From contig NZ_RCCV01000003.1 of the NCBI RefSeq assembly GCF_003664255.1, positions 434,001 through 498,000 of the forward strand: a stretch of 64,000 bases of DNA, in the 5' to 3' direction. Made by a program: the position numbers and the translations under genes. The notes beneath the pieces were generated by a model. That model saw only the letters and a list, made by a program, of their open reading frames with translations, searched no databases and was not told the DNA's origin. Source of the DNA: Micromonospora sp. M71_S20 (GTDB lineage: Bacteria > Actinomycetota > Actinomycetes > Mycobacteriales > Micromonosporaceae). Positions 1 to 64,000 of this stretch are shown piece by piece (position 1 is the first letter of the stretch; every line of letters begins with the position of its first letter).

Positions 1-1970
1 GTGTCCCGGCTCTGCGAGAGCATGTCCAGCCACTGCGCCGTCCGCTCGTGCCGCGCCACCCGCTCGGTGCGGGGCAGTCGCTGGTAGCAGACGTCGCGCA
101 CCAGCACGTGCCGGAACCGGTACTCCGGCTGCCCGGCCATCGTGGAGGCGGCCTGCTCGTGCACGAAGTCGCGCTGCTCCAGCCGGCGCAGCGCGCGCTC
201 CACCGACTCGACGGGCTGCCCGAGCGCGGCGGCCACGGCCCCCGGCCAGAACTGCACGCCGACCACGGCGGCGGCCAGCAGCACCGTGCGCTCCTTGGCG
301 TCGAGCAGGTCGATGCGGTTGGCGATGACGGCGTGCACGCTCTCCGGCATCGGCAGGTCGAGGTGCTTCTCCAGCGACCAGCCTCGTACGGACTGGCGCA
401 GCGCGCCCTGCTCGATCAGCATCCGGACGTACTCGTGGGCGTAGAGCGGGTTGCCGCCGGCCACCTCGATCAGCGGGGTGAGCATGTCGGCGGAGAAGGC
501 CGCCCGGCCGAACATGTGGGCGTAGAGCGCGGCGATGCCCGTGTCCCGCAGCGGGGGCAGGGTGATGGTCACCGAGCCGGTGATCGTCCCCGCCCAGCTC
601 GGGTCCCGGTCGACGAGTTCCGGCCGGGCGGTGCAGAGCAGCAGCAGCGGCACCTCCCGGGCGGCGGTGCCGAGCAGCTCCACGAAACGCAGCATCGCGT
701 CGTCGGCCCAGTGCAGGTCCTCGAAGACCAGCACGGTCGGCCGGCGGGCGGCCAGGGCGAGCAGGAAACGTCGCCACGCCGACTCGGTCTCCTCGGCCGG
801 CAGCGCGGTCCCCGGCAGGCCCACCAGCGGCCGCAGGGCGTCGACGAGGCGCTGCCGCTCGCCCGGGCCGACCAGCTCGCCGACGGCCGAGGCGAGCCGC
901 TGCGCGGCGCTCGACGCCGGGTCGGTGTCCAGGATGCCGGCCTCGGACTTGACGATGTCGGCCAACGCCGCGAACGTCACGTTCTCGCCGAACGGCGGGC
1001 ACCGCCCGATCCGCCAGGTCAGCGGCTCGTCGACCAGCCGGTCCACGTGCCGGTACAGCTCCCGGACCAGCCGGCTCTTGCCCAGCCCGGCCCGGCCGAA
1101 GACGGTCACCACCTGCGGGCGCCGGTCGCGCAACGACCGGTGCAGGGCGTTGACCAGCATCCCCAGCTCGTGCTCCCGGTCGATCAGCGGCGTGACGTCC
1201 GGCTGCCGGTCGGTCGACTGCCGGCGCACCGGGGACAGGGCCAGCCACACCTCGGTCGTCGTCGACCGCCCGCGCAGGGTGACCGGCGGCTGCTCCGAAT
1301 AGCGGATCGCGTCCCGGGTGAGGGCGTGCGTCACGCCGCAGACCAGCACCCCGCCGGGCGGCGCGACGGACTGCATCCGGGAGGCCGTGTTGACCACGTC
1401 GCCGGCCACGATCGCCTGGCCGCCGTCGCGGGCGGCGGCCACGTCGACAAGCGCCTCGCCGGTGGCCACCCCGACCCGGAAGCGCAGCGCGTCCGCGCCG
1501 GTGGGGGCGAAGCGGGTCAGCACCCGTTGCAGCTCCAGGCCGGCCCGCACGCAGCGCAGCGCGTCGGTCTCGGTCGCCACGGGCGCGCCGAACAGGGCCA
1601 TCACCGCGTCGCCGATGTATTTCTCCACCACCCCGCCGTACTGCCCGACGACGCGGCGGGCGGCGGAGAAGAACCCGGTCTGCATGCCGCGGACCAGCTC
1701 CGGGTCCGCCCGTTCGACGTACGGGGTGAAGTCGATCAGGTCGACGAAGAGCACGCTGACCCGGCGGCGGTCCTCCTGCGGGGCCGCCTGTCGCCCGCTG
1801 CCCGGCCGGGCGGCGCCGCAGGAGGTGCAGAACGCCACGTCCTGGGCGAGCGGGCGCAGGCAGTGCGGACAGACGGCGCCCAGCTCGTTGCCGCAGCCGC
1901 CGCAGAAGCGGTCGCCCGCGGCGGCCGTGCGTCCACAGCGGTCACACTGCGTGGCGATGACACCCTCCAC
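1..1970 (-). CDS. Zinc-ribbon / class III adenylate cyclase / AAA ATPase regulator (C-terminus cut by window edge)
   Basis: About 656 residues are visible; the protein runs off the left edge. The N-terminus carries two CxxC zinc-ribbon pairs (CDRC/CGGC and CPHC/CTSC). A class III nucleotidyl cyclase domain follows, with the first metal Asp in VSVLFVDLIDFT, the second in YIGDAVMALFGAP and the transition-state N/R in VNTASRM. Then comes an AAA/NACHT-like ATPase with P-loop GRAGLGKS. This architecture is typical of large actinobacterial cyclase-ATPase regulators, which make cAMP and often end in TPR repeats; that end is not visible. The GTG start at 1970 is chosen because it sits just before the first zinc ribbon; no clear Shine-Dalgarno precedes it. 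Substrate (ATP or GTP) cannot be told. Confidence 0.85.
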   Translation of the reverse strand, partial: MEGVIATQCDRCGRTAAAGDRFCGGCGNELGAVCPHCLRPLAQDVAFCTSCGAARPGSGRQAAPQEDRRRVSVLFVDLIDFTPYVERADPELVRGMQTGFFSAARRVVGQYGGVVEKYIGDAVMALFGAPVATETDALRCVRAGLELQRVLTRFAPTGADALRFRVGVATGEALVDVAAARDGGQAIVAGDVVNTASRMQSVAPPGGVLVCGVTHALTRDAIRYSEQPPVTLRGRSTTTEVWLALSPVRRQSTDRQPDVTPLIDREHELGMLVNALHRSLRDRRPQVVTVFGRAGLGKSRLVRELYRHVDRLVDEPLTWRIGRCPPFGENVTFAALADIVKSEAGILDTDPASSAAQRLASAVGELVGPGERQRLVDALRPLVGLPGTALPAEETESAWRRFLLALAARRPTVLVFEDLHWADDAMLRFVELLGTAAREVPLLLLCTARPELVDRDPSWAGTITGSVTITLPPLRDTGIAALYAHMFGRAAFSADMLTPLIEVAGGNPLYAHEYVRMLIEQGALRQSVRGWSLEKHLDLPMPESVHAVIANRIDLLDAKERTVLLAAAVVGVQFWPGAVAAALGQPVESVERALRRLEQRDFVHEQAASTMAGQPEYRFRHVLVRDVCYQRLPRTERVARHERTAQWLDMLSQSRD

Positions 1971-2133
1971 TCGCGATCCCGCCGGTGCCGGAGGCGGCAC
2001 CGTTCCGGTGTCAGTATCGCCGTCTGTCCAGCTGTCGGGTACCGGGCTGTTGGCTTGTGGACAGTCCACCGGCCGGTCCTGCGGTTACAGTCAGGCGGCT
2101 GAATGTCGACCATTGACCACAGGGGGATTCCCG

Positions 2134-2343
2134 ATGGTGTACGTGATGTTGCAGAGCGACTGGACCGACGGCAACGGGGTGAGCCACCTCGCGGGCGACT
2201 CCGTCGACGTGGACGCCGCCACGTTGGCCGCGCTCCAGGCGCAGGGGATCGTCAGCGAGCAGTCCGGTGGCGGCAAGGACGGCACGGAGTGGGTCGGGCC
2301 GGGCAGCACCAACTGGGTCGGGCCGGGCAGCAACACTCCCTGA
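2134..2343 (+). CDS. Small acidic protein with C-terminal WVGPGS repeat, unknown function
   Basis: A 69-residue protein with a strong ribosome binding site (AGGGGGA, 2121-2127) six bases before the ATG. The first 45 residues are acidic and have a short-fold look (LQSDWTDGNGVSHLAGDSV), recalling small phage-type decoration or structural proteins. The C-terminus holds two copies of an 8-residue unit (EWVGPGST, NWVGPGSN). There is no signal peptide and no membrane segment. It stands alone between the divergent cyclase gene and a clear terminator, so it is probably monocistronic. No family is recognised with confidence; the coding call rests on the RBS, codon bias and flanking terminator. Confidence 0.7.
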   Translation: MVYVMLQSDWTDGNGVSHLAGDSVDVDAATLAALQAQGIVSEQSGGGKDGTEWVGPGSTNWVGPGSNTP

Positions 2344-2353
2344 CACCCCGCAC

Positions 2354-2386
2354 GAAGGGGCCGGAGCAGCCGCTCCGGCCCTTTTT
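2354..2386 (+). terminator. Rho-independent terminator
   Basis: A perfect 10-bp stem (GGGCCGGAGC at 2358-2367, GCTCCGGCCC at 2372-2381) with a 4-nt loop is followed by five T residues. It lies 14 nt after the small protein gene and before the convergent Crp-family gene. This is the clearest intrinsic terminator in the left part of the window. Confidence 0.9.
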
Positions 2387-2396
2387 CGCGTACGCC

Positions 2397-3089
2397 TCAG
2401 CGCTCGCTCATGCCGGCGCGGCGGCGCAGCGCCGCCACGTCGGTGACCACGATCCGCCGGCCCTCGGTGCGCAGCCAACCCCGGTTGGCGAACGACCCGA
2501 TCGCCTGGTTGACGCTCTGCCGCGAGCCGCCGGCCATCTCCGCGAGCTGGCTCTGGTTGAGCTCGATGGTGATCATCGGGGCCTGGCTCTCGCCGGCCAG
2601 CCGGACCAGGGTCTTGGCCACCCGGCCGGGCAGGTCCAGGAAGACGTGGTCGGCGTTCTGCTCGGTCAGCCGGCGGATCAGCCCGCCGAGCGAGCGCATC
2701 ACCGCGTCGAGGATGCGCGGGTTGGAGTGCACCAGCTCCATGAACGCGCCCCGGGACAGCGCGAGCGCGGCGCAGTCCTCGATCGCCTCGGCCGAGGCGG
2801 AGCGGGTGGAGGCGTCGAGCAGGGAGACCTCGCCCAGCACGTCCGGCGGACGGATCACCGACAGCACCGCGCGCTCGCCGGTCGGCGCGGTGCGGAAGAC
2901 CGCGACCGCGCCCCGACGCAGGACGATGAGGGACTCGCCGGGGTCGTTCTCGACGAAGAGCAGCTGACCCTTGCGGTACGTGCGGGGGACCGCCGCGGCG
3001 ATCACCCGCTGCCGGACCTCCGGCTCCAGCCCGGCGAACATCTCCACACCCGTGAGCGCGTCACCCGGCTCCGGAAGGCGCATCTCCAC
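2397..3089 (-). CDS. Crp/Fnr-family transcriptional regulator
   Basis: A 230-residue protein with an N-terminal cyclic-nucleotide-binding beta-barrel (residues about 15-130) and a C-terminal winged helix-turn-helix (LNQSQLAEMAGGSRQSVNQA followed by a wing with GRRIVV). The length matches the CRP family. GTG at 3089 is chosen because GGGGGAGGGG lies about 9 nt upstream; an in-frame ATG follows two codons later. The cyclase at the left edge is a possible source of its ligand, but that link is only inference. It is convergent with the small WVGPGS protein gene. Confidence 0.88.
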   Translation of the reverse strand: MEMRLPEPGDALTGVEMFAGLEPEVRQRVIAAAVPRTYRKGQLLFVENDPGESLIVLRRGAVAVFRTAPTGERAVLSVIRPPDVLGEVSLLDASTRSASAEAIEDCAALALSRGAFMELVHSNPRILDAVMRSLGGLIRRLTEQNADHVFLDLPGRVAKTLVRLAGESQAPMITIELNQSQLAEMAGGSRQSVNQAIGSFANRGWLRTEGRRIVVTDVAALRRRAGMSER

Positions 3090-3340
3090 GGCCCAACCCC
3101 TCCCCCGGTCAAGGACCACAACTCGCTCACCGGGTGAACCTGAAGGCCCTCGACGAGGTGAACTGACACCGGTTCGGCGTCCGGTAGCGGTACACATCAG
3201 ATCATGACGGTCCGGTCGCTTGCTGTACACCCCTCAAATCACTTCCGTGACACTCCCGAGCTGCGGCGATCGGCGTGGTGGGCGGCATCCGGCCGCCCCG
3301 GTGGCCCGGCGGCGACGGGCGTGGGCGAGGATGACCGGTG

Positions 3341-3838
3341 ATGGTCTACCGCTATTTCTACGACTGCGAGTTCATCGAGGACGGCCGGCTCGTCGACCTG
3401 GTGTCGATCGGCGTCGTCGACGAGTACGGCCGCGAGTTCTACGCCGTCTCGACCGAGTTCGACGACTCGCGGGCCGTGCCCTGGGTGCGCCGCAACGTGC
3501 TCGACAAGCTGCCCTCCCCGGCGAACCGCGCCTGGCGTTCCCGGGAGCGCATCCGCGACGAGCTGTACGACTTCCTCGTCGAGCCGGTCCGCGACCGCCC
3601 GGGCGAGCAGTTGGAGCTCTGGGCCTGGTACGCCGCGTACGACCACGTCGCCCTGGCCCAGCTGTGGGGCGCCATGCCGGCGCTGCCCCGGGAGATCCCC
3701 CGGTTCACGAAGGACCTGCGCCAGCTCTGGGACGACCGGGGCCGGCCGCCGCTGCCGGACGCCGACGCGGCGCGCCACGACGCGCTGGTCGACGCCCGGC
3801 ACAACCTGGCCCGGTGGCGGGCGATGACCGGTTCGTAG
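3341..3838 (+). CDS. RNase AS, polyadenylate-specific 3'-exoribonuclease
   Basis: A 165-residue DEDDh exonuclease closely resembling mycobacterial RNase AS (Rv2179c). The catalytic acids are visible: D8 and E10 in YFYDCEFIEDG, D101 in AAYDHVAL, H146 and D151 in HDALVDARH. The known member degrades adenylate-rich RNA 3' ends. In Mycobacterium the gene neighbours aroG and pknL, both of which lie further along this window. The ATG at 3341 is preceded by GCGAGG; a GTG one codon earlier is an alternative. Confidence 0.88.
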   Translation: MVYRYFYDCEFIEDGRLVDLVSIGVVDEYGREFYAVSTEFDDSRAVPWVRRNVLDKLPSPANRAWRSRERIRDELYDFLVEPVRDRPGEQLELWAWYAAYDHVALAQLWGAMPALPREIPRFTKDLRQLWDDRGRPPLPDADAARHDALVDARHNLARWRAMTGS

Positions 3839-3898
3839 GTTTGGTCGGTTCTGTCCCGGGCACCGGTGCGACGTCGAGCCGATGTGAGGGAGAGTCCC

Positions 3899-4402
3899 AT
3901 GAGCAACGAACCGACTAACGCCGCCGAGGCCCGGCGCCGGGTGACCGAGCTGGTCCGGGAGGCGCGCATCTGCATGCTCACCACGACGGCCGTGGACGGC
4001 CGGATGGTGAGCCGTCCGATGGGCCTGCAGGAGGCGGAGTTCGACGGCGACCTGTGGTTCTTCGCGTACGCCGACTCCGCCAAGGTCCGGCAGATCCGCG
4101 TGAACCCGGAGGTCAACGTCTCCTTCTCCGACTCCCGGCGCAACGCCTGGGTGTCGGTCTCGGGCACCGCCCGCGAGGGGTACGACCGGGCGAAGGCCGA
4201 ACAGCTGTGGAACCCGGTGCTCAAGGCCTGGTTCCCGGACGGGCTGGAGACTCCCGGGCTCACCCTGGTCAAGGTCCACGCCAGCTCCGCGGAGTACTGG
4301 GACTCCCCGTCGAGCACCGTGGTCAACCTGTTCGGCTACGCCAAGGCGGCGGTGACCGGCAAGCCGCCGAAGGTGGGGGAGAACCACGAGGTCAGCTACT
4401 GA
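3899..4402 (+). CDS. Pyridoxamine 5'-phosphate oxidase-like FMN/F420 split-barrel protein
   Basis: A 167-residue split-barrel flavoprotein of the general stress protein 26 type. It shows the usual beta-strand pattern (ICMLTTTAVDGRMVSRPM, LWFFAYADSAKVRQI, VNVSFSD, WVSVSGTA) and a C-terminal segment ending VVNLFGYAKAAVTGK, as in that family. Such proteins bind FMN or F420 and carry out poorly defined redox reactions in stress. RBS GAGGGAGAG at 3886-3893 supports the ATG at 3899. It is monocistronic, 60 nt after RNase AS. Confidence 0.85.
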   Translation: MSNEPTNAAEARRRVTELVREARICMLTTTAVDGRMVSRPMGLQEAEFDGDLWFFAYADSAKVRQIRVNPEVNVSFSDSRRNAWVSVSGTAREGYDRAKAEQLWNPVLKAWFPDGLETPGLTLVKVHASSAEYWDSPSSTVVNLFGYAKAAVTGKPPKVGENHEVSY

Positions 4403-4580
4403 CCGGTAGGCCGACCGGCCCGTGGGACCGGCCCGGGGCGCGGTGTCGACGTGCGCCAGCGACGACTACAGTGCGCACTGACGGCCCGCCCCGGGCCGGC
4501 AACGGCGCCGATGGTCTGATTCGACACATATCCTGGGGCAAATCGGGCTACACCTGATGCTCCAGGAGGATGAGCAGATC

Positions 4581-5609
4581 ATGCGTATCGGCGTGCTCAC
4601 CGGCGGCGGCGACTGCCCAGGTCTCAACGCGGTCATCCGGGCGGTGGTCCGCAAGGGCGTCGCCAGCTACGGCCACGAGTTCGTGGGTTTCCGGGACGGC
4701 TGGAAGGGCCCGTTGGAGGGCCTGTCCCGCCCCCTGGGCATCGCGGAGGTCCGCGGCATCCTGCCGCGCGGCGGCACCATCCTCGGTTCGTCCCGGACGA
4801 ACCCCTTCAAGATCGAGAACGGCGTCGAGCGGATCAAGGAGAACCTCGCCGCGCAGGGCGTGGACGCGCTCATCGCGATCGGCGGCGAGGACACCCTCGG
4901 CGTGGCCACGAAGCTGCACGAGCTCGGGGTCCACGTGATCGGCGTGCCGAAGACGATCGACAACGACCTCGGCGCCACCGACTACACCTTCGGCTTCGAC
5001 ACCGCCGTCAACATCGCGATGGAGGCGATCGACCGGCTGCACACCACCGCCGAGAGCCACCACCGCACCCTGGTGGTCGAGGTGATGGGCCGGCACGCCG
5101 GCTGGATCGCCCTGCACGCCGGCCTGGCCGGCGGCGCCAACGTGATCCTGCTGCCGGAGCGGCAGTTCGACGTCGAGCAGGTCGCCGGCTACGTCGAGAA
5201 GCGCTTCCAGCACCAGTACGCCCCGATCGTCGTGGTCGCCGAGGGCGCCCAGCCGCTGGACGGCCAGATGGTCCTGCACAACCAGGAGCTCGACGCGTTC
5301 GGCCACGTCCGCCTCGGCGGCATCGGCCAGTGGCTCGCCGAGCAGCTGGAGGCCAAGACCGGCAAGGAGGCCCGCACGGTCGTGCTCGGGCACATCCAGC
5401 GCGGCGGCACCCCGAGCGCCTTCGACCGGGTGCTCGCCACCCGGCTCGGCCTCCAGGCGATCGACGCGGTCCACGAGGGCGACTGGGGCAAGATGGTCGC
5501 CATGCAGAGCACGGACATCGTCCGCGTCCCGCTGGCCGACGCCACCCGCGAGCTGAAGACCGTGCCGCTGGAGCGGTACGCCGAGGCCGAGGTCTTCTTC
5601 GGCAGCTGA
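4581..5609 (+). CDS. pfkA: 6-phosphofructokinase with pyrophosphate-type active site
   Basis: A 342-residue phosphofructokinase phosphorylating fructose 6-phosphate in glycolysis. N-terminal TGGGDCPGLNAVIR is the phosphoryl-donor loop; PKTIDND carries the catalytic Asp; MGRHAGWIAL binds substrate. The donor-selecting residues are D104 (GGEDT, 101-105) and K124 (PKTIDND). ATP-dependent enzymes have Gly104, while Asp104 with Lys124 is the pattern of PPi-dependent enzymes such as that of Amycolatopsis methanolica, so PPi is the expected donor and the reaction would be reversible. AGGAGG at 4564-4569 supports ATG 4581. A strong hairpin follows the stop. Confidence 0.93.
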   Translation: MRIGVLTGGGDCPGLNAVIRAVVRKGVASYGHEFVGFRDGWKGPLEGLSRPLGIAEVRGILPRGGTILGSSRTNPFKIENGVERIKENLAAQGVDALIAIGGEDTLGVATKLHELGVHVIGVPKTIDNDLGATDYTFGFDTAVNIAMEAIDRLHTTAESHHRTLVVEVMGRHAGWIALHAGLAGGANVILLPERQFDVEQVAGYVEKRFQHQYAPIVVVAEGAQPLDGQMVLHNQELDAFGHVRLGGIGQWLAEQLEAKTGKEARTVVLGHIQRGGTPSAFDRVLATRLGLQAIDAVHEGDWGKMVAMQSTDIVRVPLADATRELKTVPLERYAEAEVFFGS

Positions 5610-5618
5610 TCCATCCGC

Positions 5619-5654
5619 GGCGTCGTGGCGGGCCGTCCGGCCCGCCGCGACGCC
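5619..5654 (+). terminator. Strong hairpin after the phosphofructokinase gene
   Basis: A stem of 16 pairs (GGCGTCG-T-GGCGGGCC at 5619-5634 against GGCCCGCC-G-CGACGCC at 5639-5654, with one G-U pair) and a 4-nt loop. There is no T-run, as is common for actinobacterial terminators. It separates pfkA from proC. Confidence 0.6.
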
Positions 5655-5681
5655 GGCTCACGGCGAGGGGGTACGACGGCG

Positions 5682-6500
5682 ATGGCGGGTTCGGTGCACA
5701 CGGTCGCGGTGATCGGGGCCGGCAAGATCGGCGAGCTGATGCTCTCCGGGCTGCTGCGCTCGGGCTGGCCGGTGGGCCGGCTGCTGGCCACGGCCCGCCG
5801 ACCCGCCCGTGCCGAGGAGCTGACCGCCCGTTACGGGGTACGGGTGGTCGACAACCTCACCGCCGTGGCCGAGGCGGAGGTGCTCGCCGTCTCGGTCAAG
5901 CCGCAGGACGCGGCGACGCTGCTGGAGGAGATCGGGCCGAAGGTGCCCGCCGACAAGCTGGTCATCTCGCTCTGCGCCGGCCTGCCGACCAGCTTCTTCA
6001 ACCGCCGCCTGCCCGAGGGCACGCCCGTGGTGCGGGTGATGACCAACACCCCGGCCCTGGTCGACCAGGCGATGACGGCGATCTCCGCCGGCGCCCACGC
6101 CACCGGCACGCACCTCGCGCTGGCCGAGGAGATGTTCAAGCCGCTGGGCTCGACCGTCCGGGTGCCCGAGTCCCAGCAGGACGCGGTGACCGCGCTCTCC
6201 GGCTCCGGGCCGGCGTACTTCTACCTGCTCGTCGAGGCGATGATCGACGCCGGCATCCTGCTCGGCCTGCCCCGGCAGGTCGCGCACGAGCTGATCGTGC
6301 AGACCGCGATCGGCTCGGCCGTGATGCTGCGCGACTCCGGCGAGCACCCGGTGAAGCTGCGCGAGGCGGTCACCTCGCCGGCCGGCACCACCATCTCCGC
6401 CGTGCGCGAGCTGGAGAAGCACGGCGTACGCGCGGCGCTGCTCGCCGCGCTGGAAGCGGCCCGCGACCGCGCCCGCGAACTGGCCGCCCAGGCCGACTGA
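5682..6500 (+). CDS. proC: Pyrroline-5-carboxylate reductase
   Basis: A 272-residue enzyme reducing 1-pyrroline-5-carboxylate to L-proline with NAD(P)H, the last step of proline synthesis. The N-terminal Rossmann motif is VIGAGKIGELM; the C-terminal dimerisation domain carries ALSGSGPAYFYLLVEAMIDA and the signature region SPAGTTISAVRELE. Length is normal for ProC. GGCGAGGGG about 11 nt before the ATG serves as RBS. The gene stands alone after the pfkA hairpin. Confidence 0.95.
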   Translation: MAGSVHTVAVIGAGKIGELMLSGLLRSGWPVGRLLATARRPARAEELTARYGVRVVDNLTAVAEAEVLAVSVKPQDAATLLEEIGPKVPADKLVISLCAGLPTSFFNRRLPEGTPVVRVMTNTPALVDQAMTAISAGAHATGTHLALAEEMFKPLGSTVRVPESQQDAVTALSGSGPAYFYLLVEAMIDAGILLGLPRQVAHELIVQTAIGSAVMLRDSGEHPVKLREAVTSPAGTTISAVRELEKHGVRAALLAALEAARDRARELAAQAD

Positions 6501-6631
6501 CTCCGGCGAGCAGCCGCCCGTCCGTCATGTGGTCCGCAACGCCGGGATCGGGATCGTCTGCCATGCGCTCGACCTCGACGCCGACCCGGCCAGCCTGCTC
6601 GCCCGGGTCGGCGCCTTGGCCGGTGAGATCA

Positions 6632-7924
6632 TCAGTAGAGCAGGTGGGGCTTGCGGCGGCGGTTGAAGTCCGCCAGCTCGTCGGCCCAGGCGCCTACCAC
6701 GTCGTCCACGTCGGCGCCCGCGTCGATCATCGTGCGCAGTCGCGGCGACCCGGTCAGCTTGTCGATCCAGTACGGCCGCACGGCGTCCCACGAGTCGCGC
6801 CGCCACGCGAACGCCTCGTACTTGTGCGCCTCCACCAGCATCGCGACCGCCGTGCGGATCGGGTCGTACTTCGCGCGGTCGACGACCTTGACCTCGACCC
6901 CCGCGCAGAGCTTGTTGAGCAGCGCGGGCTTCTGCCCGGCGGACGTCGGCGTGAAGTACGCCTCGCGGAACTCGACGCCGGGCAGCTCGCGGGCGTTGAG
7001 CCGGTCGGACCAGTGGTAGTCGAAGTCCTCGGCCAGCCCGCCGATCAGCTCGAACGGCTTGCAGGTGCCCCGGCCCTCGGTGAGCGAGGCAACGCCCTCG
7101 AACAGGCCGGTGCCGGGGTAGACCAGCGCAGTGTCCGTGGTGGGCATGTTCGGGCTGGGCAGCACCCAGGGCAGGTCGGTGTCGGCGGCCAGCCTGTCGC
7201 GCTTCCAGTGCCGGCACTTCACGACGTGCAGGTCCACCTGGCGGCCGGCCTCGGCGGGCAGGAACTCGGCGTTGAAGAACCGGGCCAGCTCGCCGACGGT
7301 CATCCCGTGCTGCTGGACGATCTCCTTCAGCCCCACCCCGGAGGTGTAGCCGGCGGTCATCATCGGCCCGTAGGCCCGGCCGCCGACCGGGTTCGGCCGG
7401 TCCAGCACCACGTACCGCTTGCCGGTCCGGGCCGCGGCCATCATCGAGGTGTACATGGTCCAGATGTACGTGTAGAAGCGGGCGCCGACGTCCTGGATGT
7501 CGAAGACGACGGTGTCGACGCCGGCCTGGGTGAACATGGTCTCCCACTTGGCCAGCGAGGCGCCGTAAGCGTCGTAGACGGTGATCCCGGTGCGGGCGTC
7601 GATGCCGGTGCCCTCGCTGCCCCCGGCCTGCGCCGAGCCGCGGAAGCCGTGCTCGGGGCCGAACGCGGCGGCCAGCCGCACCGTGCCGGAGGCGTGCATC
7701 AGGTCGACCAGGTGCCGGTAGGCCGAGTCCACGCCGGTGGGGTTCGAGATCACCCCGACCCGCTGGCCGGCGAGTTCGGCGAAGTCGGACCGGACGAGCA
7801 CGTCGAGCCCGGTCTCCACGCGGCGGATGCCGGGCGCGGCGTGACCGGCCGCACCGGGTGCCGTCGCCGCGACCGCGCCCGCGGTCACCGCACCCGCTCC
7901 GGCCAGGAACTTCCTTCGCTCCAT
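6632..7924 (-). CDS. Exported exo-beta-N-acetylmuramidase NamZ-like (DUF1343) protein
   Basis: A 430-residue protein of the DUF1343 family, whose characterised member NamZ releases terminal N-acetylmuramic acid from peptidoglycan fragments. The N-terminus MERRKFLAGAGAVTAG is a Tat-type signal (RRKFLAG) followed by an Ala-rich h-region. Family blocks visible are GVISNPTGVD, FGPEHGFRG, VFDIQDVGARFYTY, DRPNPVGG and PSPNMPT. The role is cell-wall recycling or scavenging outside the membrane. ATG 7924 is preceded by GAGGGAGGG, and a promoter-like -35/-10 pair lies 25 nt upstream. No murein-recycling partner is adjacent here. Confidence 0.9.
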   Translation of the reverse strand: MERRKFLAGAGAVTAGAVAATAPGAAGHAAPGIRRVETGLDVLVRSDFAELAGQRVGVISNPTGVDSAYRHLVDLMHASGTVRLAAAFGPEHGFRGSAQAGGSEGTGIDARTGITVYDAYGASLAKWETMFTQAGVDTVVFDIQDVGARFYTYIWTMYTSMMAAARTGKRYVVLDRPNPVGGRAYGPMMTAGYTSGVGLKEIVQQHGMTVGELARFFNAEFLPAEAGRQVDLHVVKCRHWKRDRLAADTDLPWVLPSPNMPTTDTALVYPGTGLFEGVASLTEGRGTCKPFELIGGLAEDFDYHWSDRLNARELPGVEFREAYFTPTSAGQKPALLNKLCAGVEVKVVDRAKYDPIRTAVAMLVEAHKYEAFAWRRDSWDAVRPYWIDKLTGSPRLRTMIDAGADVDDVVGAWADELADFNRRRKPHLLY

Positions 7925-7949
7925 GTCGACCCTCCCTCGGTTTGGTCGA

Positions 7950-7978
7950 AACTTAGCTACACGTTGATGCCCCGTCAA
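7950..7978 (-). promoter_or_regulatory. Promoter of the namZ-like gene with a duplicated GTAGCTAA motif
   Basis: Reading the minus strand, TTGACG (7973-7978) and TAAGTT (7950-7955) are separated by 17 nt, a good primary-sigma promoter. GTAGCTAA occurs twice, at 7985-7992 (just upstream of the -35) and at 7953-7960 (overlapping the -10), 32 nt apart. That placement suits a repressor operator pair; the regulator is unknown. Confidence 0.6.
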
Positions 7979-8093
7979 GGAAGGTTAGCTACAAAGCCGG
8001 GGTGGACGGGGTCGGCCGGCGGCGCTTTCTGAACCGCGGCCCGGCGGCGCGTGGTGCGGACCCACCGGTCGGACGGTGCTCCATACTGGCCCG

Positions 8094-8444
8094 GTGTTCA
8101 CCCTCGCCCAGGCCCGCCACCTGATCGCCACCCTGCGCCCGCGCGTCGACGAACTGATCCGCCTGCGGGCCGACCTGGCCGAGCTGCGCGTCGACCTGGC
8201 CGAGCGGGGTGCGAGCCCGCTCGGCGGACTGGCCGAGGTCAAGGGGCTGGAGGCGCGGTTGCACGCCGTCGTCGAGGACTTGCACTCCCACGACATCCAG
8301 GTCAAGGGCATCGCGCCGGTGCTGCTCGACTTCCCCGGCGAGCGTGACGGCCGGCCGGTGCTCTGGTGCTGGCTGGAGGGGGACAGCGACGTGCGTTGGT
8401 ACCACCGGGTGGAGTGCGGCTTCGCCGGCCGCCGCCCGGTCTGA
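8094..8444 (+). CDS. DUF2203 family protein
   Basis: A 116-residue protein starting FTLAQARHLI, the usual opening of DUF2203. It has a helical N-terminal half (RPRVDELIRLRADLAELRVDL) and a compact C-terminal part with VKGIAPVLLDFPGE and LCWLEGD-like residues (VLWCWLEGDSDVRWYHR). The function of the family is unknown. The GTG at 8094 lies 6 nt after CATACT, so the mRNA is probably leaderless. It is convergent with the threonine dehydratase gene. Confidence 0.82.
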   Translation: MFTLAQARHLIATLRPRVDELIRLRADLAELRVDLAERGASPLGGLAEVKGLEARLHAVVEDLHSHDIQVKGIAPVLLDFPGERDGRPVLWCWLEGDSDVRWYHRVECGFAGRRPV

Positions 8445-8479
8445 TCCGCCGCGGCGGGGTCGCCCTGCCCGGGGCGGTG

Positions 8480-8508
8480 GCGGGCAGCGGGCCGGGCCCG
8501 TCGCCCGC
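8480..8508. terminator. Inverted repeat between convergent genes
   Basis: GCGGGC-AG-CGGGCC (8480-8493) pairs with GGCCCG-TC-GCCCGC (8495-8508) in the 75-nt gap between the DUF2203 gene and the convergent threonine dehydratase gene. The innermost pairs must open, leaving a GC-rich hairpin that could end transcription from both sides. No T-run. Confidence 0.4.
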
Positions 8509-8519
8509 GCCGGTGGTGC

Positions 8520-9467
8520 TCAGGCCAGGGACGCGAGCATGGCCGGGGAGACGTTCCCGCCGCTGATGACGAGCACGGTACGGGTGCCCGACGCGGCGTC
8601 GACCAGGCCGGCCCGCAACGCGGCGAGGGTGACGGCGGCGGACGGCTCGACCAGGAGCTTCGTCGCGTCCAGCAGCTCCCACCAGGCGGCCCGGATGTCC
8701 TCCTCGGACACCTCGACCACCTCGTCCACCAGCGCGCGGACGTGCGCCAGGGTGTGCCGCCCGGCGAACGGCGCCGCCAGCCCGTCGGCGATGGAGGTCG
8801 GCCGTACCGCGAGGGCGTCGCCGTCGGTGCGCAGCGCGTGGCCGACCGCGTTGGCGGTGGCCGGCTCGACCCCGACGATTCGGGCGGTGGGGACGGCCGC
8901 CCGGACCGCCGACGCCACCCCGCTGATCAGCCCGCCGCCGCCCACCGGCACCAGGACCAGCTCCGGCGGCGGGCCGTCGGCCAGGATCTCCCTGCCGACG
9001 GTGGCCTGGCCGGCGATGACGTCCGGCTCGTCGAACGGGTGCAGGAGGTGGTAGCCGCGCTCCGCCGCGAGGGCCTGGCAGGTGCCCAGCAGGTCGTCGG
9101 TGAGGACGACCTCGCCGCCGTACCGCCGGACCGCCTCGATCTTGGTCGGCACCGCGTGCGGTGGCATGCAGACGACCGTCGGCAGGCCGAAGGCGCGACC
9201 GGCGAAGGCCACGGCCGCCGCGTGGTTGCCGGCGGAGAAGGCTGTCAGCCCGGCGGGCGCCCCCTCCCGTTCGACGCGGGCGAGCAGCGCGTTCAGCGCG
9301 CCCCGCACCTTGAAGCTGCCGGTGTGCTGGAGGTTCTCCGCCTTGACCGCGAGGTCGAGCCGGAGCGGGTCGCCGAGGCGGGGGCAGGGCAGCAGCGGCG
9401 TGCGGGCGACCCGCCCCCCGATGCGCCTCTCGGCCGTGATGATGTCGTCCACGGTGGTGAGCTGCAC
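8520..9467 (-). CDS. Threonine/serine dehydratase (PLP fold type II), no ACT domain
   Basis: A 315-residue PLP enzyme. The Schiff-base lysine is K53 in TGSFKVRGA; the PLP-phosphate loop is VGGGGLISG; a further fold-type-II block is FSAGNHAAAVAFAG. It should deaminate L-threonine or L-serine to the 2-oxo acid and ammonia. The C-terminal ACT regulatory domain of biosynthetic IlvA is absent, which points to a catabolic or serine/threonine ammonia-lyase. A racemase of the same fold cannot be excluded. Start is GTG 9467. Confidence 0.85.
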   Translation of the reverse strand: MQLTTVDDIITAERRIGGRVARTPLLPCPRLGDPLRLDLAVKAENLQHTGSFKVRGALNALLARVEREGAPAGLTAFSAGNHAAAVAFAGRAFGLPTVVCMPPHAVPTKIEAVRRYGGEVVLTDDLLGTCQALAAERGYHLLHPFDEPDVIAGQATVGREILADGPPPELVLVPVGGGGLISGVASAVRAAVPTARIVGVEPATANAVGHALRTDGDALAVRPTSIADGLAAPFAGRHTLAHVRALVDEVVEVSEEDIRAAWWELLDATKLLVEPSAAVTLAALRAGLVDAASGTRTVLVISGGNVSPAMLASLA

Positions 9468-9568
9468 GGTCGCAGCTTAGCCCGGCCCCGGCCGGTCGCA
9501 CCGCCCGTGGTGATGGCGACGCAGGACCCGATCGAACGGTGCGACCGGCGGGGCGGTGGCGCGACCGC

Positions 9569-10243
9569 TCAGCGGGTGGCTTCGGCCAGCGCGGCGCGCA
9601 CCCTGGCGGCGTCAGCCGGCGCCTCGCGCTCCCAGTCCGCCGGGTCGGCCGAGTAGATGGTCCCGTATGCCGGGGTGTCCGGCTGGTAGCGCCAGCTCTC
9701 GGCGAGCGTCCCGGCGTCCACGGCGTCGTAGCCGATCCGGTCGAGGAAGGCCGCGGCCTCCGCCTTCGCGCCCGCGTCGTCGCCGGCGACGGGCAGCGCG
9801 CTGCGGTCGTCGGCGCCGGCCGGCCGGGCCAGCGCGTGCAGGTGCTTGAAGAAGATGTTGTTGAACACCTTGACCACCCGCGACTGTGGCAGGTGCCGTT
9901 GCAGCAGCTCGCTGCTGGTGGTGGAGCCCGAGTCCAGCTCGGGGAACCGGCCGTCCCGCTCCGGGTAGTAGTTGTTGGTGTCCAGCACCAGCTTGCCGGC
10001 GAGCGGCTCGACCGGCACGTCCCGGTACGCCTTCAGCGGGATGGTGACGACCACCAGATCGCCGGCCTCCGCGGCCTCCCGGACCGTGGCCGCCCGGGCG
10101 CGCGGGCCCAGCTCCTCGACGAGATCCTTGAGGGTCTCCGGGCCGCGCGAGTTGCTCAGCACCACCTCGTAGCCGGCGGCCACCGCCAGCCGCGCCACCG
10201 TGCCGCCGATGTGTCCACTGCCGATCAGTCCCACAGTTGTCAT
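9569..10243 (-). CDS. F420-dependent NADP oxidoreductase-like protein (NPR family)
   Basis: A 224-residue protein with an N-terminal nucleotide-binding motif (VGLIGSGHIGGTVARLAV) and the NPR-family blocks LVVVTIPLKAY, KLVLDTNNYYPERDG and VVKVFNNIFFKHL. Family members move hydride between NADPH and coenzyme F420 or use NADPH on other substrates. ATG 10243 follows GGGAAG by 7 nt. The gene reads away from a heptamer-repeat region that separates it from the divergent DUF4259 gene. Confidence 0.78.
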   Translation of the reverse strand: MTTVGLIGSGHIGGTVARLAVAAGYEVVLSNSRGPETLKDLVEELGPRARAATVREAAEAGDLVVVTIPLKAYRDVPVEPLAGKLVLDTNNYYPERDGRFPELDSGSTTSSELLQRHLPQSRVVKVFNNIFFKHLHALARPAGADDRSALPVAGDDAGAKAEAAAFLDRIGYDAVDAGTLAESWRYQPDTPAYGTIYSADPADWEREAPADAARVRAALAEATR

Positions 10244-10583
10244 GTCGCTTCCCAACCTCGTCCGCGGTGGCGGTATTCCCCACCGGCGTGGTCGACAATT
10301 CCGCCCGGTGCCCGGTGCCCGGTGCCCGGTGCCCGGTGCCCGGTGCCCGGTGCCCGGTGCCCGGTGCCCGGTGGGCCGGTCGACGGCGTCGGACCGGGTG
10401 CGGGTCGGGCGGCCGGCGGGGGCGGTCCGCGCGCCCGTCCGCCCAACGTACTGCCGGCCGGGGTGCGGGGGGCCGGCTTCGGGACAACGCCTGCCGGGCG
10501 GCCCGCATCGCCGTCGCGGGGGGACCGGTGTCGGCCCTGGCGGCTAGCCTGCCTCCACTTGCGAACACGGATTGGGGAGTGCG
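10244..10583. other. Divergent intergenic region with tandem repeat and a -10-like element
   Basis: 340 nt between two divergent genes. It holds the 70-bp heptamer array (10304-10373) and, on the plus strand, TAGCCT at 10545-10550, a plausible -10 for the DUF4259 gene about 30 nt upstream of its start. Nothing else with clear structure is seen. Confidence 0.5.
10304..10373. repeat. Tandem repeat: ten perfect copies of CCCGGTG
   Basis: Ten uninterrupted identical 7-bp units fill 10304-10373, between the divergent oxidoreductase and DUF4259 genes. The purity of the array suggests recent expansion by slippage. Because 7 is not a multiple of 3 it is unlikely to be coding; it changes the spacing of any upstream elements when copy number changes. 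Confidence 0.95.
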
Positions 10584-11024
10584 ATGGGCACGTGGGCGGC
10601 GGGGCCATTCGACAACGACGTGGCGGCGGACTGGTGCGCCGGCCTCGACGAGGCGTCGCCGGAGCGGCGGCCCCTGCTGGTCGAGCAGGCGCTGCGCGAG
10701 GCGGCGGGGGAGGACGACTTCCTGGACTCGTGGCCCGGCGCCAAGGCGGTCGCGGCGTCGGCGGTGGTCGCCGCGCACCTTCCCGGCGGCCCGCCGGTCG
10801 ACTCGGCGTACGCGCCGGACTTCCTCACCGCCGGCGGGCGCCTCACGCTCTCCGCGGAGCTGCCGGCGCTGGCCCTGCGGGCGCTGGAGCGGGTGCTCGC
10901 CGACGGGTCCGAGCTGGCCGAGCTCTGGGACGAGGCCGGTGAGCTAGACGAGTTCGCCGCCGCGCTCGCCCCGATCCGGGCCGCGCTGGCCGACCCGACC
11001 GGGGCCGCCGCCGTCGGGGGCTGA
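10584..11024 (+). CDS. DUF4259 family protein
   Basis: A 146-residue acidic, Ala-rich protein opening GTWAAGPFDNDVAADWCAGL, the hallmark start of DUF4259. The rest is helical (ALREAAGEDDFLDSWPGAKA, LPALALRALERVLADGSEL). Function is unknown; family members are soluble and often sit near regulators. GGGGAG at 10574-10579 is the RBS for ATG 10584. It is convergent with the next gene, only 10 nt away. Confidence 0.82.
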   Translation: MGTWAAGPFDNDVAADWCAGLDEASPERRPLLVEQALREAAGEDDFLDSWPGAKAVAASAVVAAHLPGGPPVDSAYAPDFLTAGGRLTLSAELPALALRALERVLADGSELAELWDEAGELDEFAAALAPIRAALADPTGAAAVGG

Positions 11025-11034
11025 GGCGCGGGGT

Positions 11035-11466
11035 TCACCGCCGGCGGGGACCGGGCAGGGGGCGCCCGGCCGGACCGCCCGGATCGCCGTCGCGCCGGAC
11101 CGCCGCCACCACCCGCTCGACCCGTACGCCGGTCGTCGGGTCGGTCCAGACGAACACCACCGGCCTGGCCGCCGCGAAGAGCTCCCAGACGAACGGCGGC
11201 AGGTCCTCGGGCGACATCCGGATGTAGGGCGTCGCGTCGTCGACCCGACCGAGCAGGTGCTCCAACGCGAAGCGGTGCCGTCCCGAGCCGTCGAGGTGCT
11301 CGGGAGCCGGCGGGACGTGGCGCAGGCTCCCCTGGTCGCGCAGCACGTCGTCCGGCACGGCGGCGTCGAGCACCACCCGGCCGGCGTCGAGCGGGCGCTG
11401 GATGCTGACGTGGTGGTCGGGCGGGACCTGGCCCGGCGCGAGCATCCCCTGCACCGCGAAGAACAT
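11035..11466 (-). CDS. Hypothetical protein, unrecognised
   Basis: A 143-residue protein I cannot place in a family. It begins MFFAVQGMLAPGQVPPDHHV, has a basic, Pro/Arg-rich tail (GPAGRPLPGPRRR) and a central block with YIRMSPEDLPPFVWELF. There is no signal peptide or membrane segment. GGAGGGGG about 8 nt before ATG 11466 supports the start, and codon bias is that of the neighbours. It lies between DUF4259 (convergent) and the peroxidase gene. Confidence 0.6.
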   Translation of the reverse strand: MFFAVQGMLAPGQVPPDHHVSIQRPLDAGRVVLDAAVPDDVLRDQGSLRHVPPAPEHLDGSGRHRFALEHLLGRVDDATPYIRMSPEDLPPFVWELFAAARPVVFVWTDPTTGVRVERVVAAVRRDGDPGGPAGRPLPGPRRR

Positions 11467-11550
11467 CCCGACCCCCTCCGCCCGAATCGTCCCGGGTGTC
11501 GCCGATCGTAGTCCGCCCGACACGCAGCGGCTCGATCGAGGCGGGTGGCG

Positions 11551-12045
11551 TCAGACCGCTGGGGGCAGCACCTTCTCGATCGCGGCGCGCAGGTCGGTCG
11601 AGCCGGGCTCGACGGTGGGTGCGAACCGGGCCGCCACCGTGCCGTCCGGGGCGACGAGGAACTTCTCGAAGTTCCACCGCACGTCGCCGGCGTGGCCCTC
11701 CGCGTCGGCCGTGCCGACCAGCGCCGCATAGAGCGGGTGGCGGCCGGGGCCGTTCACGTCGACCTTCTCGGTGAGCGGGAAGGTCACCCCGTAGTTGACC
11801 TGGCAGAAGTCGCTGATCTCGGCGGCGGTGCCCGGCTCCTGGCCGGCGAACTGGTTGCAGGGCACGCCGAGCACCACCAGGCCGCGGTCGGCGTACTCGT
11901 CGTGCAGCGCCTGGAGGCCGGCGTACTGCGGGGTGAGGCCGCAGCGCGAGGCGACGTTGACCACCAGCAGCGCGCGTCCGCGGTACTGCGCGAGGTCGGC
12001 CGGGCCTCCGGCCAGGGCGTCGATCCGGGTGTCGAAGACGGTCAT
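11551..12045 (-). CDS. Glutathione peroxidase-family thiol peroxidase
   Basis: A 164-residue GPx-fold peroxidase. The catalytic triad is C35 (NVASRCGLTPQY), Q65 (PCNQFAGQE) and W124/N125 (WNFEKFL). It has Cys, not selenocysteine, and a further Cys81 (DFCQVNYG) usable as resolving residue. Actinobacteria make mycothiol rather than glutathione, so thioredoxin is the likelier reductant. It removes H2O2 and organic hydroperoxides in the cytoplasm. Start is ATG 12045. Confidence 0.9.
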   Translation of the reverse strand: MTVFDTRIDALAGGPADLAQYRGRALLVVNVASRCGLTPQYAGLQALHDEYADRGLVVLGVPCNQFAGQEPGTAAEISDFCQVNYGVTFPLTEKVDVNGPGRHPLYAALVGTADAEGHAGDVRWNFEKFLVAPDGTVAARFAPTVEPGSTDLRAAIEKVLPPAV

Positions 12046-12160
12046 GGACCGAGGCTACGCGCCGCCACCGCGGCCGCCGCTCGCGCCGCCAGTGGGCCGC
12101 CGCTGAGGGAGCGGCCGGGAGGCTGGTCGCGCTCCCAGTCGAAATCGATACATGCACATC

Positions 12161-12215
12161 TTGACGAAGGGATGACGGCGTGAGTAGCGTCTCACCATCA
12201 ATCTGGAAAGTTTCC
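12161..12215 (+). promoter_or_regulatory. Chitinase promoter with operator-like palindrome GGAAAGTTTCC
   Basis: TTGACG (12161-12166) and TAGCGT (12185-12190) are 18 nt apart, giving a start site near 12197. The 11-bp palindrome GGAAA-G-TTTCC lies at 12205-12215, just downstream of that site, where a bound repressor would block elongation. It differs from the DasR dre element (TGGTCTAGACCA). An RBS (AGGGAG, 12225-12230) follows. Confidence 0.65.
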
Positions 12216-12237
12216 TAACTGTTTAGGGAGACGCCGC

Positions 12238-13863
<1,626 letters not shown>

Positions 13864-13889
13864 GCCGAGTGCCGACGCACCACCCACAC

Positions 13890-13924
13890 GGCGGGGAGGG
13901 ACCACGCACCGGTCCCTCCCCGCC
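13890..13924 (+). terminator. Hairpin terminator after the chitinase gene
   Basis: A perfect 14-bp stem: GGCGGGGAGGGACC (13890-13903) against GGTCCCTCCCCGCC (13911-13924), 7-nt loop, 26 nt after the chitinase stop. No T-run. Confidence 0.7.
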
Positions 13925-14106
13925 CGCTGTGCCCGGGTCGTGGGGAGCCTCCCGCGTCGGCCCGGTCGGGCGGCCGGTGGCGTTCGGTGACGGGCACGTC
14001 GGTGGCGGGGACCGGACGGTTCGGGCGCGGCGGCGTCCGGGCACATGTGTCGATGTGACAGACTCGCCGCTCAACGGGCTCGATGTCCACGGTGACGGAG
14101 GTGGCG

Positions 14107-14589
14107 ATGCGCGCGACGCGCGGGAGGCTCGCGGCGGGCGCCGTGCTGCTCGGGACCTTTCCCCTCGTCCTGCTCGGCTGCGGCATCGGCGAGGAGGAGG
14201 ACCCGGCGACCAAGCCCGGGCGGGCCCCGGCCGAGGAGGCCACCACGAAGTCGCGGGAACGGGTGCAGGCCTACCTCGACGCGATGACCGCCAAGGACGT
14301 CGCGGCCGGGCGCAGCCAGCTCTGCGCCGCCCTCCAGCAGAGCTTCGACACCGCCGCGACCGGCCCCAACGGCGACTTCGCCGACCACTTCACGGTGCCG
14401 CGGGCCGAGATCACCGACATCCGCTCCGGTCCCCGGGGCCAGGAGGTGAGCACGTCGATCTCGGTCGCCGCCGGCTCCCGCACGCTCACCCGGCCGCTGC
14501 TGTTCACGGTCACCCGCGACGGCGCCGACTGGTGCATCGCCGCCGAGGCGCCGGGCGGCAACACCCCGGCCCCCGCCGCCACCGGCTGA
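14107..14589 (+). CDS. Putative lipoprotein with NTF2-like/DUF4878-type domain
   Basis: A 160-residue protein with a lipoprotein signal: MRATRGRLAAGAVLLG, then the lipobox LLGC with the lipidated Cys. After an acidic linker comes a domain that looks like an NTF2/DUF4878-type fold (VQAYLDAMTAKDVAAGRSQL ... FTVTRDGADWCIA); the domain call is tentative. It would be anchored on the outer face of the membrane. ATG 14107 has GGAGG five nt upstream; an in-frame ATG at 14083 lacks an RBS. Confidence 0.75.
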   Translation: MRATRGRLAAGAVLLGTFPLVLLGCGIGEEEDPATKPGRAPAEEATTKSRERVQAYLDAMTAKDVAAGRSQLCAALQQSFDTAATGPNGDFADHFTVPRAEITDIRSGPRGQEVSTSISVAAGSRTLTRPLLFTVTRDGADWCIAAEAPGGNTPAPAATG

Positions 14590-14667
14590 CCCTGCCTCCG
14601 GGTGAGTCCGCTCTCACCTGCCGGAACCATCCCCCTCGCCGGTCGGTCGCCGGGCCGCTCGCCGTAG

Positions 14668-17223
<2,556 letters not shown>

Positions 17224-17241
17224 CCGCCCCGCCGGCCCGCG

Positions 17242-18105
17242 TCAGGGGTGCAGGCGCCTGAGGGTGGCGATGTCGGCGGCGTGGCCGACGTGCTTCTCCG
17301 TCGGCGTCTCCACCACGACCGGGACGCCGGCGGTGGCCGGATGCGCCATCAGCTCGGCGAACGCCGGCTCGCCGATGGTGCCCTTGCCGATGTTCTCGTG
17401 CCGGTCCCGGGTGGAGCCGCAGAGGTCCTTCGAGTCGTTCGCGTGCACCAGCCGCAGCCGGTCGGCCCCGACCGTCGCCACGAGCGTGTCGAGCGTCGCG
17501 GTCATGCCGCCCTCGACGGCCAGGTCGTGCCCGGCGGCCCAGGCGTGGCACGTGTCGAAGCAGACCCCGAGCCAGGGGTGCCGTTCCACCGCGTCGAGGT
17601 AGGGCCCGAGCTGCTCCACCCGGGAGGCGAGCGAGCGACCGCCGCCCGCGCTCGGCTCGACCAGCAGCCGAGGGCCCTCCGCTGCCGCCGCCTCGTCGAG
17701 CAGCGGCAGCAACGTCTCGCGTACCTGCCGCATGGCGGCCTCGGCGTACCCCTCGTCGACCGCGCTGCCGGCGTGGAAGACGACACCCTCGGCGCCGATC
17801 GCCCGGCCCCGGCGCAGCGCGTGGGCGAGCGTCTCCGCCGAACGCTCGACCGTGTTCGCGGTGGGGGAGCCGAGGTTGACCAGCAGCGACGCGTGGATGA
17901 AGACGGGCACGCCCCGCTCGCCGCAGCCGTCGCGGAACAACGTGTCCTGGGCCGGGTCGCCCGCCGGCAGCGCCCAGCCCCGCGAGTTGGACACGTAGAC
18001 CTGCACGACCTGTGAGCCGGCCGCGTCGACGTACGGCAGGGCGGCCCGCGCCAGGCCGCCGGAGGTGGGCGTGTGCGAGCCGACCAGCCGCTGCGGTGCC
18101 GGCAT
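17242..18105 (-). CDS. nfo: Endonuclease IV (AP endonuclease family 2)
   Basis: A 287-residue TIM-barrel enzyme cutting DNA 5' to abasic sites in base excision repair. Metal ligands are visible in FIHASLLVNLG, GVVFHAGS, LLVEPSAGGG, GVCFDTCHAWAAGHD, LVHANDSKD, DRHENIGKG and VVVETPTE. The Glu of the usual LLENTAG block is kept in LLVEPSA. ATG 18105 is used; ATG 18117 would overlap the end of the kinase gene by 10 nt. No RBS is obvious, so translation is probably coupled to pknL. Confidence 0.9.
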   Translation of the reverse strand: MPAPQRLVGSHTPTSGGLARAALPYVDAAGSQVVQVYVSNSRGWALPAGDPAQDTLFRDGCGERGVPVFIHASLLVNLGSPTANTVERSAETLAHALRRGRAIGAEGVVFHAGSAVDEGYAEAAMRQVRETLLPLLDEAAAAEGPRLLVEPSAGGGRSLASRVEQLGPYLDAVERHPWLGVCFDTCHAWAAGHDLAVEGGMTATLDTLVATVGADRLRLVHANDSKDLCGSTRDRHENIGKGTIGEPAFAELMAHPATAGVPVVVETPTEKHVGHAADIATLRRLHP

Positions 18106-18107
18106 CG

Positions 18108-20093
18108 CTACATGCATCCGAGGGTGACCGGGGTGGCCGGCGGCACCTGCGTGTTCTCCGGCGGGTTCTGGAACCGGGTGACGCCGTTCGGGTTGAACTG
18201 GATCGCCACCGGGAAGCCCTGGCTCTCCAGCAGCTGCTTGGCCTGCTGACAGGGCAGGTCGATGACCCGGGGCACGGCGACCAGCGGCGGGCCCTTGCTG
18301 AGTTCCAGCTTGACCTTCGCTCCCCGCTCCACCCCGGTGCCGTCGGCCGGGCTCTGCCCGAGGATCTCGTCCCTGGGCTTGTCGGAGTCCTTGTAGGTGG
18401 GCTCCACCAGCTCCAGGCCCAGTTGGGCGAGGATCGTCCGGGCCTCACCCAGGCTCTTGCCGACCAGGTTGGGCACGGAGATCGGGGCCTTGCCCTTGCT
18501 CAGGACGACCGTGACCTTGTCGCCCGGCTTCACCTCGGTGCCGACCTTGGGGTTGGTCTCCAACACGACGCCCGCGGGCAGGTTGTCGTCGTAGCGGGCG
18601 GTGCCCTTGGCCACCACCAGCTTCGCGTCGAGCAGGTCCGCCTCGGCGAGCTCGAACTCCTTGCCCACCACGTCGGGCACCGGGAAACGCTCCGGCCCGA
18701 GCGAGAGGGTCAGCGTGATCGTGCCGCCCTTGACGATCCGCGTGGCCGAGACGGGATCCTGCGCCAGCACGGCGTCCTTCGGGACCTTCTCGTCGTAGCG
18801 CGGTTCGGCGTAGCTGAGGACGATCCCGGCGCGGGCGGCCTGCGCCTCCGCGTCGGCCTTGGTCATCGCCACCAGCTGCGGGGCCTCCGTGTAGCGCCCG
18901 GCCGCGAACCACCAGCCGCCGCCGGCGACCAGCAGGACCAGCACCACCGCGGCGGCGATGGCCGCCGTGCGGCCCCGCGGGTCGCCCATCACCCGGGTGC
19001 GCAGCGCGGCCAGCCGCGACCACAGGCTCTCGTCCTCCTCGGGCTCGGCCCGGCGACGGCCCGTCCGGGGGCCGCCGCCCTCGGGTAGCCGGGCCCAGGC
19101 GGGCCGCTCGGCCGGCCGGACCGCCGCGACCATCATGGTCGGCCCGGCCATCGGCTCGTCGGACACCCGGCGCAGCACGGCGGTACGCGTGTTCGCGTCG
19201 CCCAGGTCGTCCCGGACCGCCTGCACCTCGGCCAGCAACGCGCCGGCGTCGGTCGGCCGGGCGCCCGGATCACGCCGGGTGGCCCGGGCGATGAGTTCGT
19301 CGAGCGCCTTGGGCAGGCCGGGCACCAGGGTCGACGGCGCCGGGACGTCGTTGTCGACGTGCTGCCAGGCGACGTCGACCGGGCGGTCCCCGTCGTAGGG
19401 CACCCGACCGGTGAGCATCTCGAACAGCACGATGCCGGCGGAGTAGACGTCGGTGCGGGGGTCGGCGTGCCCCTCGGTGACCAGTTCCGGGGCCACGTAC
19501 GCGACCGTGGCCATCAACTGGTTGCCGTTCTCGTCGTCGGCGCTCGCCTCGACCGCCTGGGCCAGCCCGAAGTCGGCGACCTTGACCACGCTGTCGACCA
19601 GGTTGGCCGGGCCGCCGGTGGGGGCCTCGGCGACCAGCACGTTCTCCGGCTTCACGTCGCGGTGCACCAGCCCCGCCCGGTGCGCGGCGGCGATCGCGGC
19701 GAGCATCTGCTCGGCGATGGCCAGCGCCTCGTCGGGGTTGAGCCGGCGCCGCTCGGCGAGCACGTCACGCAGGGTGCGACCGCGGACGTACTCCATCACG
19801 AGGTAGGGCAGGCCGGAGTGGGTGCCCTGGTCGTAGACCGCGACGACGTTGGGGTGGGTCAACCGGGCGATGGTCTTCGCCTCGTCGGTGAACCGCTCCA
19901 CGAAGCCCGCCGCCCGCGCCCCTGGTTCCGGGGCCTGGGACGGATGAATGATCTTGAGTGCGACGGTGCGCTCGAGGCGCTCGTCGGTGGCGGTGTACAC
20001 GGTCGCCATGCCGCCACGGGCCACGCGACCGCGGATGCGGTAGCGCCCGTCGATCAGCGAGCCCAGCAACGTGTCGGCGACCTGTGTGTCCAT
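18108..20093 (-). CDS. pknL: PknL-like serine/threonine protein kinase with PASTA domains
   Basis: A 661-residue transmembrane kinase. The kinase domain (about 18-290) has RGGMATVY, K47 (VALKII), HRDVKPEN with D146, DFG at 174-176 and VAYVAPE. A juxtamembrane linker leads to one membrane helix (about 377-396), then four PASTA repeats outside the cell, the last with two Cys (LPCQQA, LGCM) that could form a cap. PASTA kinases sense muropeptides or lipid II and phosphorylate division and wall-synthesis proteins. Neighbours (divergent Rv2175c-like gene, aroG nearby) match pknL of Mycobacterium. TAGACT lies 8 nt before the ATG. Confidence 0.92.
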   Translation of the reverse strand: MDTQVADTLLGSLIDGRYRIRGRVARGGMATVYTATDERLERTVALKIIHPSQAPEPGARAAGFVERFTDEAKTIARLTHPNVVAVYDQGTHSGLPYLVMEYVRGRTLRDVLAERRRLNPDEALAIAEQMLAAIAAAHRAGLVHRDVKPENVLVAEAPTGGPANLVDSVVKVADFGLAQAVEASADDENGNQLMATVAYVAPELVTEGHADPRTDVYSAGIVLFEMLTGRVPYDGDRPVDVAWQHVDNDVPAPSTLVPGLPKALDELIARATRRDPGARPTDAGALLAEVQAVRDDLGDANTRTAVLRRVSDEPMAGPTMMVAAVRPAERPAWARLPEGGGPRTGRRRAEPEEDESLWSRLAALRTRVMGDPRGRTAAIAAAVVLVLLVAGGGWWFAAGRYTEAPQLVAMTKADAEAQAARAGIVLSYAEPRYDEKVPKDAVLAQDPVSATRIVKGGTITLTLSLGPERFPVPDVVGKEFELAEADLLDAKLVVAKGTARYDDNLPAGVVLETNPKVGTEVKPGDKVTVVLSKGKAPISVPNLVGKSLGEARTILAQLGLELVEPTYKDSDKPRDEILGQSPADGTGVERGAKVKLELSKGPPLVAVPRVIDLPCQQAKQLLESQGFPVAIQFNPNGVTRFQNPPENTQVPPATPVTLGCM

Positions 20094-20257
20094 CGGCAGG
20101 GAGTCTATGTGTCCAGGAGGTGAAGGTTGAACAGGATGCTACAGATGGGGTGCGACAAGGACCGCTCCGCCGCACTCGCTCGCCCCGCCGGCCCTGCTCA
20201 GCCGGCTCGTGGGGGTGCCGTTGGCTCCGACCGGGCGGGACATGGCAGGGTGGTCCG

Positions 20258-20650
20258 GTGACCGACTCAGTACCCGCCGACCGGGCCGTGCCCGGCGCCG
20301 AATCCGCCGGCCCCGCCGATGCCGCCGACTGGCTGACCCTGCCGGACGTGGCCGAGCGCCTCGACGTGTCGATCAGCAAGGTCCACCAGATGATCCGGGA
20401 CCGGGAGCTGATCGCGGTACGCCGCGACGGCGTCCGCCGGACGCCGGCCGACCTGGTGGCCAACCAGACGGTGCTGAAGCACCTGCCCGGCGTGCTCAAC
20501 CTGCTGGCCGACGGGGGCTACGACGACGAGGGCGCGCTGCGCTGGCTCTACGAGCCGGACGACACCCTGCCCGGCGGCAGCCCCGCGAAGGCGCTCGCCG
20601 GCGACCAGGCCCGCGAGGTGAAGCGCCGGGCCCAGGCCTTGGGCTTCTGA
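20258..20650 (+). CDS. Rv2175c-family helix-turn-helix DNA-binding protein
   Basis: A 130-residue protein with a helix-turn-helix (LTLPDVAERLDVSISKVHQM) followed by the family C-terminal part (LPGVLNLLADGGYDDEGAL, LYEPDDTLPGGSP). In Mycobacterium tuberculosis Rv2175c is a substrate of PknL, and binding to DNA falls on phosphorylation of its N-terminal tail. Here the gene is divergent from the PknL-like kinase, the same partnership. The 25-residue tail holds Thr2 and Ser4/Ser16 as candidate sites. Start is GTG 20258. Confidence 0.88.
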   Translation: MTDSVPADRAVPGAESAGPADAADWLTLPDVAERLDVSISKVHQMIRDRELIAVRRDGVRRTPADLVANQTVLKHLPGVLNLLADGGYDDEGALRWLYEPDDTLPGGSPAKALAGDQAREVKRRAQALGF

Positions 20651-20658
20651 CCCGCCCC

Positions 20659-20729
20659 TGACCCGCGCGCCCCGCGCGCCCCGCGCGCCCCGCGCGCCCC
20701 GCGCGCCCCGCGCGGGGCGCGCGGGTCAG
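20659..20729. terminator. Palindrome with tandem 9-mers between convergent genes
   Basis: CTGACCCGCGCGCCCC (20659-20674) and its exact inverse complement GGGGCGCGCGGGTCAG (20714-20729) form a 16-bp stem. The interior is built from five perfect copies of the 9-mer CCCGCGCGC (20662-20706) and a partial sixth. The right arm contains the TGA of the minus-strand idsA gene, so this is a natural bidirectional terminator. Confidence 0.75.
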
Positions 20730-21808
20730 TCGGCGCGGCGGGTGGCGGCGATGGCCAGGTCGACCAGGGCCTGCCGGGCCTCGGTGTCCAGGTCGACGGC
20801 GGCCAGCGCGGCCAGCGCGGTGTCGGTCAGCACGCCGATCCGCTGCTCCGTACGCGCCAGCGCCCCGCTGCCGTCGATCAGCTCGCGCAGCTGGGTGACC
20901 CCGGCCTCGTCCAGCCCGGGGTCGCCGAGCCCACCGAGCAGCAGTTCCCGGCCCGCTCCGTCGGTCGTCTCCAGGGCCGCCGCCACCAGGTAGGTCCGCT
21001 TGCCCTCACGCAGGTCGTCACCGGCCGGCTTGCCGGTCTGGGCGGGATCGCCGAAGACCCCCAGCACGTCGTCGCGGAGCTGGAACGCCTCGCCCAGCGG
21101 CAGCCCGTACGCCGAGTACGCCGCCCGGACCTCCGCCGACGCGTCGGCCAGCGCGGCCCCGAGCAGCAGCGGCCGTTCGACCGTGTACTTCGCCGACTTG
21201 TAGCGGGCGACCTTGCCGGCCCGCTCCACCGAGGTGTCCCCGGTCACCTGGGTCAGCACGTCCAGGTACTGGCCGACGGTGACCTCGGTGCGCATGGCGT
21301 CGAAGACCGGCCGGGCCCGGGCCACCGTGCGCGGGTCCAGCCCGGCGGAGTGCAGCAACTCGTCCGACCAGACCAGGGACAGGTCGCCCAGCAGGATCGC
21401 CGCGGCGTCGCCGAAGCCGTCCGCGTCGCCGCCCCAGCCGGACGCCCGGTGCCGCGCGGCGAACCGCCGGTGCACCGCCGGCTCGCCGCGCCGCGTGTCG
21501 GACCGGTCCATCAGGTCGTCGTGGATCAGCGCGCTGGCCTGCACGAACTCCAACGCGGCCAGGGCGGTGACCACCTGGTCGGTGTCCACCCCGCCGGCTC
21601 CCCGGAACCCCCAGTAGGCGAACGCCGGCCGCAGTCGCTTGCCGCCGCCGAGGACGAACGCCTCGATCGCCTCGGCGAGCGGAGCCAGGGCGTCGTCGAC
21701 CCCGGCCATCCAGGCGCGCTGGCCGGCCAGGAACTCGGTCAGGGCCTTGTCGATCCGTTGACGCAGCCCGGCGCGGTCGACGGGGGAAACAGGAGCAGCG
21801 TGGGTCAC
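20726..21808 (-). CDS. Polyprenyl diphosphate synthase (GGPP-synthase type)
   Basis: A 360-residue trans-prenyltransferase with the first Asp-rich motif DDLMD (97-101) and the second DDVLG (246-250); GGGKRLRP binds the substrate diphosphate. Residues just before the first motif are small (ASALIH), not aromatic, which favours products longer than C15, probably geranylgeranyl diphosphate. It could feed carotenoids (see 25-30 kb), menaquinone or other isoprenoids. The position beside pknL and the Rv2175c-like gene matches idsA2 of Mycobacterium. Start is GTG 21808. Confidence 0.9.
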   Translation of the reverse strand: MTHAAPVSPVDRAGLRQRIDKALTEFLAGQRAWMAGVDDALAPLAEAIEAFVLGGGKRLRPAFAYWGFRGAGGVDTDQVVTALAALEFVQASALIHDDLMDRSDTRRGEPAVHRRFAARHRASGWGGDADGFGDAAAILLGDLSLVWSDELLHSAGLDPRTVARARPVFDAMRTEVTVGQYLDVLTQVTGDTSVERAGKVARYKSAKYTVERPLLLGAALADASAEVRAAYSAYGLPLGEAFQLRDDVLGVFGDPAQTGKPAGDDLREGKRTYLVAAALETTDGAGRELLLGGLGDPGLDEAGVTQLRELIDGSGALARTEQRIGVLTDTALAALAAVDLDTEARQALVDLAIAATRRAD

Positions 21809-21817
21809 CCCACGACG

Positions 21818-23176
21818 CTAGCCGGTCGGGGCGGACCCCGTCGCGCCACCGGGGGGCCGACGCGCCGCACGCCCCGTGTGAGCCCGCCGGCCGGCCGGCC
21901 CAGGTGGCGGCCCCGGACGGGGCAGGTACGGAGCGGCCGCGGCGGCGAGCGCCCGGTACCGCCGTACGGCCGGCTCGCCGCCGTGCCCGGCCAGCCGCCG
22001 GCGTACCTCCGCCAGTTGGCCCAGTGCGCGGGGCGACCCGGCACGGACCGCGTCGAGCAGCGCCTCGCCGGCGACCGCACAGGCCCGCTCCACCTCGCCG
22101 AGTTGCAGGTAGCCCCGGGCCAGCCAGCCGCCGTAGATCGCGGAGGTGCGGGGGCCGCGCCGCCGGACGGCGTGCAGCGGCGCCTCGGCCGGGAGCGGTC
22201 GGCCCAGTGCGACCAGCGCGCGCCCCGTCATCGCGGCCAACTCCGGCCCGTCGAGCCAGTAGAGCCACGGCGGCTCGCGGCCCGGCTCCGGCGCGTCGGT
22301 CACCCGGCGGGCCGCGTCGAGCGCCTGCCGGGCCGCCCCCGCCCGGCCGCCGAGCGCCGCGGCCAGGGCCACCCGGTGCAGCAGCAGGGCGCGCAGGCCG
22401 GGGCTGGCCGACCGCCGTGCCCCGGCGTACGCGGTGCGGGCCAGCACCAGCGCGCCCTCCGGGTCGCCGACGCCGGTGAGCAGGTGGCTGGCCGAGCCGA
22501 GCACGTGCCCGCCGAGCGCCGGGTCGCCGGCCGTCGCGGCGGCGCGCAGCGCCAGCCGGTACGCGTGCAGGGCGCCCGCGGCGTCCCCCGCGTCCGCGGC
22601 GAGCCAGCCGGCGAGCTGGGCGGACTCGGCCAGCTCGGGCAGCAGCCGAGGGCGTGCGGAGGGGGTGCACCCGGACAGCGCCCGCACCGCCCGTCCCAGC
22701 CGGTACGCCCCGAGCCCGGCCAGGTCGGCCCCGCCGACGAGGTCGTCGAGCCGGCGCAGCTCCGCCAGCCGTACCGGCCCCGTGCCGTCGCCCCGGTCGG
22801 CGGGCCGGGTGGGCGCGCCGGGCAGCAGCACGGCGCGCGGGTCGGCGAGCCAGCGCTGGGCCAGGGCGAGCAGCGCCGCCCGGGGCCGGGACCCGCCGAA
22901 GGCCGGCGGCGGACCGAGGTCGCGGGTGCGGGCCGCGGCGGTGACCAGCAGGTCGACCGGCACCGCGAGGACGACGGCGAGCCAGCCGAGCCAGAACTCG
23001 CCGGGGACGCGCAGCTGCCGCTCCCACCGGGAGACCTCGTGCCGGCTGAGGGTCGGCACCCCGGACGCGGCGCAGAGTTCGGCCGCGACCCGTAGCTGGC
23101 TCCAGCCCCGGGCCAGCCGGAGCTGGGCGAGCAGCGGCCCGAGCAGTTGCGGGCCGGGCGGCGGGGGCGGCGTCAT
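21818..23176 (-). CDS. XRE-type helix-turn-helix regulator with helical-repeat C-terminus
   Basis: A 452-residue protein with an N-terminal HTH (LRLARGWSQLRVAAELC ... LSRHEVSRWERQLRVP) and a long Ala/Leu/Arg-rich region of TPR-like helices (GDAAGALHAYRLALRAAATAG, GDPEGALVLARTAYAGAR, LQLGEVERACAVAGEALL). Such actinobacterial proteins are sporulation or metabolism regulators of unknown ligand. The tail after about residue 425 is Pro/Gly/Arg-rich. GGAGGA precedes ATG 23176. It lies 9 nt upstream of idsA on the same strand, so both may be one transcript. Confidence 0.8.
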   Translation of the reverse strand: MTPPPPPGPQLLGPLLAQLRLARGWSQLRVAAELCAASGVPTLSRHEVSRWERQLRVPGEFWLGWLAVVLAVPVDLLVTAAARTRDLGPPPAFGGSRPRAALLALAQRWLADPRAVLLPGAPTRPADRGDGTGPVRLAELRRLDDLVGGADLAGLGAYRLGRAVRALSGCTPSARPRLLPELAESAQLAGWLAADAGDAAGALHAYRLALRAAATAGDPALGGHVLGSASHLLTGVGDPEGALVLARTAYAGARRSASPGLRALLLHRVALAAALGGRAGAARQALDAARRVTDAPEPGREPPWLYWLDGPELAAMTGRALVALGRPLPAEAPLHAVRRRGPRTSAIYGGWLARGYLQLGEVERACAVAGEALLDAVRAGSPRALGQLAEVRRRLAGHGGEPAVRRYRALAAAAAPYLPRPGPPPGPAGRRAHTGRAARRPPGGATGSAPTG

Positions 23177-23428
23177 CGGTCCTCCGGGCGGGTGTCGGCG
23201 CGGCGGCGGCGCGGGCCCCGGAACGGGACCGGTGCGCCACCGGTGGATGCTGACCCCCGCGCGTGCCCCCGGCAGGTCGGCCTCCGGCCGGGCCCACCCC
23301 GCGCAACCCCATGACTACTCCGGGGGTACGACGCTTTCCGGCCCCGGCGGATCCGCGTTCGTGCGGTCCTGCGTCCGCCAGTGTGGGAAGGTCTCGGCCC
23401 GGCGGGCCCGGCCCGCTAGAGTCGGGAC
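23177..23428. other. Divergent intergenic region upstream of metF and the XRE regulator
   Basis: 252 nt. On the plus strand TAGAGT (23417-23422) ends 6 nt before the metF GTG and is its likely -10. I found no SAM- or cobalamin-riboswitch architecture and no clear operator here. Confidence 0.4.
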
Positions 23429-24346
23429 GTGGCGCTCGGTCTTCCATCGGTCCTCCCCAATCCGCAGCCGGCGATCGGGGAGCTGATCCGTGACCGCCAG
23501 CCGACCTTCTCCTTCGAGTTCTTCCCGCCCAAGACCACGCAGGGCGAGCGGCTGCTGTGGCAGGCGATCCGCGAGCTGGAGTCGCTGCGCCCGTCGTTCG
23601 TCTCGATCACCTACGGCGCGGGCGGGTCGACCCGCGACACCACCGTCGCGGTCACCGAGCGGATCGCCACCGAGACCACCCTGCTGCCGATGGCCCACCT
23701 GACCGCGGTCAACCACTCCGTGGCCGAGCTGCGCCACGTCATCGGCCGGCTCGCCGGGGTCGGGGTGCGCAACGTGCTCGCCGTGCGGGGCGACCCGCCG
23801 GGCGACCCGGGCGGCGACTGGGTGCGCCACCCCGAGGGGGTGCTCTACGCCGAGGACCTGGTCCGCCTGGTGCGCGACGCCGGCGACTTCAGCGTCGGGG
23901 TGGCGGCCTTCCCCTACAAGCACCCGCGTTCACCCGACGTGGCCAGCGACACGGAGCACTTCGTGCGCAAGTGCCAGGCCGGCGCCGACTTCGCGATCAC
24001 CCAGATGTTCTTCGACGCCGACGACTACCTGCGGCTGCGCGACCGGGTCGCCGCCACCGGCTGCGACACCCCGATCCTGGCCGGCGTGATGCCGGTGACC
24101 CAGATCGGCACCATCGAGCGCTCCACGCAGCTCTCGGGGGCGCCCTTCCCGCCGGCCCTGGCCGACCAGTTCGCGAAGGTCGCCGACGACCCGGAGGCGG
24201 TACGCCGGCTCGGCGTCGAGCAGGCCAGCGAGATGTGCCGGCGGCTGCTCGACGAGGGCGTGCCGGGGATCCACTTCATCACCCTCAACCGTTCCACCGC
24301 CACCCGCGAGGTGTGGCAGAACCTCCAGGTCGCCGCACGGATGTGA
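23429..24346 (+). CDS. metF: 5,10-methylenetetrahydrofolate reductase
   Basis: A 305-residue FAD enzyme reducing 5,10-methylene-THF to 5-methyl-THF for methionine synthesis. Blocks: FSFEFFPPKT with the catalytic Glu, VSITYGAGGSTRD, MAHLTAVNHS, NVLAVRGDPPGD, VAAFPYKHP, AITQMFFDADDY and PVTQIGTIERST. Length is that of bacterial MetF. The GTG at 23429 follows TAGAGT by 6 nt, so translation is probably leaderless. In M. tuberculosis the MetF-related gene Rv2172c is likewise next to idsA2. Confidence 0.95.
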   Translation: MALGLPSVLPNPQPAIGELIRDRQPTFSFEFFPPKTTQGERLLWQAIRELESLRPSFVSITYGAGGSTRDTTVAVTERIATETTLLPMAHLTAVNHSVAELRHVIGRLAGVGVRNVLAVRGDPPGDPGGDWVRHPEGVLYAEDLVRLVRDAGDFSVGVAAFPYKHPRSPDVASDTEHFVRKCQAGADFAITQMFFDADDYLRLRDRVAATGCDTPILAGVMPVTQIGTIERSTQLSGAPFPPALADQFAKVADDPEAVRRLGVEQASEMCRRLLDEGVPGIHFITLNRSTATREVWQNLQVAARM

Positions 24347-24389
24347 CCCCGCTGCCGCGACACCTGAGCGGCGGTGCGACGGTTGTTCC

Positions 24390-25079
24390 GTGGTGGGCAC
24401 ACAGCTGAACTGGGACGAGTACGCCACGGCCTGGGCACGGCTGCACGGGGGCTTCGACCCCCGGGCGGCGGCCCCGGTCGTCCGCGCCTGGCTGCGGTTC
24501 GCCTACCACGTCGGGTTCGTGCTGGGCCGGCTGCGGGTCGGCCCGACCCCGGTCACCGTGGTCGGCGTGCTGCTCTGCGCCTGCGTGCCGCTGTTCGCCG
24601 TACGGCCGCAGGACGGTCCCTTCCTCGCGGCGCTGTTCGTGCTGCTCGCCGCGGTGGCGGACAGCGTCGACGGCGCGGTGGCGGTGGCCACGAACCGAAC
24701 CACCCGGCTCGGCTACGTCTACGACTCGCTGGCGGACCGGCTCGGCGAGGTCGCCTGGCTGGCCGCGTTCTGGCTGATCGGCGCGCCGGGGGCGCTCGTC
24801 GTGACCGCCGGTGCGCTCTCCTGGCTGCACGAGTACGTCCGCGCCCGGGCGGTCTCCGCCGGCATGCGGGAACTCGGCGCGGTGACCGTGGGGGAGCGCC
24901 CCACCCGGGTCTCGGTGGCCCTGGCCGGGCTGCTGCTGGCCGGGCTGACCGGGCTGATCGAGCCGGACCTGGCCGCCGGCACGATCACCATGGCGACCGC
25001 CGTGTGGGTGCTGCTGGCCGGCTTCGGCCTCGGCCAGTTGCTCTCCGCCGTCCGCCGCGCCCTGATCGACGCCGGCTGA
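24390..25079 (+). CDS. CDP-alcohol phosphatidyltransferase family membrane protein
   Basis: A 229-residue integral membrane protein with about five or six helices. The active-site motif of the family, D-x2-DG-x2-AR-x8-G-x3-D-x3-D, appears as DSVDGAVAVATNRTTRLGYV followed by YDSLAD: all four Asp are present but the Arg after the Ala is replaced by Val. It should transfer a phosphoalcohol between CDP-alcohol and an acceptor, unless the change alters function. It follows metF by 43 nt. GTG 24390 has no strong RBS. Confidence 0.75.
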   Translation: MVGTQLNWDEYATAWARLHGGFDPRAAAPVVRAWLRFAYHVGFVLGRLRVGPTPVTVVGVLLCACVPLFAVRPQDGPFLAALFVLLAAVADSVDGAVAVATNRTTRLGYVYDSLADRLGEVAWLAAFWLIGAPGALVVTAGALSWLHEYVRARAVSAGMRELGAVTVGERPTRVSVALAGLLLAGLTGLIEPDLAAGTITMATAVWVLLAGFGLGQLLSAVRRALIDAG

Positions 25080-25139
25080 CCGCGCCGGCCCGCACCGGGC
25101 CGTCCCGGCGGTCGACGCGGTGCCCCCGCCCGTCGGCAG

Positions 25140-26627
25140 CTACCAGGCGGGGCCGATGTCGTCGGCGACGATCTGGGCGGAGAGGGTCACCATCGGCAGG
25201 CCGCCGCCCGGGTGGCTGGAGCCGCCGACCAGCCACAGCCCGTGCGCCGGGCCCCGGTTGGCCGGGCGCAGCAGGCCGCCGGCGGTGCCGTAGATCGACC
25301 CGCCGGGCGCGCCGGTCGCGTCGTCCAGGTCGGCCGGGGTGCGGACCTCCCGGAACACCAGCCGGTCCCGCACGTCGACGCCGCGCCCGGCCAGCACCTC
25401 GAGGACCCGGTCGGCGTACGCCTCGGCGAGGCCGGGCCGGCGCCAGTCGACGGCACCGGTGGCGGTGCCGTGCCGGGGCGCGTTGACCAGCACGAACCAC
25501 GCCTCGTGACCGGCGGGCCGGACCATCGGGTCGTCGGCCACGGTGACGAAGACGGTGGGATCGGCCGCCGGTCGGGCCCGCACGCCGCGCCCCGGGCGGC
25601 CGAAGACCGCGTCGAACTCGGCGTCGTAGTCGCGGGGGAAGAACACGTTGTGGTGGGCCAGCCCGGAGTCGCCGGCGACGCCGAGCAGCAGCACGAAACC
25701 GGCCAGGCTGCGGTCGGTCAGCCCGGCCAGCCGGCGCGGGCTGGGCAGCAGGTCCCGGTAGAGGGCGAGCGCGTCGACGTTGGCCACCACCACGTCGGCG
25801 GGGACCGGGGCGGTGACGCCGCGCAGGCGTACGCCGTGCACCCGCCCGCCCGCGGCGTCGATCCGGGTGACGGTGGCGCCGGTCTGCACGACCACGCCGA
25901 GGTCCAGGCAGCGGGTGAGCAGCGCGTCGGCGAGCGTGCCCAGCCCGCCGCGCAGGTACCAGCCGCCGAAGGTCAGCTCGGCGTAGGGCACGGCGACCAG
26001 CGCGGCCGGCGCCCGGCGCGGGTCGGCGCCGGTGTAGGTGGCGTACCGGTCCAGCAGCATCCGCAGCCGGGGGTCGGACAGGTGCCGTCGGCCCAGCCCG
26101 CGCAGCGTCCGGCCCGGGCCGATGGCGGCCAGGTCGCCCAGCCGCCAGGCCAGCGCGGCCAGGTCCAGCGGGGAGTCGATCGGGCGGCACAGGATGTCCC
26201 GGTGCGACGCCTGCCACACCCGCGCGGCCCGGCGCCACAGCCGCTGCCAGTCCGTGGCGGCCCGGTCGCCGAAGGCCGCGCCGATCCGGGCGGCGAACTC
26301 GGCCGGGTCGGCGCAGGAGTCGAGGGCCGGGCCGCCGCCGGGGAAGACGTGCCGCACGATCGGGTCCACTGGCGCCAGGTCCAGGTACTCGTCGAGCTTC
26401 GCGCCGGTCGCCTCGAACAGGTCGTGGAAGACGTCGGGCAGGGTGAGCAGGCTCGGCCCGGTGTCGAAGTGGAACGGGCCCGCCGGGGTGTCGCGCACGT
26501 ACCGGCCGAGCTTGCCGCCGACGGTGCCCGCGCGTTCGAGCACGGTGACCTGGTGCCCGGTGGCGGCCAGCCGGGCGGCGGTGGCCAGCCCTCCCACCCC
26601 GGCGCCGACGACCACGATCCGCGCCAT
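25140..26627 (-). CDS. Phytoene-desaturase-family carotenoid oxidoreductase (CrtI/CrtD type)
   Basis: A 495-residue flavoprotein. The N-terminal FAD motif is VVVGAGVGGLATAARLAATG; LGRYVRDTPAGPFHFDTGPS is the usual second block; the C-terminus has WLVGGSSHPGGGLPMVTLSA, the carotenoid-desaturase FAD site. It is the last gene of a five-gene minus-strand operon, 11 nt after the GT2 gene, with AGGGAGG as RBS. Beside CruF- and CrtA-like genes, a 3,4-desaturase (CrtD-like) role on the acyclic end is likelier than primary phytoene desaturation, but sequence alone does not decide. Confidence 0.85.
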   Translation of the reverse strand: MARIVVVGAGVGGLATAARLAATGHQVTVLERAGTVGGKLGRYVRDTPAGPFHFDTGPSLLTLPDVFHDLFEATGAKLDEYLDLAPVDPIVRHVFPGGGPALDSCADPAEFAARIGAAFGDRAATDWQRLWRRAARVWQASHRDILCRPIDSPLDLAALAWRLGDLAAIGPGRTLRGLGRRHLSDPRLRMLLDRYATYTGADPRRAPAALVAVPYAELTFGGWYLRGGLGTLADALLTRCLDLGVVVQTGATVTRIDAAGGRVHGVRLRGVTAPVPADVVVANVDALALYRDLLPSPRRLAGLTDRSLAGFVLLLGVAGDSGLAHHNVFFPRDYDAEFDAVFGRPGRGVRARPAADPTVFVTVADDPMVRPAGHEAWFVLVNAPRHGTATGAVDWRRPGLAEAYADRVLEVLAGRGVDVRDRLVFREVRTPADLDDATGAPGGSIYGTAGGLLRPANRGPAHGLWLVGGSSHPGGGLPMVTLSAQIVADDIGPAW

Positions 26628-26638
26628 GCCGCGCCTCC

Positions 26639-27766
26639 CTAGGTGACGGGGCGGCCGCGCCAGGACAGGCGACGCCGCTTCCGCAGATGGTACGACCGCA
26701 GGGTCAGCCAACCGAGGACCACGACCGACACGGGGTGTGCCAGCGCGTCGGGCCACCACCGGCCGCCGGTCGCCCGGGCGCTGACCGCCCGCCCGGCCAC
26801 CCCGAGCAGGTAGGCGGCGAGCGCCGCCGCGGCCACCGTCGGCGCGCCGGCGGCCAGGGCGACGACCGCCAGCAGCGGGGGAGCGGTGTAGAGCAGGAGC
26901 AGCAGGGCCACCACGACGGCCGCCGCCCCCGGGTGCCCGAAGGTCGCCCAGAGCGACTTCGAGTAGCCGTCGCGCAGCTGCGGCCAGTCCTCGTACATCC
27001 GGCAGGCGGCCAGCCGCGAGCCGTCGGCGAGGGCGATCCGGCCGCCGGCCCGCTTGACCGCGCGGGCCAGCTCGACGTCCTCCAGGATCTTCCCGGCCAC
27101 CACGGCGTGCCCGCCGGCGGCCTCGTAGCCGGCCCGGTCCACCACCAGGAACTGCCCGCCGGCGGCGGCCAGCGACGGCCGCCGCGAACGCTCCATCGCC
27201 CGCAGCGGCAGGAAGGTGAGCCACAGCCACTGCAACAGCGGCTGGACCAGCCGGTCGGCCACCGTCGCCACCAGGATCCGGGGGTACGGCGACAGCAGCG
27301 TCACCCGCGCGGCACGCAGCTCGGTGACGGCCGCCGCGACCGCGTCCGGGGCGAGCACCACGTCGGCGTCGACGAAGACCAGCGCGGTCGCCGCGGGGTC
27401 GGCCCGGGTGGCCAGCTGCCAGCAGGCGTGCGGCTTGCCCAGCCAGCCCGGCGGCGGGGCGACCCCGTGGAGCAGGGTGACCCGGGGGTCGTCGCCCGCC
27501 ACCGCGCGGACCACGTCCGCGGTGCCGTCGGTCGACCCGTCGTCGAGCACCACCACACGCAGCCGCGGCACGCCCCGCTGGGTGAGCAGCGCGCGCAGGC
27601 ACGGGGTGACCCGCGCGGCCTCGTCGCGCAGCGGCAGCAGCACCGCCACGGGCTCGGTGACCGGCGCCGGCCGCTCGGCCGGTCGGCGCAGCCAGCGGCC
27701 GGCGTTGACCAGGGTGTGCGCGGTCAGCGCGGCCACGCCGAGCAGCAGCGCCAGGACGGCGGTCAT
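26639..27766 (-). CDS. Membrane-bound GT2 glycosyltransferase (CruG-like)
   Basis: A 375-residue GT-A glycosyltransferase. An N-terminal helix is followed by the GT2 core: VAVLLPLRDEA, VVVLDDGSTDGT with the nucleotide-binding Asp, FVDADVVL (DxD), ILEDVELARAVKRAGG (catalytic ED), YSKSLWATFG. Two or three hydrophobic helices end the protein. By context it glycosylates a hydroxylated carotenoid, like CruG which acts after CruF. ATG 27766 overlaps the stop of the CruF-like gene by 4 nt (ATGA). Confidence 0.85.
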   Translation of the reverse strand: MTAVLALLLGVAALTAHTLVNAGRWLRRPAERPAPVTEPVAVLLPLRDEAARVTPCLRALLTQRGVPRLRVVVLDDGSTDGTADVVRAVAGDDPRVTLLHGVAPPPGWLGKPHACWQLATRADPAATALVFVDADVVLAPDAVAAAVTELRAARVTLLSPYPRILVATVADRLVQPLLQWLWLTFLPLRAMERSRRPSLAAAGGQFLVVDRAGYEAAGGHAVVAGKILEDVELARAVKRAGGRIALADGSRLAACRMYEDWPQLRDGYSKSLWATFGHPGAAAVVVALLLLLYTAPPLLAVVALAAGAPTVAAAALAAYLLGVAGRAVSARATGGRWWPDALAHPVSVVVLGWLTLRSYHLRKRRRLSWRGRPVT

Positions 27767-28611
27767 GCCGTCGCGTCGACGCCGGGGCGCTGCGGCTGAC
27801 GGGACCGGTGCCGGTCGTCGCGGCGGGAACGGAGCAGCGTGACCGCCAGCGGCACGGTGGCCACCGACATGCCGACCGCGCCCCAGAGCGCCGAGGCGGG
27901 CAGGTCTAGGAAGACCGCGTGGGCCAGCACGCTGGAGAAGTACGTCCACAGCCAGAGCGCGAACATCGGGCCGTCCCGCCCGTCGGTGGTGGCCACGGCG
28001 GGCCCGGCCAGCGGACGCAGCGCGCTCATCATCAGCACGGCGAAGAGCAGCCAGCCCAGGTAGTTGCTCACCGGGATGCCGGGCAGACCGGGCAGCGCGG
28101 GGGTGGCGTCCCGCCAGACCCAGTAGCCCTCGGCCACCATCTGCGGGTCGAGGAAGAGGTCCCAGGCGGCCAGCCCGACGGCGGCCAGCGCGATCCGCCG
28201 GACGACGTACGCGCCGCCCCGCCGCCCCGCCCGGCCGCCGGCGTCGCCCCCGGTCAGCCGGGTGGCGGCCAGCCAGGCCGGCCAGGCCATCCAGGTCCAG
28301 GCCAGCGGGATGATCAGCGGCACCCCGGCCAGCTTCGGCCCCAGCTCGCCGGAGTAGTCGTAGCTGCCGAACGGGAAGCCGGTGGCCACGCCGAGCGCCT
28401 CGATGGCGAACCCGCCGCCCGTGGCCACCGCGACCAGCGCCGCCGCCGTACGCGGGCCCCGGCTGAGCAGCGCGTGGCCGACCGAGAGCAGGTAGCCGAG
28501 CACGACGGTGGCGACGGTCAGCCGGGCCCGGGTCTCCCCGGTGGTCAGCGGGTAGCAGATCTGCGCCAGCACCAGCACGGCCAGCAGCGCCCAGGACAGC
28601 CGTCGGGTCAC
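27763..28611 (-). CDS. cruF: Carotenoid 1',2'-hydratase CruF-like membrane protein
   Basis: A 282-residue polytopic membrane protein (about seven helices) of the carotenoid biosynthesis protein family PF04240. Typical blocks are IEALGVATGFPFGSYDYS, GVPLIIPLAWTWMAWPAW, AAWDLFLDPQMVAEGYWVW and IPVSNYLGWLLF. The known member CruF hydrates the psi end of gamma-carotene. GTG 28611 overlaps the GNAT gene stop (GTGA) and its own stop overlaps the GT2 start, so the three are translationally coupled. Confidence 0.88.
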   Translation of the reverse strand: MTRRLSWALLAVLVLAQICYPLTTGETRARLTVATVVLGYLLSVGHALLSRGPRTAAALVAVATGGGFAIEALGVATGFPFGSYDYSGELGPKLAGVPLIIPLAWTWMAWPAWLAATRLTGGDAGGRAGRRGGAYVVRRIALAAVGLAAWDLFLDPQMVAEGYWVWRDATPALPGLPGIPVSNYLGWLLFAVLMMSALRPLAGPAVATTDGRDGPMFALWLWTYFSSVLAHAVFLDLPASALWGAVGMSVATVPLAVTLLRSRRDDRHRSRQPQRPGVDATA

Positions 28612-29183
28612 GCGGCGCCCCGGTCGGGCGGGGTGGGTGTCGGCGGCTCCAGCGGCAGGTCCCGGCCGAGCACACCGAACGGGCGCTCGTCGCCGGGGAA
28701 GTGGAAGTGGCGCAGGACGTCGACGAAGCCGAACCGGCGGTACAGCCGCCAGGCCCGGGACCGCTGTTCGTCGGCCTCGGGGGTGGAGAGCAGCGTGGTC
28801 GTGCCCTCCGCCAGGCTGAGCAGGGCCCGCAGCTGCCGCGCGCCCAGGCCGTGCCCCTGCGCGGGCGGGCGGACGTGCAGCTCGACCACCTCGAAGCAGT
28901 GGGTCAGCCAGCGCTGCCGGGTCGGGGCGTCCAGCGCCCGCCAGACCTGGTCGTGCCACCACTGCCCGGAGCCGCCCAGGTAGCCGTAGCCGAAGCCGGC
29001 CAGGTGGCCCTCGCTGGTCAGGCTGGCGACGGCGCGGAAGCCGGGTCGGCGTACGTGGGTGGCGATGTAGCCGCGCCGGGACTCCAGCAGCTCCGGGCGG
29101 TACCCCATCGCCTCGCCGTAGACGGCCACCACGTCGTCCAGCCGTCGGACGAGATCGTCCGGCGTCCACCGCACCAACCTCAT
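28608..29183 (-). CDS. GNAT-family N-acetyltransferase inside the carotenoid operon
   Basis: A 191-residue GNAT protein. The acetyl-CoA P-loop is in VELHVRPPAQGHGLGARQLR, and RAWRLYRRFGFVDVLRHFHF is the usual C-terminal block. It overlaps its neighbours by 4 nt on both sides, so it is made with them. The acceptor is unknown; acylation of the carotenoid sugar is possible but GNATs usually modify amines. ATG 29183. Confidence 0.82.
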   Translation of the reverse strand: MRLVRWTPDDLVRRLDDVVAVYGEAMGYRPELLESRRGYIATHVRRPGFRAVASLTSEGHLAGFGYGYLGGSGQWWHDQVWRALDAPTRQRWLTHCFEVVELHVRPPAQGHGLGARQLRALLSLAEGTTTLLSTPEADEQRSRAWRLYRRFGFVDVLRHFHFPGDERPFGVLGRDLPLEPPTPTPPDRGAA

Positions 29184-29920
29184 GCCCGTACACCCTCCAC
29201 CGCTCCCGGATCGCCGTCCGCGACCCACCCCAGCACCGCCCGGTCACCCACCACGTCGCGCACCTCGAACCGCGCGAAGAGCTCCTCCGCGTACCACCCT
29301 TCGGTGGGGGTCCGCATGATCGCCGCCCGGTGCTCCGGGTGACGGTACGCGAACGCCACGAGGTCCGTCGGCTCGCGCCACACGCTCACCGTGCCCTGCC
29401 AGCCCAGCGGGGCCTCGCCGACGCCGAAGCGGGCCAGCAGGCCGGGTGCGGCGTGCAGCGCGGCGGCCACCGGGGGGATCGCCCGCCAGAAGGTGGCCGC
29501 CCGCCGTGGCCGCAGCCGGGCCCGGGTCAGCGCCAGCACCGGGCCGGTGACCCGGCCGCCGGGCGGCTCCCCGAACGGCCGGCGCCCCGACCACTCGCCC
29601 CGGCTGCTCAGCGGGCGCAGGTCGACCCGGACGGACGCGCGGGCGATCCGCGCCCAGGCCCGCCCCACCGGCGAGCCGTCGAAGCCGGCCGCGGCGGCGG
29701 GGGAGTCCCACACGGTCAGCGCCGCCCACCGGGTGAGGTCGGCGTCGCCCGGCCCGAAGCCGGTGCCGGTCCCGGTGCCGAGCAGCTTGCCGAACCGCAC
29801 GCCGGGCACGGCGCGCAGCCGGCGGGGGTCGACCGCCATCCGGGTCAACGCCCGGGGCAGCGCGGCGCGGGAGGTGCGCCACACGTGCAGCGTGACCAGC
29901 TCCGGGACGTCGGTCCCCAT
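29180..29920 (-). CDS. crtA: Spheroidene monooxygenase-like protein (CrtA)
   Basis: A 246-residue protein resembling the CrtA family, which inserts oxygen at C-2 of acyclic carotenoids. Recognisable are the N-terminal block LHVWRTSRAALPRALTRMA, the central FGPGDADLTRWAALTVWD, and WQGTVSVWREPTDLVAFAY with HRAAIMRTPTEGWYAEELFARF near the end. It is first in the operon. ATG 29920 is the last base triplet of a repeated 33-bp element; in-frame codons upstream within that element (VSERSERT) are probably not translated. Confidence 0.82.
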   Translation of the reverse strand: MGTDVPELVTLHVWRTSRAALPRALTRMAVDPRRLRAVPGVRFGKLLGTGTGTGFGPGDADLTRWAALTVWDSPAAAAGFDGSPVGRAWARIARASVRVDLRPLSSRGEWSGRRPFGEPPGGRVTGPVLALTRARLRPRRAATFWRAIPPVAAALHAAPGLLARFGVGEAPLGWQGTVSVWREPTDLVAFAYRHPEHRAAIMRTPTEGWYAEELFARFEVRDVVGDRAVLGWVADGDPGAVEGVRA

Positions 29921-30030
29921 GGTTCGCTCGCTCCGCTCGCTCACGCCACCGCCTCGCTCCGCTCGACGGCGGCGCGAGGCGCCACGCTGCTGAGCCTCAT
30001 GGTTCGCTCGCTCCGCTCGCTCACGCCACC
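29918..30030. repeat. Duplicated 33-bp gene-junction element
   Basis: 29918-29950 and 29998-30030 are identical, 80 nt apart. On the minus strand each reads GGTGGCGTGAGCGAGCGGAG...ACCATG. The upstream copy contains the TGA of the YbaK gene; the downstream copy ends in the ATG of crtA. Between them, the ATG of the first copy opens a 19-codon frame (MRLSSVAPRAAVERSEAVA) whose TGA lies in the second copy. Confidence 0.9.
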
Positions 30031-30509
30031 CCGGTCGGGACGCCGCCGGTGACCCGCAGCAGCTCCGGGTACGTGGTGGGGAAGACCGCCCGCGGCACGC
30101 CGCCGGCCGCCCAGATCTCGTCGTACGACTCCAGGGCGGTGTCGACCAGGGTGCGCAGCGGGCGGGGGTGGCCGACCGGGGCGACCCCGCCGATCACCTG
30201 CCCGGTGTGCGTGCGGACGAACTCGGGGGTGGCCCGGCGCAGCCGGCCGACCCCGATGGACGCGGCCAGGCCGGCGGCGTCCACCCGGTGCGCGCCGGAG
30301 GTGAGCACCAGCAGCGGCGCGCCGTCCGCCTCGAAGACGAGCGAGTTGGCGATCTGGCCGACCGCGACGCCGAGCGCCTCGGCGGCGGCAGCGGCGGTGT
30401 GGACCGCGTCGGGCAGCAGGCGGACGAGGCTCGCGGCGCCGGACCCGTCCCGGGCGCCCGCGGCGTCGAGCACGTCCTGCACCGCCCGCACGTTCGGGTG
30501 TGGCTGCAT
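30021..30509 (-). CDS. YbaK/EbsC-family aminoacyl-tRNA deacylase
   Basis: A 162-residue protein of the YbaK/ProX editing family, which hydrolyses mischarged tRNAs (for example Cys-tRNAPro). Blocks: TAAAAAEALGVAVGQIANSL, the conserved Lys-site region is replaced by VFEADGAPLLVLTSG, then IGGVAPVGHP and the terminal YDEIWAAGG ... VFPTTYPELL. ATG 30509 has GGGAAG about 10 nt upstream; ATG 30518 is an alternative. Its stop lies in the 33-bp junction repeat, upstream of crtA. Confidence 0.85.
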   Translation of the reverse strand: MQPHPNVRAVQDVLDAAGARDGSGAASLVRLLPDAVHTAAAAAEALGVAVGQIANSLVFEADGAPLLVLTSGAHRVDAAGLAASIGVGRLRRATPEFVRTHTGQVIGGVAPVGHPRPLRTLVDTALESYDEIWAAGGVPRAVFPTTYPELLRVTGGVPTGVA

Positions 30510-30543
30510 GTCGACCATTCTTCCCGGTACGCCGGTCGGCGGC

Positions 30544-31566
30544 TCAGTCGGCCGTGCCGGGCCCCGACCGGGCGGTGCGGTGCGCCGTCCGGCCGGCTCC
30601 GGGCGGGACGGTGACGGCGTCCGGGGCGGGCGGCGCGGCGGTCCGGGCCGGGGCGACCCGGGCCGTCTCGGCCAGCGCGACGCCGACCAGCACCAGGAGC
30701 CCGCCGGTGAGCTGGGCGGTGTTGAGCGCTTCACCGGGGCCGAGCACGACCCAGGCGACCGCCGAGGCGAGCACCGGCTCGGCCATGCCGATGATCCCGA
30801 CGCTGGTCGCGGGGAGGTGCCGCATCGCCCCGGCCACCAGCAGGTACGGCGCGATCGAGCCGAGCACCACCGTGTACGCGCAGAGCAGCGCCACGGGCAC
30901 GCCACCCTCGGTGTCGGCGGCCAGCGGCTCCCAGCCGCCGGTGCCGACGGTGACCGCGCGGGTGAGCAGGCCCGCCACGGCGGCGGCGCCGAACGCCCAG
31001 GTGCACAGCGACAAGGTGTCCCGACACGCCGTGCCGTGGGCGCCGAGCACGTAGTACACGGCGAGGAAGACCGCGGCGCCGAAACCGGCGAGCACGCCGA
31101 GGCCGTCCAGCTTCAGCTCGCCCCACACCTCGGCCACGCAGCCGAGGCCGACCAGGCTCAACGCCAGGCCGGCCCAGAGCCGCGGGCGTACCCGGTTGCG
31201 CTGGCCGAACCGGGCCCAGAGGGCGACCAGCAGCGGGGCGGTGTACTCGAACAGCAGCCCGATCCCGACCGGCAGCCGGGAGATGGCGACGAAGTAGAGC
31301 ATCGGTACGGCGAAGAACCCGGCCAGCCCGTACCCGATCAGCAGCGGCAGCTGGCCGGGGGTGGCCCGGAGCCGGCGGGCCCCCGGACGCAGCAGCACGC
31401 TCAGGGCCAGCAGCCCGGTGACGGCCCCGGCGGCGCGCAGCAGGGTGAGCTGTGGGGCGTCCAGGCCGGCGCGGAGCACCAGCTTGGAGACGGTGCCGTT
31501 GACGGCGAAGAGCCCGGCCGAGGCGAGCACCATGGCGACCCCGAGGACGGGGCGGGGGGTTGTCAC
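30544..31566 (-). CDS. EamA/DMT-superfamily transporter
   Basis: A 340-residue membrane protein with ten predicted helices in two EamA repeats (first: ASAGLFAVNGTVSKLVLRAG; second: AVFLAVYYVLGAHGT ... GSIAPYLLVAGAMRHLPATS). The RhtA/YdcZ-like group exports amino acids or metabolites. The C-terminal 45 residues are a Pro/Ala-rich cytoplasmic tail. GTG 31566. It reads away from the SOS-type promoter of the mutasome operon. Substrate unknown. Confidence 0.85.
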   Translation of the reverse strand: MTTPRPVLGVAMVLASAGLFAVNGTVSKLVLRAGLDAPQLTLLRAAGAVTGLLALSVLLRPGARRLRATPGQLPLLIGYGLAGFFAVPMLYFVAISRLPVGIGLLFEYTAPLLVALWARFGQRNRVRPRLWAGLALSLVGLGCVAEVWGELKLDGLGVLAGFGAAVFLAVYYVLGAHGTACRDTLSLCTWAFGAAAVAGLLTRAVTVGTGGWEPLAADTEGGVPVALLCAYTVVLGSIAPYLLVAGAMRHLPATSVGIIGMAEPVLASAVAWVVLGPGEALNTAQLTGGLLVLVGVALAETARVAPARTAAPPAPDAVTVPPGAGRTAHRTARSGPGTAD

Positions 31567-31674
31567 GAGCGGAGGCTACTGCCGTGGTCCATTGCCGGCG
31601 CCCACCACGGCCGCGGCGACGGGCGCCGGGGCCGGCACCTGCCGGGACGTCGACCGACGCCCGCGCGCCACACG

Positions 31675-31752
31675 TTGCGTTTTCGTCGGTGGGAGGGTGT
31701 ACTGTCAGCAGCAGTTAGAACGAGTGTTCGATTGCCTCGAACGCCCGTTCCA
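31675..31752 (+). promoter_or_regulatory. SOS promoter with two LexA boxes
   Basis: TTGCGT (31675-31680) and TACTGT (31700-31705) form a promoter with a 19-nt spacer. Box 1 at 31716-31731 is TAGAAC-GAGT-GTTCGA; box 2 at 31737-31752 is TCGAAC-GCCC-GTTCCA. Both fit the actinobacterial LexA consensus TCGAAC-N4-GTTCGA with one or two changes. They sit next to the start site, so LexA would block initiation until DNA damage. Confidence 0.85.
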
Positions 31753-31856
31753 ACAGACCCGGGGCGGTGTTTCGCGGCGCGGCTCCGGGCGGTGCGGCTC
31801 CGCGGGCCGCACCTGGGTCCCGGGCAGTCGCGAGTCCGGGCCCGTCAGGCAGGAGC

Positions 31857-31951
31857 GTCGCCCGCCGCCCACGACCCCCGGGCGGCGGGCGACGAACCCG
31901 CCGGTAACGCCGGCCGGGTGTGGTGTGGGGAAGCGTCCACACCCGGCCGGC
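31857..31951 (+). ncRNA. Two strong hairpins in the mutasome 5' leader
   Basis: Hairpin 1: GTCGCCCGCCGCCC (31857-31870) with GGGCGGCGGGCGAC (31880-31893), 14 perfect pairs, 9-nt loop. Hairpin 2: GCCGGCCGGGTGTGG (31909-31923) with CCACACCCGGCCGGC (31937-31951), 15 perfect pairs, 13-nt loop. They lie well inside the transcribed leader. Possible roles are attenuation or RNA stabilisation; not shown. Confidence 0.6.
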
Positions 31952-32055
31952 CACCCACCGGTGCGTCTTCCTCCGCACCACTCGACCCGGCGTCCCGCCG
32001 GCGGCCCAGGGCCGTCTCCGGGGCGGCGCCTCGGCCACGTGGAGGAGACAGTCCC

Positions 32056-32505
32056 ATGCCGACCAACCCGGCTCAGGCACCGACGGTGCCGGCGCACGTG
32101 CTGCCGCACCGCACCCCCGCCCAGCTTCTCGCGGTGGCCCGGCGCGGGCTGGCCGAGGCCGCCCAGACCCGTCCCGACGGCCTCCGTTACGCCGCCGCCC
32201 ACCTGGCCGCGCTCCGGGCGGCCGCGGCGGTGCTCGCCGCCCGGGCGCGTCCCGCCCCCGCCCGACGCCACCGGGTCACCAGCGTCTGGGTCCTGCTCTC
32301 CGGTGTCGCCCCCGAGCTCGACGAGTGGGCCCGGTTCTTCGCCCTCGGCGCCGGCAAGCGGGCTGCCGCCGAGGCCGGCATCCCACGGGTCGTGACCGCC
32401 CGGGAGGCCGACGACCTGCTGCGCTCCGCCGAGCAGTTCGTCACGGTCGTGGAGGCCGCGCTCGGCGTGGCCCACCAACCGGCGCTCGACGGCCTCGCGG
32501 CCTGA
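32056..32505 (+). CDS. SAV_6107-family HEPN domain protein
   Basis: A 149-residue all-helical protein of the SAV_6107 type, with PHRTPAQLLAVARRGLAEAA, the Ala/Arg-rich LAALRAAAAVLAARARP and VWVLLSGVAPELDEWARFFA followed by GKRAAAEAGI. HEPN proteins are often RNases or nucleotide-binding helpers. In actinobacteria this one commonly precedes the mutasome genes. Here it is first behind the LexA-controlled leader, so it should be damage-induced. An 11-bp inverted repeat (32507-32517/32540-32550) lies in the 93-nt gap before imuA'. Confidence 0.82.
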   Translation: MPTNPAQAPTVPAHVLPHRTPAQLLAVARRGLAEAAQTRPDGLRYAAAHLAALRAAAAVLAARARPAPARRHRVTSVWVLLSGVAPELDEWARFFALGAGKRAAAEAGIPRVVTAREADDLLRSAEQFVTVVEAALGVAHQPALDGLAA

Positions 32506-32598
32506 CCCGGGCACCGGGCACCCGGCCGTCCGGCGGCGACCGGTGCCCGGCGCGCCACGCGCACGTCTGATCCGACAGCACGACGGGGGGTAGGTCCG

Positions 32599-33399
32599 AT
32601 GGCGGGCCGGATGGTGGTCGGTTCCGCCGCACTGGCCGGTCTGGTGCGCCCGGCGAGCGCGCCGGACCCGGCGGCTGGTCACCGACTGTTGCCGGTGGCC
32701 CCCGAGCTGACCGGGCTGCTGCCCAACCGGGGGTTGCGACGGGGCAGCACGATCGCGGTCGCCACCGGCCAGCCCCGGCGCAGCGGCGGCACCTCGCTGG
32801 TCCTGGCGCTGCTCGCCGAGGCGTCCCGGGCCGGCTCGTGGTGTGCCGTGGTCGGGGTCCCGACGTTCGGGGCGGGCGCCGCCGCCGAGTTGGGCATCTC
32901 CCTGGACCGGCTCGCCCTGGTGCCCCACCCGGGCCCGGAGTGGGCCACCGTCATCGCCGCGCTGATCGACGGGGTGGACGTCGTGGTCACCGCCGTGCCG
33001 ACGGCGGTCTCCGCCTCGGTCGCCAACCGGCTGGCCGCCCGGGCCCGGCAGCGCGGCAGCGTCCTCGTCCCGTACGGGCGGTGGGACGGCGCGGACGTGA
33101 CCCTCCAGGTGGTCCGGGGCGCCTGGGAGGGGCTCGGGCAGGGGCGGGGCCGGCTGCGTCGCCGCGAGGTCACCGTCTCCGCGCGGGGCCGCGGGGCCGC
33201 CGCCCGCCCCAAGGAGATCAAGGTCTGGCTGCCCGGGGACGGGCTCACCCGGGTCATTCCCCGCTCCGCTCCCGCCGCCGCCGTCTCCGCCACCGGCCGG
33301 TCGACCGCCGGCCGGCTCCGCCAGGTCGGCCCGGCCGTCGCCTCCGCGCCCACCGGCCCGTCGCGTCGTGCCGCGCTCACCCTGGTCGGTCCGACGTGA
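32599..33399 (+). CDS. ImuA'-like mutasome protein
   Basis: A 266-residue RecA-like protein without a proper Walker A: the corresponding region reads GSTIAVATGQPRRSGGTSLV. In mycobacteria ImuA' interacts with ImuB and is needed for DNA-damage-induced mutagenesis. The basic C-terminal third (about 185-266) fits an interaction tail. ATG 32599; the stop overlaps a short near-repeat (CCGACGTGACCGCCGCGC) that recurs at the imuB start 31 nt later. Confidence 0.85.
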   Translation: MAGRMVVGSAALAGLVRPASAPDPAAGHRLLPVAPELTGLLPNRGLRRGSTIAVATGQPRRSGGTSLVLALLAEASRAGSWCAVVGVPTFGAGAAAELGISLDRLALVPHPGPEWATVIAALIDGVDVVVTAVPTAVSASVANRLAARARQRGSVLVPYGRWDGADVTLQVVRGAWEGLGQGRGRLRRREVTVSARGRGAAARPKEIKVWLPGDGLTRVIPRSAPAAAVSATGRSTAGRLRQVGPAVASAPTGPSRRAALTLVGPT

Positions 33400-33424
33400 C
33401 CGCCGCGCTCGCCCTGGACCCGAC

Positions 33425-34987
33425 GTGACCGCCGCGCCCGTGCGGACCCTGCTGCTCTGGTGCCCGGACTGGCCGGTGCTCGCCGCGGAGATCGTCGACG
33501 GGGTGCCGGCCACCGACCCGGTCGCCGTGCTGCACGCCAACCGGGTGGTCGCCTGCTCCGAGCGGGCCCGCGCCGAGGGGGTGCGTCGAGGGCTGCGCAG
33601 ACGGGAGGCCCAGGGCCGGTGCCCGCAGCTCACCGCCGTCGAGTACGACCCCGGGCGGGACGCCCGGGCGTTCGAACCGGTGGTCGCCGCCGTCGAGGAA
33701 CTGGTCGCCGGCGTCGAGGTGGTACGCCCTGGCGCGTGCGCGGTGGCGGCCCGTGGGCCGAGCCGCTACCTCGGGGGCGAGGAGGCGGCCGCCGAGCGGA
33801 TCGTCGAGCACGTCGCCCAGGCCTGCGCGGTGGAGAGCCAGGTCGGCATCGCTGACGGGGTGTTCGCCGCCGGGCTGGCCGCCCGTGACGGACGGGTCGT
33901 TCCGCCCGGCGGGACGCCGGAGTTCCTCGCCGACCTGCCGGTCGAGGCGCTCGGCCGCCCGGCCCTGGCCGACCTGCTGCGCCGGCTCGGCGTACGCACC
34001 CTGGGCGACTTCGCCGCGCTGCCCGCCGGCGACGTGCTGGCCCGGTTCGGCTTCGACGGTGCGCTGGCCCACCGGTTGGCGGCCGGGCGGGACCACCGTC
34101 AGCTCGCGGTCCGGCGACCCCCGGTCGACCTCGCGGTCACCGCCGACCACGACGAGCCGCTCGACCGGGTCGACGCGGCGGCCTTCGCCGCCCGGGCGCT
34201 GGCCGAACGGCTGCACGACCGGCTCGCCGCGCACGGGCTGGCCTGCACCCGTCTCGGCATCGAGGCGGTCACCGCGCACGGCCAGGAACTGCACCGGGTC
34301 TGGCGGCACGACGGGCTGCTCACCGCCGCGGCCATCGCCGACCGGGTGCGCTGGCAGCTCGACGGCTGGCTGTCCGGCAGCACCGGCCGGGCCGGCACCC
34401 GCCCGACCCGCCCGACGGCGGGCATCATCCGGCTGCGGCTGGTCCCGGACGGGGTGGTCGCGCAAGCCGGCCTGCAACCCGGCCTGTGGGGGGAGACCGG
34501 CGAGGAGCGGGAGCGGGCGCACCGGGCGTTGAGCCGGGTGCAGGGCATCCTCGGTCCCGAGGCGGTGGTCACCGCGGTGCTCGGTGGCGGGCGCTCGCCG
34601 GCGGACCAGGTGCGCCTGGTGCCGTGGGGCGACGAACGCCTGCCGGCCTGGCCCGTCCCGCCGCCGTGGCCGGGCCGACTGCCGCCACCCGCGCCGGCCG
34701 TGGTGCTGCCCGACCCGCTCGCCGCGGTCGTGCACGACGCCGCCGGCGAGCCGGTCGAGGTCAGCGCGCGACTCCAGGTCAGCGCCGAGCCGGCCCGACT
34801 GACCGTGGGCGCCGCCCGGCCGGTCGAGATCGTCGGCTGGGCGGGTCCGTGGCCGGTCGACGAGCGCTGGTGGGCACCGGCCGAGGCCCGCCGCCGGGCC
34901 CGGTTCCAGGTCTGTCTGGCCGACGGTACGGCCCTGCTGCTCGCCGTCGAGGCCGGGCGGTGGCTGGTGGAGGCGATCTATGACTGA
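33425..34987 (+). CDS. imuB: ImuB, Y-family polymerase-like mutasome hub lacking catalytic residues
   Basis: A 520-residue Y-family relative. The N-terminus reads LLWCPDWPVLAAEI where active DinB has VDMDAFFASVE, so the metal-binding acids are not kept; ImuB is known as a non-catalytic scaffold linking DnaE2 to the beta clamp. The palm/finger region (CSERARAEGVRRGLRRREAQ) and a helix-hairpin-helix (LGVRTLGDFAALPAGDVLARFG) are present. GTG 33425 is used. The C-terminus ends YD, overlapping a 100-codon bridging frame. Confidence 0.9.
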   Translation: MTAAPVRTLLLWCPDWPVLAAEIVDGVPATDPVAVLHANRVVACSERARAEGVRRGLRRREAQGRCPQLTAVEYDPGRDARAFEPVVAAVEELVAGVEVVRPGACAVAARGPSRYLGGEEAAAERIVEHVAQACAVESQVGIADGVFAAGLAARDGRVVPPGGTPEFLADLPVEALGRPALADLLRRLGVRTLGDFAALPAGDVLARFGFDGALAHRLAAGRDHRQLAVRRPPVDLAVTADHDEPLDRVDAAAFAARALAERLHDRLAAHGLACTRLGIEAVTAHGQELHRVWRHDGLLTAAAIADRVRWQLDGWLSGSTGRAGTRPTRPTAGIIRLRLVPDGVVAQAGLQPGLWGETGEERERAHRALSRVQGILGPEAVVTAVLGGGRSPADQVRLVPWGDERLPAWPVPPPWPGRLPPPAPAVVLPDPLAAVVHDAAGEPVEVSARLQVSAEPARLTVGAARPVEIVGWAGPWPVDERWWAPAEARRRARFQVCLADGTALLLAVEAGRWLVEAIYD

Positions 34988-35282
34988 GCGCCCGCCCACG
35001 GTCACCGACCGACACCCGCCCCGCCCCCGCCGCCCCGCGCGACCCGACGCCCTGCCGGTGCGTCGGCTCGCGCGGGGTGAAGCTGTGCCGGCGTGCCGGT
35101 CCGGTCGGTCCGGTGCGCTGCCGGCGCGTCGGCTCGGGCGGGATGAAGCCTTTCCGACGCTGTCGAGCTGCCCCGTTGACAGGACCGCCGGACGCTGGCT
35201 TTCGGATCTTGGAGAGTTTCGGCCCCTCCAGGGGCCGAAACTCCCCAAGATCTCTCCGGCTGCTGGCACGGAGGGGCTCTGA
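34980..35282 (+). CDS. Possible 100-aa bridging frame between imuB and dnaE2
   Basis: An open frame that starts at an ATG overlapping the imuB stop (ATGACTGA) and ends in TGATG, overlapping the dnaE2 start by one base. The predicted product is Arg/Pro-rich with two imperfect 13-residue repeats (ALPVRRLARGEAV, ALPARRLGRDEAF) and a tail encoded by a palindrome. No family is recognised and it may be non-coding. Its exact fit suggests translation could run on from imuB to dnaE2. Confidence 0.3.
   Translation: MTERPPTVTDRHPPRPRRPARPDALPVRRLARGEAVPACRSGRSGALPARRLGRDEAFPTLSSCPVDRTAGRWLSDLGEFRPLQGPKLPKISPAAGTEGL
35206..35251. repeat. 21-bp near-perfect palindrome in the imuB-dnaE2 gap
   Basis: ATCTTGG-A-GAGTTTCGGCCCC (35206-35226) pairs with GGGGCCGAAACTC-C-CCAAGAT (35231-35251), one mismatch, loop TCCA. 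There is no T-run. Its make-up resembles a dispersed REP-type palindrome rather than an operon-specific terminator. Confidence 0.8.
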
Positions 35283-38200
35283 TGAGCTTCCACAACCCGA
35301 AGCTGCCCTGGTCGGAGTTGGAGCGCGTGCTCTCCGGCCGGGAGTCCGGCACCGGCCGGTCGGGTGCGGGTCGGTCGGGTGTGGGCCGAGTGGGTGCGGG
35401 CGGGCCGGGGGAGGGGCGGGCCGGCGGGGAGGGCGGTCGGGTGCGCGACCAGCGGCACCTGCACGTGGTCGACCCGTTGGCCGTGGACGCCGACGGCGGC
35501 GACTCTCCCGCCTGGAGCCGCAGGCGGGAGCAGTACCAGCCGCCCGAGGTGGCCCGCCCCGACGATGCGGTGCCGTACGCCGAGCTGCACGCGCACACCA
35601 ACTTCAGCTTCCTCGACGGCGCCAGCCACCCGGAGGAACTGGCCGAGGAGGCGGCCCGGCTGGGCCTCACCGCGCTCGCCGTCACCGACCACGACGGCTT
35701 CTACGGGGTGGTGCGCTTCGCCGAGGCGGCCCGCGCGCTGCACCTGCCGACGATCTTCGGCGCCGAGCTCTCCCTGGACCTGCCCGGCCCGCAGAACGGT
35801 GAGCCCGACCCGCTCGGGCGGCACCTGCTGCTGCTCGCCCACGGCCACGAGGGGTACGCCCGGCTGGCCTCGATGATCGCCCGCGCCCAGCTGCGCGGCG
35901 GGGAGAAGGGCCGCCCGGTCTACGGCGGGCTGGAGGAGATCGCCGCGCAGCTACGCGACCACGTGCTGGTGCTCACCGGCTGCCGCAAGGGGCACGTGCC
36001 GTCGGCACTGCTCACCGAGGGGGTGGACGCGGCGGCTCGCGAGCTGGACCGGCTGACCGCCCTGTTCGGCGCGGAGACGGTGGCGGTGGAGCTGACCGAC
36101 CACGGGCACCCGGTGGACGCCGACCGTAACGACGCGCTCGCCGAGCTGGCGGCGACGGCCGGGCTGCCCACGGTGGCCACCAACAACGTGCACTACGCCA
36201 CCCCGGGCCGCCGTCGGCTGGCCACCACCGTGGCCGCCGTACGGGCCCGGCGCAGCCTGGACGAGATCGACGGCTGGCTGCCCGCCGCCGGCACCGCCCA
36301 CCTGCGCGGCGGCGCCGAGATGGCGGCCCGGTTCGCCGCGTACCCCGGCGCGGTGGCCCGGGCCGCCGAGTTCGGCGCCGAGCTGGCCTTCGACCTCCAG
36401 CTCGTCGCGCCGCGGCTGCCGGCGTACCCGGTGCCGCCCGGGCACACCGAGATGAGCTGGCTGCGCCACCTGACCCACGCCGGCGCCCGCGAGCGCTACG
36501 GCCCGCCCGAGGCGCACCCGAGGGCGTACGCGCAGCTCGAACACGAGCTGAACATGATCGAGGAGCTGGGCTTCCCCGGCTACTTCCTGGTGGTCTACGA
36601 CATCGTCACGTTCTGCCGTGAGCAGGACATCTACTGCCAGGGTCGGGGCTCGGCGGCCAACTCGGCGGTCTGCTACGCGCTGCGGATCACCAACGTGGAC
36701 GCCGTCCGGCACCGGCTGCTCTTCGAGCGTTTCCTCGCCCCGGAACGCGACGGCCCGCCGGACATCGACGTCGACATCGAGTCCGACCGCCGGGAGGAGG
36801 TGATCCAGCACGTCTACGCCCGCTACGGCCGGGAGCACACCGCGCAGGTCGCCAACGTCATCTCCTATCGGCCCCGCTCGGCGGTGCGCGACGTGGCCAA
36901 GGCGTTCGGGTTCTCGCCCGGCCAGCAGGACGCCTGGAGCAAGCAGATCGACCGCTGGGGCTCCGTGGCGTCCGTCGACGTGGCGGACATCCCCGAGCAG
37001 GTGGTCGCGTACGCCAACGAGTTGCAGACGTTCCCCCGGCACCTGGGCATCCACTCCGGCGGCATGGTGATCTGCGACCGGCCGGTGATCGAGGTGTGCC
37101 CGGTGGAGTGGGGGCGGATGCCGGGCCGCAGCGTGCTCCAGTGGGACAAGGACGACTGCGCCGCCGTCGGCCTGGTCAAGTTCGACCTGCTCGGGCTCGG
37201 CATGCTCTCCGCGCTGCACTACGGCTACGACATGATCGGGATGAGCCTGGACCTCGGCGACATGACGCTGGACGACCCCGAGGTCTACGACATGCTCTGC
37301 CGGGCCGACTCGGTCGGGGTGTTCCAGGTGGAGAGCCGCGCCCAGATGGCCACCCTGCCCCGGCTGAAGCCCCGCGAGTTCTACGACCTGGTGGTCGAGG
37401 TGGCGCTGATCCGGCCCGGCCCGATCCAGGGCGGCTCGGTGCACCCGTACATCCGGCGCAAGAACGGCCAGGAGCCGGTGACCTACCCGCACCCGCTGAT
37501 GCGCAACGCGCTGGAGAAGACCCTCGGCGTGCCGCTGTTCCAGGAGCAGCTGATGCAGCTCGCCATCGACCTGGCCGGCTTCGACGCGGCGGGGGCCGAC
37601 CAGCTGCGCCGGGCGATGGGCGCGAAGCGTTCCGCCGAGCGGATGGCCCGCATCGCCGACCGGCTCTACGCGGGGATGGCCGCGCGGGGCATCACCGGCG
37701 AACTGGCCGACGACGTCTACCGCAAGCTCTCCGCGTTCGCCAGCTACGGCTTCCCGGAGAGCCACGCGATGAGCTTCGCCTACCTGGTCTACGCCAGCTC
37801 CTGGCTCAAGCGCTACCACCCGGGTCCGTTCCTGGCCGCGCTGCTCAACGCCCAGCCGATGGGCTTCTACTCGCCGCAGACGCTTGTCGACGACGCCCGC
37901 CGGCACGGGGTGGAGGTGCGCCGGCCGGACATCAACGCCAGCGGCGCCCTGGCGGTGCTGGAGTCCACCCCGCAGACCCGGTGGGGCAGCGCGCCGGGGG
38001 AGCCGCCGCACGCCTGGGGGTTGAACGGGCCCGCCGTCCGGCTCGGGCTCTCCGGCGTGCGTACCCTCGGCGACGGGGTGGCCGAGCGGATCGAGGCGGA
38101 GCGGGTGGCGCGCGGGCCGTACCGCGACATGCCGGACCTGGCCCGGCGCGTGGGTCTCACCGCCGCGCAGCTGGAGGCGCTGGCCACCGCGGACGCCTTC

Positions 38201-38731
38201 GCCTGTTTCGGGCTGTCCCGGCGGCAGGCCCTCTGGGCCGCCGGCGCGGCGGCCCAGGACCGGCCGGGCCGGCTGCCGGGCACGGTGACGGGCGCGACCG
38301 CGCCCACCCTGCCCGGGATGGAGGCGGTGGAGCGGCTGGTCGCCGACGTGTGGGCGACCGGGTTGTCACCGGAGAGCCACCCGGCCCGCTTCATCCGCCC
38401 CCGGCTCGACGCGCTCGGCGCGGTGCCGATCGCCCGGCTCGGCCAGGTGGAGCCGGGGCGGCGCATCCGGGTCGGCGGGATCGTCACCCACCGGCAGCGG
38501 CCCGCGACCGCCGGCGGGGTCACCTTCCTCAACCTGGAGGACGAGACGGGGATGCTCAACGTCACCTGCTCTCCGGGCCTGTGGCAGCGCCACCGGCGGG
38601 TGGCCCGCACGAGCGCCGCGCTGGTGGTGCGGGGACGGCTGCAGCGGCACGAGGGAGTGATCAACCTCACCGCCGACCGGCTGGACGCCATCGAACCGCC
38701 GGTCAGCCCGCCCTCGCGCGACTTCCGCTGA
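35282..38731 (+). CDS. dnaE2: Error-prone DNA polymerase DnaE2
   Basis: A 1149-residue C-family polymerase for damage-induced mutagenesis. It opens MSFHNPKLPWSELERVLSG as usual for DnaE2, then has an unusual Gly/Arg-rich insert (about residues 20-55). The PHP domain starts at ELHAHTNFSFLDGASHP; the polymerase active site is PPDIDVDIESDRR (about 492-504); AFASYGFPESHAMSFAYLVY and the C-terminal OB fold (RIRVGGIVTHRQRP) follow. The dnaE1-type C-terminal clamp and tau regions are absent. RBS GGAGGGG precedes ATG 35282. Confidence 0.95.
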   Translation: MSFHNPKLPWSELERVLSGRESGTGRSGAGRSGVGRVGAGGPGEGRAGGEGGRVRDQRHLHVVDPLAVDADGGDSPAWSRRREQYQPPEVARPDDAVPYAELHAHTNFSFLDGASHPEELAEEAARLGLTALAVTDHDGFYGVVRFAEAARALHLPTIFGAELSLDLPGPQNGEPDPLGRHLLLLAHGHEGYARLASMIARAQLRGGEKGRPVYGGLEEIAAQLRDHVLVLTGCRKGHVPSALLTEGVDAAARELDRLTALFGAETVAVELTDHGHPVDADRNDALAELAATAGLPTVATNNVHYATPGRRRLATTVAAVRARRSLDEIDGWLPAAGTAHLRGGAEMAARFAAYPGAVARAAEFGAELAFDLQLVAPRLPAYPVPPGHTEMSWLRHLTHAGARERYGPPEAHPRAYAQLEHELNMIEELGFPGYFLVVYDIVTFCREQDIYCQGRGSAANSAVCYALRITNVDAVRHRLLFERFLAPERDGPPDIDVDIESDRREEVIQHVYARYGREHTAQVANVISYRPRSAVRDVAKAFGFSPGQQDAWSKQIDRWGSVASVDVADIPEQVVAYANELQTFPRHLGIHSGGMVICDRPVIEVCPVEWGRMPGRSVLQWDKDDCAAVGLVKFDLLGLGMLSALHYGYDMIGMSLDLGDMTLDDPEVYDMLCRADSVGVFQVESRAQMATLPRLKPREFYDLVVEVALIRPGPIQGGSVHPYIRRKNGQEPVTYPHPLMRNALEKTLGVPLFQEQLMQLAIDLAGFDAAGADQLRRAMGAKRSAERMARIADRLYAGMAARGITGELADDVYRKLSAFASYGFPESHAMSFAYLVYASSWLKRYHPGPFLAALLNAQPMGFYSPQTLVDDARRHGVEVRRPDINASGALAVLESTPQTRWGSAPGEPPHAWGLNGPAVRLGLSGVRTLGDGVAERIEAERVARGPYRDMPDLARRVGLTAAQLEALATADAFACFGLSRRQALWAAGAAAQDRPGRLPGTVTGATAPTLPGMEAVERLVADVWATGLSPESHPARFIRPRLDALGAVPIARLGQVEPGRRIRVGGIVTHRQRPATAGGVTFLNLEDETGMLNVTCSPGLWQRHRRVARTSAALVVRGRLQRHEGVINLTADRLDAIEPPVSPPSRDFR

Positions 38732-38781
38732 CGGCAGTGATCCACATTACGGTTTTCCGCGCCCGATGGAGGGACACTCCA

Positions 38782-38811
38782 GCTCGCGCGGGCAGAGTGG
38801 CCCGCGCGAGC
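38782..38811 (+). terminator. Hairpin after dnaE2
   Basis: A perfect 12-bp stem GCTCGCGCGGGC (38782-38793) / GCCCGCGCGAGC (38800-38811) with a 6-nt loop, 50 nt after dnaE2 and 17 nt before the next small gene. It may end the mutasome transcript or sit in the leader of the small gene. Confidence 0.55.
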
Positions 38812-38828
38812 ACGAGGGGACAACGATC

Positions 38829-39002
38829 ATGGGAAACAACGAGCGTAGCGGTGGGGTGGCGAACTCCCGGCGGACCCGGCTCGGCGCCGGTTGGACCCCG
38901 AGCCACCACACGGAGCCGCGCGAGTACGAGATCGTCGAGGGCCCGGTGGCCAACGCCCTGCGGTCGCGGGCCGAGGACGACGCCGTCACCGGCGAGTCCT
39001 GA
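38829..39002 (+). CDS. Small hypothetical protein (57 aa)
   Basis: A 57-residue hydrophilic protein, MGNNERSGGVANSRRTRLGA at the start, then WTPSHHTEPREYEIVEGPVA and an acidic end. No membrane segment, no family known to me. GAGGGGA about 9 nt before ATG 38829 and good codon bias support it. Its position behind the mutasome hairpin leaves co-expression with dnaE2 open. Confidence 0.55.
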   Translation: MGNNERSGGVANSRRTRLGAGWTPSHHTEPREYEIVEGPVANALRSRAEDDAVTGES

Positions 39003-39078
39003 TCTCCCACCCCGGAGCCGGCCGGGCCGCCACAGGTGCGGCTCGGTGCGGCTGGACCGGGTGACTAGGCTCGACCGG

Positions 39079-39825
39079 GTGGAGCAGACCCCAGGCCGGC
39101 TCGCCGGGCCGCCGCTGACCCCCCGTACCGCCGTGATCTGGTCGGTGCTGCGCGCCGAGCTGGAGCGTCGCGCCGGCAGCGCGCTGACCGTGCTCGACGT
39201 CGGCGGCGGCACGGGCGGCTTCGCCGTGCCGCTGGCCCAGGCCGGGCACCGGGTCACCGTGGTCGACGCCAGTCCCGACGCGCTCGCCGCGCTGACCCGC
39301 CGGGCCTCCGAGGCCGGCGTGGCCGAGCGGGTCCGCGCCGTGCAGGGCGACGGCGACGCGCTCGCCGGCCTGGTCGAGCCGGGCAGCGCCGACCTGGTGC
39401 TCTGCCACGCCGTGCTGGAGGTCGTCGACGACCCGGCGGCGGTGGTGGCGGCGTTGGCCGCCGCGCTGCGGCCGGGCGGCGCCGCGAGCGTGCTGGTCGC
39501 CGGCCGGGCCGCCGCCGTGCTCGGCCGGGCCGTCAACGGGCACCTGGACGTCGCCGCCGCGCTGGCCGCCGATCCGGCCGGCACCGCCGGCACCCGGGAC
39601 ACCCTGCGTCGCCGCTACGACGCCGACGGCGCCGCCGCGCTGCTCGCCGCCGCCGGGCTCGTGGTCGAGCAGATCCACGGCGTACGCGTGCTCGCCGACC
39701 TGCTCCCCGCCGCCGTCGCCGACGGCCAGCCCGCCGCCCTGGTCGAGTTGGAGCGGGCGCTCGCCGCCCGGGCGCCCTGGCGGGACCTCGCCGCCCAGCT
39801 GCACCTGTTCGCCCGCCGCCCGTGA
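39079..39825 (+). CDS. Class I SAM-dependent methyltransferase
   Basis: A 248-residue methyltransferase. SAM-binding motif I is LTVLDVGGGTGGFAVPLA, motif II VTVVDASPDAL, and ADLVLCHAVLEVVDDPAAVV is the post-I region, all of the Methyltransf_11/25 type. Substrate unknown. GTG 39079 follows TAGGCT by 7 nt (leaderless pattern); GTG 39061 is an alternative. Its TGA overlaps the next gene's GTG by 4 nt, so the pair is coupled. Confidence 0.82.
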   Translation: MEQTPGRLAGPPLTPRTAVIWSVLRAELERRAGSALTVLDVGGGTGGFAVPLAQAGHRVTVVDASPDALAALTRRASEAGVAERVRAVQGDGDALAGLVEPGSADLVLCHAVLEVVDDPAAVVAALAAALRPGGAASVLVAGRAAAVLGRAVNGHLDVAAALAADPAGTAGTRDTLRRRYDADGAAALLAAAGLVVEQIHGVRVLADLLPAAVADGQPAALVELERALAARAPWRDLAAQLHLFARRP

Positions 39826-40973
39826 CCGACCCGCTGGAGATCGTCGGGCCGCGCTACGGCGACGCCAGTCTCGCCGACATCCTGCCCGGCGCGCTCGCCG
39901 TGCTCGGCGTGCCCGGCGCCGCCGACCCGCTCGGGCTGGTCACCGCGCTGCCCGGGGTGCGCCGGATCGCGGTGCTGCTCGTCGACGGCCTCGGCTGGCA
40001 CCAGATCCCGACCGCCGCGCCGTACGCGCCGACCCTGGCGGGGCTGGCCGCGACCGCCGGCCGGCCGCTGACCTGTGGCTTCCCGTCGACCACGCCGACC
40101 AGCCTGGTGACCCTGGGCACCGGCGCCGCGCCCGGCGGGCACGGCGTACTCGGCTTCACCGTGCGGGTGCCGGGGACCGACCGGGTGCTCAACCACGTCG
40201 AGTGGGCGGCCGACCCGGCGCCGCTGCGCTGGCAGCCCGTCCGTACCCAGCTGGAACGCGCCCGCGCCGCCGGGGTCGCGGTGACCGCGGTGAGTCGGCC
40301 GGAGTTCGGCGGCAGCGGGTTGACGCTGGCCGCCAACCGGGGCGGCGACTACCGCGGCGCGGCCGGCGTCGACGCGCTCGCGGAGCGGATGCTCGCCGCC
40401 CTGGCCGCCGGGTCGGGGCCCACGCTGGTCTCCGGCTACCACCCCGACCTGGACCGGCACGGCCACCTCACGGGCGTCGACTCGGCGCCCTGGCGGATCG
40501 CCGCGGCCGAGGTGGACCGGCTGCTGGCCCGGCTCGTCGACGGGCTGCCGCCCGACGCCGCGCTGCTGGTCACCGCCGACCACGGCCAGCTCGACATCCC
40601 GGCCGGACACCGCTTCGACCTGGACACCGACCCCCGGCTGCGCGCCGGGCTGGAGGTGGTCGCCGGGGAACCCCGGGTCCGCTACCTGCACGTCACCCCC
40701 GGCGCCCTGGACGACGTGGTGGCCGCCTGGTCGGCGGTGCTCGCAGACGCGGCCCGGGTGCGTACCCGCGACGAGGTGGTGGCCGCCGGCTGGTTCGGCC
40801 CGGTGGCGGAGGAACACCTGGCGCGCATCGGCGACGTGGTGGTGATCTGCAACGGCACGTACGCGGTGACCGCCTCCCGCTCCGAGCCGCCGGCGGTCTC
40901 CCGGCTGGTGGCGTACCACGGGGCGGACACGGCGGCCGAGATGACGATCCCGCTGCTGGTCGTACGCGGCTGA
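39822..40973 (+). CDS. Alkaline phosphatase-superfamily phosphodiesterase/nucleotide pyrophosphatase
   Basis: A 383-residue enzyme of the type I phosphodiesterase/nucleotide pyrophosphatase group. Metal ligands and nucleophile: Asp in AVLLVDGLGWHQI, Thr in FPSTTPTSLVTLGTG, GYHPDLDRHGHLTG, and LLVTADHGQLDIPAGHR. No signal peptide, so it is cytoplasmic. The coupled methyltransferase suggests a joint but unknown pathway. GTG 39822. Confidence 0.85.
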   Translation: MTDPLEIVGPRYGDASLADILPGALAVLGVPGAADPLGLVTALPGVRRIAVLLVDGLGWHQIPTAAPYAPTLAGLAATAGRPLTCGFPSTTPTSLVTLGTGAAPGGHGVLGFTVRVPGTDRVLNHVEWAADPAPLRWQPVRTQLERARAAGVAVTAVSRPEFGGSGLTLAANRGGDYRGAAGVDALAERMLAALAAGSGPTLVSGYHPDLDRHGHLTGVDSAPWRIAAAEVDRLLARLVDGLPPDAALLVTADHGQLDIPAGHRFDLDTDPRLRAGLEVVAGEPRVRYLHVTPGALDDVVAAWSAVLADAARVRTRDEVVAAGWFGPVAEEHLARIGDVVVICNGTYAVTASRSEPPAVSRLVAYHGADTAAEMTIPLLVVRG

Positions 40974-41057
40974 CCGCGCCGGCCCGACCGTGGCGGGTCG
41001 CCGGCCCGGGGCGTCCCGTCCGGGCGGGATGTCGCAGGTCCGGGCTAGCCTGCGGGG

Positions 41058-42317
41058 ATGGGCCGCAGCCAGTCGTTGCCCGGGGGCGCCGATCCCCGGT
41101 TCGGGCCGGACTCCGACGACTCCGGCTGCCCGATCCTGCACGTCGACATGGACGCCTTCTTCGCCTCGGTGGAGGTCCGCCGCCGGCCGGAGCTGCGCGG
41201 TCGGCCCGTCGTGGTCGGCGGGACCGGCCCGCGCGGGGTGGTGAGCTCCGCCAGCTACGAGGCCCGGCGCTACGGCGTACGCAGCGCGATGCCCACCGCG
41301 CGGGCCCGGGCGCTCTGCCCGCAGGCGGTCTACCTGCCGCCGGACTTCCCGCAGTACTCGGCGGCCTCCGCCGCGGTGATGCAGATCTTCCGCGACGTCA
41401 CCCCCCTGGTCGAGCCGCTCTCCCTGGACGAGGCGTTCCTCGACGTGGCCGGCGCCCGGCGGCTCTTCGGCCCGCCCGCCGCCATCGCCCGGCGCATCCG
41501 CGAGCGGGTCGCCGCCGAGCAGGGGCTGACCTGTTCGGTCGGCGTCGCCCCGAGCAAGTTCGTGGCCAAGCTCGGCTCAACCCGCGCCAAGCCCGACGGC
41601 CTGCTCGTCGTCCCGGCCGCCCGGGTGCTCGACTTCCTGCACCCGCTGCCGGTGTCGGCGCTGTGGGGGGTGGGGGAGCGTTCCACCGAGACGCTGCGGC
41701 GGCTGGGCCTGGCCACGATCGGCGATCTCGCCGAGGCGCCGGTCGGCATGCTGCGCAAGGCGCTCGGCGAGGCGTCCGCCGCCCACCTGCACGAGCTTGC
41801 CTGGGGGCGCGACCCGCGCCGGGTCAGTCCCGAGCAGGCGGAGAAGTCGATCGGCGCCGAGGTGACCTTCGACGTCGACGTCACCGACCCGCTGGAGATC
41901 CGCCGGGCGCTGCTCGCCCTCGCCGAGAAGGTGGGCATCCGGCTGCGTCGGGCCGGGCAGGTCGGGCGCACCGTGTCGCTCAAGGTGCGACTGGCCGACT
42001 TCCGCACCGTCAGCCGCTCCCGCACGGCGGGCGTGCCGACCGACGTCGCCAGGGAGATCTTCGACACCGTGTGGGCGCTCTACACCGTGCTCGACCCGGG
42101 TGAGCCCGTCCGTCTGGTCGGCGTACGGGTCGAGGGGCTCGCCGCCGCGCGGGAGACTCCGCGACAGCTGACCCTCGGCGCGCCCGAGCGGGGGTGGCGG
42201 GAGGCGGAGGCCGCAGCCGACGCCGCGGCTGCCCGTTTCGGGCGGTCCGTCATAGGTCCGGCCAGTCTGCTCGGGGCCCGCGAGGGGCGACGAAATGAAA
42301 ATCCACCCCGGCCGTAG
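41058..42317 (+). CDS. dinB: DNA polymerase IV
   Basis: A 419-residue Y-family polymerase with intact catalytic residues: LHVDMDAFFASVE, SYEARRYGVRSAMP and PLSLDEAFLDV. The thumb HhH is in GVGERSTETLRRLGLATIGDL. The C-terminal QLTLG is a beta-clamp binding motif variant. It makes translesion synthesis alongside the mutasome 3 kb away. ATG 41058 follows TAGCCT by 6 nt (leaderless). No LexA box is seen upstream, as is usual for actinobacterial dinB. Confidence 0.94.
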   Translation: MGRSQSLPGGADPRFGPDSDDSGCPILHVDMDAFFASVEVRRRPELRGRPVVVGGTGPRGVVSSASYEARRYGVRSAMPTARARALCPQAVYLPPDFPQYSAASAAVMQIFRDVTPLVEPLSLDEAFLDVAGARRLFGPPAAIARRIRERVAAEQGLTCSVGVAPSKFVAKLGSTRAKPDGLLVVPAARVLDFLHPLPVSALWGVGERSTETLRRLGLATIGDLAEAPVGMLRKALGEASAAHLHELAWGRDPRRVSPEQAEKSIGAEVTFDVDVTDPLEIRRALLALAEKVGIRLRRAGQVGRTVSLKVRLADFRTVSRSRTAGVPTDVAREIFDTVWALYTVLDPGEPVRLVGVRVEGLAAARETPRQLTLGAPERGWREAEAAADAAAARFGRSVIGPASLLGAREGRRNENPPRP

Positions 42318-42432
42318 GTCGTCCCGCTTTCCGACGCGCGAGGGCCCTCGTAGACTTGCGGGTAAGCAGCCGGTTGGCTGCCACGGTCTGTCGGCCCGAC
42401 CGGGCCGACCAACGTGACCGGGGAGGAGTGCC

Positions 42433-42828
42433 GTGCCGCTCTCGGAGCACGAGCAGCGGCTGTTCGAGCAGATCGAGCGGTCGCTTGCCGAGGACCCCAA
42501 ATTCGCCTCGGCCGTGCGCGCCAGCGATCCGCGCTTCCACGCGCGGCGTCGCCTGCTCGTCGCTGCCGGCGTGATGATCGCTGGGCTGGCCCTGTTGGTC
42601 TACGGCGCGGTGATCAAGACTCCGCCGCTGGCAGTGGCGGGTTTCGTCGTCATGCTGGCCTCGGCCGCGTTCGCGGTGCAGTCGCACCGTCGGGCGCAGT
42701 CACCGGACCTGCACGTCGTGGGCGGGACGACGAGTCGTCGTCGCCCCCGCGGTCGTTCGGGTCGTCGGCCCTCGATCCTGGATCGGATGGAGGACCGGTG
42801 GCGGCAGCGCCCGGAGGGGCACCGCTGA
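42433..42828 (+). CDS. DUF3040 membrane protein
   Basis: A 131-residue protein with the DUF3040 start PLSEHEQRLFEQIERSLAED, two membrane helices (about 41-60 and 66-84) and a basic cytoplasmic tail. Function unknown; the homologue Rv2169c lies near the division cluster in Mycobacterium. GTG 42433 has GGAGGAG as RBS, with TAGACT at 42351-42356 as a likely -10. Confidence 0.85.
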   Translation: MPLSEHEQRLFEQIERSLAEDPKFASAVRASDPRFHARRRLLVAAGVMIAGLALLVYGAVIKTPPLAVAGFVVMLASAAFAVQSHRRAQSPDLHVVGGTTSRRRPRGRSGRRPSILDRMEDRWRQRPEGHR

Positions 42829-43138
42829 GCCCGACCCGCCCCTGAGGCGGGCCGCGCGACGACCAGTCGCCCGCCGGGACGCCCCGGCGGCAACCGACGA
42901 TTCCGCACGCCCTCCGGGCGTGCGTCCTCGTATGTCCCGATGTCCGGCGTCCGGCCGGCCACCGCCCGCCCCTGATCCCCGTCGGCCCTGACGGCTGCTC
43001 CGTCGATTGTCGGCCCCGGCGGCTCCGTCGGGCCGGCACCCGGGCATCCGGTTTCACGACGCCAGTCCCGCGAACGCGACGGGCCGGTGGGGGCGATGCC
43101 CCTACCGGCCCGTTCGTCTGTCGATCTTCGTCCGTCGG
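42829..43138. other. 310-nt convergent intergenic region
   Basis: Between DUF3040 and the convergent transglutaminase gene. It contains a small CCCGCC/GGCGGG hairpin (42835-42851) just after DUF3040 and a large hairpin at 43079-43113. The rest shows no gene with RBS and no repeat I can identify. Confidence 0.5.
43079..43113 (-). terminator. Strong hairpin terminating the MoxR-DUF58-transglutaminase operon
   Basis: ACGGGCCGGT-G-GGGGC (43079-43094) pairs with GCCCC-T-ACCGGCCCGT (43098-43113): 16 pairs including one G-U, 3-nt loop. It lies 25 nt beyond the transglutaminase stop. Confidence 0.7.
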
Positions 43139-45601
43139 TCAGCGGGCCATGCGGCCGGCCATCAGGCGACGTGGGTTCCAGCGCAGCAACCGGTGCCGGG
43201 CCCGACCGCCCGCCGCCACCAGCCGGGACGACGCCTCGGCCGTGCCCGTGCGCCAGCGCAACAGCACCGACGGCGGCAGCACCGCCGCCACCAGGCGGGT
43301 ACGCCGGTCGGCCTGCGCGGCGAGCGCGGCGCGTACGGCGCGCAGGGCCGGCAGGAGTTGCTCGCCGGTCAGCGGATCGCGGGCGTAGCGGGCACGTTCC
43401 TCGGCGCGGCCGAGCAGGCGTACCGCCGTGGTCGCCCCCGCGTCGGCGGTGAGCGCCTCCCGGGACAGCCGGTCGGCGGTCGCCCGGGGGGTCTCCGTCC
43501 GGTCCACCCGGACCCGGTAGTCCACCAGCGTGTCCAGCAGTTCGTCCCAGGCGGCGTGCGCGTCCGCCCGTGCCCGCTCCGCGTCCGCCACCACCACCAT
43601 GCGTCGCCCGTCCGCGGGCGCCTCGCCGGCGGCCCCGGGGCGCACCGCCGTCGCGGCCGGTTTCGCCGGGCCGCTGCGCTTGCGGCGCAGGGCCGTGCGG
43701 CGCAGCGCCGGCAGGGCGAGCAGAGCGAGCAGGGCCAGCGCCGCCGCGGCGGCGTACCAGGGCCAGACCGGGCCCTGGTCGGTCGGGGCCGCGCCGTTGA
43801 TGGCCAGGCCGGAGTCGATGTCCTCCTCGGGGCCCTCCGGCCCCGTCGGGCCGGCCGACGGGTCGACGCCACCGGGGGCACTCGACGGGCCGGAAGTCGG
43901 CGTCTCCTCCTCCGGGGCGTCGATGTCCGGCGCCCAGGCCGACCGGGTCGAACCCTGCACGCCGTACGCCGGGGTGGGGTCGAAGGGCACCCAACCGACC
44001 TCGTTGAAGTAGACCTCCGTCCAGGCGTGCAGGTTCCGGTTGGTCAGGGTGTACGTGCCGTCGCCGGAGTTGCTGCCGTTGGCGAAGCCGAACGCCACCC
44101 GGGCCGGGACGCCGGCGGCCCGGACCAGCCACGTCATCGCGGCGGCGTACTGCTGGCAGAAGCCGACCTTGTTGTCGAGGAAGTCGACGATCTCCCGCCC
44201 GCTGGTGCCGCCCTTGGTGCTCAGCGAGTAGGTGAAGCCGTTGTCCGCGGAGAAGTGGTCGTAGATCGCGCGGACCTTGTCGTACTCGGTGTCCTTGCCC
44301 CGCACCAGGGTGGAGACCAACTCCTCGACCTCGGGCACCGGCGGCGGCGCGGGATGCAGGCGCCGTACGGCGTGGTCGGCCGGCAGCGGCTGGGACCGGC
44401 GCAGGGCGGCCGGCGTGTACGTCGAGCGCACGTAGTCGAACGCGTAGCGCTTCTCGCGGGAGTTGTCCCGGTGGGAGAAGACCACCTGGAGGCTGGGGTC
44501 GTACGCCCAGTTGCCGTTGAGGTCCTCGGCGCGCACTGGTTCGGTGTAGACCGGCAGCAGCGGCATGGTGAGGTTCTTCGTCACCTCGACCGTGGCCCGG
44601 TACGTCCGCTGCTCGACCCCCTTCGCGGACGGCGCCGGCAGGTCCGAGACGGGGCGGCCCGCGGGGGTGCCCTCCCGGAAGCCGGTCGACGTGAGCTTGT
44701 CGGCCACGCCGAAGCGCAGGTAGAACGGGCTGGGCTCGTTCGTGGTGACCTTGACCAGGTCGGCGACCTCCGACTGGTTGAGCTGCCCGCTCAACGCCGC
44801 GAACAGGTCGATCCGGCCGGTGCCGCCCTGCCCGGGGCGCCCGTTGCCGCTGCCGTTGCCCGAACCGCCCAGCGTGTCCAGCAGCCCGCCCGTCATCCCC
44901 GGTACGGCCAGCGGCAGCACCACGGCCAGTGCGACACCCACCGCCGCCAGCCGTCGGCCGGCGGCGGCCAGCGGCGAGGCCTCCCAGACGTCGACGTCGC
45001 GCCCGTCGCCGGTGAACCGCCGGCCGAACCGGCGGACCCGGTCGACGTTGTCGGTCACCAGCAGCCAGAGGAACCCGGCAGCGCCGACGACGAACGGCAC
45101 CGCCGGGACGCTGTCCACGTAGACCGCGACGGGCACCGAGTAGATCGCCAGCATCGGCAGGCCGGCCAGCGCCGGCCGGCGCAGCCCGACGGCGAGCACG
45201 TCGACCACCGCGGCCACCCCGCCGATCCCGAGCACCGTGACGAACAGCAGCGGGTCGGTGTCGGGAACCTTGACGCCGTACGAGCGCATGTCCTCCAGCG
45301 AGCCGTCGAGCAGTTCGCCGAAGTGCGTGAAGGTCGACGGGGTGGGCACGATGCCCAGCAGTTCGGTGCCGCCGGGGAAGAGCCAGGTCAGGGCCAGCGT
45401 CAGGCCGGCCAGCATGCCCAGCGCCTGGCCCCAGAGCGGGACCCGCGCCAGCCGGGCGAGCGCGGCCACGGCGGCGACCACGGCCACCGCGATCGTCGCC
45501 TGGATCAGCCATGTCCAGCGTTCGAAGATGGCCGACAGCGGCGCGGCGGCGAGCAGCGTCGCCGCGGCGGCCACGAAGCCCAGGTTCCGGTGGGCGATCA
45601 T
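43139..45601 (-). CDS. TgpA-type membrane transglutaminase-like protein
   Basis: An 820-residue protein with about six N-terminal helices, a large extracytoplasmic transglutaminase-like domain and one more helix near residue 607. The catalytic triad is Cys in KVGFCQQYAAAMTWLVRAAG, His in NLHAWTEVYF and Asp in VPFDPTPAYG. A C-terminal DUF4129-like cytoplasmic part follows. Family members act at the cell envelope. It is the third gene of an operon with DUF58 and MoxR proteins, the standard set. ATG 45601. Confidence 0.9.
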   Translation of the reverse strand: MIAHRNLGFVAAAATLLAAAPLSAIFERWTWLIQATIAVAVVAAVAALARLARVPLWGQALGMLAGLTLALTWLFPGGTELLGIVPTPSTFTHFGELLDGSLEDMRSYGVKVPDTDPLLFVTVLGIGGVAAVVDVLAVGLRRPALAGLPMLAIYSVPVAVYVDSVPAVPFVVGAAGFLWLLVTDNVDRVRRFGRRFTGDGRDVDVWEASPLAAAGRRLAAVGVALAVVLPLAVPGMTGGLLDTLGGSGNGSGNGRPGQGGTGRIDLFAALSGQLNQSEVADLVKVTTNEPSPFYLRFGVADKLTSTGFREGTPAGRPVSDLPAPSAKGVEQRTYRATVEVTKNLTMPLLPVYTEPVRAEDLNGNWAYDPSLQVVFSHRDNSREKRYAFDYVRSTYTPAALRRSQPLPADHAVRRLHPAPPPVPEVEELVSTLVRGKDTEYDKVRAIYDHFSADNGFTYSLSTKGGTSGREIVDFLDNKVGFCQQYAAAMTWLVRAAGVPARVAFGFANGSNSGDGTYTLTNRNLHAWTEVYFNEVGWVPFDPTPAYGVQGSTRSAWAPDIDAPEEETPTSGPSSAPGGVDPSAGPTGPEGPEEDIDSGLAINGAAPTDQGPVWPWYAAAAALALLALLALPALRRTALRRKRSGPAKPAATAVRPGAAGEAPADGRRMVVVADAERARADAHAAWDELLDTLVDYRVRVDRTETPRATADRLSREALTADAGATTAVRLLGRAEERARYARDPLTGEQLLPALRAVRAALAAQADRRTRLVAAVLPPSVLLRWRTGTAEASSRLVAAGGRARHRLLRWNPRRLMAGRMAR

Positions 45602-45617
45602 GAGGGGACCCTTCCGT

Positions 45618-46916
45618 TCATCGCATGCCGCCGGCCACCGTCTCGGCCATGGCCGCCCGCAGCGCGAAGCCCTGCGAGCCGCGGGCCGCCTGCGGCCACA
45701 GCGCGGGCAACTGCGTGCCGTGGTCGACACCGATGACCCGCCAACCGCTCTGCAACATGGCCAGCGCGGCGGCGCCGTGGGCGTGGTCGGCCTCGGCCCG
45801 GGCCTTGGTGGGCAGGTTGAGCCAGGTGGAGCTGTCGAGCAGGAAACCGACGCAGGTGGCGCCGTTGCCCCGCAGCCCGGCCAGCAGTTCGGCCTCGGCC
45901 GTGCTCACGGAGCCGAACAGGCCGATGATCAGGCCGCCGTCCGCCCGTTGCCGGACCCGCTGCACCAGCGTGGTCAGCTCGCCGAACTTGTCGAGCCGGA
46001 CCTCGGCGAGGTGGTCGAGGAGCACCCCGTCGCCGGCCGCCTCGGACGCGTCCACGTCCGCGCCGGAACCGGTGACCAGACGCAGCTTGTAGCCGGCCTG
46101 CCGCAGGTGCACCGCGATGCTGGCCGCGGCGGAGACCGCCCACTCGAAGGAGGCCGTCGGCCCGTCGCCGCGGTGGCCGTACGCGCGGGTGTCCAGCACG
46201 ACGGTGGCGCGGCTCTCCCAGGGCTGCTCCTCCCGGCGCACCATCAGCTCGCCGGTGCGCGCGGTGGACTTCCAGTGCACCCGGCGCAGGTCGTCGCCCA
46301 CCCGGTACTCCCGGGTGGCGGCGTCGTCCTCGCCGTGCACCGCCACCGAGCGGGCCCGGCTGTCGCCGCTGCCGGCGTACTCGCCGGGCAGGCGCACCGA
46401 GGGCAGCAGGGTGACCTGCGGGATGACGGTCAGGTGATCGGTGCTCGGGAAGGCGCGGCTCAGCTCGCACAACCCGAACGGGTCGGTCATCCGGACCACC
46501 AGCGGGCCCACCTCGTAGCGGCCACGCACGTCGGCGCGCACCGTGTAGGCCACCGAGCTGGCCTGGTGGGCGCCGAGGCGCTCCAGCACCACCCGGGGCC
46601 GGCTGCCCAGCGCGTACGGCAGCCGGTCCTCCAGCAGCAGGGTGCCGGTGGGCAGGCGGGACATGTTCTGCAACCGCAGCACCACCCGGGAGCTGGCCCC
46701 GACGGGCACCCGGTGCGGGTCCAGCGACCGGTTGCAGGCCAGCTTGTAGCGGCTGCGCCCGACGTAGGCCGCGGCGAGCAGCGGCAGGATGGCCAGCAGC
46801 ACGGCCACCCGGAGCAGGTCCTTCTCGCCGAGGATGCCGGCCGAGACCGCCGCCGCGACCGCGGCCGCCAGGAACGAACGGCCGCGGGTGGTCAGCCCGC
46901 GCAGCCCGTCGCGCAC
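45618..46916 (-). CDS. DUF58 family protein
   Basis: A 432-residue protein with two N-terminal helices (about 14-50), a beta-rich region, and the DUF58 signature REYRVGDDLRRVHWKSTARTG followed by a vWA-like domain (ATVVLDTRAYGHRGD with the metal-site Asp). It works with the MoxR ATPase encoded immediately upstream, one nt away. GTG 46916. The exact function of this set is unknown; envelope maturation is the usual guess. Confidence 0.9.
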   Translation of the reverse strand: MRDGLRGLTTRGRSFLAAAVAAAVSAGILGEKDLLRVAVLLAILPLLAAAYVGRSRYKLACNRSLDPHRVPVGASSRVVLRLQNMSRLPTGTLLLEDRLPYALGSRPRVVLERLGAHQASSVAYTVRADVRGRYEVGPLVVRMTDPFGLCELSRAFPSTDHLTVIPQVTLLPSVRLPGEYAGSGDSRARSVAVHGEDDAATREYRVGDDLRRVHWKSTARTGELMVRREEQPWESRATVVLDTRAYGHRGDGPTASFEWAVSAAASIAVHLRQAGYKLRLVTGSGADVDASEAAGDGVLLDHLAEVRLDKFGELTTLVQRVRQRADGGLIIGLFGSVSTAEAELLAGLRGNGATCVGFLLDSSTWLNLPTKARAEADHAHGAAALAMLQSGWRVIGVDHGTQLPALWPQAARGSQGFALRAAMAETVAGGMR

Positions 46917-46917
46917 G

Positions 46918-47973
<1,056 letters not shown>

Positions 47974-48217
47974 GGGCCTCCTCCTCGTCGCCGGACGGCA
48001 GCTCTGTATAGAGCAGCTGGACCCGCCGTAGGGTTCGCGACGCCGAGCCTCGTCTGCCGCAGAAATCTCACTGGTCTCTCAGGCTAACCATGTTTGTCGC
48101 TGTCGCCGACCCCTGCCGGTAGTCCGTCGATTACGCCCCCAAAGTTTCGCCGGTCGGGGTACGCATGAGCCCGTGCCAAGCGGGTAGTCGCCGCTCCTGT
48201 TCCGGACGGGAGCGAAC

Positions 48218-49837
48218 ATGACGGACTCGACGCTGCCGATCAACATCGGCTACTGGCTGCTGGCGTTCAGTCCCATCGTGCTGCTGTTGGTCCTGCTGGC
48301 GGTGCTGCGCTGGAAGGCGCCGGAGGCCGGTCCCGTCGGGATGCTCCTGGCCGCCGTGGTCGCGCTCGTGTTCTTCCGTACGCCGTTCGAGACCCTCGCC
48401 GTGGGTGTCGGCAAGGGCATCTGGGACGCGGTGTTCATCCTGTTGGTGATCTGGCCGGCGTTGCTGCTCTACCGGGTGGGCACGGCTGCTGGCGCCTTCG
48501 ACGCGCTACGCCGGGGACTGTCCCGGTACAGCCGTAACCACGTCTTCCTGGTCCTCGGGTTCGGCTGGGTGTTCGCCTCCTTCATGCAGGGCATCGCCGG
48601 CTTCGGCGCACCGATCGCAATCGTGGCGCCGTTGCTGCTGGCCGTCGGGGTGCGACCCGTCTACGCCGTCGCCATCCCGCTGATCGGGCACGCCTGGGCG
48701 AACATGTTCGGCACCTTGGCGGTCGGCTGGATCGCCACCTTGCAAGTGGTCGACCTGGACGACGAAATCAGCACCGCACTCATCACCGCGGTGCTGCTCG
48801 CCCCGGTGACGTTGATGGCCGGGGTCACCATCGCCTGGATGGCCGGGAAGGGGCGCGGGGTGCGGGTCGCCTGGCCGCTCATCCTGATCATCTCGGCGCT
48901 GCACGCCGGACTGCAGTTCGTGATCATGTACTGGGAGCCGCTGCTGTCCGCCTTCCTCGCCAGCACCGTCGCGCTGGCGGCGCTCTACCCGCTGTCGCGC
49001 TGGTCGCGCTACCGGGAGCCGGCCCGCGACGTCCGGGAACGCCCCGCCATGCGCGACGACGCCGGTGAGGGCGACGAGGCGGAGAGCGAGCCGACCATGG
49101 GACTCGGTTGGGCATTGCTGCCGTACGCCGTGCTGACCCTGGTGGCCGTCGTCACCCTCGCCGTACCGCCGGTGGTGGACCTGCTCGACCAGATCGAGTT
49201 CGGTCCGCCCTTCCCGGGGGCGGACACCGGATTCGACGTGGTGAACGAAGGTGAGCGGCCCTACTCGCCGATCGCCCCGTTCACCCACCCGGGCTTCCCG
49301 TTGGCTGTCGCGGTGCTGACCACCTGGCTGGTCTACCGGGCGCGAGGCTTCTACGCGGCACGCCGGAGGCAGGAGGGAAGCCAGCCGATCTGGTCGAGCC
49401 TCGCCACCGACGCCACCCCGGCGTCGGTGGCCATCCTGTCGTTCCTGGTGCTCGCCGCCGTCATGGAGCATTCGGGGCAGACCGACGTGCTGGCCCAGGG
49501 GCTGGAACAGGTCTCGCCCCCGCTCGTATACGCGTTCCTGGCAAATGTCGTCGGGCTGATCGGCGCCTTCATGACCTCCAGCAACACCGCCTCCAACGTG
49601 CTCTTCGCCCAGTTGCAGCAGGGCGTCGCCGCCGGAACCGGGCTCTCCGGTAACGCCGTGGTGGCCGCGCAGAGCGCCGGCGGCGCGATCGGCAACGCCG
49701 TCGCCCCAGCCAACATCGTCCTCGGCACCGGCACCGCCGGCATCGTCGGGCAGGAAGGCGCCGTGCTGCGCAAGACCCTGCCCTGGACGGTGGCCGCCGC
49801 GGTGGTGATCGGTCTGCTGACTCTGCTCTTCGTCTGA
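48218..49837 (+). CDS. LctP-family (lactate permease type) transporter
   Basis: A 539-residue membrane protein with about 13 helices of the LctP family, which imports L-lactate, D-lactate or glycolate with protons. Family blocks: FASFMQGIAGFGAPIAIVAP, GHAWANMFGTLAVGW, and near the end GAFMTSSNTASNVLFAQLQ and AQSAGGAIGNAVAPANIVLG. An acidic cytoplasmic loop (about 270-290) is present. It opens a ten-gene unit, so the substrate may be a 2-hydroxy/2-oxo acid analogue handled by the amidases downstream rather than lactate. RBS GGGAG; ATG 48218. Confidence 0.88.
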   Translation: MTDSTLPINIGYWLLAFSPIVLLLVLLAVLRWKAPEAGPVGMLLAAVVALVFFRTPFETLAVGVGKGIWDAVFILLVIWPALLLYRVGTAAGAFDALRRGLSRYSRNHVFLVLGFGWVFASFMQGIAGFGAPIAIVAPLLLAVGVRPVYAVAIPLIGHAWANMFGTLAVGWIATLQVVDLDDEISTALITAVLLAPVTLMAGVTIAWMAGKGRGVRVAWPLILIISALHAGLQFVIMYWEPLLSAFLASTVALAALYPLSRWSRYREPARDVRERPAMRDDAGEGDEAESEPTMGLGWALLPYAVLTLVAVVTLAVPPVVDLLDQIEFGPPFPGADTGFDVVNEGERPYSPIAPFTHPGFPLAVAVLTTWLVYRARGFYAARRRQEGSQPIWSSLATDATPASVAILSFLVLAAVMEHSGQTDVLAQGLEQVSPPLVYAFLANVVGLIGAFMTSSNTASNVLFAQLQQGVAAGTGLSGNAVVAAQSAGGAIGNAVAPANIVLGTGTAGIVGQEGAVLRKTLPWTVAAAVVIGLLTLLFV

Positions 49838-49853
49838 CGAAAGGGAGACCGCC

Positions 49854-50039
49854 GTGAACGAACTGCGTTGGCTGCTGCTGGCCTTGATGCTCTTCCTCGT
49901 CGCGCTGCCGGCGCTCAGCGCGGGCACCGAGACCGACGTGCCACCGCTGTGGTGGTCTGGCCTGGCGCTGGTCACGGCGGCCGGGCTCATCCCGGTGGCG
50001 CTGCGCTACACGCCCTCCGGCGACGACGGGGAGGACTGA
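49854..50039 (+). CDS. Small two-helix membrane protein
   Basis: A 61-residue protein with two hydrophobic helices (about 5-22 and 33-50), a short TETDVPP loop and an acidic tail SGDDGED. It lies 16 nt after the permease and 3 nt before the amidase, with AAGGGAG as RBS before GTG 49854. No known family; an accessory subunit of the permease is a reasonable guess. Confidence 0.7.
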   Translation: MNELRWLLLALMLFLVALPALSAGTETDVPPLWWSGLALVTAAGLIPVALRYTPSGDDGED

Positions 50040-50042
50040 CCG

Positions 50043-50861
50043 GTGTCGCGCTTCCACGAGATCTACGCCGACACCGGCGACGGCGGAGTCCAGCTCGGCG
50101 CCAGCGCCGACCGCTGGCATCTGTACGAGGACTTCGTCCACCTGTCACCCCATCACACCGAGGGGAGGCTGGTCCGCTTTGAGGCGGAGCTGCTGCCGTT
50201 CGTCGACAACCTGAACCGGGGCGCGCTGGCGGTGGTGGACATGCAGAACGACTTCTGCGCCCCCGGCGGATGGACCGAGCGCTCGGGGTTCGACCACGAG
50301 GCGTGCCGGGCCGCGATCCCCGGCGTGCGGCGGGCGGTCGAGGCAGCGCGGCAGCACGGCATGTTCGTCATCTGGATCTATTGGCATAACCGCCCCGACC
50401 TGCGCAATCTCGGTGCTCCCACATTGCATTCGTTCAAGCACCGGCTGGATCAGCGGGGCATCGGCGAGGAACTGGAACACGGCCGGGTGCTGACCGCCGG
50501 CTCGTGGGGTGCCCGGATGGTCGACGAACTGCAGGACTGCATCGACGACGACGACATCCACGTGGAGAAGGTGCGGATGAGCGGCTTCTACGGCACCCAC
50601 CTCGACCAGGTGCTGCGTACCCAGGGCATCCAGACCCTCTTCGTCTGCGGCGTCAACGCCGACCAGTGCGTCAGCACCACGCTGGAGGACGCCTACTTCC
50701 GCGACTACAACCCGGTGCTCATCGCCGACGCCACCGCCACCTCCAGTCCCGCGTACTGCAAGGAAGCCGTGGTCTTCAACACCAAGCAGTGCTGGGGCTT
50801 CGTCACCACCACCGACGGGTTCGCCAACCCGCGGCCGTACTCACCGGAGGGCACGACATGA
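50043..50861 (+). CDS. Isochorismatase-fold cysteine amidohydrolase
   Basis: A 272-residue hydrolase. The catalytic triad is complete: D66 (VVDMQNDFC), K176 (HVEKVRMSGF) and C209 (GVNADQCVSTTLEDAY), with the usual cis-peptide region before the Cys. Members include ureidoacrylate, biuret and N-carbamoylsarcosine amidases and nicotinamidase; all split amide or carbamoyl C-N bonds. It has an extra N-terminal segment of about 60 residues. GTG 50043; the stop overlaps the next start by 4 nt. Confidence 0.88.
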   Translation: MSRFHEIYADTGDGGVQLGASADRWHLYEDFVHLSPHHTEGRLVRFEAELLPFVDNLNRGALAVVDMQNDFCAPGGWTERSGFDHEACRAAIPGVRRAVEAARQHGMFVIWIYWHNRPDLRNLGAPTLHSFKHRLDQRGIGEELEHGRVLTAGSWGARMVDELQDCIDDDDIHVEKVRMSGFYGTHLDQVLRTQGIQTLFVCGVNADQCVSTTLEDAYFRDYNPVLIADATATSSPAYCKEAVVFNTKQCWGFVTTTDGFANPRPYSPEGTT

Positions 50862-52516
50862 CGGCACCGCACGGACCCCGCACCGGCCGGCCGCCAACCC
50901 GGGCCGACCGTGGGGCGGTCTCCTCACCGCACGTGCTGGCCAGCGGCGCCGGACTGGCCGTGCTGCGCCGGGGCGGCAGCGCGGTGGACGCCGCGATCGC
51001 GGTCAACGCACTGCTCTGCGTGGCCTACCCGCACATGGCCGGTCTCGGCGGCGACGGATTCTGGCTGATCGCCGGCCCGAACGGCGCGGTGCAGGCGCTC
51101 AACGCCTCCGGGCCGGCCGCCGCCGCCGCGACCCGCGACTGGTACGCCGAGCGCGGCCACACCGAGCAGGTGCCGGTGCGGGGACCGCTGTCCGCGCTGA
51201 CCGTCCCGGGCGCCGTGGACGGCTGGCGGCTGGCCCACGAACGGCACGGCCGGCTGGCCTGGGCCGATCTCTTCGACGACGCAGTGCACTACGCCCGGCA
51301 CGGGATACCGGTGTCCCGTTCGCTCAGCGACTGGCTGGTCGAGGATCTGGAGCTGCTCTGTGCGGAGGAGAGCACCCGGCGCCTCGTGCCCGCCGGACGG
51401 GCGCTGCGCGAGGGGGACCGTCTGCGCCAGCCGGAGCTGGCCACCTCGCTCGAGGCCGTCGCCGCACACGGCGCCCGCGGTGGGTTCTACGAGGGCGAGC
51501 TCGGACGGCGGTTCTGCCAGGCATTGGCGGCGGGCGGATCCCCGCTGCACCCCGACGACCTGGCCGCCTACCACGCCCAGTGGGAGGAGCCGATCAGCAC
51601 CGACTACCGCGGTCACACCGTGTACGAGCTGCACCCCAACACGCAGGGCTTCGCCGCTCTGCAGATCCTCAACCTGGTCGAGGGCTTCGACGTGGCGGCC
51701 TGGGGCGACGGCACGCCCGACTACTACCACCACCTCGCCGAGGCGGTGAAGCTCGCCTTCGCCGACCGGGACGAGTGGCTGACCGACCGGCATTGGGTGG
51801 ACATCCCGCTGCCCGAGCTGCTCGACAAGGAGTACGCGGCCCGCCGCCGCGCCCTGATCCGCCCCGATCGGGCCATGGTGATGGACGAGGTGGAGCCAGG
51901 GCTCCGGTTCTCCCCCCACGGGCACCGCCGCGACGCACCCGGCGGCGACACCTGCGCGTTCACCGCCGTCGACCGGGACGGGCTGGTCGTCTCGGTCATC
52001 CAGTCCATCTACCACGACTTCGGCAGCGCGGTCACCGCCGGCGACACTGGGATCATCCCGCAGAACCGGGGTTCGTTCTTCTCCCTCGACGAGACGCACC
52101 CCAACCGGATGGAACCCGGCAAACGCACCTTCCACACGCTGATCCCCGGGCTCGTCTGCCGGGACGGACAGCCCTGGCTCGCCTTCGGCAGCATGGGCGG
52201 CGAGGGTCAACCGCAGACCCACGCCGCCCTGCTGACCCGCCTGATCGACTTCGGCTACGACGTCCAGCAGGCCATCGAGGCGCCGCGTTGGCTGATGGGG
52301 CACACCTGGGGAACCACGATCAAGGACCTCTCCCTGGAGGGCCGGATCGGCGACGAGGTCGCCCGGGAACTGCAACGCCGCCGACAGCCGGTGCGGATGC
52401 TGCCCAGCTGGGACGACAACATGGGCCACGCGCACGCCATCCTGATCGACACCGAACGGGGGCTGCTGGAGGCCGGCGCCGACCCGCGCGGCGACGGCGC
52501 CGCCCTCGGCTACTGA
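50858..52516 (+). CDS. Gamma-glutamyltransferase-family Ntn hydrolase
   Basis: A 552-residue member of the GGT family. Self-cleavage should occur before T365 in APGGDTCAFTAVDRDG, giving a large and a small subunit. The oxyanion region reads FGSMGGEGQPQTH instead of the PGGSRI of true GGTs, which suggests an amidase specificity other than glutathione; the family also holds oxamate amidohydrolase (HpxW) and cephalosporin acylases. There is no signal peptide, again unlike secreted GGTs. Coupled by ATGA to the isochorismatase gene. Confidence 0.87.
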   Translation: MTAPHGPRTGRPPTRADRGAVSSPHVLASGAGLAVLRRGGSAVDAAIAVNALLCVAYPHMAGLGGDGFWLIAGPNGAVQALNASGPAAAAATRDWYAERGHTEQVPVRGPLSALTVPGAVDGWRLAHERHGRLAWADLFDDAVHYARHGIPVSRSLSDWLVEDLELLCAEESTRRLVPAGRALREGDRLRQPELATSLEAVAAHGARGGFYEGELGRRFCQALAAGGSPLHPDDLAAYHAQWEEPISTDYRGHTVYELHPNTQGFAALQILNLVEGFDVAAWGDGTPDYYHHLAEAVKLAFADRDEWLTDRHWVDIPLPELLDKEYAARRRALIRPDRAMVMDEVEPGLRFSPHGHRRDAPGGDTCAFTAVDRDGLVVSVIQSIYHDFGSAVTAGDTGIIPQNRGSFFSLDETHPNRMEPGKRTFHTLIPGLVCRDGQPWLAFGSMGGEGQPQTHAALLTRLIDFGYDVQQAIEAPRWLMGHTWGTTIKDLSLEGRIGDEVARELQRRRQPVRMLPSWDDNMGHAHAILIDTERGLLEAGADPRGDGAALGY

Positions 52517-52527
52517 CCGCCGCCGGC

Positions 52528-55269
52528 ATGATCCTGGCGGTTGCCCTCGTCTGGCAGTTCGCACTCGCGGCCTGCGTTCCCCTGCTGACCCGTCGGCTGG
52601 GCCGCGACGCCGGATATCCGTTGGCCGCCGGGTTCCTGCTCACGGCCGGGCTGCTGCTGCTTCCACTCCCGATGCTCCTCGCCGACGCGACGGTCACGGT
52701 GGACTGGAGGTGGTTGCCCTCGCTGGACGTCTCGGCCGCCCTGCGAATGGACGCCCTCGCCCTCGTGTTCGCTCTGCTGGTGCTCGGGGTGGGCGTCCTC
52801 ATCATGGCCTACTGCCCGCGCTACCTGGGTCGCGAGGCGTCGCACACACGGATCTACCTGCTGCTGACCCTCTTCGCGACCGCGATGCTCGGCCTGGTCC
52901 TCGCCAACGACCTGCTGGTCCTGTTCGTCTTCTGGGAACTGACGTCGGTGCTGTCCTTCGTGCTGATCGGGCAGGGCCGGCCTGCCGCCGGGCCACCGGC
53001 GGTACAGGCGTTGCTGGTCACCTCGGGAGGCGGCCTGGCCCTGTTGACCGCCGTCGTGATCCTCACGCTCGACCTCGGCACCAGCGACCTCGGCCGTATC
53101 CTCGCCGATCCGGGGCGGCTGGACGGCGGGCCCGCCTGGGCCGTCGGCGCGCTTGTACTGGTCGCGGCCTTCACCAAGTCGGCGCAGGTGCCGTTCCACT
53201 TCTGGCTGCCCGGCGCCATGGTCGCCATCACGCCGGTCAGCGCCTACCTGCACGCGGCTACCATGGTCAAGGCCGGCATCTACCTGCTGATGCGGTTCTC
53301 CGCCCTGTTCGGCGGTCGACCCGCGTGGAACCTGACGCTGCTTGCGGTCGGCCTGCTGACCGCCGTGCTCGGGGCTTTCCTGGCGTTGCGCCAGTACGAT
53401 CTCAAGGCGCTGCTCGCGTATTCCACGGTGAGTCAGCTCGGGCTGATCGTCGGGGTCGTCGGGGTGGGCACCCCCGCCTCGGACGCGGCCGCGATCCTGT
53501 ACACCGTCGCGCACGCGCTGTTCAAGGCGACGCTGTTCATGCTGGTCGGCATCATCGACCACGAGGCCGGCAGCCGGGACATCCGGGAGCTGTCCGGACT
53601 CCACCGGGTCATGCCCACGACGGCGGTGTTCACCGTCATCGCCGCCGCCACCATGGCCGGCCTGCCGCCGACGATCGGGTTCGTCGGCAAGGAGGCGATC
53701 TTCGAGGCGCTGGCCGAGGCTCACCAGCTACCCGGGTCCGGCCAGTTGGCGGCCGGGCTCGGGGTACTGGCCTCGGTGCTGACCTTCGCGTACGCGGCCC
53801 GACTGGTGCACGGCGTCTTCACCGGCCCGCTACGCCAGCAGGAACTGCGACCGCCACGGCGTTCGTTCGTGGCCCCCGCCGGGGTGGCCGCCGTACTGGC
53901 CGTCGCGCTGGGACCCCTTGTCGCCCTGCTCAGTCCGCTCGTCCAGCGCGCCGCGAACGACGCCCGACCTCAGGGCGAACCGCCGTACCTGGTGTTCTGG
54001 CACGGCTTCACCCTGGCTCTCGGGCTCTCCGCGCTCACCGTCGGGCTCGGGGCGCTGCTCTTCGTCCTGCACGCCCGGGTCGACCGGCTGCTGCGCCGCC
54101 TGCCCACCACGGTGCCCTTCGCCGTCTGGTTCGAGGCCGGCCGGGTGCGACTGTTGCACCTCGGCGCCCTGGTCGCCCGACCGGCCCGGGCCGCCAGCCC
54201 GGCGACGTTCCTGCTCCGGCCGGTGCTCGCGGTGCCGCTGCTGGCCGTGGTGGCCGCGGTCGGTCTCGGCCCGCTGCCAGCGCCCGTGGGCGAAGCGATC
54301 CGCCCCGGCGACGTGGTGCTGCTGGTCCTGCTCGTGGTGAGCCTGGCCGGGTTGGTCACGGTGCGCTCGGCACTGGGGGCGGTCGGCCTCACCGGCACGG
54401 TCGGACTCCTGCTGTCCGTCTGGTTCGTGACCGCGGGGGCGCCCGACGTCGCGCTGACGCTGATGCTGGTCGAGGTGCTCACCACCATCGTGGTGATGCT
54501 GGTGCTGCGCCGCCGCTCGCCGCGCCTGCCCCCGGGCGGCGCACCTCGTGCCTTGCTGCTCGGCGCCGTGCTCGCCGGTGCGACCGGACTGGCCGCGGCG
54601 GCCGGCACCGCGGCGCTGACCGGCCGGCGTGACCTGTCCGCGCCCGGCCGGTTCCTGCTGGCCGAGGCGACACCGACCACCGGCGGGAGCAACGTGGTCA
54701 ACACGATCCTGGTGGAGTTCCGCGCGCTGGACACGCTCGGCGAATCGGTGGTCCTGGCGGTCGTGGCGCTGGGGCTGGTCTCGCTCTCCGACCGGATCAC
54801 CCGACCCGGACGGGGCACCCGGGCCGGTTCCCCCGTCGACCCGGTGCTCGTGTTCGCCCACCGGTTACTCGCTCCGGTGATGCTGGTGGTGTCGGGCTTC
54901 CTCTTCGTACGCGGCCACGAGGAGATCGGGGGCGGGTTCATCGGTGCCCTGCTGGCCGGGACCGCGGTCGGGCTGGGCCACCTCGCCCACGCCGGTGCCC
55001 CGGCACCCCTGCTCGGCCGGTTGCGGAGCGGCCCGCTGCTGGTGGCGGGGCTACTGCTCTGTGTCGGTGTGGGATTGGCGGCGTTGCCGCTGGGCCGTCC
55101 GTTTCTCAGTCTCGGCAAGGTGGGTCTGCCCGGTGGGACGACCCTGCCGTTCTCCAGCAGCCTGCTGTTCGACCTCGGGATCTACCTGATCGTCCTCGGA
55201 TTGATCGTGGCAGCGGTCCGCCGGCTCGACCTGCCGACCCGACCGGCCCCGACGGGACGGCCGAGGTGA
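52528..55269 (+). CDS. mrpA: Mrp antiporter subunit MrpA with fused MrpB domain
   Basis: A 913-residue NuoL-like subunit of the multi-subunit Na+(K+)/H+ antiporter. Key residues: E137 (VFWELTSVLS) and K217 (FTKSAQVPFHFWLPGAM). The C-terminal third contains the MrpA-specific DUF4040 part (VALTLMLVEVLTTIVVMLVL) and, from about residue 773, a MrpB domain (VFAHRLLAPVMLVVSGFLFV, GHEEIGGGFIGALLAG), so no separate mrpB is present. ATG 52528 is 11 nt after the GGT-family gene. Its stop overlaps mrpC (GTGA). Confidence 0.92.
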   Translation: MILAVALVWQFALAACVPLLTRRLGRDAGYPLAAGFLLTAGLLLLPLPMLLADATVTVDWRWLPSLDVSAALRMDALALVFALLVLGVGVLIMAYCPRYLGREASHTRIYLLLTLFATAMLGLVLANDLLVLFVFWELTSVLSFVLIGQGRPAAGPPAVQALLVTSGGGLALLTAVVILTLDLGTSDLGRILADPGRLDGGPAWAVGALVLVAAFTKSAQVPFHFWLPGAMVAITPVSAYLHAATMVKAGIYLLMRFSALFGGRPAWNLTLLAVGLLTAVLGAFLALRQYDLKALLAYSTVSQLGLIVGVVGVGTPASDAAAILYTVAHALFKATLFMLVGIIDHEAGSRDIRELSGLHRVMPTTAVFTVIAAATMAGLPPTIGFVGKEAIFEALAEAHQLPGSGQLAAGLGVLASVLTFAYAARLVHGVFTGPLRQQELRPPRRSFVAPAGVAAVLAVALGPLVALLSPLVQRAANDARPQGEPPYLVFWHGFTLALGLSALTVGLGALLFVLHARVDRLLRRLPTTVPFAVWFEAGRVRLLHLGALVARPARAASPATFLLRPVLAVPLLAVVAAVGLGPLPAPVGEAIRPGDVVLLVLLVVSLAGLVTVRSALGAVGLTGTVGLLLSVWFVTAGAPDVALTLMLVEVLTTIVVMLVLRRRSPRLPPGGAPRALLLGAVLAGATGLAAAAGTAALTGRRDLSAPGRFLLAEATPTTGGSNVVNTILVEFRALDTLGESVVLAVVALGLVSLSDRITRPGRGTRAGSPVDPVLVFAHRLLAPVMLVVSGFLFVRGHEEIGGGFIGALLAGTAVGLGHLAHAGAPAPLLGRLRSGPLLVAGLLLCVGVGLAALPLGRPFLSLGKVGLPGGTTLPFSSSLLFDLGIYLIVLGLIVAAVRRLDLPTRPAPTGRPR

Positions 55270-55637
55270 CGGCCGCCGTCATGGTCGGCGTGCTGGTCGC
55301 CGCCGCCGTGCACCTGCTGCTCCAGCGTGGCCAGCTCCGGGTGATTCTCGGGTTCCTCCTGCTCGGCCACGCGGTCAACGTGCTGCTGCTCTCCGCTGGC
55401 GGGCTGGATCGCCGCACGCCCGCCTTCGAAGGCGGCGGCGAGGAGATGGCCGACCCGCTGCCGCAGGCATTCGCGCTGACCGCCATCGTGATCAGCTTCG
55501 GTATCACGCTCTACCTGCTCGGACTGCTCAGCGTGGACGGACCGACCGGAGGTGGCGAGCAGGGGACCGCCGAGGACCCTTGCGCCACCGAGGACGGGCA
55601 GGACGACGTGGGCGCCGAGGGCGGGGACGAACGGTGA
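55266..55637 (+). CDS. mrpC: Mrp antiporter subunit MrpC
   Basis: A 123-residue NuoK-like subunit with three helices; GFLLLGHAVNVLLLSAGG and LPQAFALTAIVISFGITLYL are the family blocks. The C-terminal 35 residues are an acidic cytoplasmic tail. It overlaps mrpA and mrpD by 4 nt each, so stoichiometric synthesis is likely. Confidence 0.92.
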   Translation: MTAAVMVGVLVAAAVHLLLQRGQLRVILGFLLLGHAVNVLLLSAGGLDRRTPAFEGGGEEMADPLPQAFALTAIVISFGITLYLLGLLSVDGPTGGGEQGTAEDPCATEDGQDDVGAEGGDER

Positions 55638-57100
55638 GCCGGCTGCTGGTCCTGCCGTTCGCCGGTCCGCTGCTGACCGCCGCGGTACTGCTCGCCGCGC
55701 CACGCCGCCGGACGGCGCACCGGGTGGCGGGCCTCGCCGTGACCGCCGCCGTCCTCTTCCTGGCCGTGGCGCTGCTGGTGGCCACGCGGGACGGCACGGT
55801 CGTGGCCGAGCGGATCGGCGGCTGGCACCCCCTGGTGGCGATCGGCTTCGCGGCCGACGCGTTCGGCGCGCTGATGGTCACCGTCTGCGCGGCGGTGGTG
55901 CTGGCCTGCCTCGCCACGGCCGCCGCATCCGGCGACGACAACGATCCACTCTTCGTGCCGCTGGTTCTCGTGCTGTCGGCCGGCGCCTACGGCGCCTTCC
56001 TCACCGCCGACCTGTTCAACCTGTTCGTGCTGGTCGAGGTCATGCTGGTGCCGTCCTACGCGCTCGTCGCGCTGGGCGGCGGCGCCACCCGGCTCGGCGC
56101 CGCCCGGGTCTACGTGGCGATGAACCTGCTCGCCTCCACCATCCTGCTGGCCGGGGTGGGGCTGGTCTACGGGGTGACCGGGACGGTGCGGTTCGGCGAC
56201 CTGGCGGCTGCCGCGCGCACCTCGCCCACGGTGGCCGTGGCCGCCGCCGTCGTGCTGTTGGCGCTGGCGGTCAAGAGCGCCGTCGTGCCCTGGCACGACT
56301 GGCTGCCCAGGACCTACCCCGAGGCGCCGCCCGTGGTGCTCGCGCTCTTCTCCGGGTTGCTCACCAAGGTCGGCCTCTACGCCCTGATCCGGGTCTACGC
56401 GCTCGTGTACGACGGCGATCCGGCGTACCACTGGGTGATCGGCGCCGCCGCGCTGCTCAGCATGGTGGTCGGGGTGCTTGGCGCGCTCGGTGAGGCCACC
56501 ATGCGCCGCGTGCTCACCTTCCACATGGTCAGCCAGATCGGGTACGTCCTGCTGGGACTGGCTCTGTTCACGGCCGCGAGCCTGGCTGCGGCGGTCTTCT
56601 ACCTCGTGCAGTACATCCTGGTGAAGACGGCGCTGTTCCTCTGCGCCGCGGCGGTGCACGCCAACCACGGCACTGACCGGCTGGATCGGCTCGGTGGCCT
56701 GTCCAGCCTGCATCCCGTGCTGGCGCTGGCCTTCGCCGGTGCCGCCCTCTCCCTGGCTGGACTTCCCCCGTTCTCCGGATTCGTGGCGAAGTTCCTGCTG
56801 ATCAGGGCGGTGGCCGACGCCGGGCAATGGGTGGCGGTGGCGGTGGCCGTCGGCGTCAGCCTGCTCACGTTGGCCTCGATGCTCAAGATCTGGGGCTCGG
56901 CGTTCTGGGGGGAGCCCCTCGGCCGAGAGGAGGCCGCCGGGCCCCGCCCGCTGGCCCGGACGGTGCTGCCGGCGTTGACCCTGGCAGTCGTGTCGTTGCT
57001 GCTCGGCCCGGTGGCCGAACCCCTCCTCGGGCTGGCCGACACGGCGGCGGCCGGTCTGCTCGATCCCGACGCCTACCTGGAGGCGGTGAACGGCCGATGA
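55634..57100 (+). CDS. mrpD: Mrp antiporter subunit MrpD
   Basis: A 488-residue NuoM/N-like subunit with about 14 helices. The essential Glu is in FVLVEVMLVPSYALVAL, the Lys in LAVKSAVVPWHDWLPRTYPE, and LLTKVGLYALIR carries the second Lys. It forms a proton channel of the antiporter. GTG 55634, overlapping mrpC; ends in ATGA overlap with mrpE. Confidence 0.92.
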   Translation: MSRLLVLPFAGPLLTAAVLLAAPRRRTAHRVAGLAVTAAVLFLAVALLVATRDGTVVAERIGGWHPLVAIGFAADAFGALMVTVCAAVVLACLATAAASGDDNDPLFVPLVLVLSAGAYGAFLTADLFNLFVLVEVMLVPSYALVALGGGATRLGAARVYVAMNLLASTILLAGVGLVYGVTGTVRFGDLAAAARTSPTVAVAAAVVLLALAVKSAVVPWHDWLPRTYPEAPPVVLALFSGLLTKVGLYALIRVYALVYDGDPAYHWVIGAAALLSMVVGVLGALGEATMRRVLTFHMVSQIGYVLLGLALFTAASLAAAVFYLVQYILVKTALFLCAAAVHANHGTDRLDRLGGLSSLHPVLALAFAGAALSLAGLPPFSGFVAKFLLIRAVADAGQWVAVAVAVGVSLLTLASMLKIWGSAFWGEPLGREEAAGPRPLARTVLPALTLAVVSLLLGPVAEPLLGLADTAAAGLLDPDAYLEAVNGR

Positions 57101-57504
57101 GCGTGGGCGCGGGACGGCGGGCGGTGGTGCGGGCCGGGCGGATACTGCGTTTCCTCGGATGGTTCGGGGCCCGCGTGGTGGTGGCCAACCTGGTGGTCGC
57201 CCGGGAGATCCTGACCCCGGGTTGGCGGCTGTGCCCGGCGATCGTGCGGGTGCCGCTGATCGAGGCGAGCAGCACCGAGCTGGCGCTGACGGCGCTCTGC
57301 GTCGGGCTGGTCCCGGGCACTCTCACGGTGGCCGTCCGGACGGCCCCACCAGTGCTCTTCGTGCACGGCATGTACGCCGACGATCCGGACGAGTTCCGCC
57401 GCGAGATCGTCGAACTTGAGCGGAAGCTGCTGCTGGCCGTGCGGCCCGTCGGCCGGGAGCCGACGACGTCCGCGCCCACGGTCGGCGACGTGGATGGGAG
57501 GTGA
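57097..57504 (+). CDS. mrpE: Mrp antiporter subunit MrpE
   Basis: A 135-residue subunit with two helices in the first half (ILRFLGWFGARVVVANLVVA) and the typical MrpE block LTALCVGLVPGTLTVAV followed by VLFVHGMY. The start ATG 57097 overlaps mrpD. It is needed for stable assembly of the complex. Confidence 0.88.
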   Translation: MSVGAGRRAVVRAGRILRFLGWFGARVVVANLVVAREILTPGWRLCPAIVRVPLIEASSTELALTALCVGLVPGTLTVAVRTAPPVLFVHGMYADDPDEFRREIVELERKLLLAVRPVGREPTTSAPTVGDVDGR

Positions 57505-57508
57505 GGAC

Positions 57509-57766
57509 GTGTTCCTGCTCGACGTGGCGCTCGTCGTCCTCGGGCTGTCGGCGTTGCCGGTGATCTGGCGACTGACCGTCGGCCCGACGGATGCGGACCG
57601 GGCGGCTGCCCTGGACCTGGCCTTCTTCGTCATCCTGGCCGCGGTGGCCGTGCTGTCCGCCCGGCTGGATTTCCCGGCCCTGCTGGACCTGGTGCTGACC
57701 GGCACCCTGGTGGCCTTCCTGGCCACGGTCGCCCTGGCCCGTCTGGTGCACCGGCGGTCGCGCTGA
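57509..57766 (+). CDS. mrpF: Mrp antiporter subunit MrpF
   Basis: An 85-residue three-helix protein (WRLTVGPTDADRAAALDLAF is the family signature). GTG 57509 is chosen because GGAGG ends 7 nt upstream; ATG 57494 lies on top of that RBS. It overlaps mrpG by one base (TGATG). Confidence 0.88.
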   Translation: MFLLDVALVVLGLSALPVIWRLTVGPTDADRAAALDLAFFVILAAVAVLSARLDFPALLDLVLTGTLVAFLATVALARLVHRRSR

Positions 57767-58152
57767 TGCGTACCGTGCTGGCGGCGATTCCGCTGCTCGT
57801 GGGCACGGGGCTGATCGCGGTGAGCGCTTTCGGTCTGCTCCGGTTGCCGGATGTCTACCACCGGATGAACGCGGTGGCCAAGGCGGCGAGCCTTGGCCTG
57901 GTGTGCGTCCTGTTGGGGGTGCTGGTGCTGGTCTTCGACGCCCGCAGCGCGGTGGTGGTCGCCGTGGCGATCGGACTGCAACTGGTCAGCGCGCCGGTGG
58001 GCGGCTACGCGCTGACTGTGGCGTCCTACCGGGCGGGCAGTCCTTTGGCGGCACTGACCCGATACGACGACCTCGCCGACGTCGAGCCCGGCCCACGTCC
58101 CGGGGGTGAGCGGCCGGGCGGCGAGACGACCGGCGGGCCAACGGGTGGGTAA
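57766..58152 (+). CDS. mrpG: Mrp antiporter subunit MrpG
   Basis: A 128-residue three-helix subunit with the MrpG block FGLLRLPDVYHRMNAVAKA. The last 30 residues are a Gly/Pro-rich cytoplasmic tail. It completes the set A(B)CDEFG and ends the ten-gene unit; no clear intrinsic terminator follows before the leuS leader at 58182. Confidence 0.9.
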   Translation: MRTVLAAIPLLVGTGLIAVSAFGLLRLPDVYHRMNAVAKAASLGLVCVLLGVLVLVFDARSAVVVAVAIGLQLVSAPVGGYALTVASYRAGSPLAALTRYDDLADVEPGPRPGGERPGGETTGGPTGG

Positions 58153-58193
58153 CCGCGTCGCCGTCGCGTTCCCGCCGACGGTAGACTGCGGGT

Positions 58194-58232
58194 ATGTCCG
58201 TGGCCGGTCTGCTCCTTACCGAGCCGTGCTGA
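58194..58232 (+). CDS. leuS leader peptide MSVAGLLLTEPC
   Basis: A 12-codon frame whose ATG lies 6 nt after TAGACT (58182-58187), so it is translated at once from a leaderless transcript start. It holds three consecutive Leu codons (CTG CTC CTT). Its stop lies in the first stem of a downstream hairpin pair. This is the classical layout of a ribosome-stalling attenuator responding to leucyl-tRNA. Confidence 0.8.
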   Translation: MSVAGLLLTEPC

Positions 58233-58283
58233 CGCGCTGATCCGCGACAGCACGGCCGCCCCTCCTGCGCGAGGGGTTTTTTT
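58223..58283 (+). promoter_or_regulatory. leuS transcription attenuator
   Basis: Stem 1: GCCGTGCTG (58223-58231) with CAGCACGGC (58248-58256), 9 perfect pairs, overlapping the end of the leader peptide. Terminator: CCCCTC (58259-58264), GAGGGG (58271-58276), then seven T. Stalling at the Leu codons would disturb stem 1 and hence the terminator equilibrium, letting polymerase reach leuS 67 nt later. An explicit antiterminator pairing is not resolved by eye. Confidence 0.78.
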
Positions 58284-58349
58284 GTGCCTACCGGACGAGA
58301 CCGACCCGCATCCCGCGGTACGACGAACAGCGGATCGAGGAGAGACGCC

Positions 58350-61185
<2,836 letters not shown>

Positions 61186-61190
<5 letters not shown>

Positions 61191-61311
61191 CCCGCCCTCT
61201 GACCCGCGCGTCGATCATGCAGTTGTGGTGGGGGACGAAGTCCCCGGGCCGGGATGAACCGGCCACCGGAACTGCATGATCGACGCGCCGGGCGGGGCGG
61301 GGCGGGTCAGG
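61186..61311. repeat. Multi-arm palindrome between convergent leuS and ABC permease genes
   Basis: Outer arms CCTGACCCGCCC (61186-61197)/GGGCGGGTCAGG (61300-61311) contain the stop codons of both flanking genes. Inner arms GCGCGTCGATCATGCAGTT (61206-61224)/AACTGCATGATCGACGCGC (61270-61288) are 19 perfect pairs. Inside are two small hairpins: GGGGAC-GAA-GTCCCC (61231-61245) and GGCCGG-GATGAA-CCGGCC (61247-61264). The result is a branched, cloverleaf-like structure, usable as a bidirectional terminator. Confidence 0.85.
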
Positions 61312-62161
61312 GGTCGCGGTGGTGGGTGAGGGTGATCGCCGTGAGGGTGGCCGTGAGGGACCAGGTGGCCAGGGTCAGCCAGGAGCCGGTGACGGTGGCC
61401 GGGTACGGGTCCGGGTTGAGCACGTCGGGGTGCACCTCGATCAGGCGCAGCCAGGCGGTCAGCGGCAGGGCGTTGTACAGCTCGGCGATCCACCGGTGCT
61501 CGTCGCTGTCCACCGCCATCGGCACCAGCACGAGTACCGACGTGGCCGCGGCCACGGCCCCGGCGGCGTGTCGGGTGAGCGCGCCCAGACCCATTCCGAC
61601 CAGCGCGCACACGGGCACCAGCACGGCGCTCGCCGCGACGGCGCGCAGCACGCCCGGCTCGCCGATCGACCAGCCGGCGCCCCGGTCGGCGAGGATCGCC
61701 TGGGACACCCAGAACGAGGTCGCCGCGGTGACCGTGCCGAACACGAGCATGACCCCGGCAAGTACGGCGGCCTTCGCCGCGACCACCGCGCGGCGGGCCG
61801 GGACGGCGGCGAACGTGGCCCGGATCAGCCCGCTCTGGTGCTCGCCGACGATCGTCAGTGCGCCGATGGTGGCCGAGGCGAGGATCAGCAGCAGGTAGCC
61901 GGCCTCGGGGAAGGCGTCGCGCACCGGCCCGTACAGGCGGAACATCTCCCGGCGCCCCTCGGGGTACGCCGGCCAGTTCCGGTGGTCGGCGAGGCTGGCG
62001 TTGACGCTGACCCCGACCACGAACAGGTGGACCAGCGGCAGCGTCCAGCGGGTCGAGCGCAGCGACCAGAGTTTGATCCACTCGGCGGCCAGCAGGTCGC
62101 GGAAGCGGGCCGGCGCCCCGGTCACAATCGGTCGGCGGGTCGGCCCGGTCACGGCGGTCAT
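61307..62161 (-). CDS. ABC transporter permease (ABC-2 type)
   Basis: A 284-residue membrane protein with six helices. It begins with a cytoplasmic segment FRDLLAAEWIKLWSLRSTRW, the usual start of ABC-2 permeases, and has LILASATIGALTIVGEHQSG. It pairs with the ATPase encoded upstream through an ATGA overlap. Substrate is unknown; pairs of this type often export lipids or antibiotics. Confidence 0.88.
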   Translation of the reverse strand: MTAVTGPTRRPIVTGAPARFRDLLAAEWIKLWSLRSTRWTLPLVHLFVVGVSVNASLADHRNWPAYPEGRREMFRLYGPVRDAFPEAGYLLLILASATIGALTIVGEHQSGLIRATFAAVPARRAVVAAKAAVLAGVMLVFGTVTAATSFWVSQAILADRGAGWSIGEPGVLRAVAASAVLVPVCALVGMGLGALTRHAAGAVAAATSVLVLVPMAVDSDEHRWIAELYNALPLTAWLRLIEVHPDVLNPDPYPATVTGSWLTLATWSLTATLTAITLTHHRDP

Positions 62162-63072
62162 CGGGTCCCCTCCCCGGCGAGATACTCGACGCTGTCGGCG
62201 GTGAGCGCCATGAAGGCCTCCTCCAGCGAGGCGGTACGGGTGGTCAGCTCGTGCAGTCCGACGCCGTGGGCGAGCGCGAGGTCGCCGATCCGCGCGGCCG
62301 TCAGGCCGGTCACGACGAGCGCCCCGGCGTCGTCCGGCCGGACGTGCGCGCCCTCGGCCGTGAGCACGGCGGACAGCGTCGCCCGGTCGGGCGTACGGAC
62401 GGTCACGGCGGCCCGGGTGTTCCCGGCGGCGAACTCGGCGAGGCTCTGCTCGGCGATCAGCCGGCCCCGCCCGATCACCACGAGCCGGTCGACGCAGTTC
62501 TGCATCTCGCTCATCAGGTGGCTGGAGACGAAGACCGTGCGCCCCTCGGCCGCCAGCCGCCGGAACAGGTCCCGTACCCATCGCACCCCCTCCGGGTCGA
62601 GGCCGTTGAACGGCTCGTCGAAGAGCAGTACGGGCGGGTCCCCGAGCAGCGCGGCGGCGATCCCGAGCCGCTGCCGCATCCCGAGCGAGAAGCCGCCGAT
62701 GCGCCGCCGTGTGACGGCGGACAGGCCTACCTCCCGCAGCACCTCGTCGACCCGGGCGCGCCCGATGCCGTTGCTGCGGGCCAGGGCCGACAGGTGGGCG
62801 ACGGCGCTGCGCCCGCCGTGCACGTCCCCGGCGTCGAGCAGCGCGCCGGCGTGGCGCAGCCCGCGCGGCCGGTCGGCGAACCGGACCCCGTCCACGGTGA
62901 CGGTGCCGCTGGTCGGCGCGGTGAGCCCGATGATCATCCGTAGCGTGGTGGACTTGCCGGCCCCGTTGGGGCCCAGGAACCCGGTCACGTGGCCGGGGCG
63001 CACGGTCAGGGTGAGGTCGTCGACGGCCGTCGTGCGGCCGTACCGTCTCGTCAGGGCGTTCAGTTCGATCAC
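62158..63072 (-). CDS. ABC transporter ATP-binding protein
   Basis: A 304-residue ATPase: Walker A GPNGAGKST, signature FSLGMRQRLGIA, Walker B VLLFDEPFNGLDPEG, H-loop VSSHLMSE. The C-terminal 80 residues form the extra domain common to DrrA-like exporters. GTG 63072 (VIELNALTRRYG) is used; GTG 63081 adds three residues. The divergent sensor kinase gene could be part of its control circuit. Confidence 0.9.
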   Translation of the reverse strand: MIELNALTRRYGRTTAVDDLTLTVRPGHVTGFLGPNGAGKSTTLRMIIGLTAPTSGTVTVDGVRFADRPRGLRHAGALLDAGDVHGGRSAVAHLSALARSNGIGRARVDEVLREVGLSAVTRRRIGGFSLGMRQRLGIAAALLGDPPVLLFDEPFNGLDPEGVRWVRDLFRRLAAEGRTVFVSSHLMSEMQNCVDRLVVIGRGRLIAEQSLAEFAAGNTRAAVTVRTPDRATLSAVLTAEGAHVRPDDAGALVVTGLTAARIGDLALAHGVGLHELTTRTASLEEAFMALTADSVEYLAGEGTR

Positions 63073-63204
63073 TCCACCCACGCTGCCCGGCGGCGGGCGG
63101 CGGGGCGTCGCCCCGGCGGCCACACCCGGCCGCCGGTGACCCGCCCCGGGGCGTACGCCCGTGGGCCGATGCCGGGCGACGGCGGGCTGGCTACCGTGTG
63201 CGGC

Positions 63205-64000
63205 ATGGATGCGACCGCACCGCCGCCGCGCCGCGCCCCGGCGCTGGCGCGGGCGGCGCTGCCCTGGATCGGCGTCGCGGTGCTGCCGGTCGCCGTGCTC
63301 ATGGCCCCGGTCGTGGCGTCGAGCCGCAACGGCGTGGGGTTCGGCGACTGGTGGCTCTCCGAGCGCTATCTGGTGCCGCTGCTGGCCCTGGCCCCGCCCG
63401 CCGGCCTGCTGCGGCGCCGGCCGGTGCTGGCCCTGGCGCTGATGCTCGTCGCGGCGTGCGTGGTCACCGTGGTCGTCAACGTCCCGGAGGACGGCTACCT
63501 CGCCGACATCTGGTACGCGCAGTTCCTGGCGGTGGACACGGTGGCGGGGCTGATCGCGGCGAGGAGGTCCCGCCGCGTCTCGGTGCCGGTGGCCGTCGTG
63601 GTGCTCGCCGTGCAGATCACTGCGAGCTTCGTGAACCCCTCGACCGACCCGGTGAGCCGCGCCATGATTTCCGTGCTGGCGGTCGTCACCGCGTGGACGG
63701 TCGGCAACTCGGTGCGGGCCCGGCGCGGCTACGCCGAGGCGCTGCGGTCGCACGCCGCCGCCGAGGCGGTCACCGCCGAGCGGCTGCGCATCGCCCGCGA
63801 GCTGCACGACATGGTCGCGCACAGCATCGGGGTGATCGCCATCCAGGCCGGCGTGGGGGCCCGGGTCATCGACACCCAGCCGGCGCAGGCGCGCGCCGCG
63901 CTGGCCACCATCGAGGCGACCAGCCGCGACACCCTGGCCGGCCTGCGGCGTACGCTCGGCGCGCTGCGCCGCCCGCAGTCGGAGTCGGCGTCGCTGGATC
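63205..64000 (+). CDS. Two-component sensor histidine kinase, NarL-partner type (3' end beyond window)
   Basis: 265 residues are visible. About five N-terminal helices (WIGVAVLPVAVLMAPVV, VLALALMLVAACVVTVVV) are followed by a HisKA_3 dimerisation helix with the phosphorylated His at 201 (ARELHDMVAHSIGVIAIQAG). The ATPase domain lies beyond the right edge. ATG 63205 is 7 nt after TACCGT (leaderless pattern). It is divergent from the ABC exporter, a common pairing; the response regulator would be expected just downstream. Confidence 0.9.
   Translation, partial: MDATAPPPRRAPALARAALPWIGVAVLPVAVLMAPVVASSRNGVGFGDWWLSERYLVPLLALAPPAGLLRRRPVLALALMLVAACVVTVVVNVPEDGYLADIWYAQFLAVDTVAGLIAARRSRRVSVPVAVVVLAVQITASFVNPSTDPVSRAMISVLAVVTAWTVGNSVRARRGYAEALRSHAAAEAVTAERLRIARELHDMVAHSIGVIAIQAGVGARVIDTQPAQARAALATIEATSRDTLAGLRRTLGALRRPQSESASLD

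What the first reader, a model, noticed from the sequence alone, without database searches (positions are those of the whole stretch)
48218..58152. Ten-gene unit joining an LctP permease, two amide hydrolases and a complete Mrp antiporter
Seen: lctP-like, 61-aa membrane protein, isochorismatase-fold hydrolase, GGT-family hydrolase, then mrpA(B)CDEFG, all on one strand. Junctions are 16, 3, -4, 11, -4, -4, -4, 4 and -1 nt, so one transcript is very likely. Known: LctP imports lactate/glycolate-type acids; both hydrolases break amide bonds; Mrp exchanges Na+ or K+ for H+. Inference: an imported amide-bearing carboxylate is hydrolysed in two steps, releasing ammonia and acid, and the antiporter handles the cation/pH load. 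I know of no described system of this composition. The segment also looks somewhat less GC-saturated than its flanks and sits between the MoxR operon and leuS, so it may be an insertion.
Basis: partly seen in the sequence, partly recalled or inferred. Interest (0 to 1): 0.8.

Follow-up and report, generated by a model that had tools for sequence, protein, structure and literature searches.

The report
Amide-uptake cassette beside Mrp sodium antiporter
Ten adjacent genes in a soil actinobacterium look like one transcript, but relatives show two separable parts: an importer with two hydrolases that probably strip nitrogen from a small oxamate-like acid, and an ordinary salt/pH antiporter.

Summary
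In detail: ten co-directional genes at 48218-58152 with exactly the stated junctions, and a strong terminator-like hairpin after mrpG. The genome is Micromonospora, close to M. halophytica.

LctP, a small membrane protein and the GGT-family enzyme, usually with the isochorismatase-fold hydrolase (isoC), recur in Actinotalea, Rubrobacter, Qingshengfaniella and another Micromonospora with no mrp in the stretches read: a real cassette. The "GGT" lacks the gamma-glutamyl-binding residues; its best solved match by sequence (two chains summed) is HpxW, oxamate amidohydrolase. IsoC is nearest to biuret, triuret and ureidoacrylate hydrolases. Oxalurate to oxamate to oxalate plus ammonia is my best guess, unproven.

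The moxR-leuS interval is a variable slot. Of the 30 loci with most similar leuS (own included), 19 hold none of these genes, 5 mrp (3 with the cassette), 5 isoC alone, 1 broken isoC. Four of 14 mrp-only intervals read keep a stub of the lctP start, one fused to the GGT end. So the cassette was lost repeatedly while mrp stayed, which argues against a recent insertion and against an obligate cassette-Mrp partnership.

The parts
47974..48217 (+). moxR-lctP intergenic region, probable promoter and leader of the unit
   Evidence: Aligned in 8 genomes, 80% mean column identity. Kept in genomes that lost the trio. The conserved blocks may belong to the divergent moxR promoter. No sigma-70-like consensus found.
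48218..49837 (+). lctP-like permease, 539 aa
   Evidence: PF02652 245 bits in two stretches; TIGR00795 246 bits, below its cut-off of 341. Divergent LctP subfamily; 5 of 151 Micromonospora genomes at E 1e-60.
49854..50039 (+). sm61, small membrane protein with two hydrophobic stretches; a relative follows 11 of the 12 distinct lctP copies read
   Evidence: No family in Pfam or NCBIfam at E 0.001. Ten aligned plus a 60-aa one in L156 7116-7298; the second lctP of L156 has none behind it. 65 database relatives, 11 of whose contig lengths also occur in the LctP list against 0-1 in shifted controls. Hydropathy peaks at residues 7-23 and 34-50.
50043..50861 (+). isoC, cysteine hydrolase of isochorismatase fold, ureide-hydrolase branch
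   Evidence: PF00857 136 bits. D66, K176, C209 invariant in 26 of 26. Nearest folds BiuH, TrtA, RutB.
50858..52516 (+). GGT-superfamily Ntn hydrolase, HpxW-like, 552 aa, no hydrophobic leader in the sequence
   Evidence: PF01019 481 bits. Thr365 invariant in 32 of 32. Gamma-glutamyl-binding positions replaced. Best solved relative by sequence 5HFT, titled 'Crystal structure of HpxW'.
52528..55269 (+). mrpA fused to mrpB
   Evidence: Proton_antipo_M, MbhD, MbhE, MnhB domains.
55266..55637 (+). mrpC
   Evidence: PF00420.
55634..57100 (+). mrpD
   Evidence: PF00361; NF006238 669 bits, cut-off 626.
57097..57504 (+). mrpE
   Evidence: PF01899.
57509..57766 (+). mrpF
   Evidence: PF04066.
57766..58152 (+). 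mrpG
   Evidence: PF03334.
58258..58277 (+). terminator-like hairpin ending the unit before leuS
   Evidence: GCCCCTC/GAGGGGT stem then a T-tract; consensus scan only, as many sites found as expected by chance.

Best explanation
The unit is two modules sharing one transcript. Module 1 (lctP, sm61, isoC, GGT) imports a small amide- or ureido-bearing carboxylate and strips its nitrogen in the cytoplasm. The divergent LctP permease, with sm61 as a probable small partner subunit, brings it in; isoC cleaves an acyl-urea bond; the HpxW-like Ntn hydrolase cleaves the remaining amide. Best candidate: oxalurate to oxamate to oxalate, releasing ammonia and CO2, for nitrogen rather than carbon. Module 2 is a complete group-2 Mrp Na+(K+)/H+ antiporter that can stand alone and most likely serves general salt and pH balance. 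Shown from sequence: anatomy, recurrence, separability, loss scars, altered gamma-glutamyl pocket. Inferred: co-transcription, the sm61-LctP complex, the substrate, the direction of transport.
Against: No substrate was tested. The gamma-glutamyl-site replacements are shared by 2NLZ and 2I3O, so they exclude GGT but do not single out HpxW; the LctP-linked clade is separate from HpxW. In the large half HpxW leads E. coli GGT by only 196 to 194 bits, and as one chain 2NLZ scores highest (301 bits) and has the highest Z (44; the HpxW row is its large chain only, 26.6). TIGR00066 gamma-glutamyltransferase is passed (427 bits, cut-off 358). Close isoC genes are mostly solitary: only 2 of the 17 closest loci have the GGT within the stretch held, and isoC stands alone in the interval in 11 of 17 Micromonospora genomes. 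In D. ficus isoC pairs with a GGT of another lineage and a TauE/SafE carrier. R. radiotolerans adds an agmatinase-family gene, unexplained by oxalurate. No oxalyl-CoA decarboxylase above cut-off in any of 46 genomes, so oxalate would have to leave by another route.
Confidence: 0.42

Rival explanations
1. Same cassette logic, different substrate: another small amide or ureido acid (for example malonamate-, ureidoglycolate- or triuret-like), so 'oxalurate/oxamate' is the wrong name for the right kind of chemistry.
For: The LctP-linked GGT clade is well supported and separate from HpxW (99/99). isoC lies below the RutB (143 vs 378 bits) and BiuH (122 vs 370) cut-offs. R. radiotolerans adds an agmatinase-family hydrolase.
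Against: HpxW is the nearest functionally named relative by summed sequence score, and a relative of isoC sits in an HpxZ/amidase/HpxW-like cluster.
Confidence: 0.33
2. One reading: Mrp is part of the mechanism and discharges the sodium or pH load created by uptake and ammonia release.
For: The ten-gene order with 11-15 nt between GGT and mrpA is found in 4 genomes on both sides of the deepest leuS split. Trio and close mrp co-occur in 4 of 5 trio genomes against 25 of 146 others, Fisher p 0.005, relatedness not corrected. Qingshengfaniella has a CPA2 antiporter next to the cassette, on the other strand.
Against: No mrp match in the cassette stretches outside the interval; mrp persists alone in 14 intervals read, 4 with an lctP stub; isoC and close mrp are not associated (5 of 17 vs 24 of 134, p 0.32).
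Confidence: 0.15
3. Mere juxtaposition in a variable interval: the moxR-leuS slot collects cargo and the cassette and mrp have nothing to do with each other, not even a shared transcript.
For: The interval holds none of these genes in 19 of the 30 closest leuS loci and different contents in others.
Against: Gaps of 11 nt and -4 overlaps, no terminator-like site between genes, and the same order kept across a deep split.
Confidence: 0.07
4. The GGT-family enzyme is a genuine gamma-glutamyl or beta-lactam/N-acyl hydrolase, and the cassette scavenges or detoxifies such compounds.
Against: Gamma-glutamyl-binding Arg, Asn, Gln, Asp, Ser, Ser are Ser, Tyr, Arg, Phe, His, Thr; no hydrophobic leader in the sequence.
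Confidence: 0.08

Closest known systems
Klebsiella hpx oxalurate branch of purine catabolism (HpxW oxamate amidohydrolase; HpxZ, HpxY)
   Same: Ntn hydrolase 45% identical to HpxW over the aligned stretches, with the same letters at 5 of 6 substrate-site positions; a wider isoC relative in Martelella sits in an HpxZ/amidase/HpxW-like cluster.
   Different: HpxZ found in 0 of 7 cassette genomes; no amidase gene in the unit; an LctP-type importer and isoC instead; GGT clade separate from HpxW.
RutB, BiuH and TrtA ureide hydrolases (isochorismatase fold)
   Same: Fold and catalytic Asp-Lys-Cys; nearest solved structures.
   Different: About 40 residues more at the N-terminus than RutB in the alignment; scores far below the RutB and BiuH equivalog cut-offs.
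LctP/LldP/GlcA lactate-glycolate permeases
   Same: Pfam Lactate_perm in two stretches.
   Different: Below the TIGR00795 subfamily cut-off; followed by a conserved small membrane protein.
Group-2 Mrp antiporter (A and B fused), as in the Salinispora marine-adaptation genes (PMC3314556, passages read)
   Same: Six genes with fused mrpAB, as that paper describes for Salinispora.
   Different: Here preceded by the cassette; not shown to be the same locus or lineage as in Salinispora.

Membership tests
gamma-glutamyltransferase (GGT) | Ntn-hydrolase fold with N-terminal Thr nucleophile of the small subunit | tested here: met
gamma-glutamyltransferase (GGT) | gamma-glutamyl-binding residues (E. 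coli numbering R114, N411, Q430, D433, S462, S463; recalled) | tested here: not met
   S, Y, R, F, H, T in the window.
gamma-glutamyltransferase (GGT) | NCBIfam TIGR00066 cut-off | tested here: met
   427 bits against 357.85. The HpxW-like Martelella protein scores 313, below it.
HpxW oxamate amidohydrolase | sequence closest to HpxW among solved relatives | tested here: met
   5HFT first in both halves: small 174 vs 128 bits, large 196 vs 194 for E. coli GGT. As one chain 2NLZ is first, 301 bits.
HpxW oxamate amidohydrolase | falls in the HpxW clade | tested here: not met
   5HFT pairs with Martelella (100/100); the window lies in a separate nine-row clade (99/99).
HpxW oxamate amidohydrolase | hydrolyses oxamate | not testable with these tools
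   Needs an enzyme assay.
RutB ureidoacrylate amidohydrolase / BiuH biuret hydrolase | Asp-Lys-Cys catalytic triad | tested here: met
   D66, K176, C209 invariant in 26 of 26; their catalytic role is taken from the family (recalled).
RutB ureidoacrylate amidohydrolase / BiuH biuret hydrolase | NCBIfam equivalog cut-offs | tested here: not met
   RutB 142.6 vs 377.95; BiuH 122.3 vs 370.
LctP lactate permease | Pfam Lactate_perm gathering score | tested here: met
   245.4 bits against 27.
LctP lactate permease | TIGR00795 subfamily cut-off | tested here: not met
   245.7 against 341.15.
Mrp antiporter, group 2 | all subunits A-G present, A and B fused | tested here: met
Mrp antiporter, group 2 | Na+ or K+ / H+ exchange | not testable with these tools
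   Needs vesicle or complementation assays.
hpx oxalurate pathway | HpxZ present | tested here: not met
   0 of 7 cassette genomes; control found in 1 of 14.

The most novel reading that the evidence does not exclude
A widely scattered, undescribed cassette (LctP-type permease plus small partner subunit, HpxW-like Ntn hydrolase, BiuH/RutB-like ureide hydrolase) salvages oxalurate/oxamate-type fragments of oxidised purines. This would explain its turning up in Rubrobacter radiotolerans (with an agmatinase-like enzyme that could take a guanidino fragment), isoC on four Deinococcus plasmids, and saline- or alkaline-soil organisms. The small protein would make LctP a two-component carrier.
Probability: 0.13. 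Interest if true: 0.7.

Novelty: new variant of a known kind. Interest (0 to 1): 0.42.

Why it matters
If right, it gives LctP-family permeases a role beyond lactate and glycolate, names a conserved small partner protein for them, and supplies a route by which bacteria outside the classical purine pathways take up and hydrolyse oxamate- or oxalurate-like compounds; no title listed in the paper searches is about a carrier for either. It also questions the usual names ('gamma-glutamyltransferase', 'glutathione hydrolase') in this clade. The locus is a tidy natural experiment in operon decay: one conserved interval, two modules, stubs left at several losses.

Tried and rejected
Recent insertion: rejected, because mrp-only relatives keep lctP stubs and one keeps the lctP start fused to the GGT end. 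A decay stub of sm61 upstream of isoC in G036 was dropped: the match lies in a tandem repeat. One search also gave weak matches to pieces of mrp and GGT in four gaps (L109, L135, L137, L145); not used. G036 mrpA looked split but one frame is open throughout. Oxalate use through oxalyl-CoA decarboxylase: no match over the cut-off in 46 genomes (weaker matches in all 46, and in 14 of 14 controls). Internal production of oxalurate by AllD: none over the cut-off in 7 genomes, weaker matches in 2. Riboswitch or other RNA: none at gathering score in 40000-64000. sigma-70 promoter scan: none found, uninformative for this organism. Papers: 0 hold gamma-glutamyltransferase, isochorismatase and lactate permease together; 4 hold oxamate, transporter and lactate permease, 3 listed, none on oxamate transport by title; small subunit with symporter and LctP gave 5, none on this by title. 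PMC12625717, PMC11326118, PMC5270733 and PMC3314556: passages only. Hicks and Ealick 2016 on HpxW is not held; I saw it only as cited in PMC5270733 and recall its abstract. Fold-search absences were not used.
Full report
OBSERVATION. Pfam supports nine of ten; the 61-aa protein has no family. The window lies in a 7.8-Mb genome, and M. halophytica (L004) carries the same block at 78-94% identity per gene. A terminator-like hairpin with a T-tract follows mrpG at 58258-58277; the scan as a whole found 3 sites against 2.7 expected, so this rests on its quality and place. GC3 of the ten genes is 0.85-0.94, against 0.96-0.98 in moxR, DUF58 and leuS.

HOW COMMON. In 151 Micromonospora genomes (same GTDB genus, window's own included): isoC in 18 at E 1e-40, 17 of them at least 63% identical; GGT in 5 at E 1e-100; lctP in 5 at E 1e-60, the same five genomes. 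A close mrpA (66% or more, my count from the rows) is in 29; 147 have some mrpA at E 1e-100. In a sample of 396 Actinomycetota, GGT is found in 6 at E 1e-110 and lctP in 6 at E 1e-60, the window's genome included; four genomes have both. The cassette is rare.

THE INTERVAL. Between moxR (reverse strand) and leuS I found, by tblastn on the loci fetched: lctP-sm-isoC-GGT-mrp in the window, L004, L106 and L107 (lctP broken in L107); isoC-mrp in L109; isoC alone in 11 of the 17 close-isoC genomes; mrp alone in 14 loci. I fetched 15 of the 24 genomes with close mrp and no close isoC; one of the 15 (L146) has its mrp elsewhere, and 9 were not read. In the 17th isoC genome, G136, the cassette is elsewhere (L108). 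Among the 30 loci with the most similar leuS, own included, 19 show none of these genes (in those measured, gaps of about 400-600 bases to moxR), 5 have mrp next to leuS (3 of these are cassette genomes), 5 have isoC alone, and 1 has isoC in two pieces. So moxR and leuS are fixed and the content varies.

SCARS. In G025 (L134, mrp only) the sequence matches the window from the moxR side through the first codons of lctP (window 47851-48236) and then continues at the last codons of GGT and mrpA (52495-52716), with a 9-nt overlap: a deletion of about 4.26 kb took the cassette and left mrp. G090, G059 and G101 keep an lctP N-terminus upstream of mrp: alignment scores 63, 41 and 37 against a maximum of 30 in 500 shuffles (triplets shuffled); G025 scores only 18 on the coding part but 86 with the upstream part, against a maximum of 26. 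The other 10 of 14 mrp-only intervals show no convincing stub, and neither do the solitary-isoC intervals tested. On a leuS tree of 41 rows, midpoint-rooted, cassette genomes and stub genomes lie on both sides of the deepest split (100/99); leuS is one gene, and exchange at the conserved flanks is an alternative to vertical loss. The window's two nearest relatives by leuS (G086, G094) have none of these genes. An isoC tree puts G036 (isoC-mrp) with G061 (cassette-mrp), support 94/97, and the solitary leuS-linked isoC genes together, 99/99.

THE CASSETTE ELSEWHERE. lctP-small protein-GGT-isoC in this order (in the window isoC precedes GGT): Micromonospora G136 (L108), Actinotalea MAG (L007), Rubrobacter radiotolerans plasmid (L159, the same DNA as L154; preceded by an agmatinase-family gene) and Rubrobacter G226 (L155). 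lctP-small-GGT without isoC: Qingshengfaniella alkalisoli. More distant: GGT-lctP-small in Paracoccus alcaliphilus (lctP 37%) and GGT beside two lctP in G266 (about 51%), one of them followed by a small protein of the same kind. GGT without LctP, beside an oxalate/formate-family MFS carrier that stays below the family cut-off: the haloarchaeon Salinigranum marinum. None of these nine stretches (6.5-21.6 kb) has an mrp match at E 1e-3; the Actinotalea contig is only 6.5 kb. The best 120 LctP and best 120 GGT homologues share 16 contig lengths against 0-3 with shifted lengths. The small protein's homologues share 11 of 65 contig lengths with the LctP list against 0-1. The core is therefore LctP-small protein-GGT; isoC is a frequent but optional partner. 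Of the 17 isoC loci above 55% identity, only 2 have this GGT in the stretch held; of all 80, 14 have some GGT-family match.

THE GGT-LIKE ENZYME. Thr365 is invariant in 32 of 32. Six positions that bind the gamma-glutamyl group in E. coli GGT (numbers recalled) are S, Y, R, F, H, T here; HpxW has S, Y, R, A, H, T; the B. halodurans acylase 2NLZ and the T. acidophilum protein 2I3O have the same letters except at the fourth. By sequence 5HFT is first in both halves, narrowly in the large one (196 against 194 bits for E. coli GGT); as a single chain 2NLZ scores higher. 5HFT is titled 'Crystal structure of HpxW'. Identity to 5HFT is 45% over aligned stretches, to E. coli GGT 34%. In the tree the cassette clade is separate from HpxW. 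The protein shows no hydrophobic leader, which fits a cytoplasmic role. PMC5270733 (passages) states that HpxW releases oxalate and ammonium from oxamate.

MECHANISM. My reading is import of a small ureido or amide carboxylate and its hydrolysis for nitrogen. Oxalurate then oxamate is the candidate that fits both enzymes and the carrier, since oxamate is a lactate/pyruvate analogue (recalled). Against it: no assay, HpxZ found in 0 of 7, no oxalyl-CoA decarboxylase over cut-off in 46 genomes, and the agmatinase neighbour is unexplained. The Mrp module is complete and of the fused-A/B type; PMC3314556 (passages) describes such an Mrp in Salinispora as a marine-adaptation set. G043, a 5.2-Mb genome with mrp at this place and no cassette, may be a Salinispora; that is inference from genome size only.

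VERDICT. The trio is a recurring cassette; one full-text search for its three family names together found no paper. The ten-gene 'system' is an old, probably co-transcribed pairing of two separable modules, not a recent insertion and not an obligate partnership.

Noticed in passing
L203-L206; Close isoC homologues (64-68%) on plasmids of four Deinococcus strains and in Rubrobacter radiotolerans, all radiation-tolerant lineages (recalled).
   Followed up: partly
L159 6849-7997: An agmatinase-family hydrolase (169 bits to TIGR01230, cut-off 174) sits 39 nt upstream of lctP in the R. radiotolerans cassette; its substrate is unexplained.
   Followed up: no
window 49854-50039: A 61-aa protein with two hydrophobic stretches, conserved next to this LctP type, has no Pfam or NCBIfam model; 65 relatives found.
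   Followed up: partly
window 48064-48095: A block of about 30 bases upstream of moxR and lctP is almost unchanged in all 8 genomes aligned; it may be the moxR promoter.
   Followed up: no
G000:C1:757013-759757 and C1:1989310-1992060: The window's genome holds two further, more distant mrpA genes besides the one in the window.
   Followed up: no
L191 4648-4987: isoC between moxR and leuS in G067 is broken into two frames, a further sign of decay in the interval.
   Followed up: no
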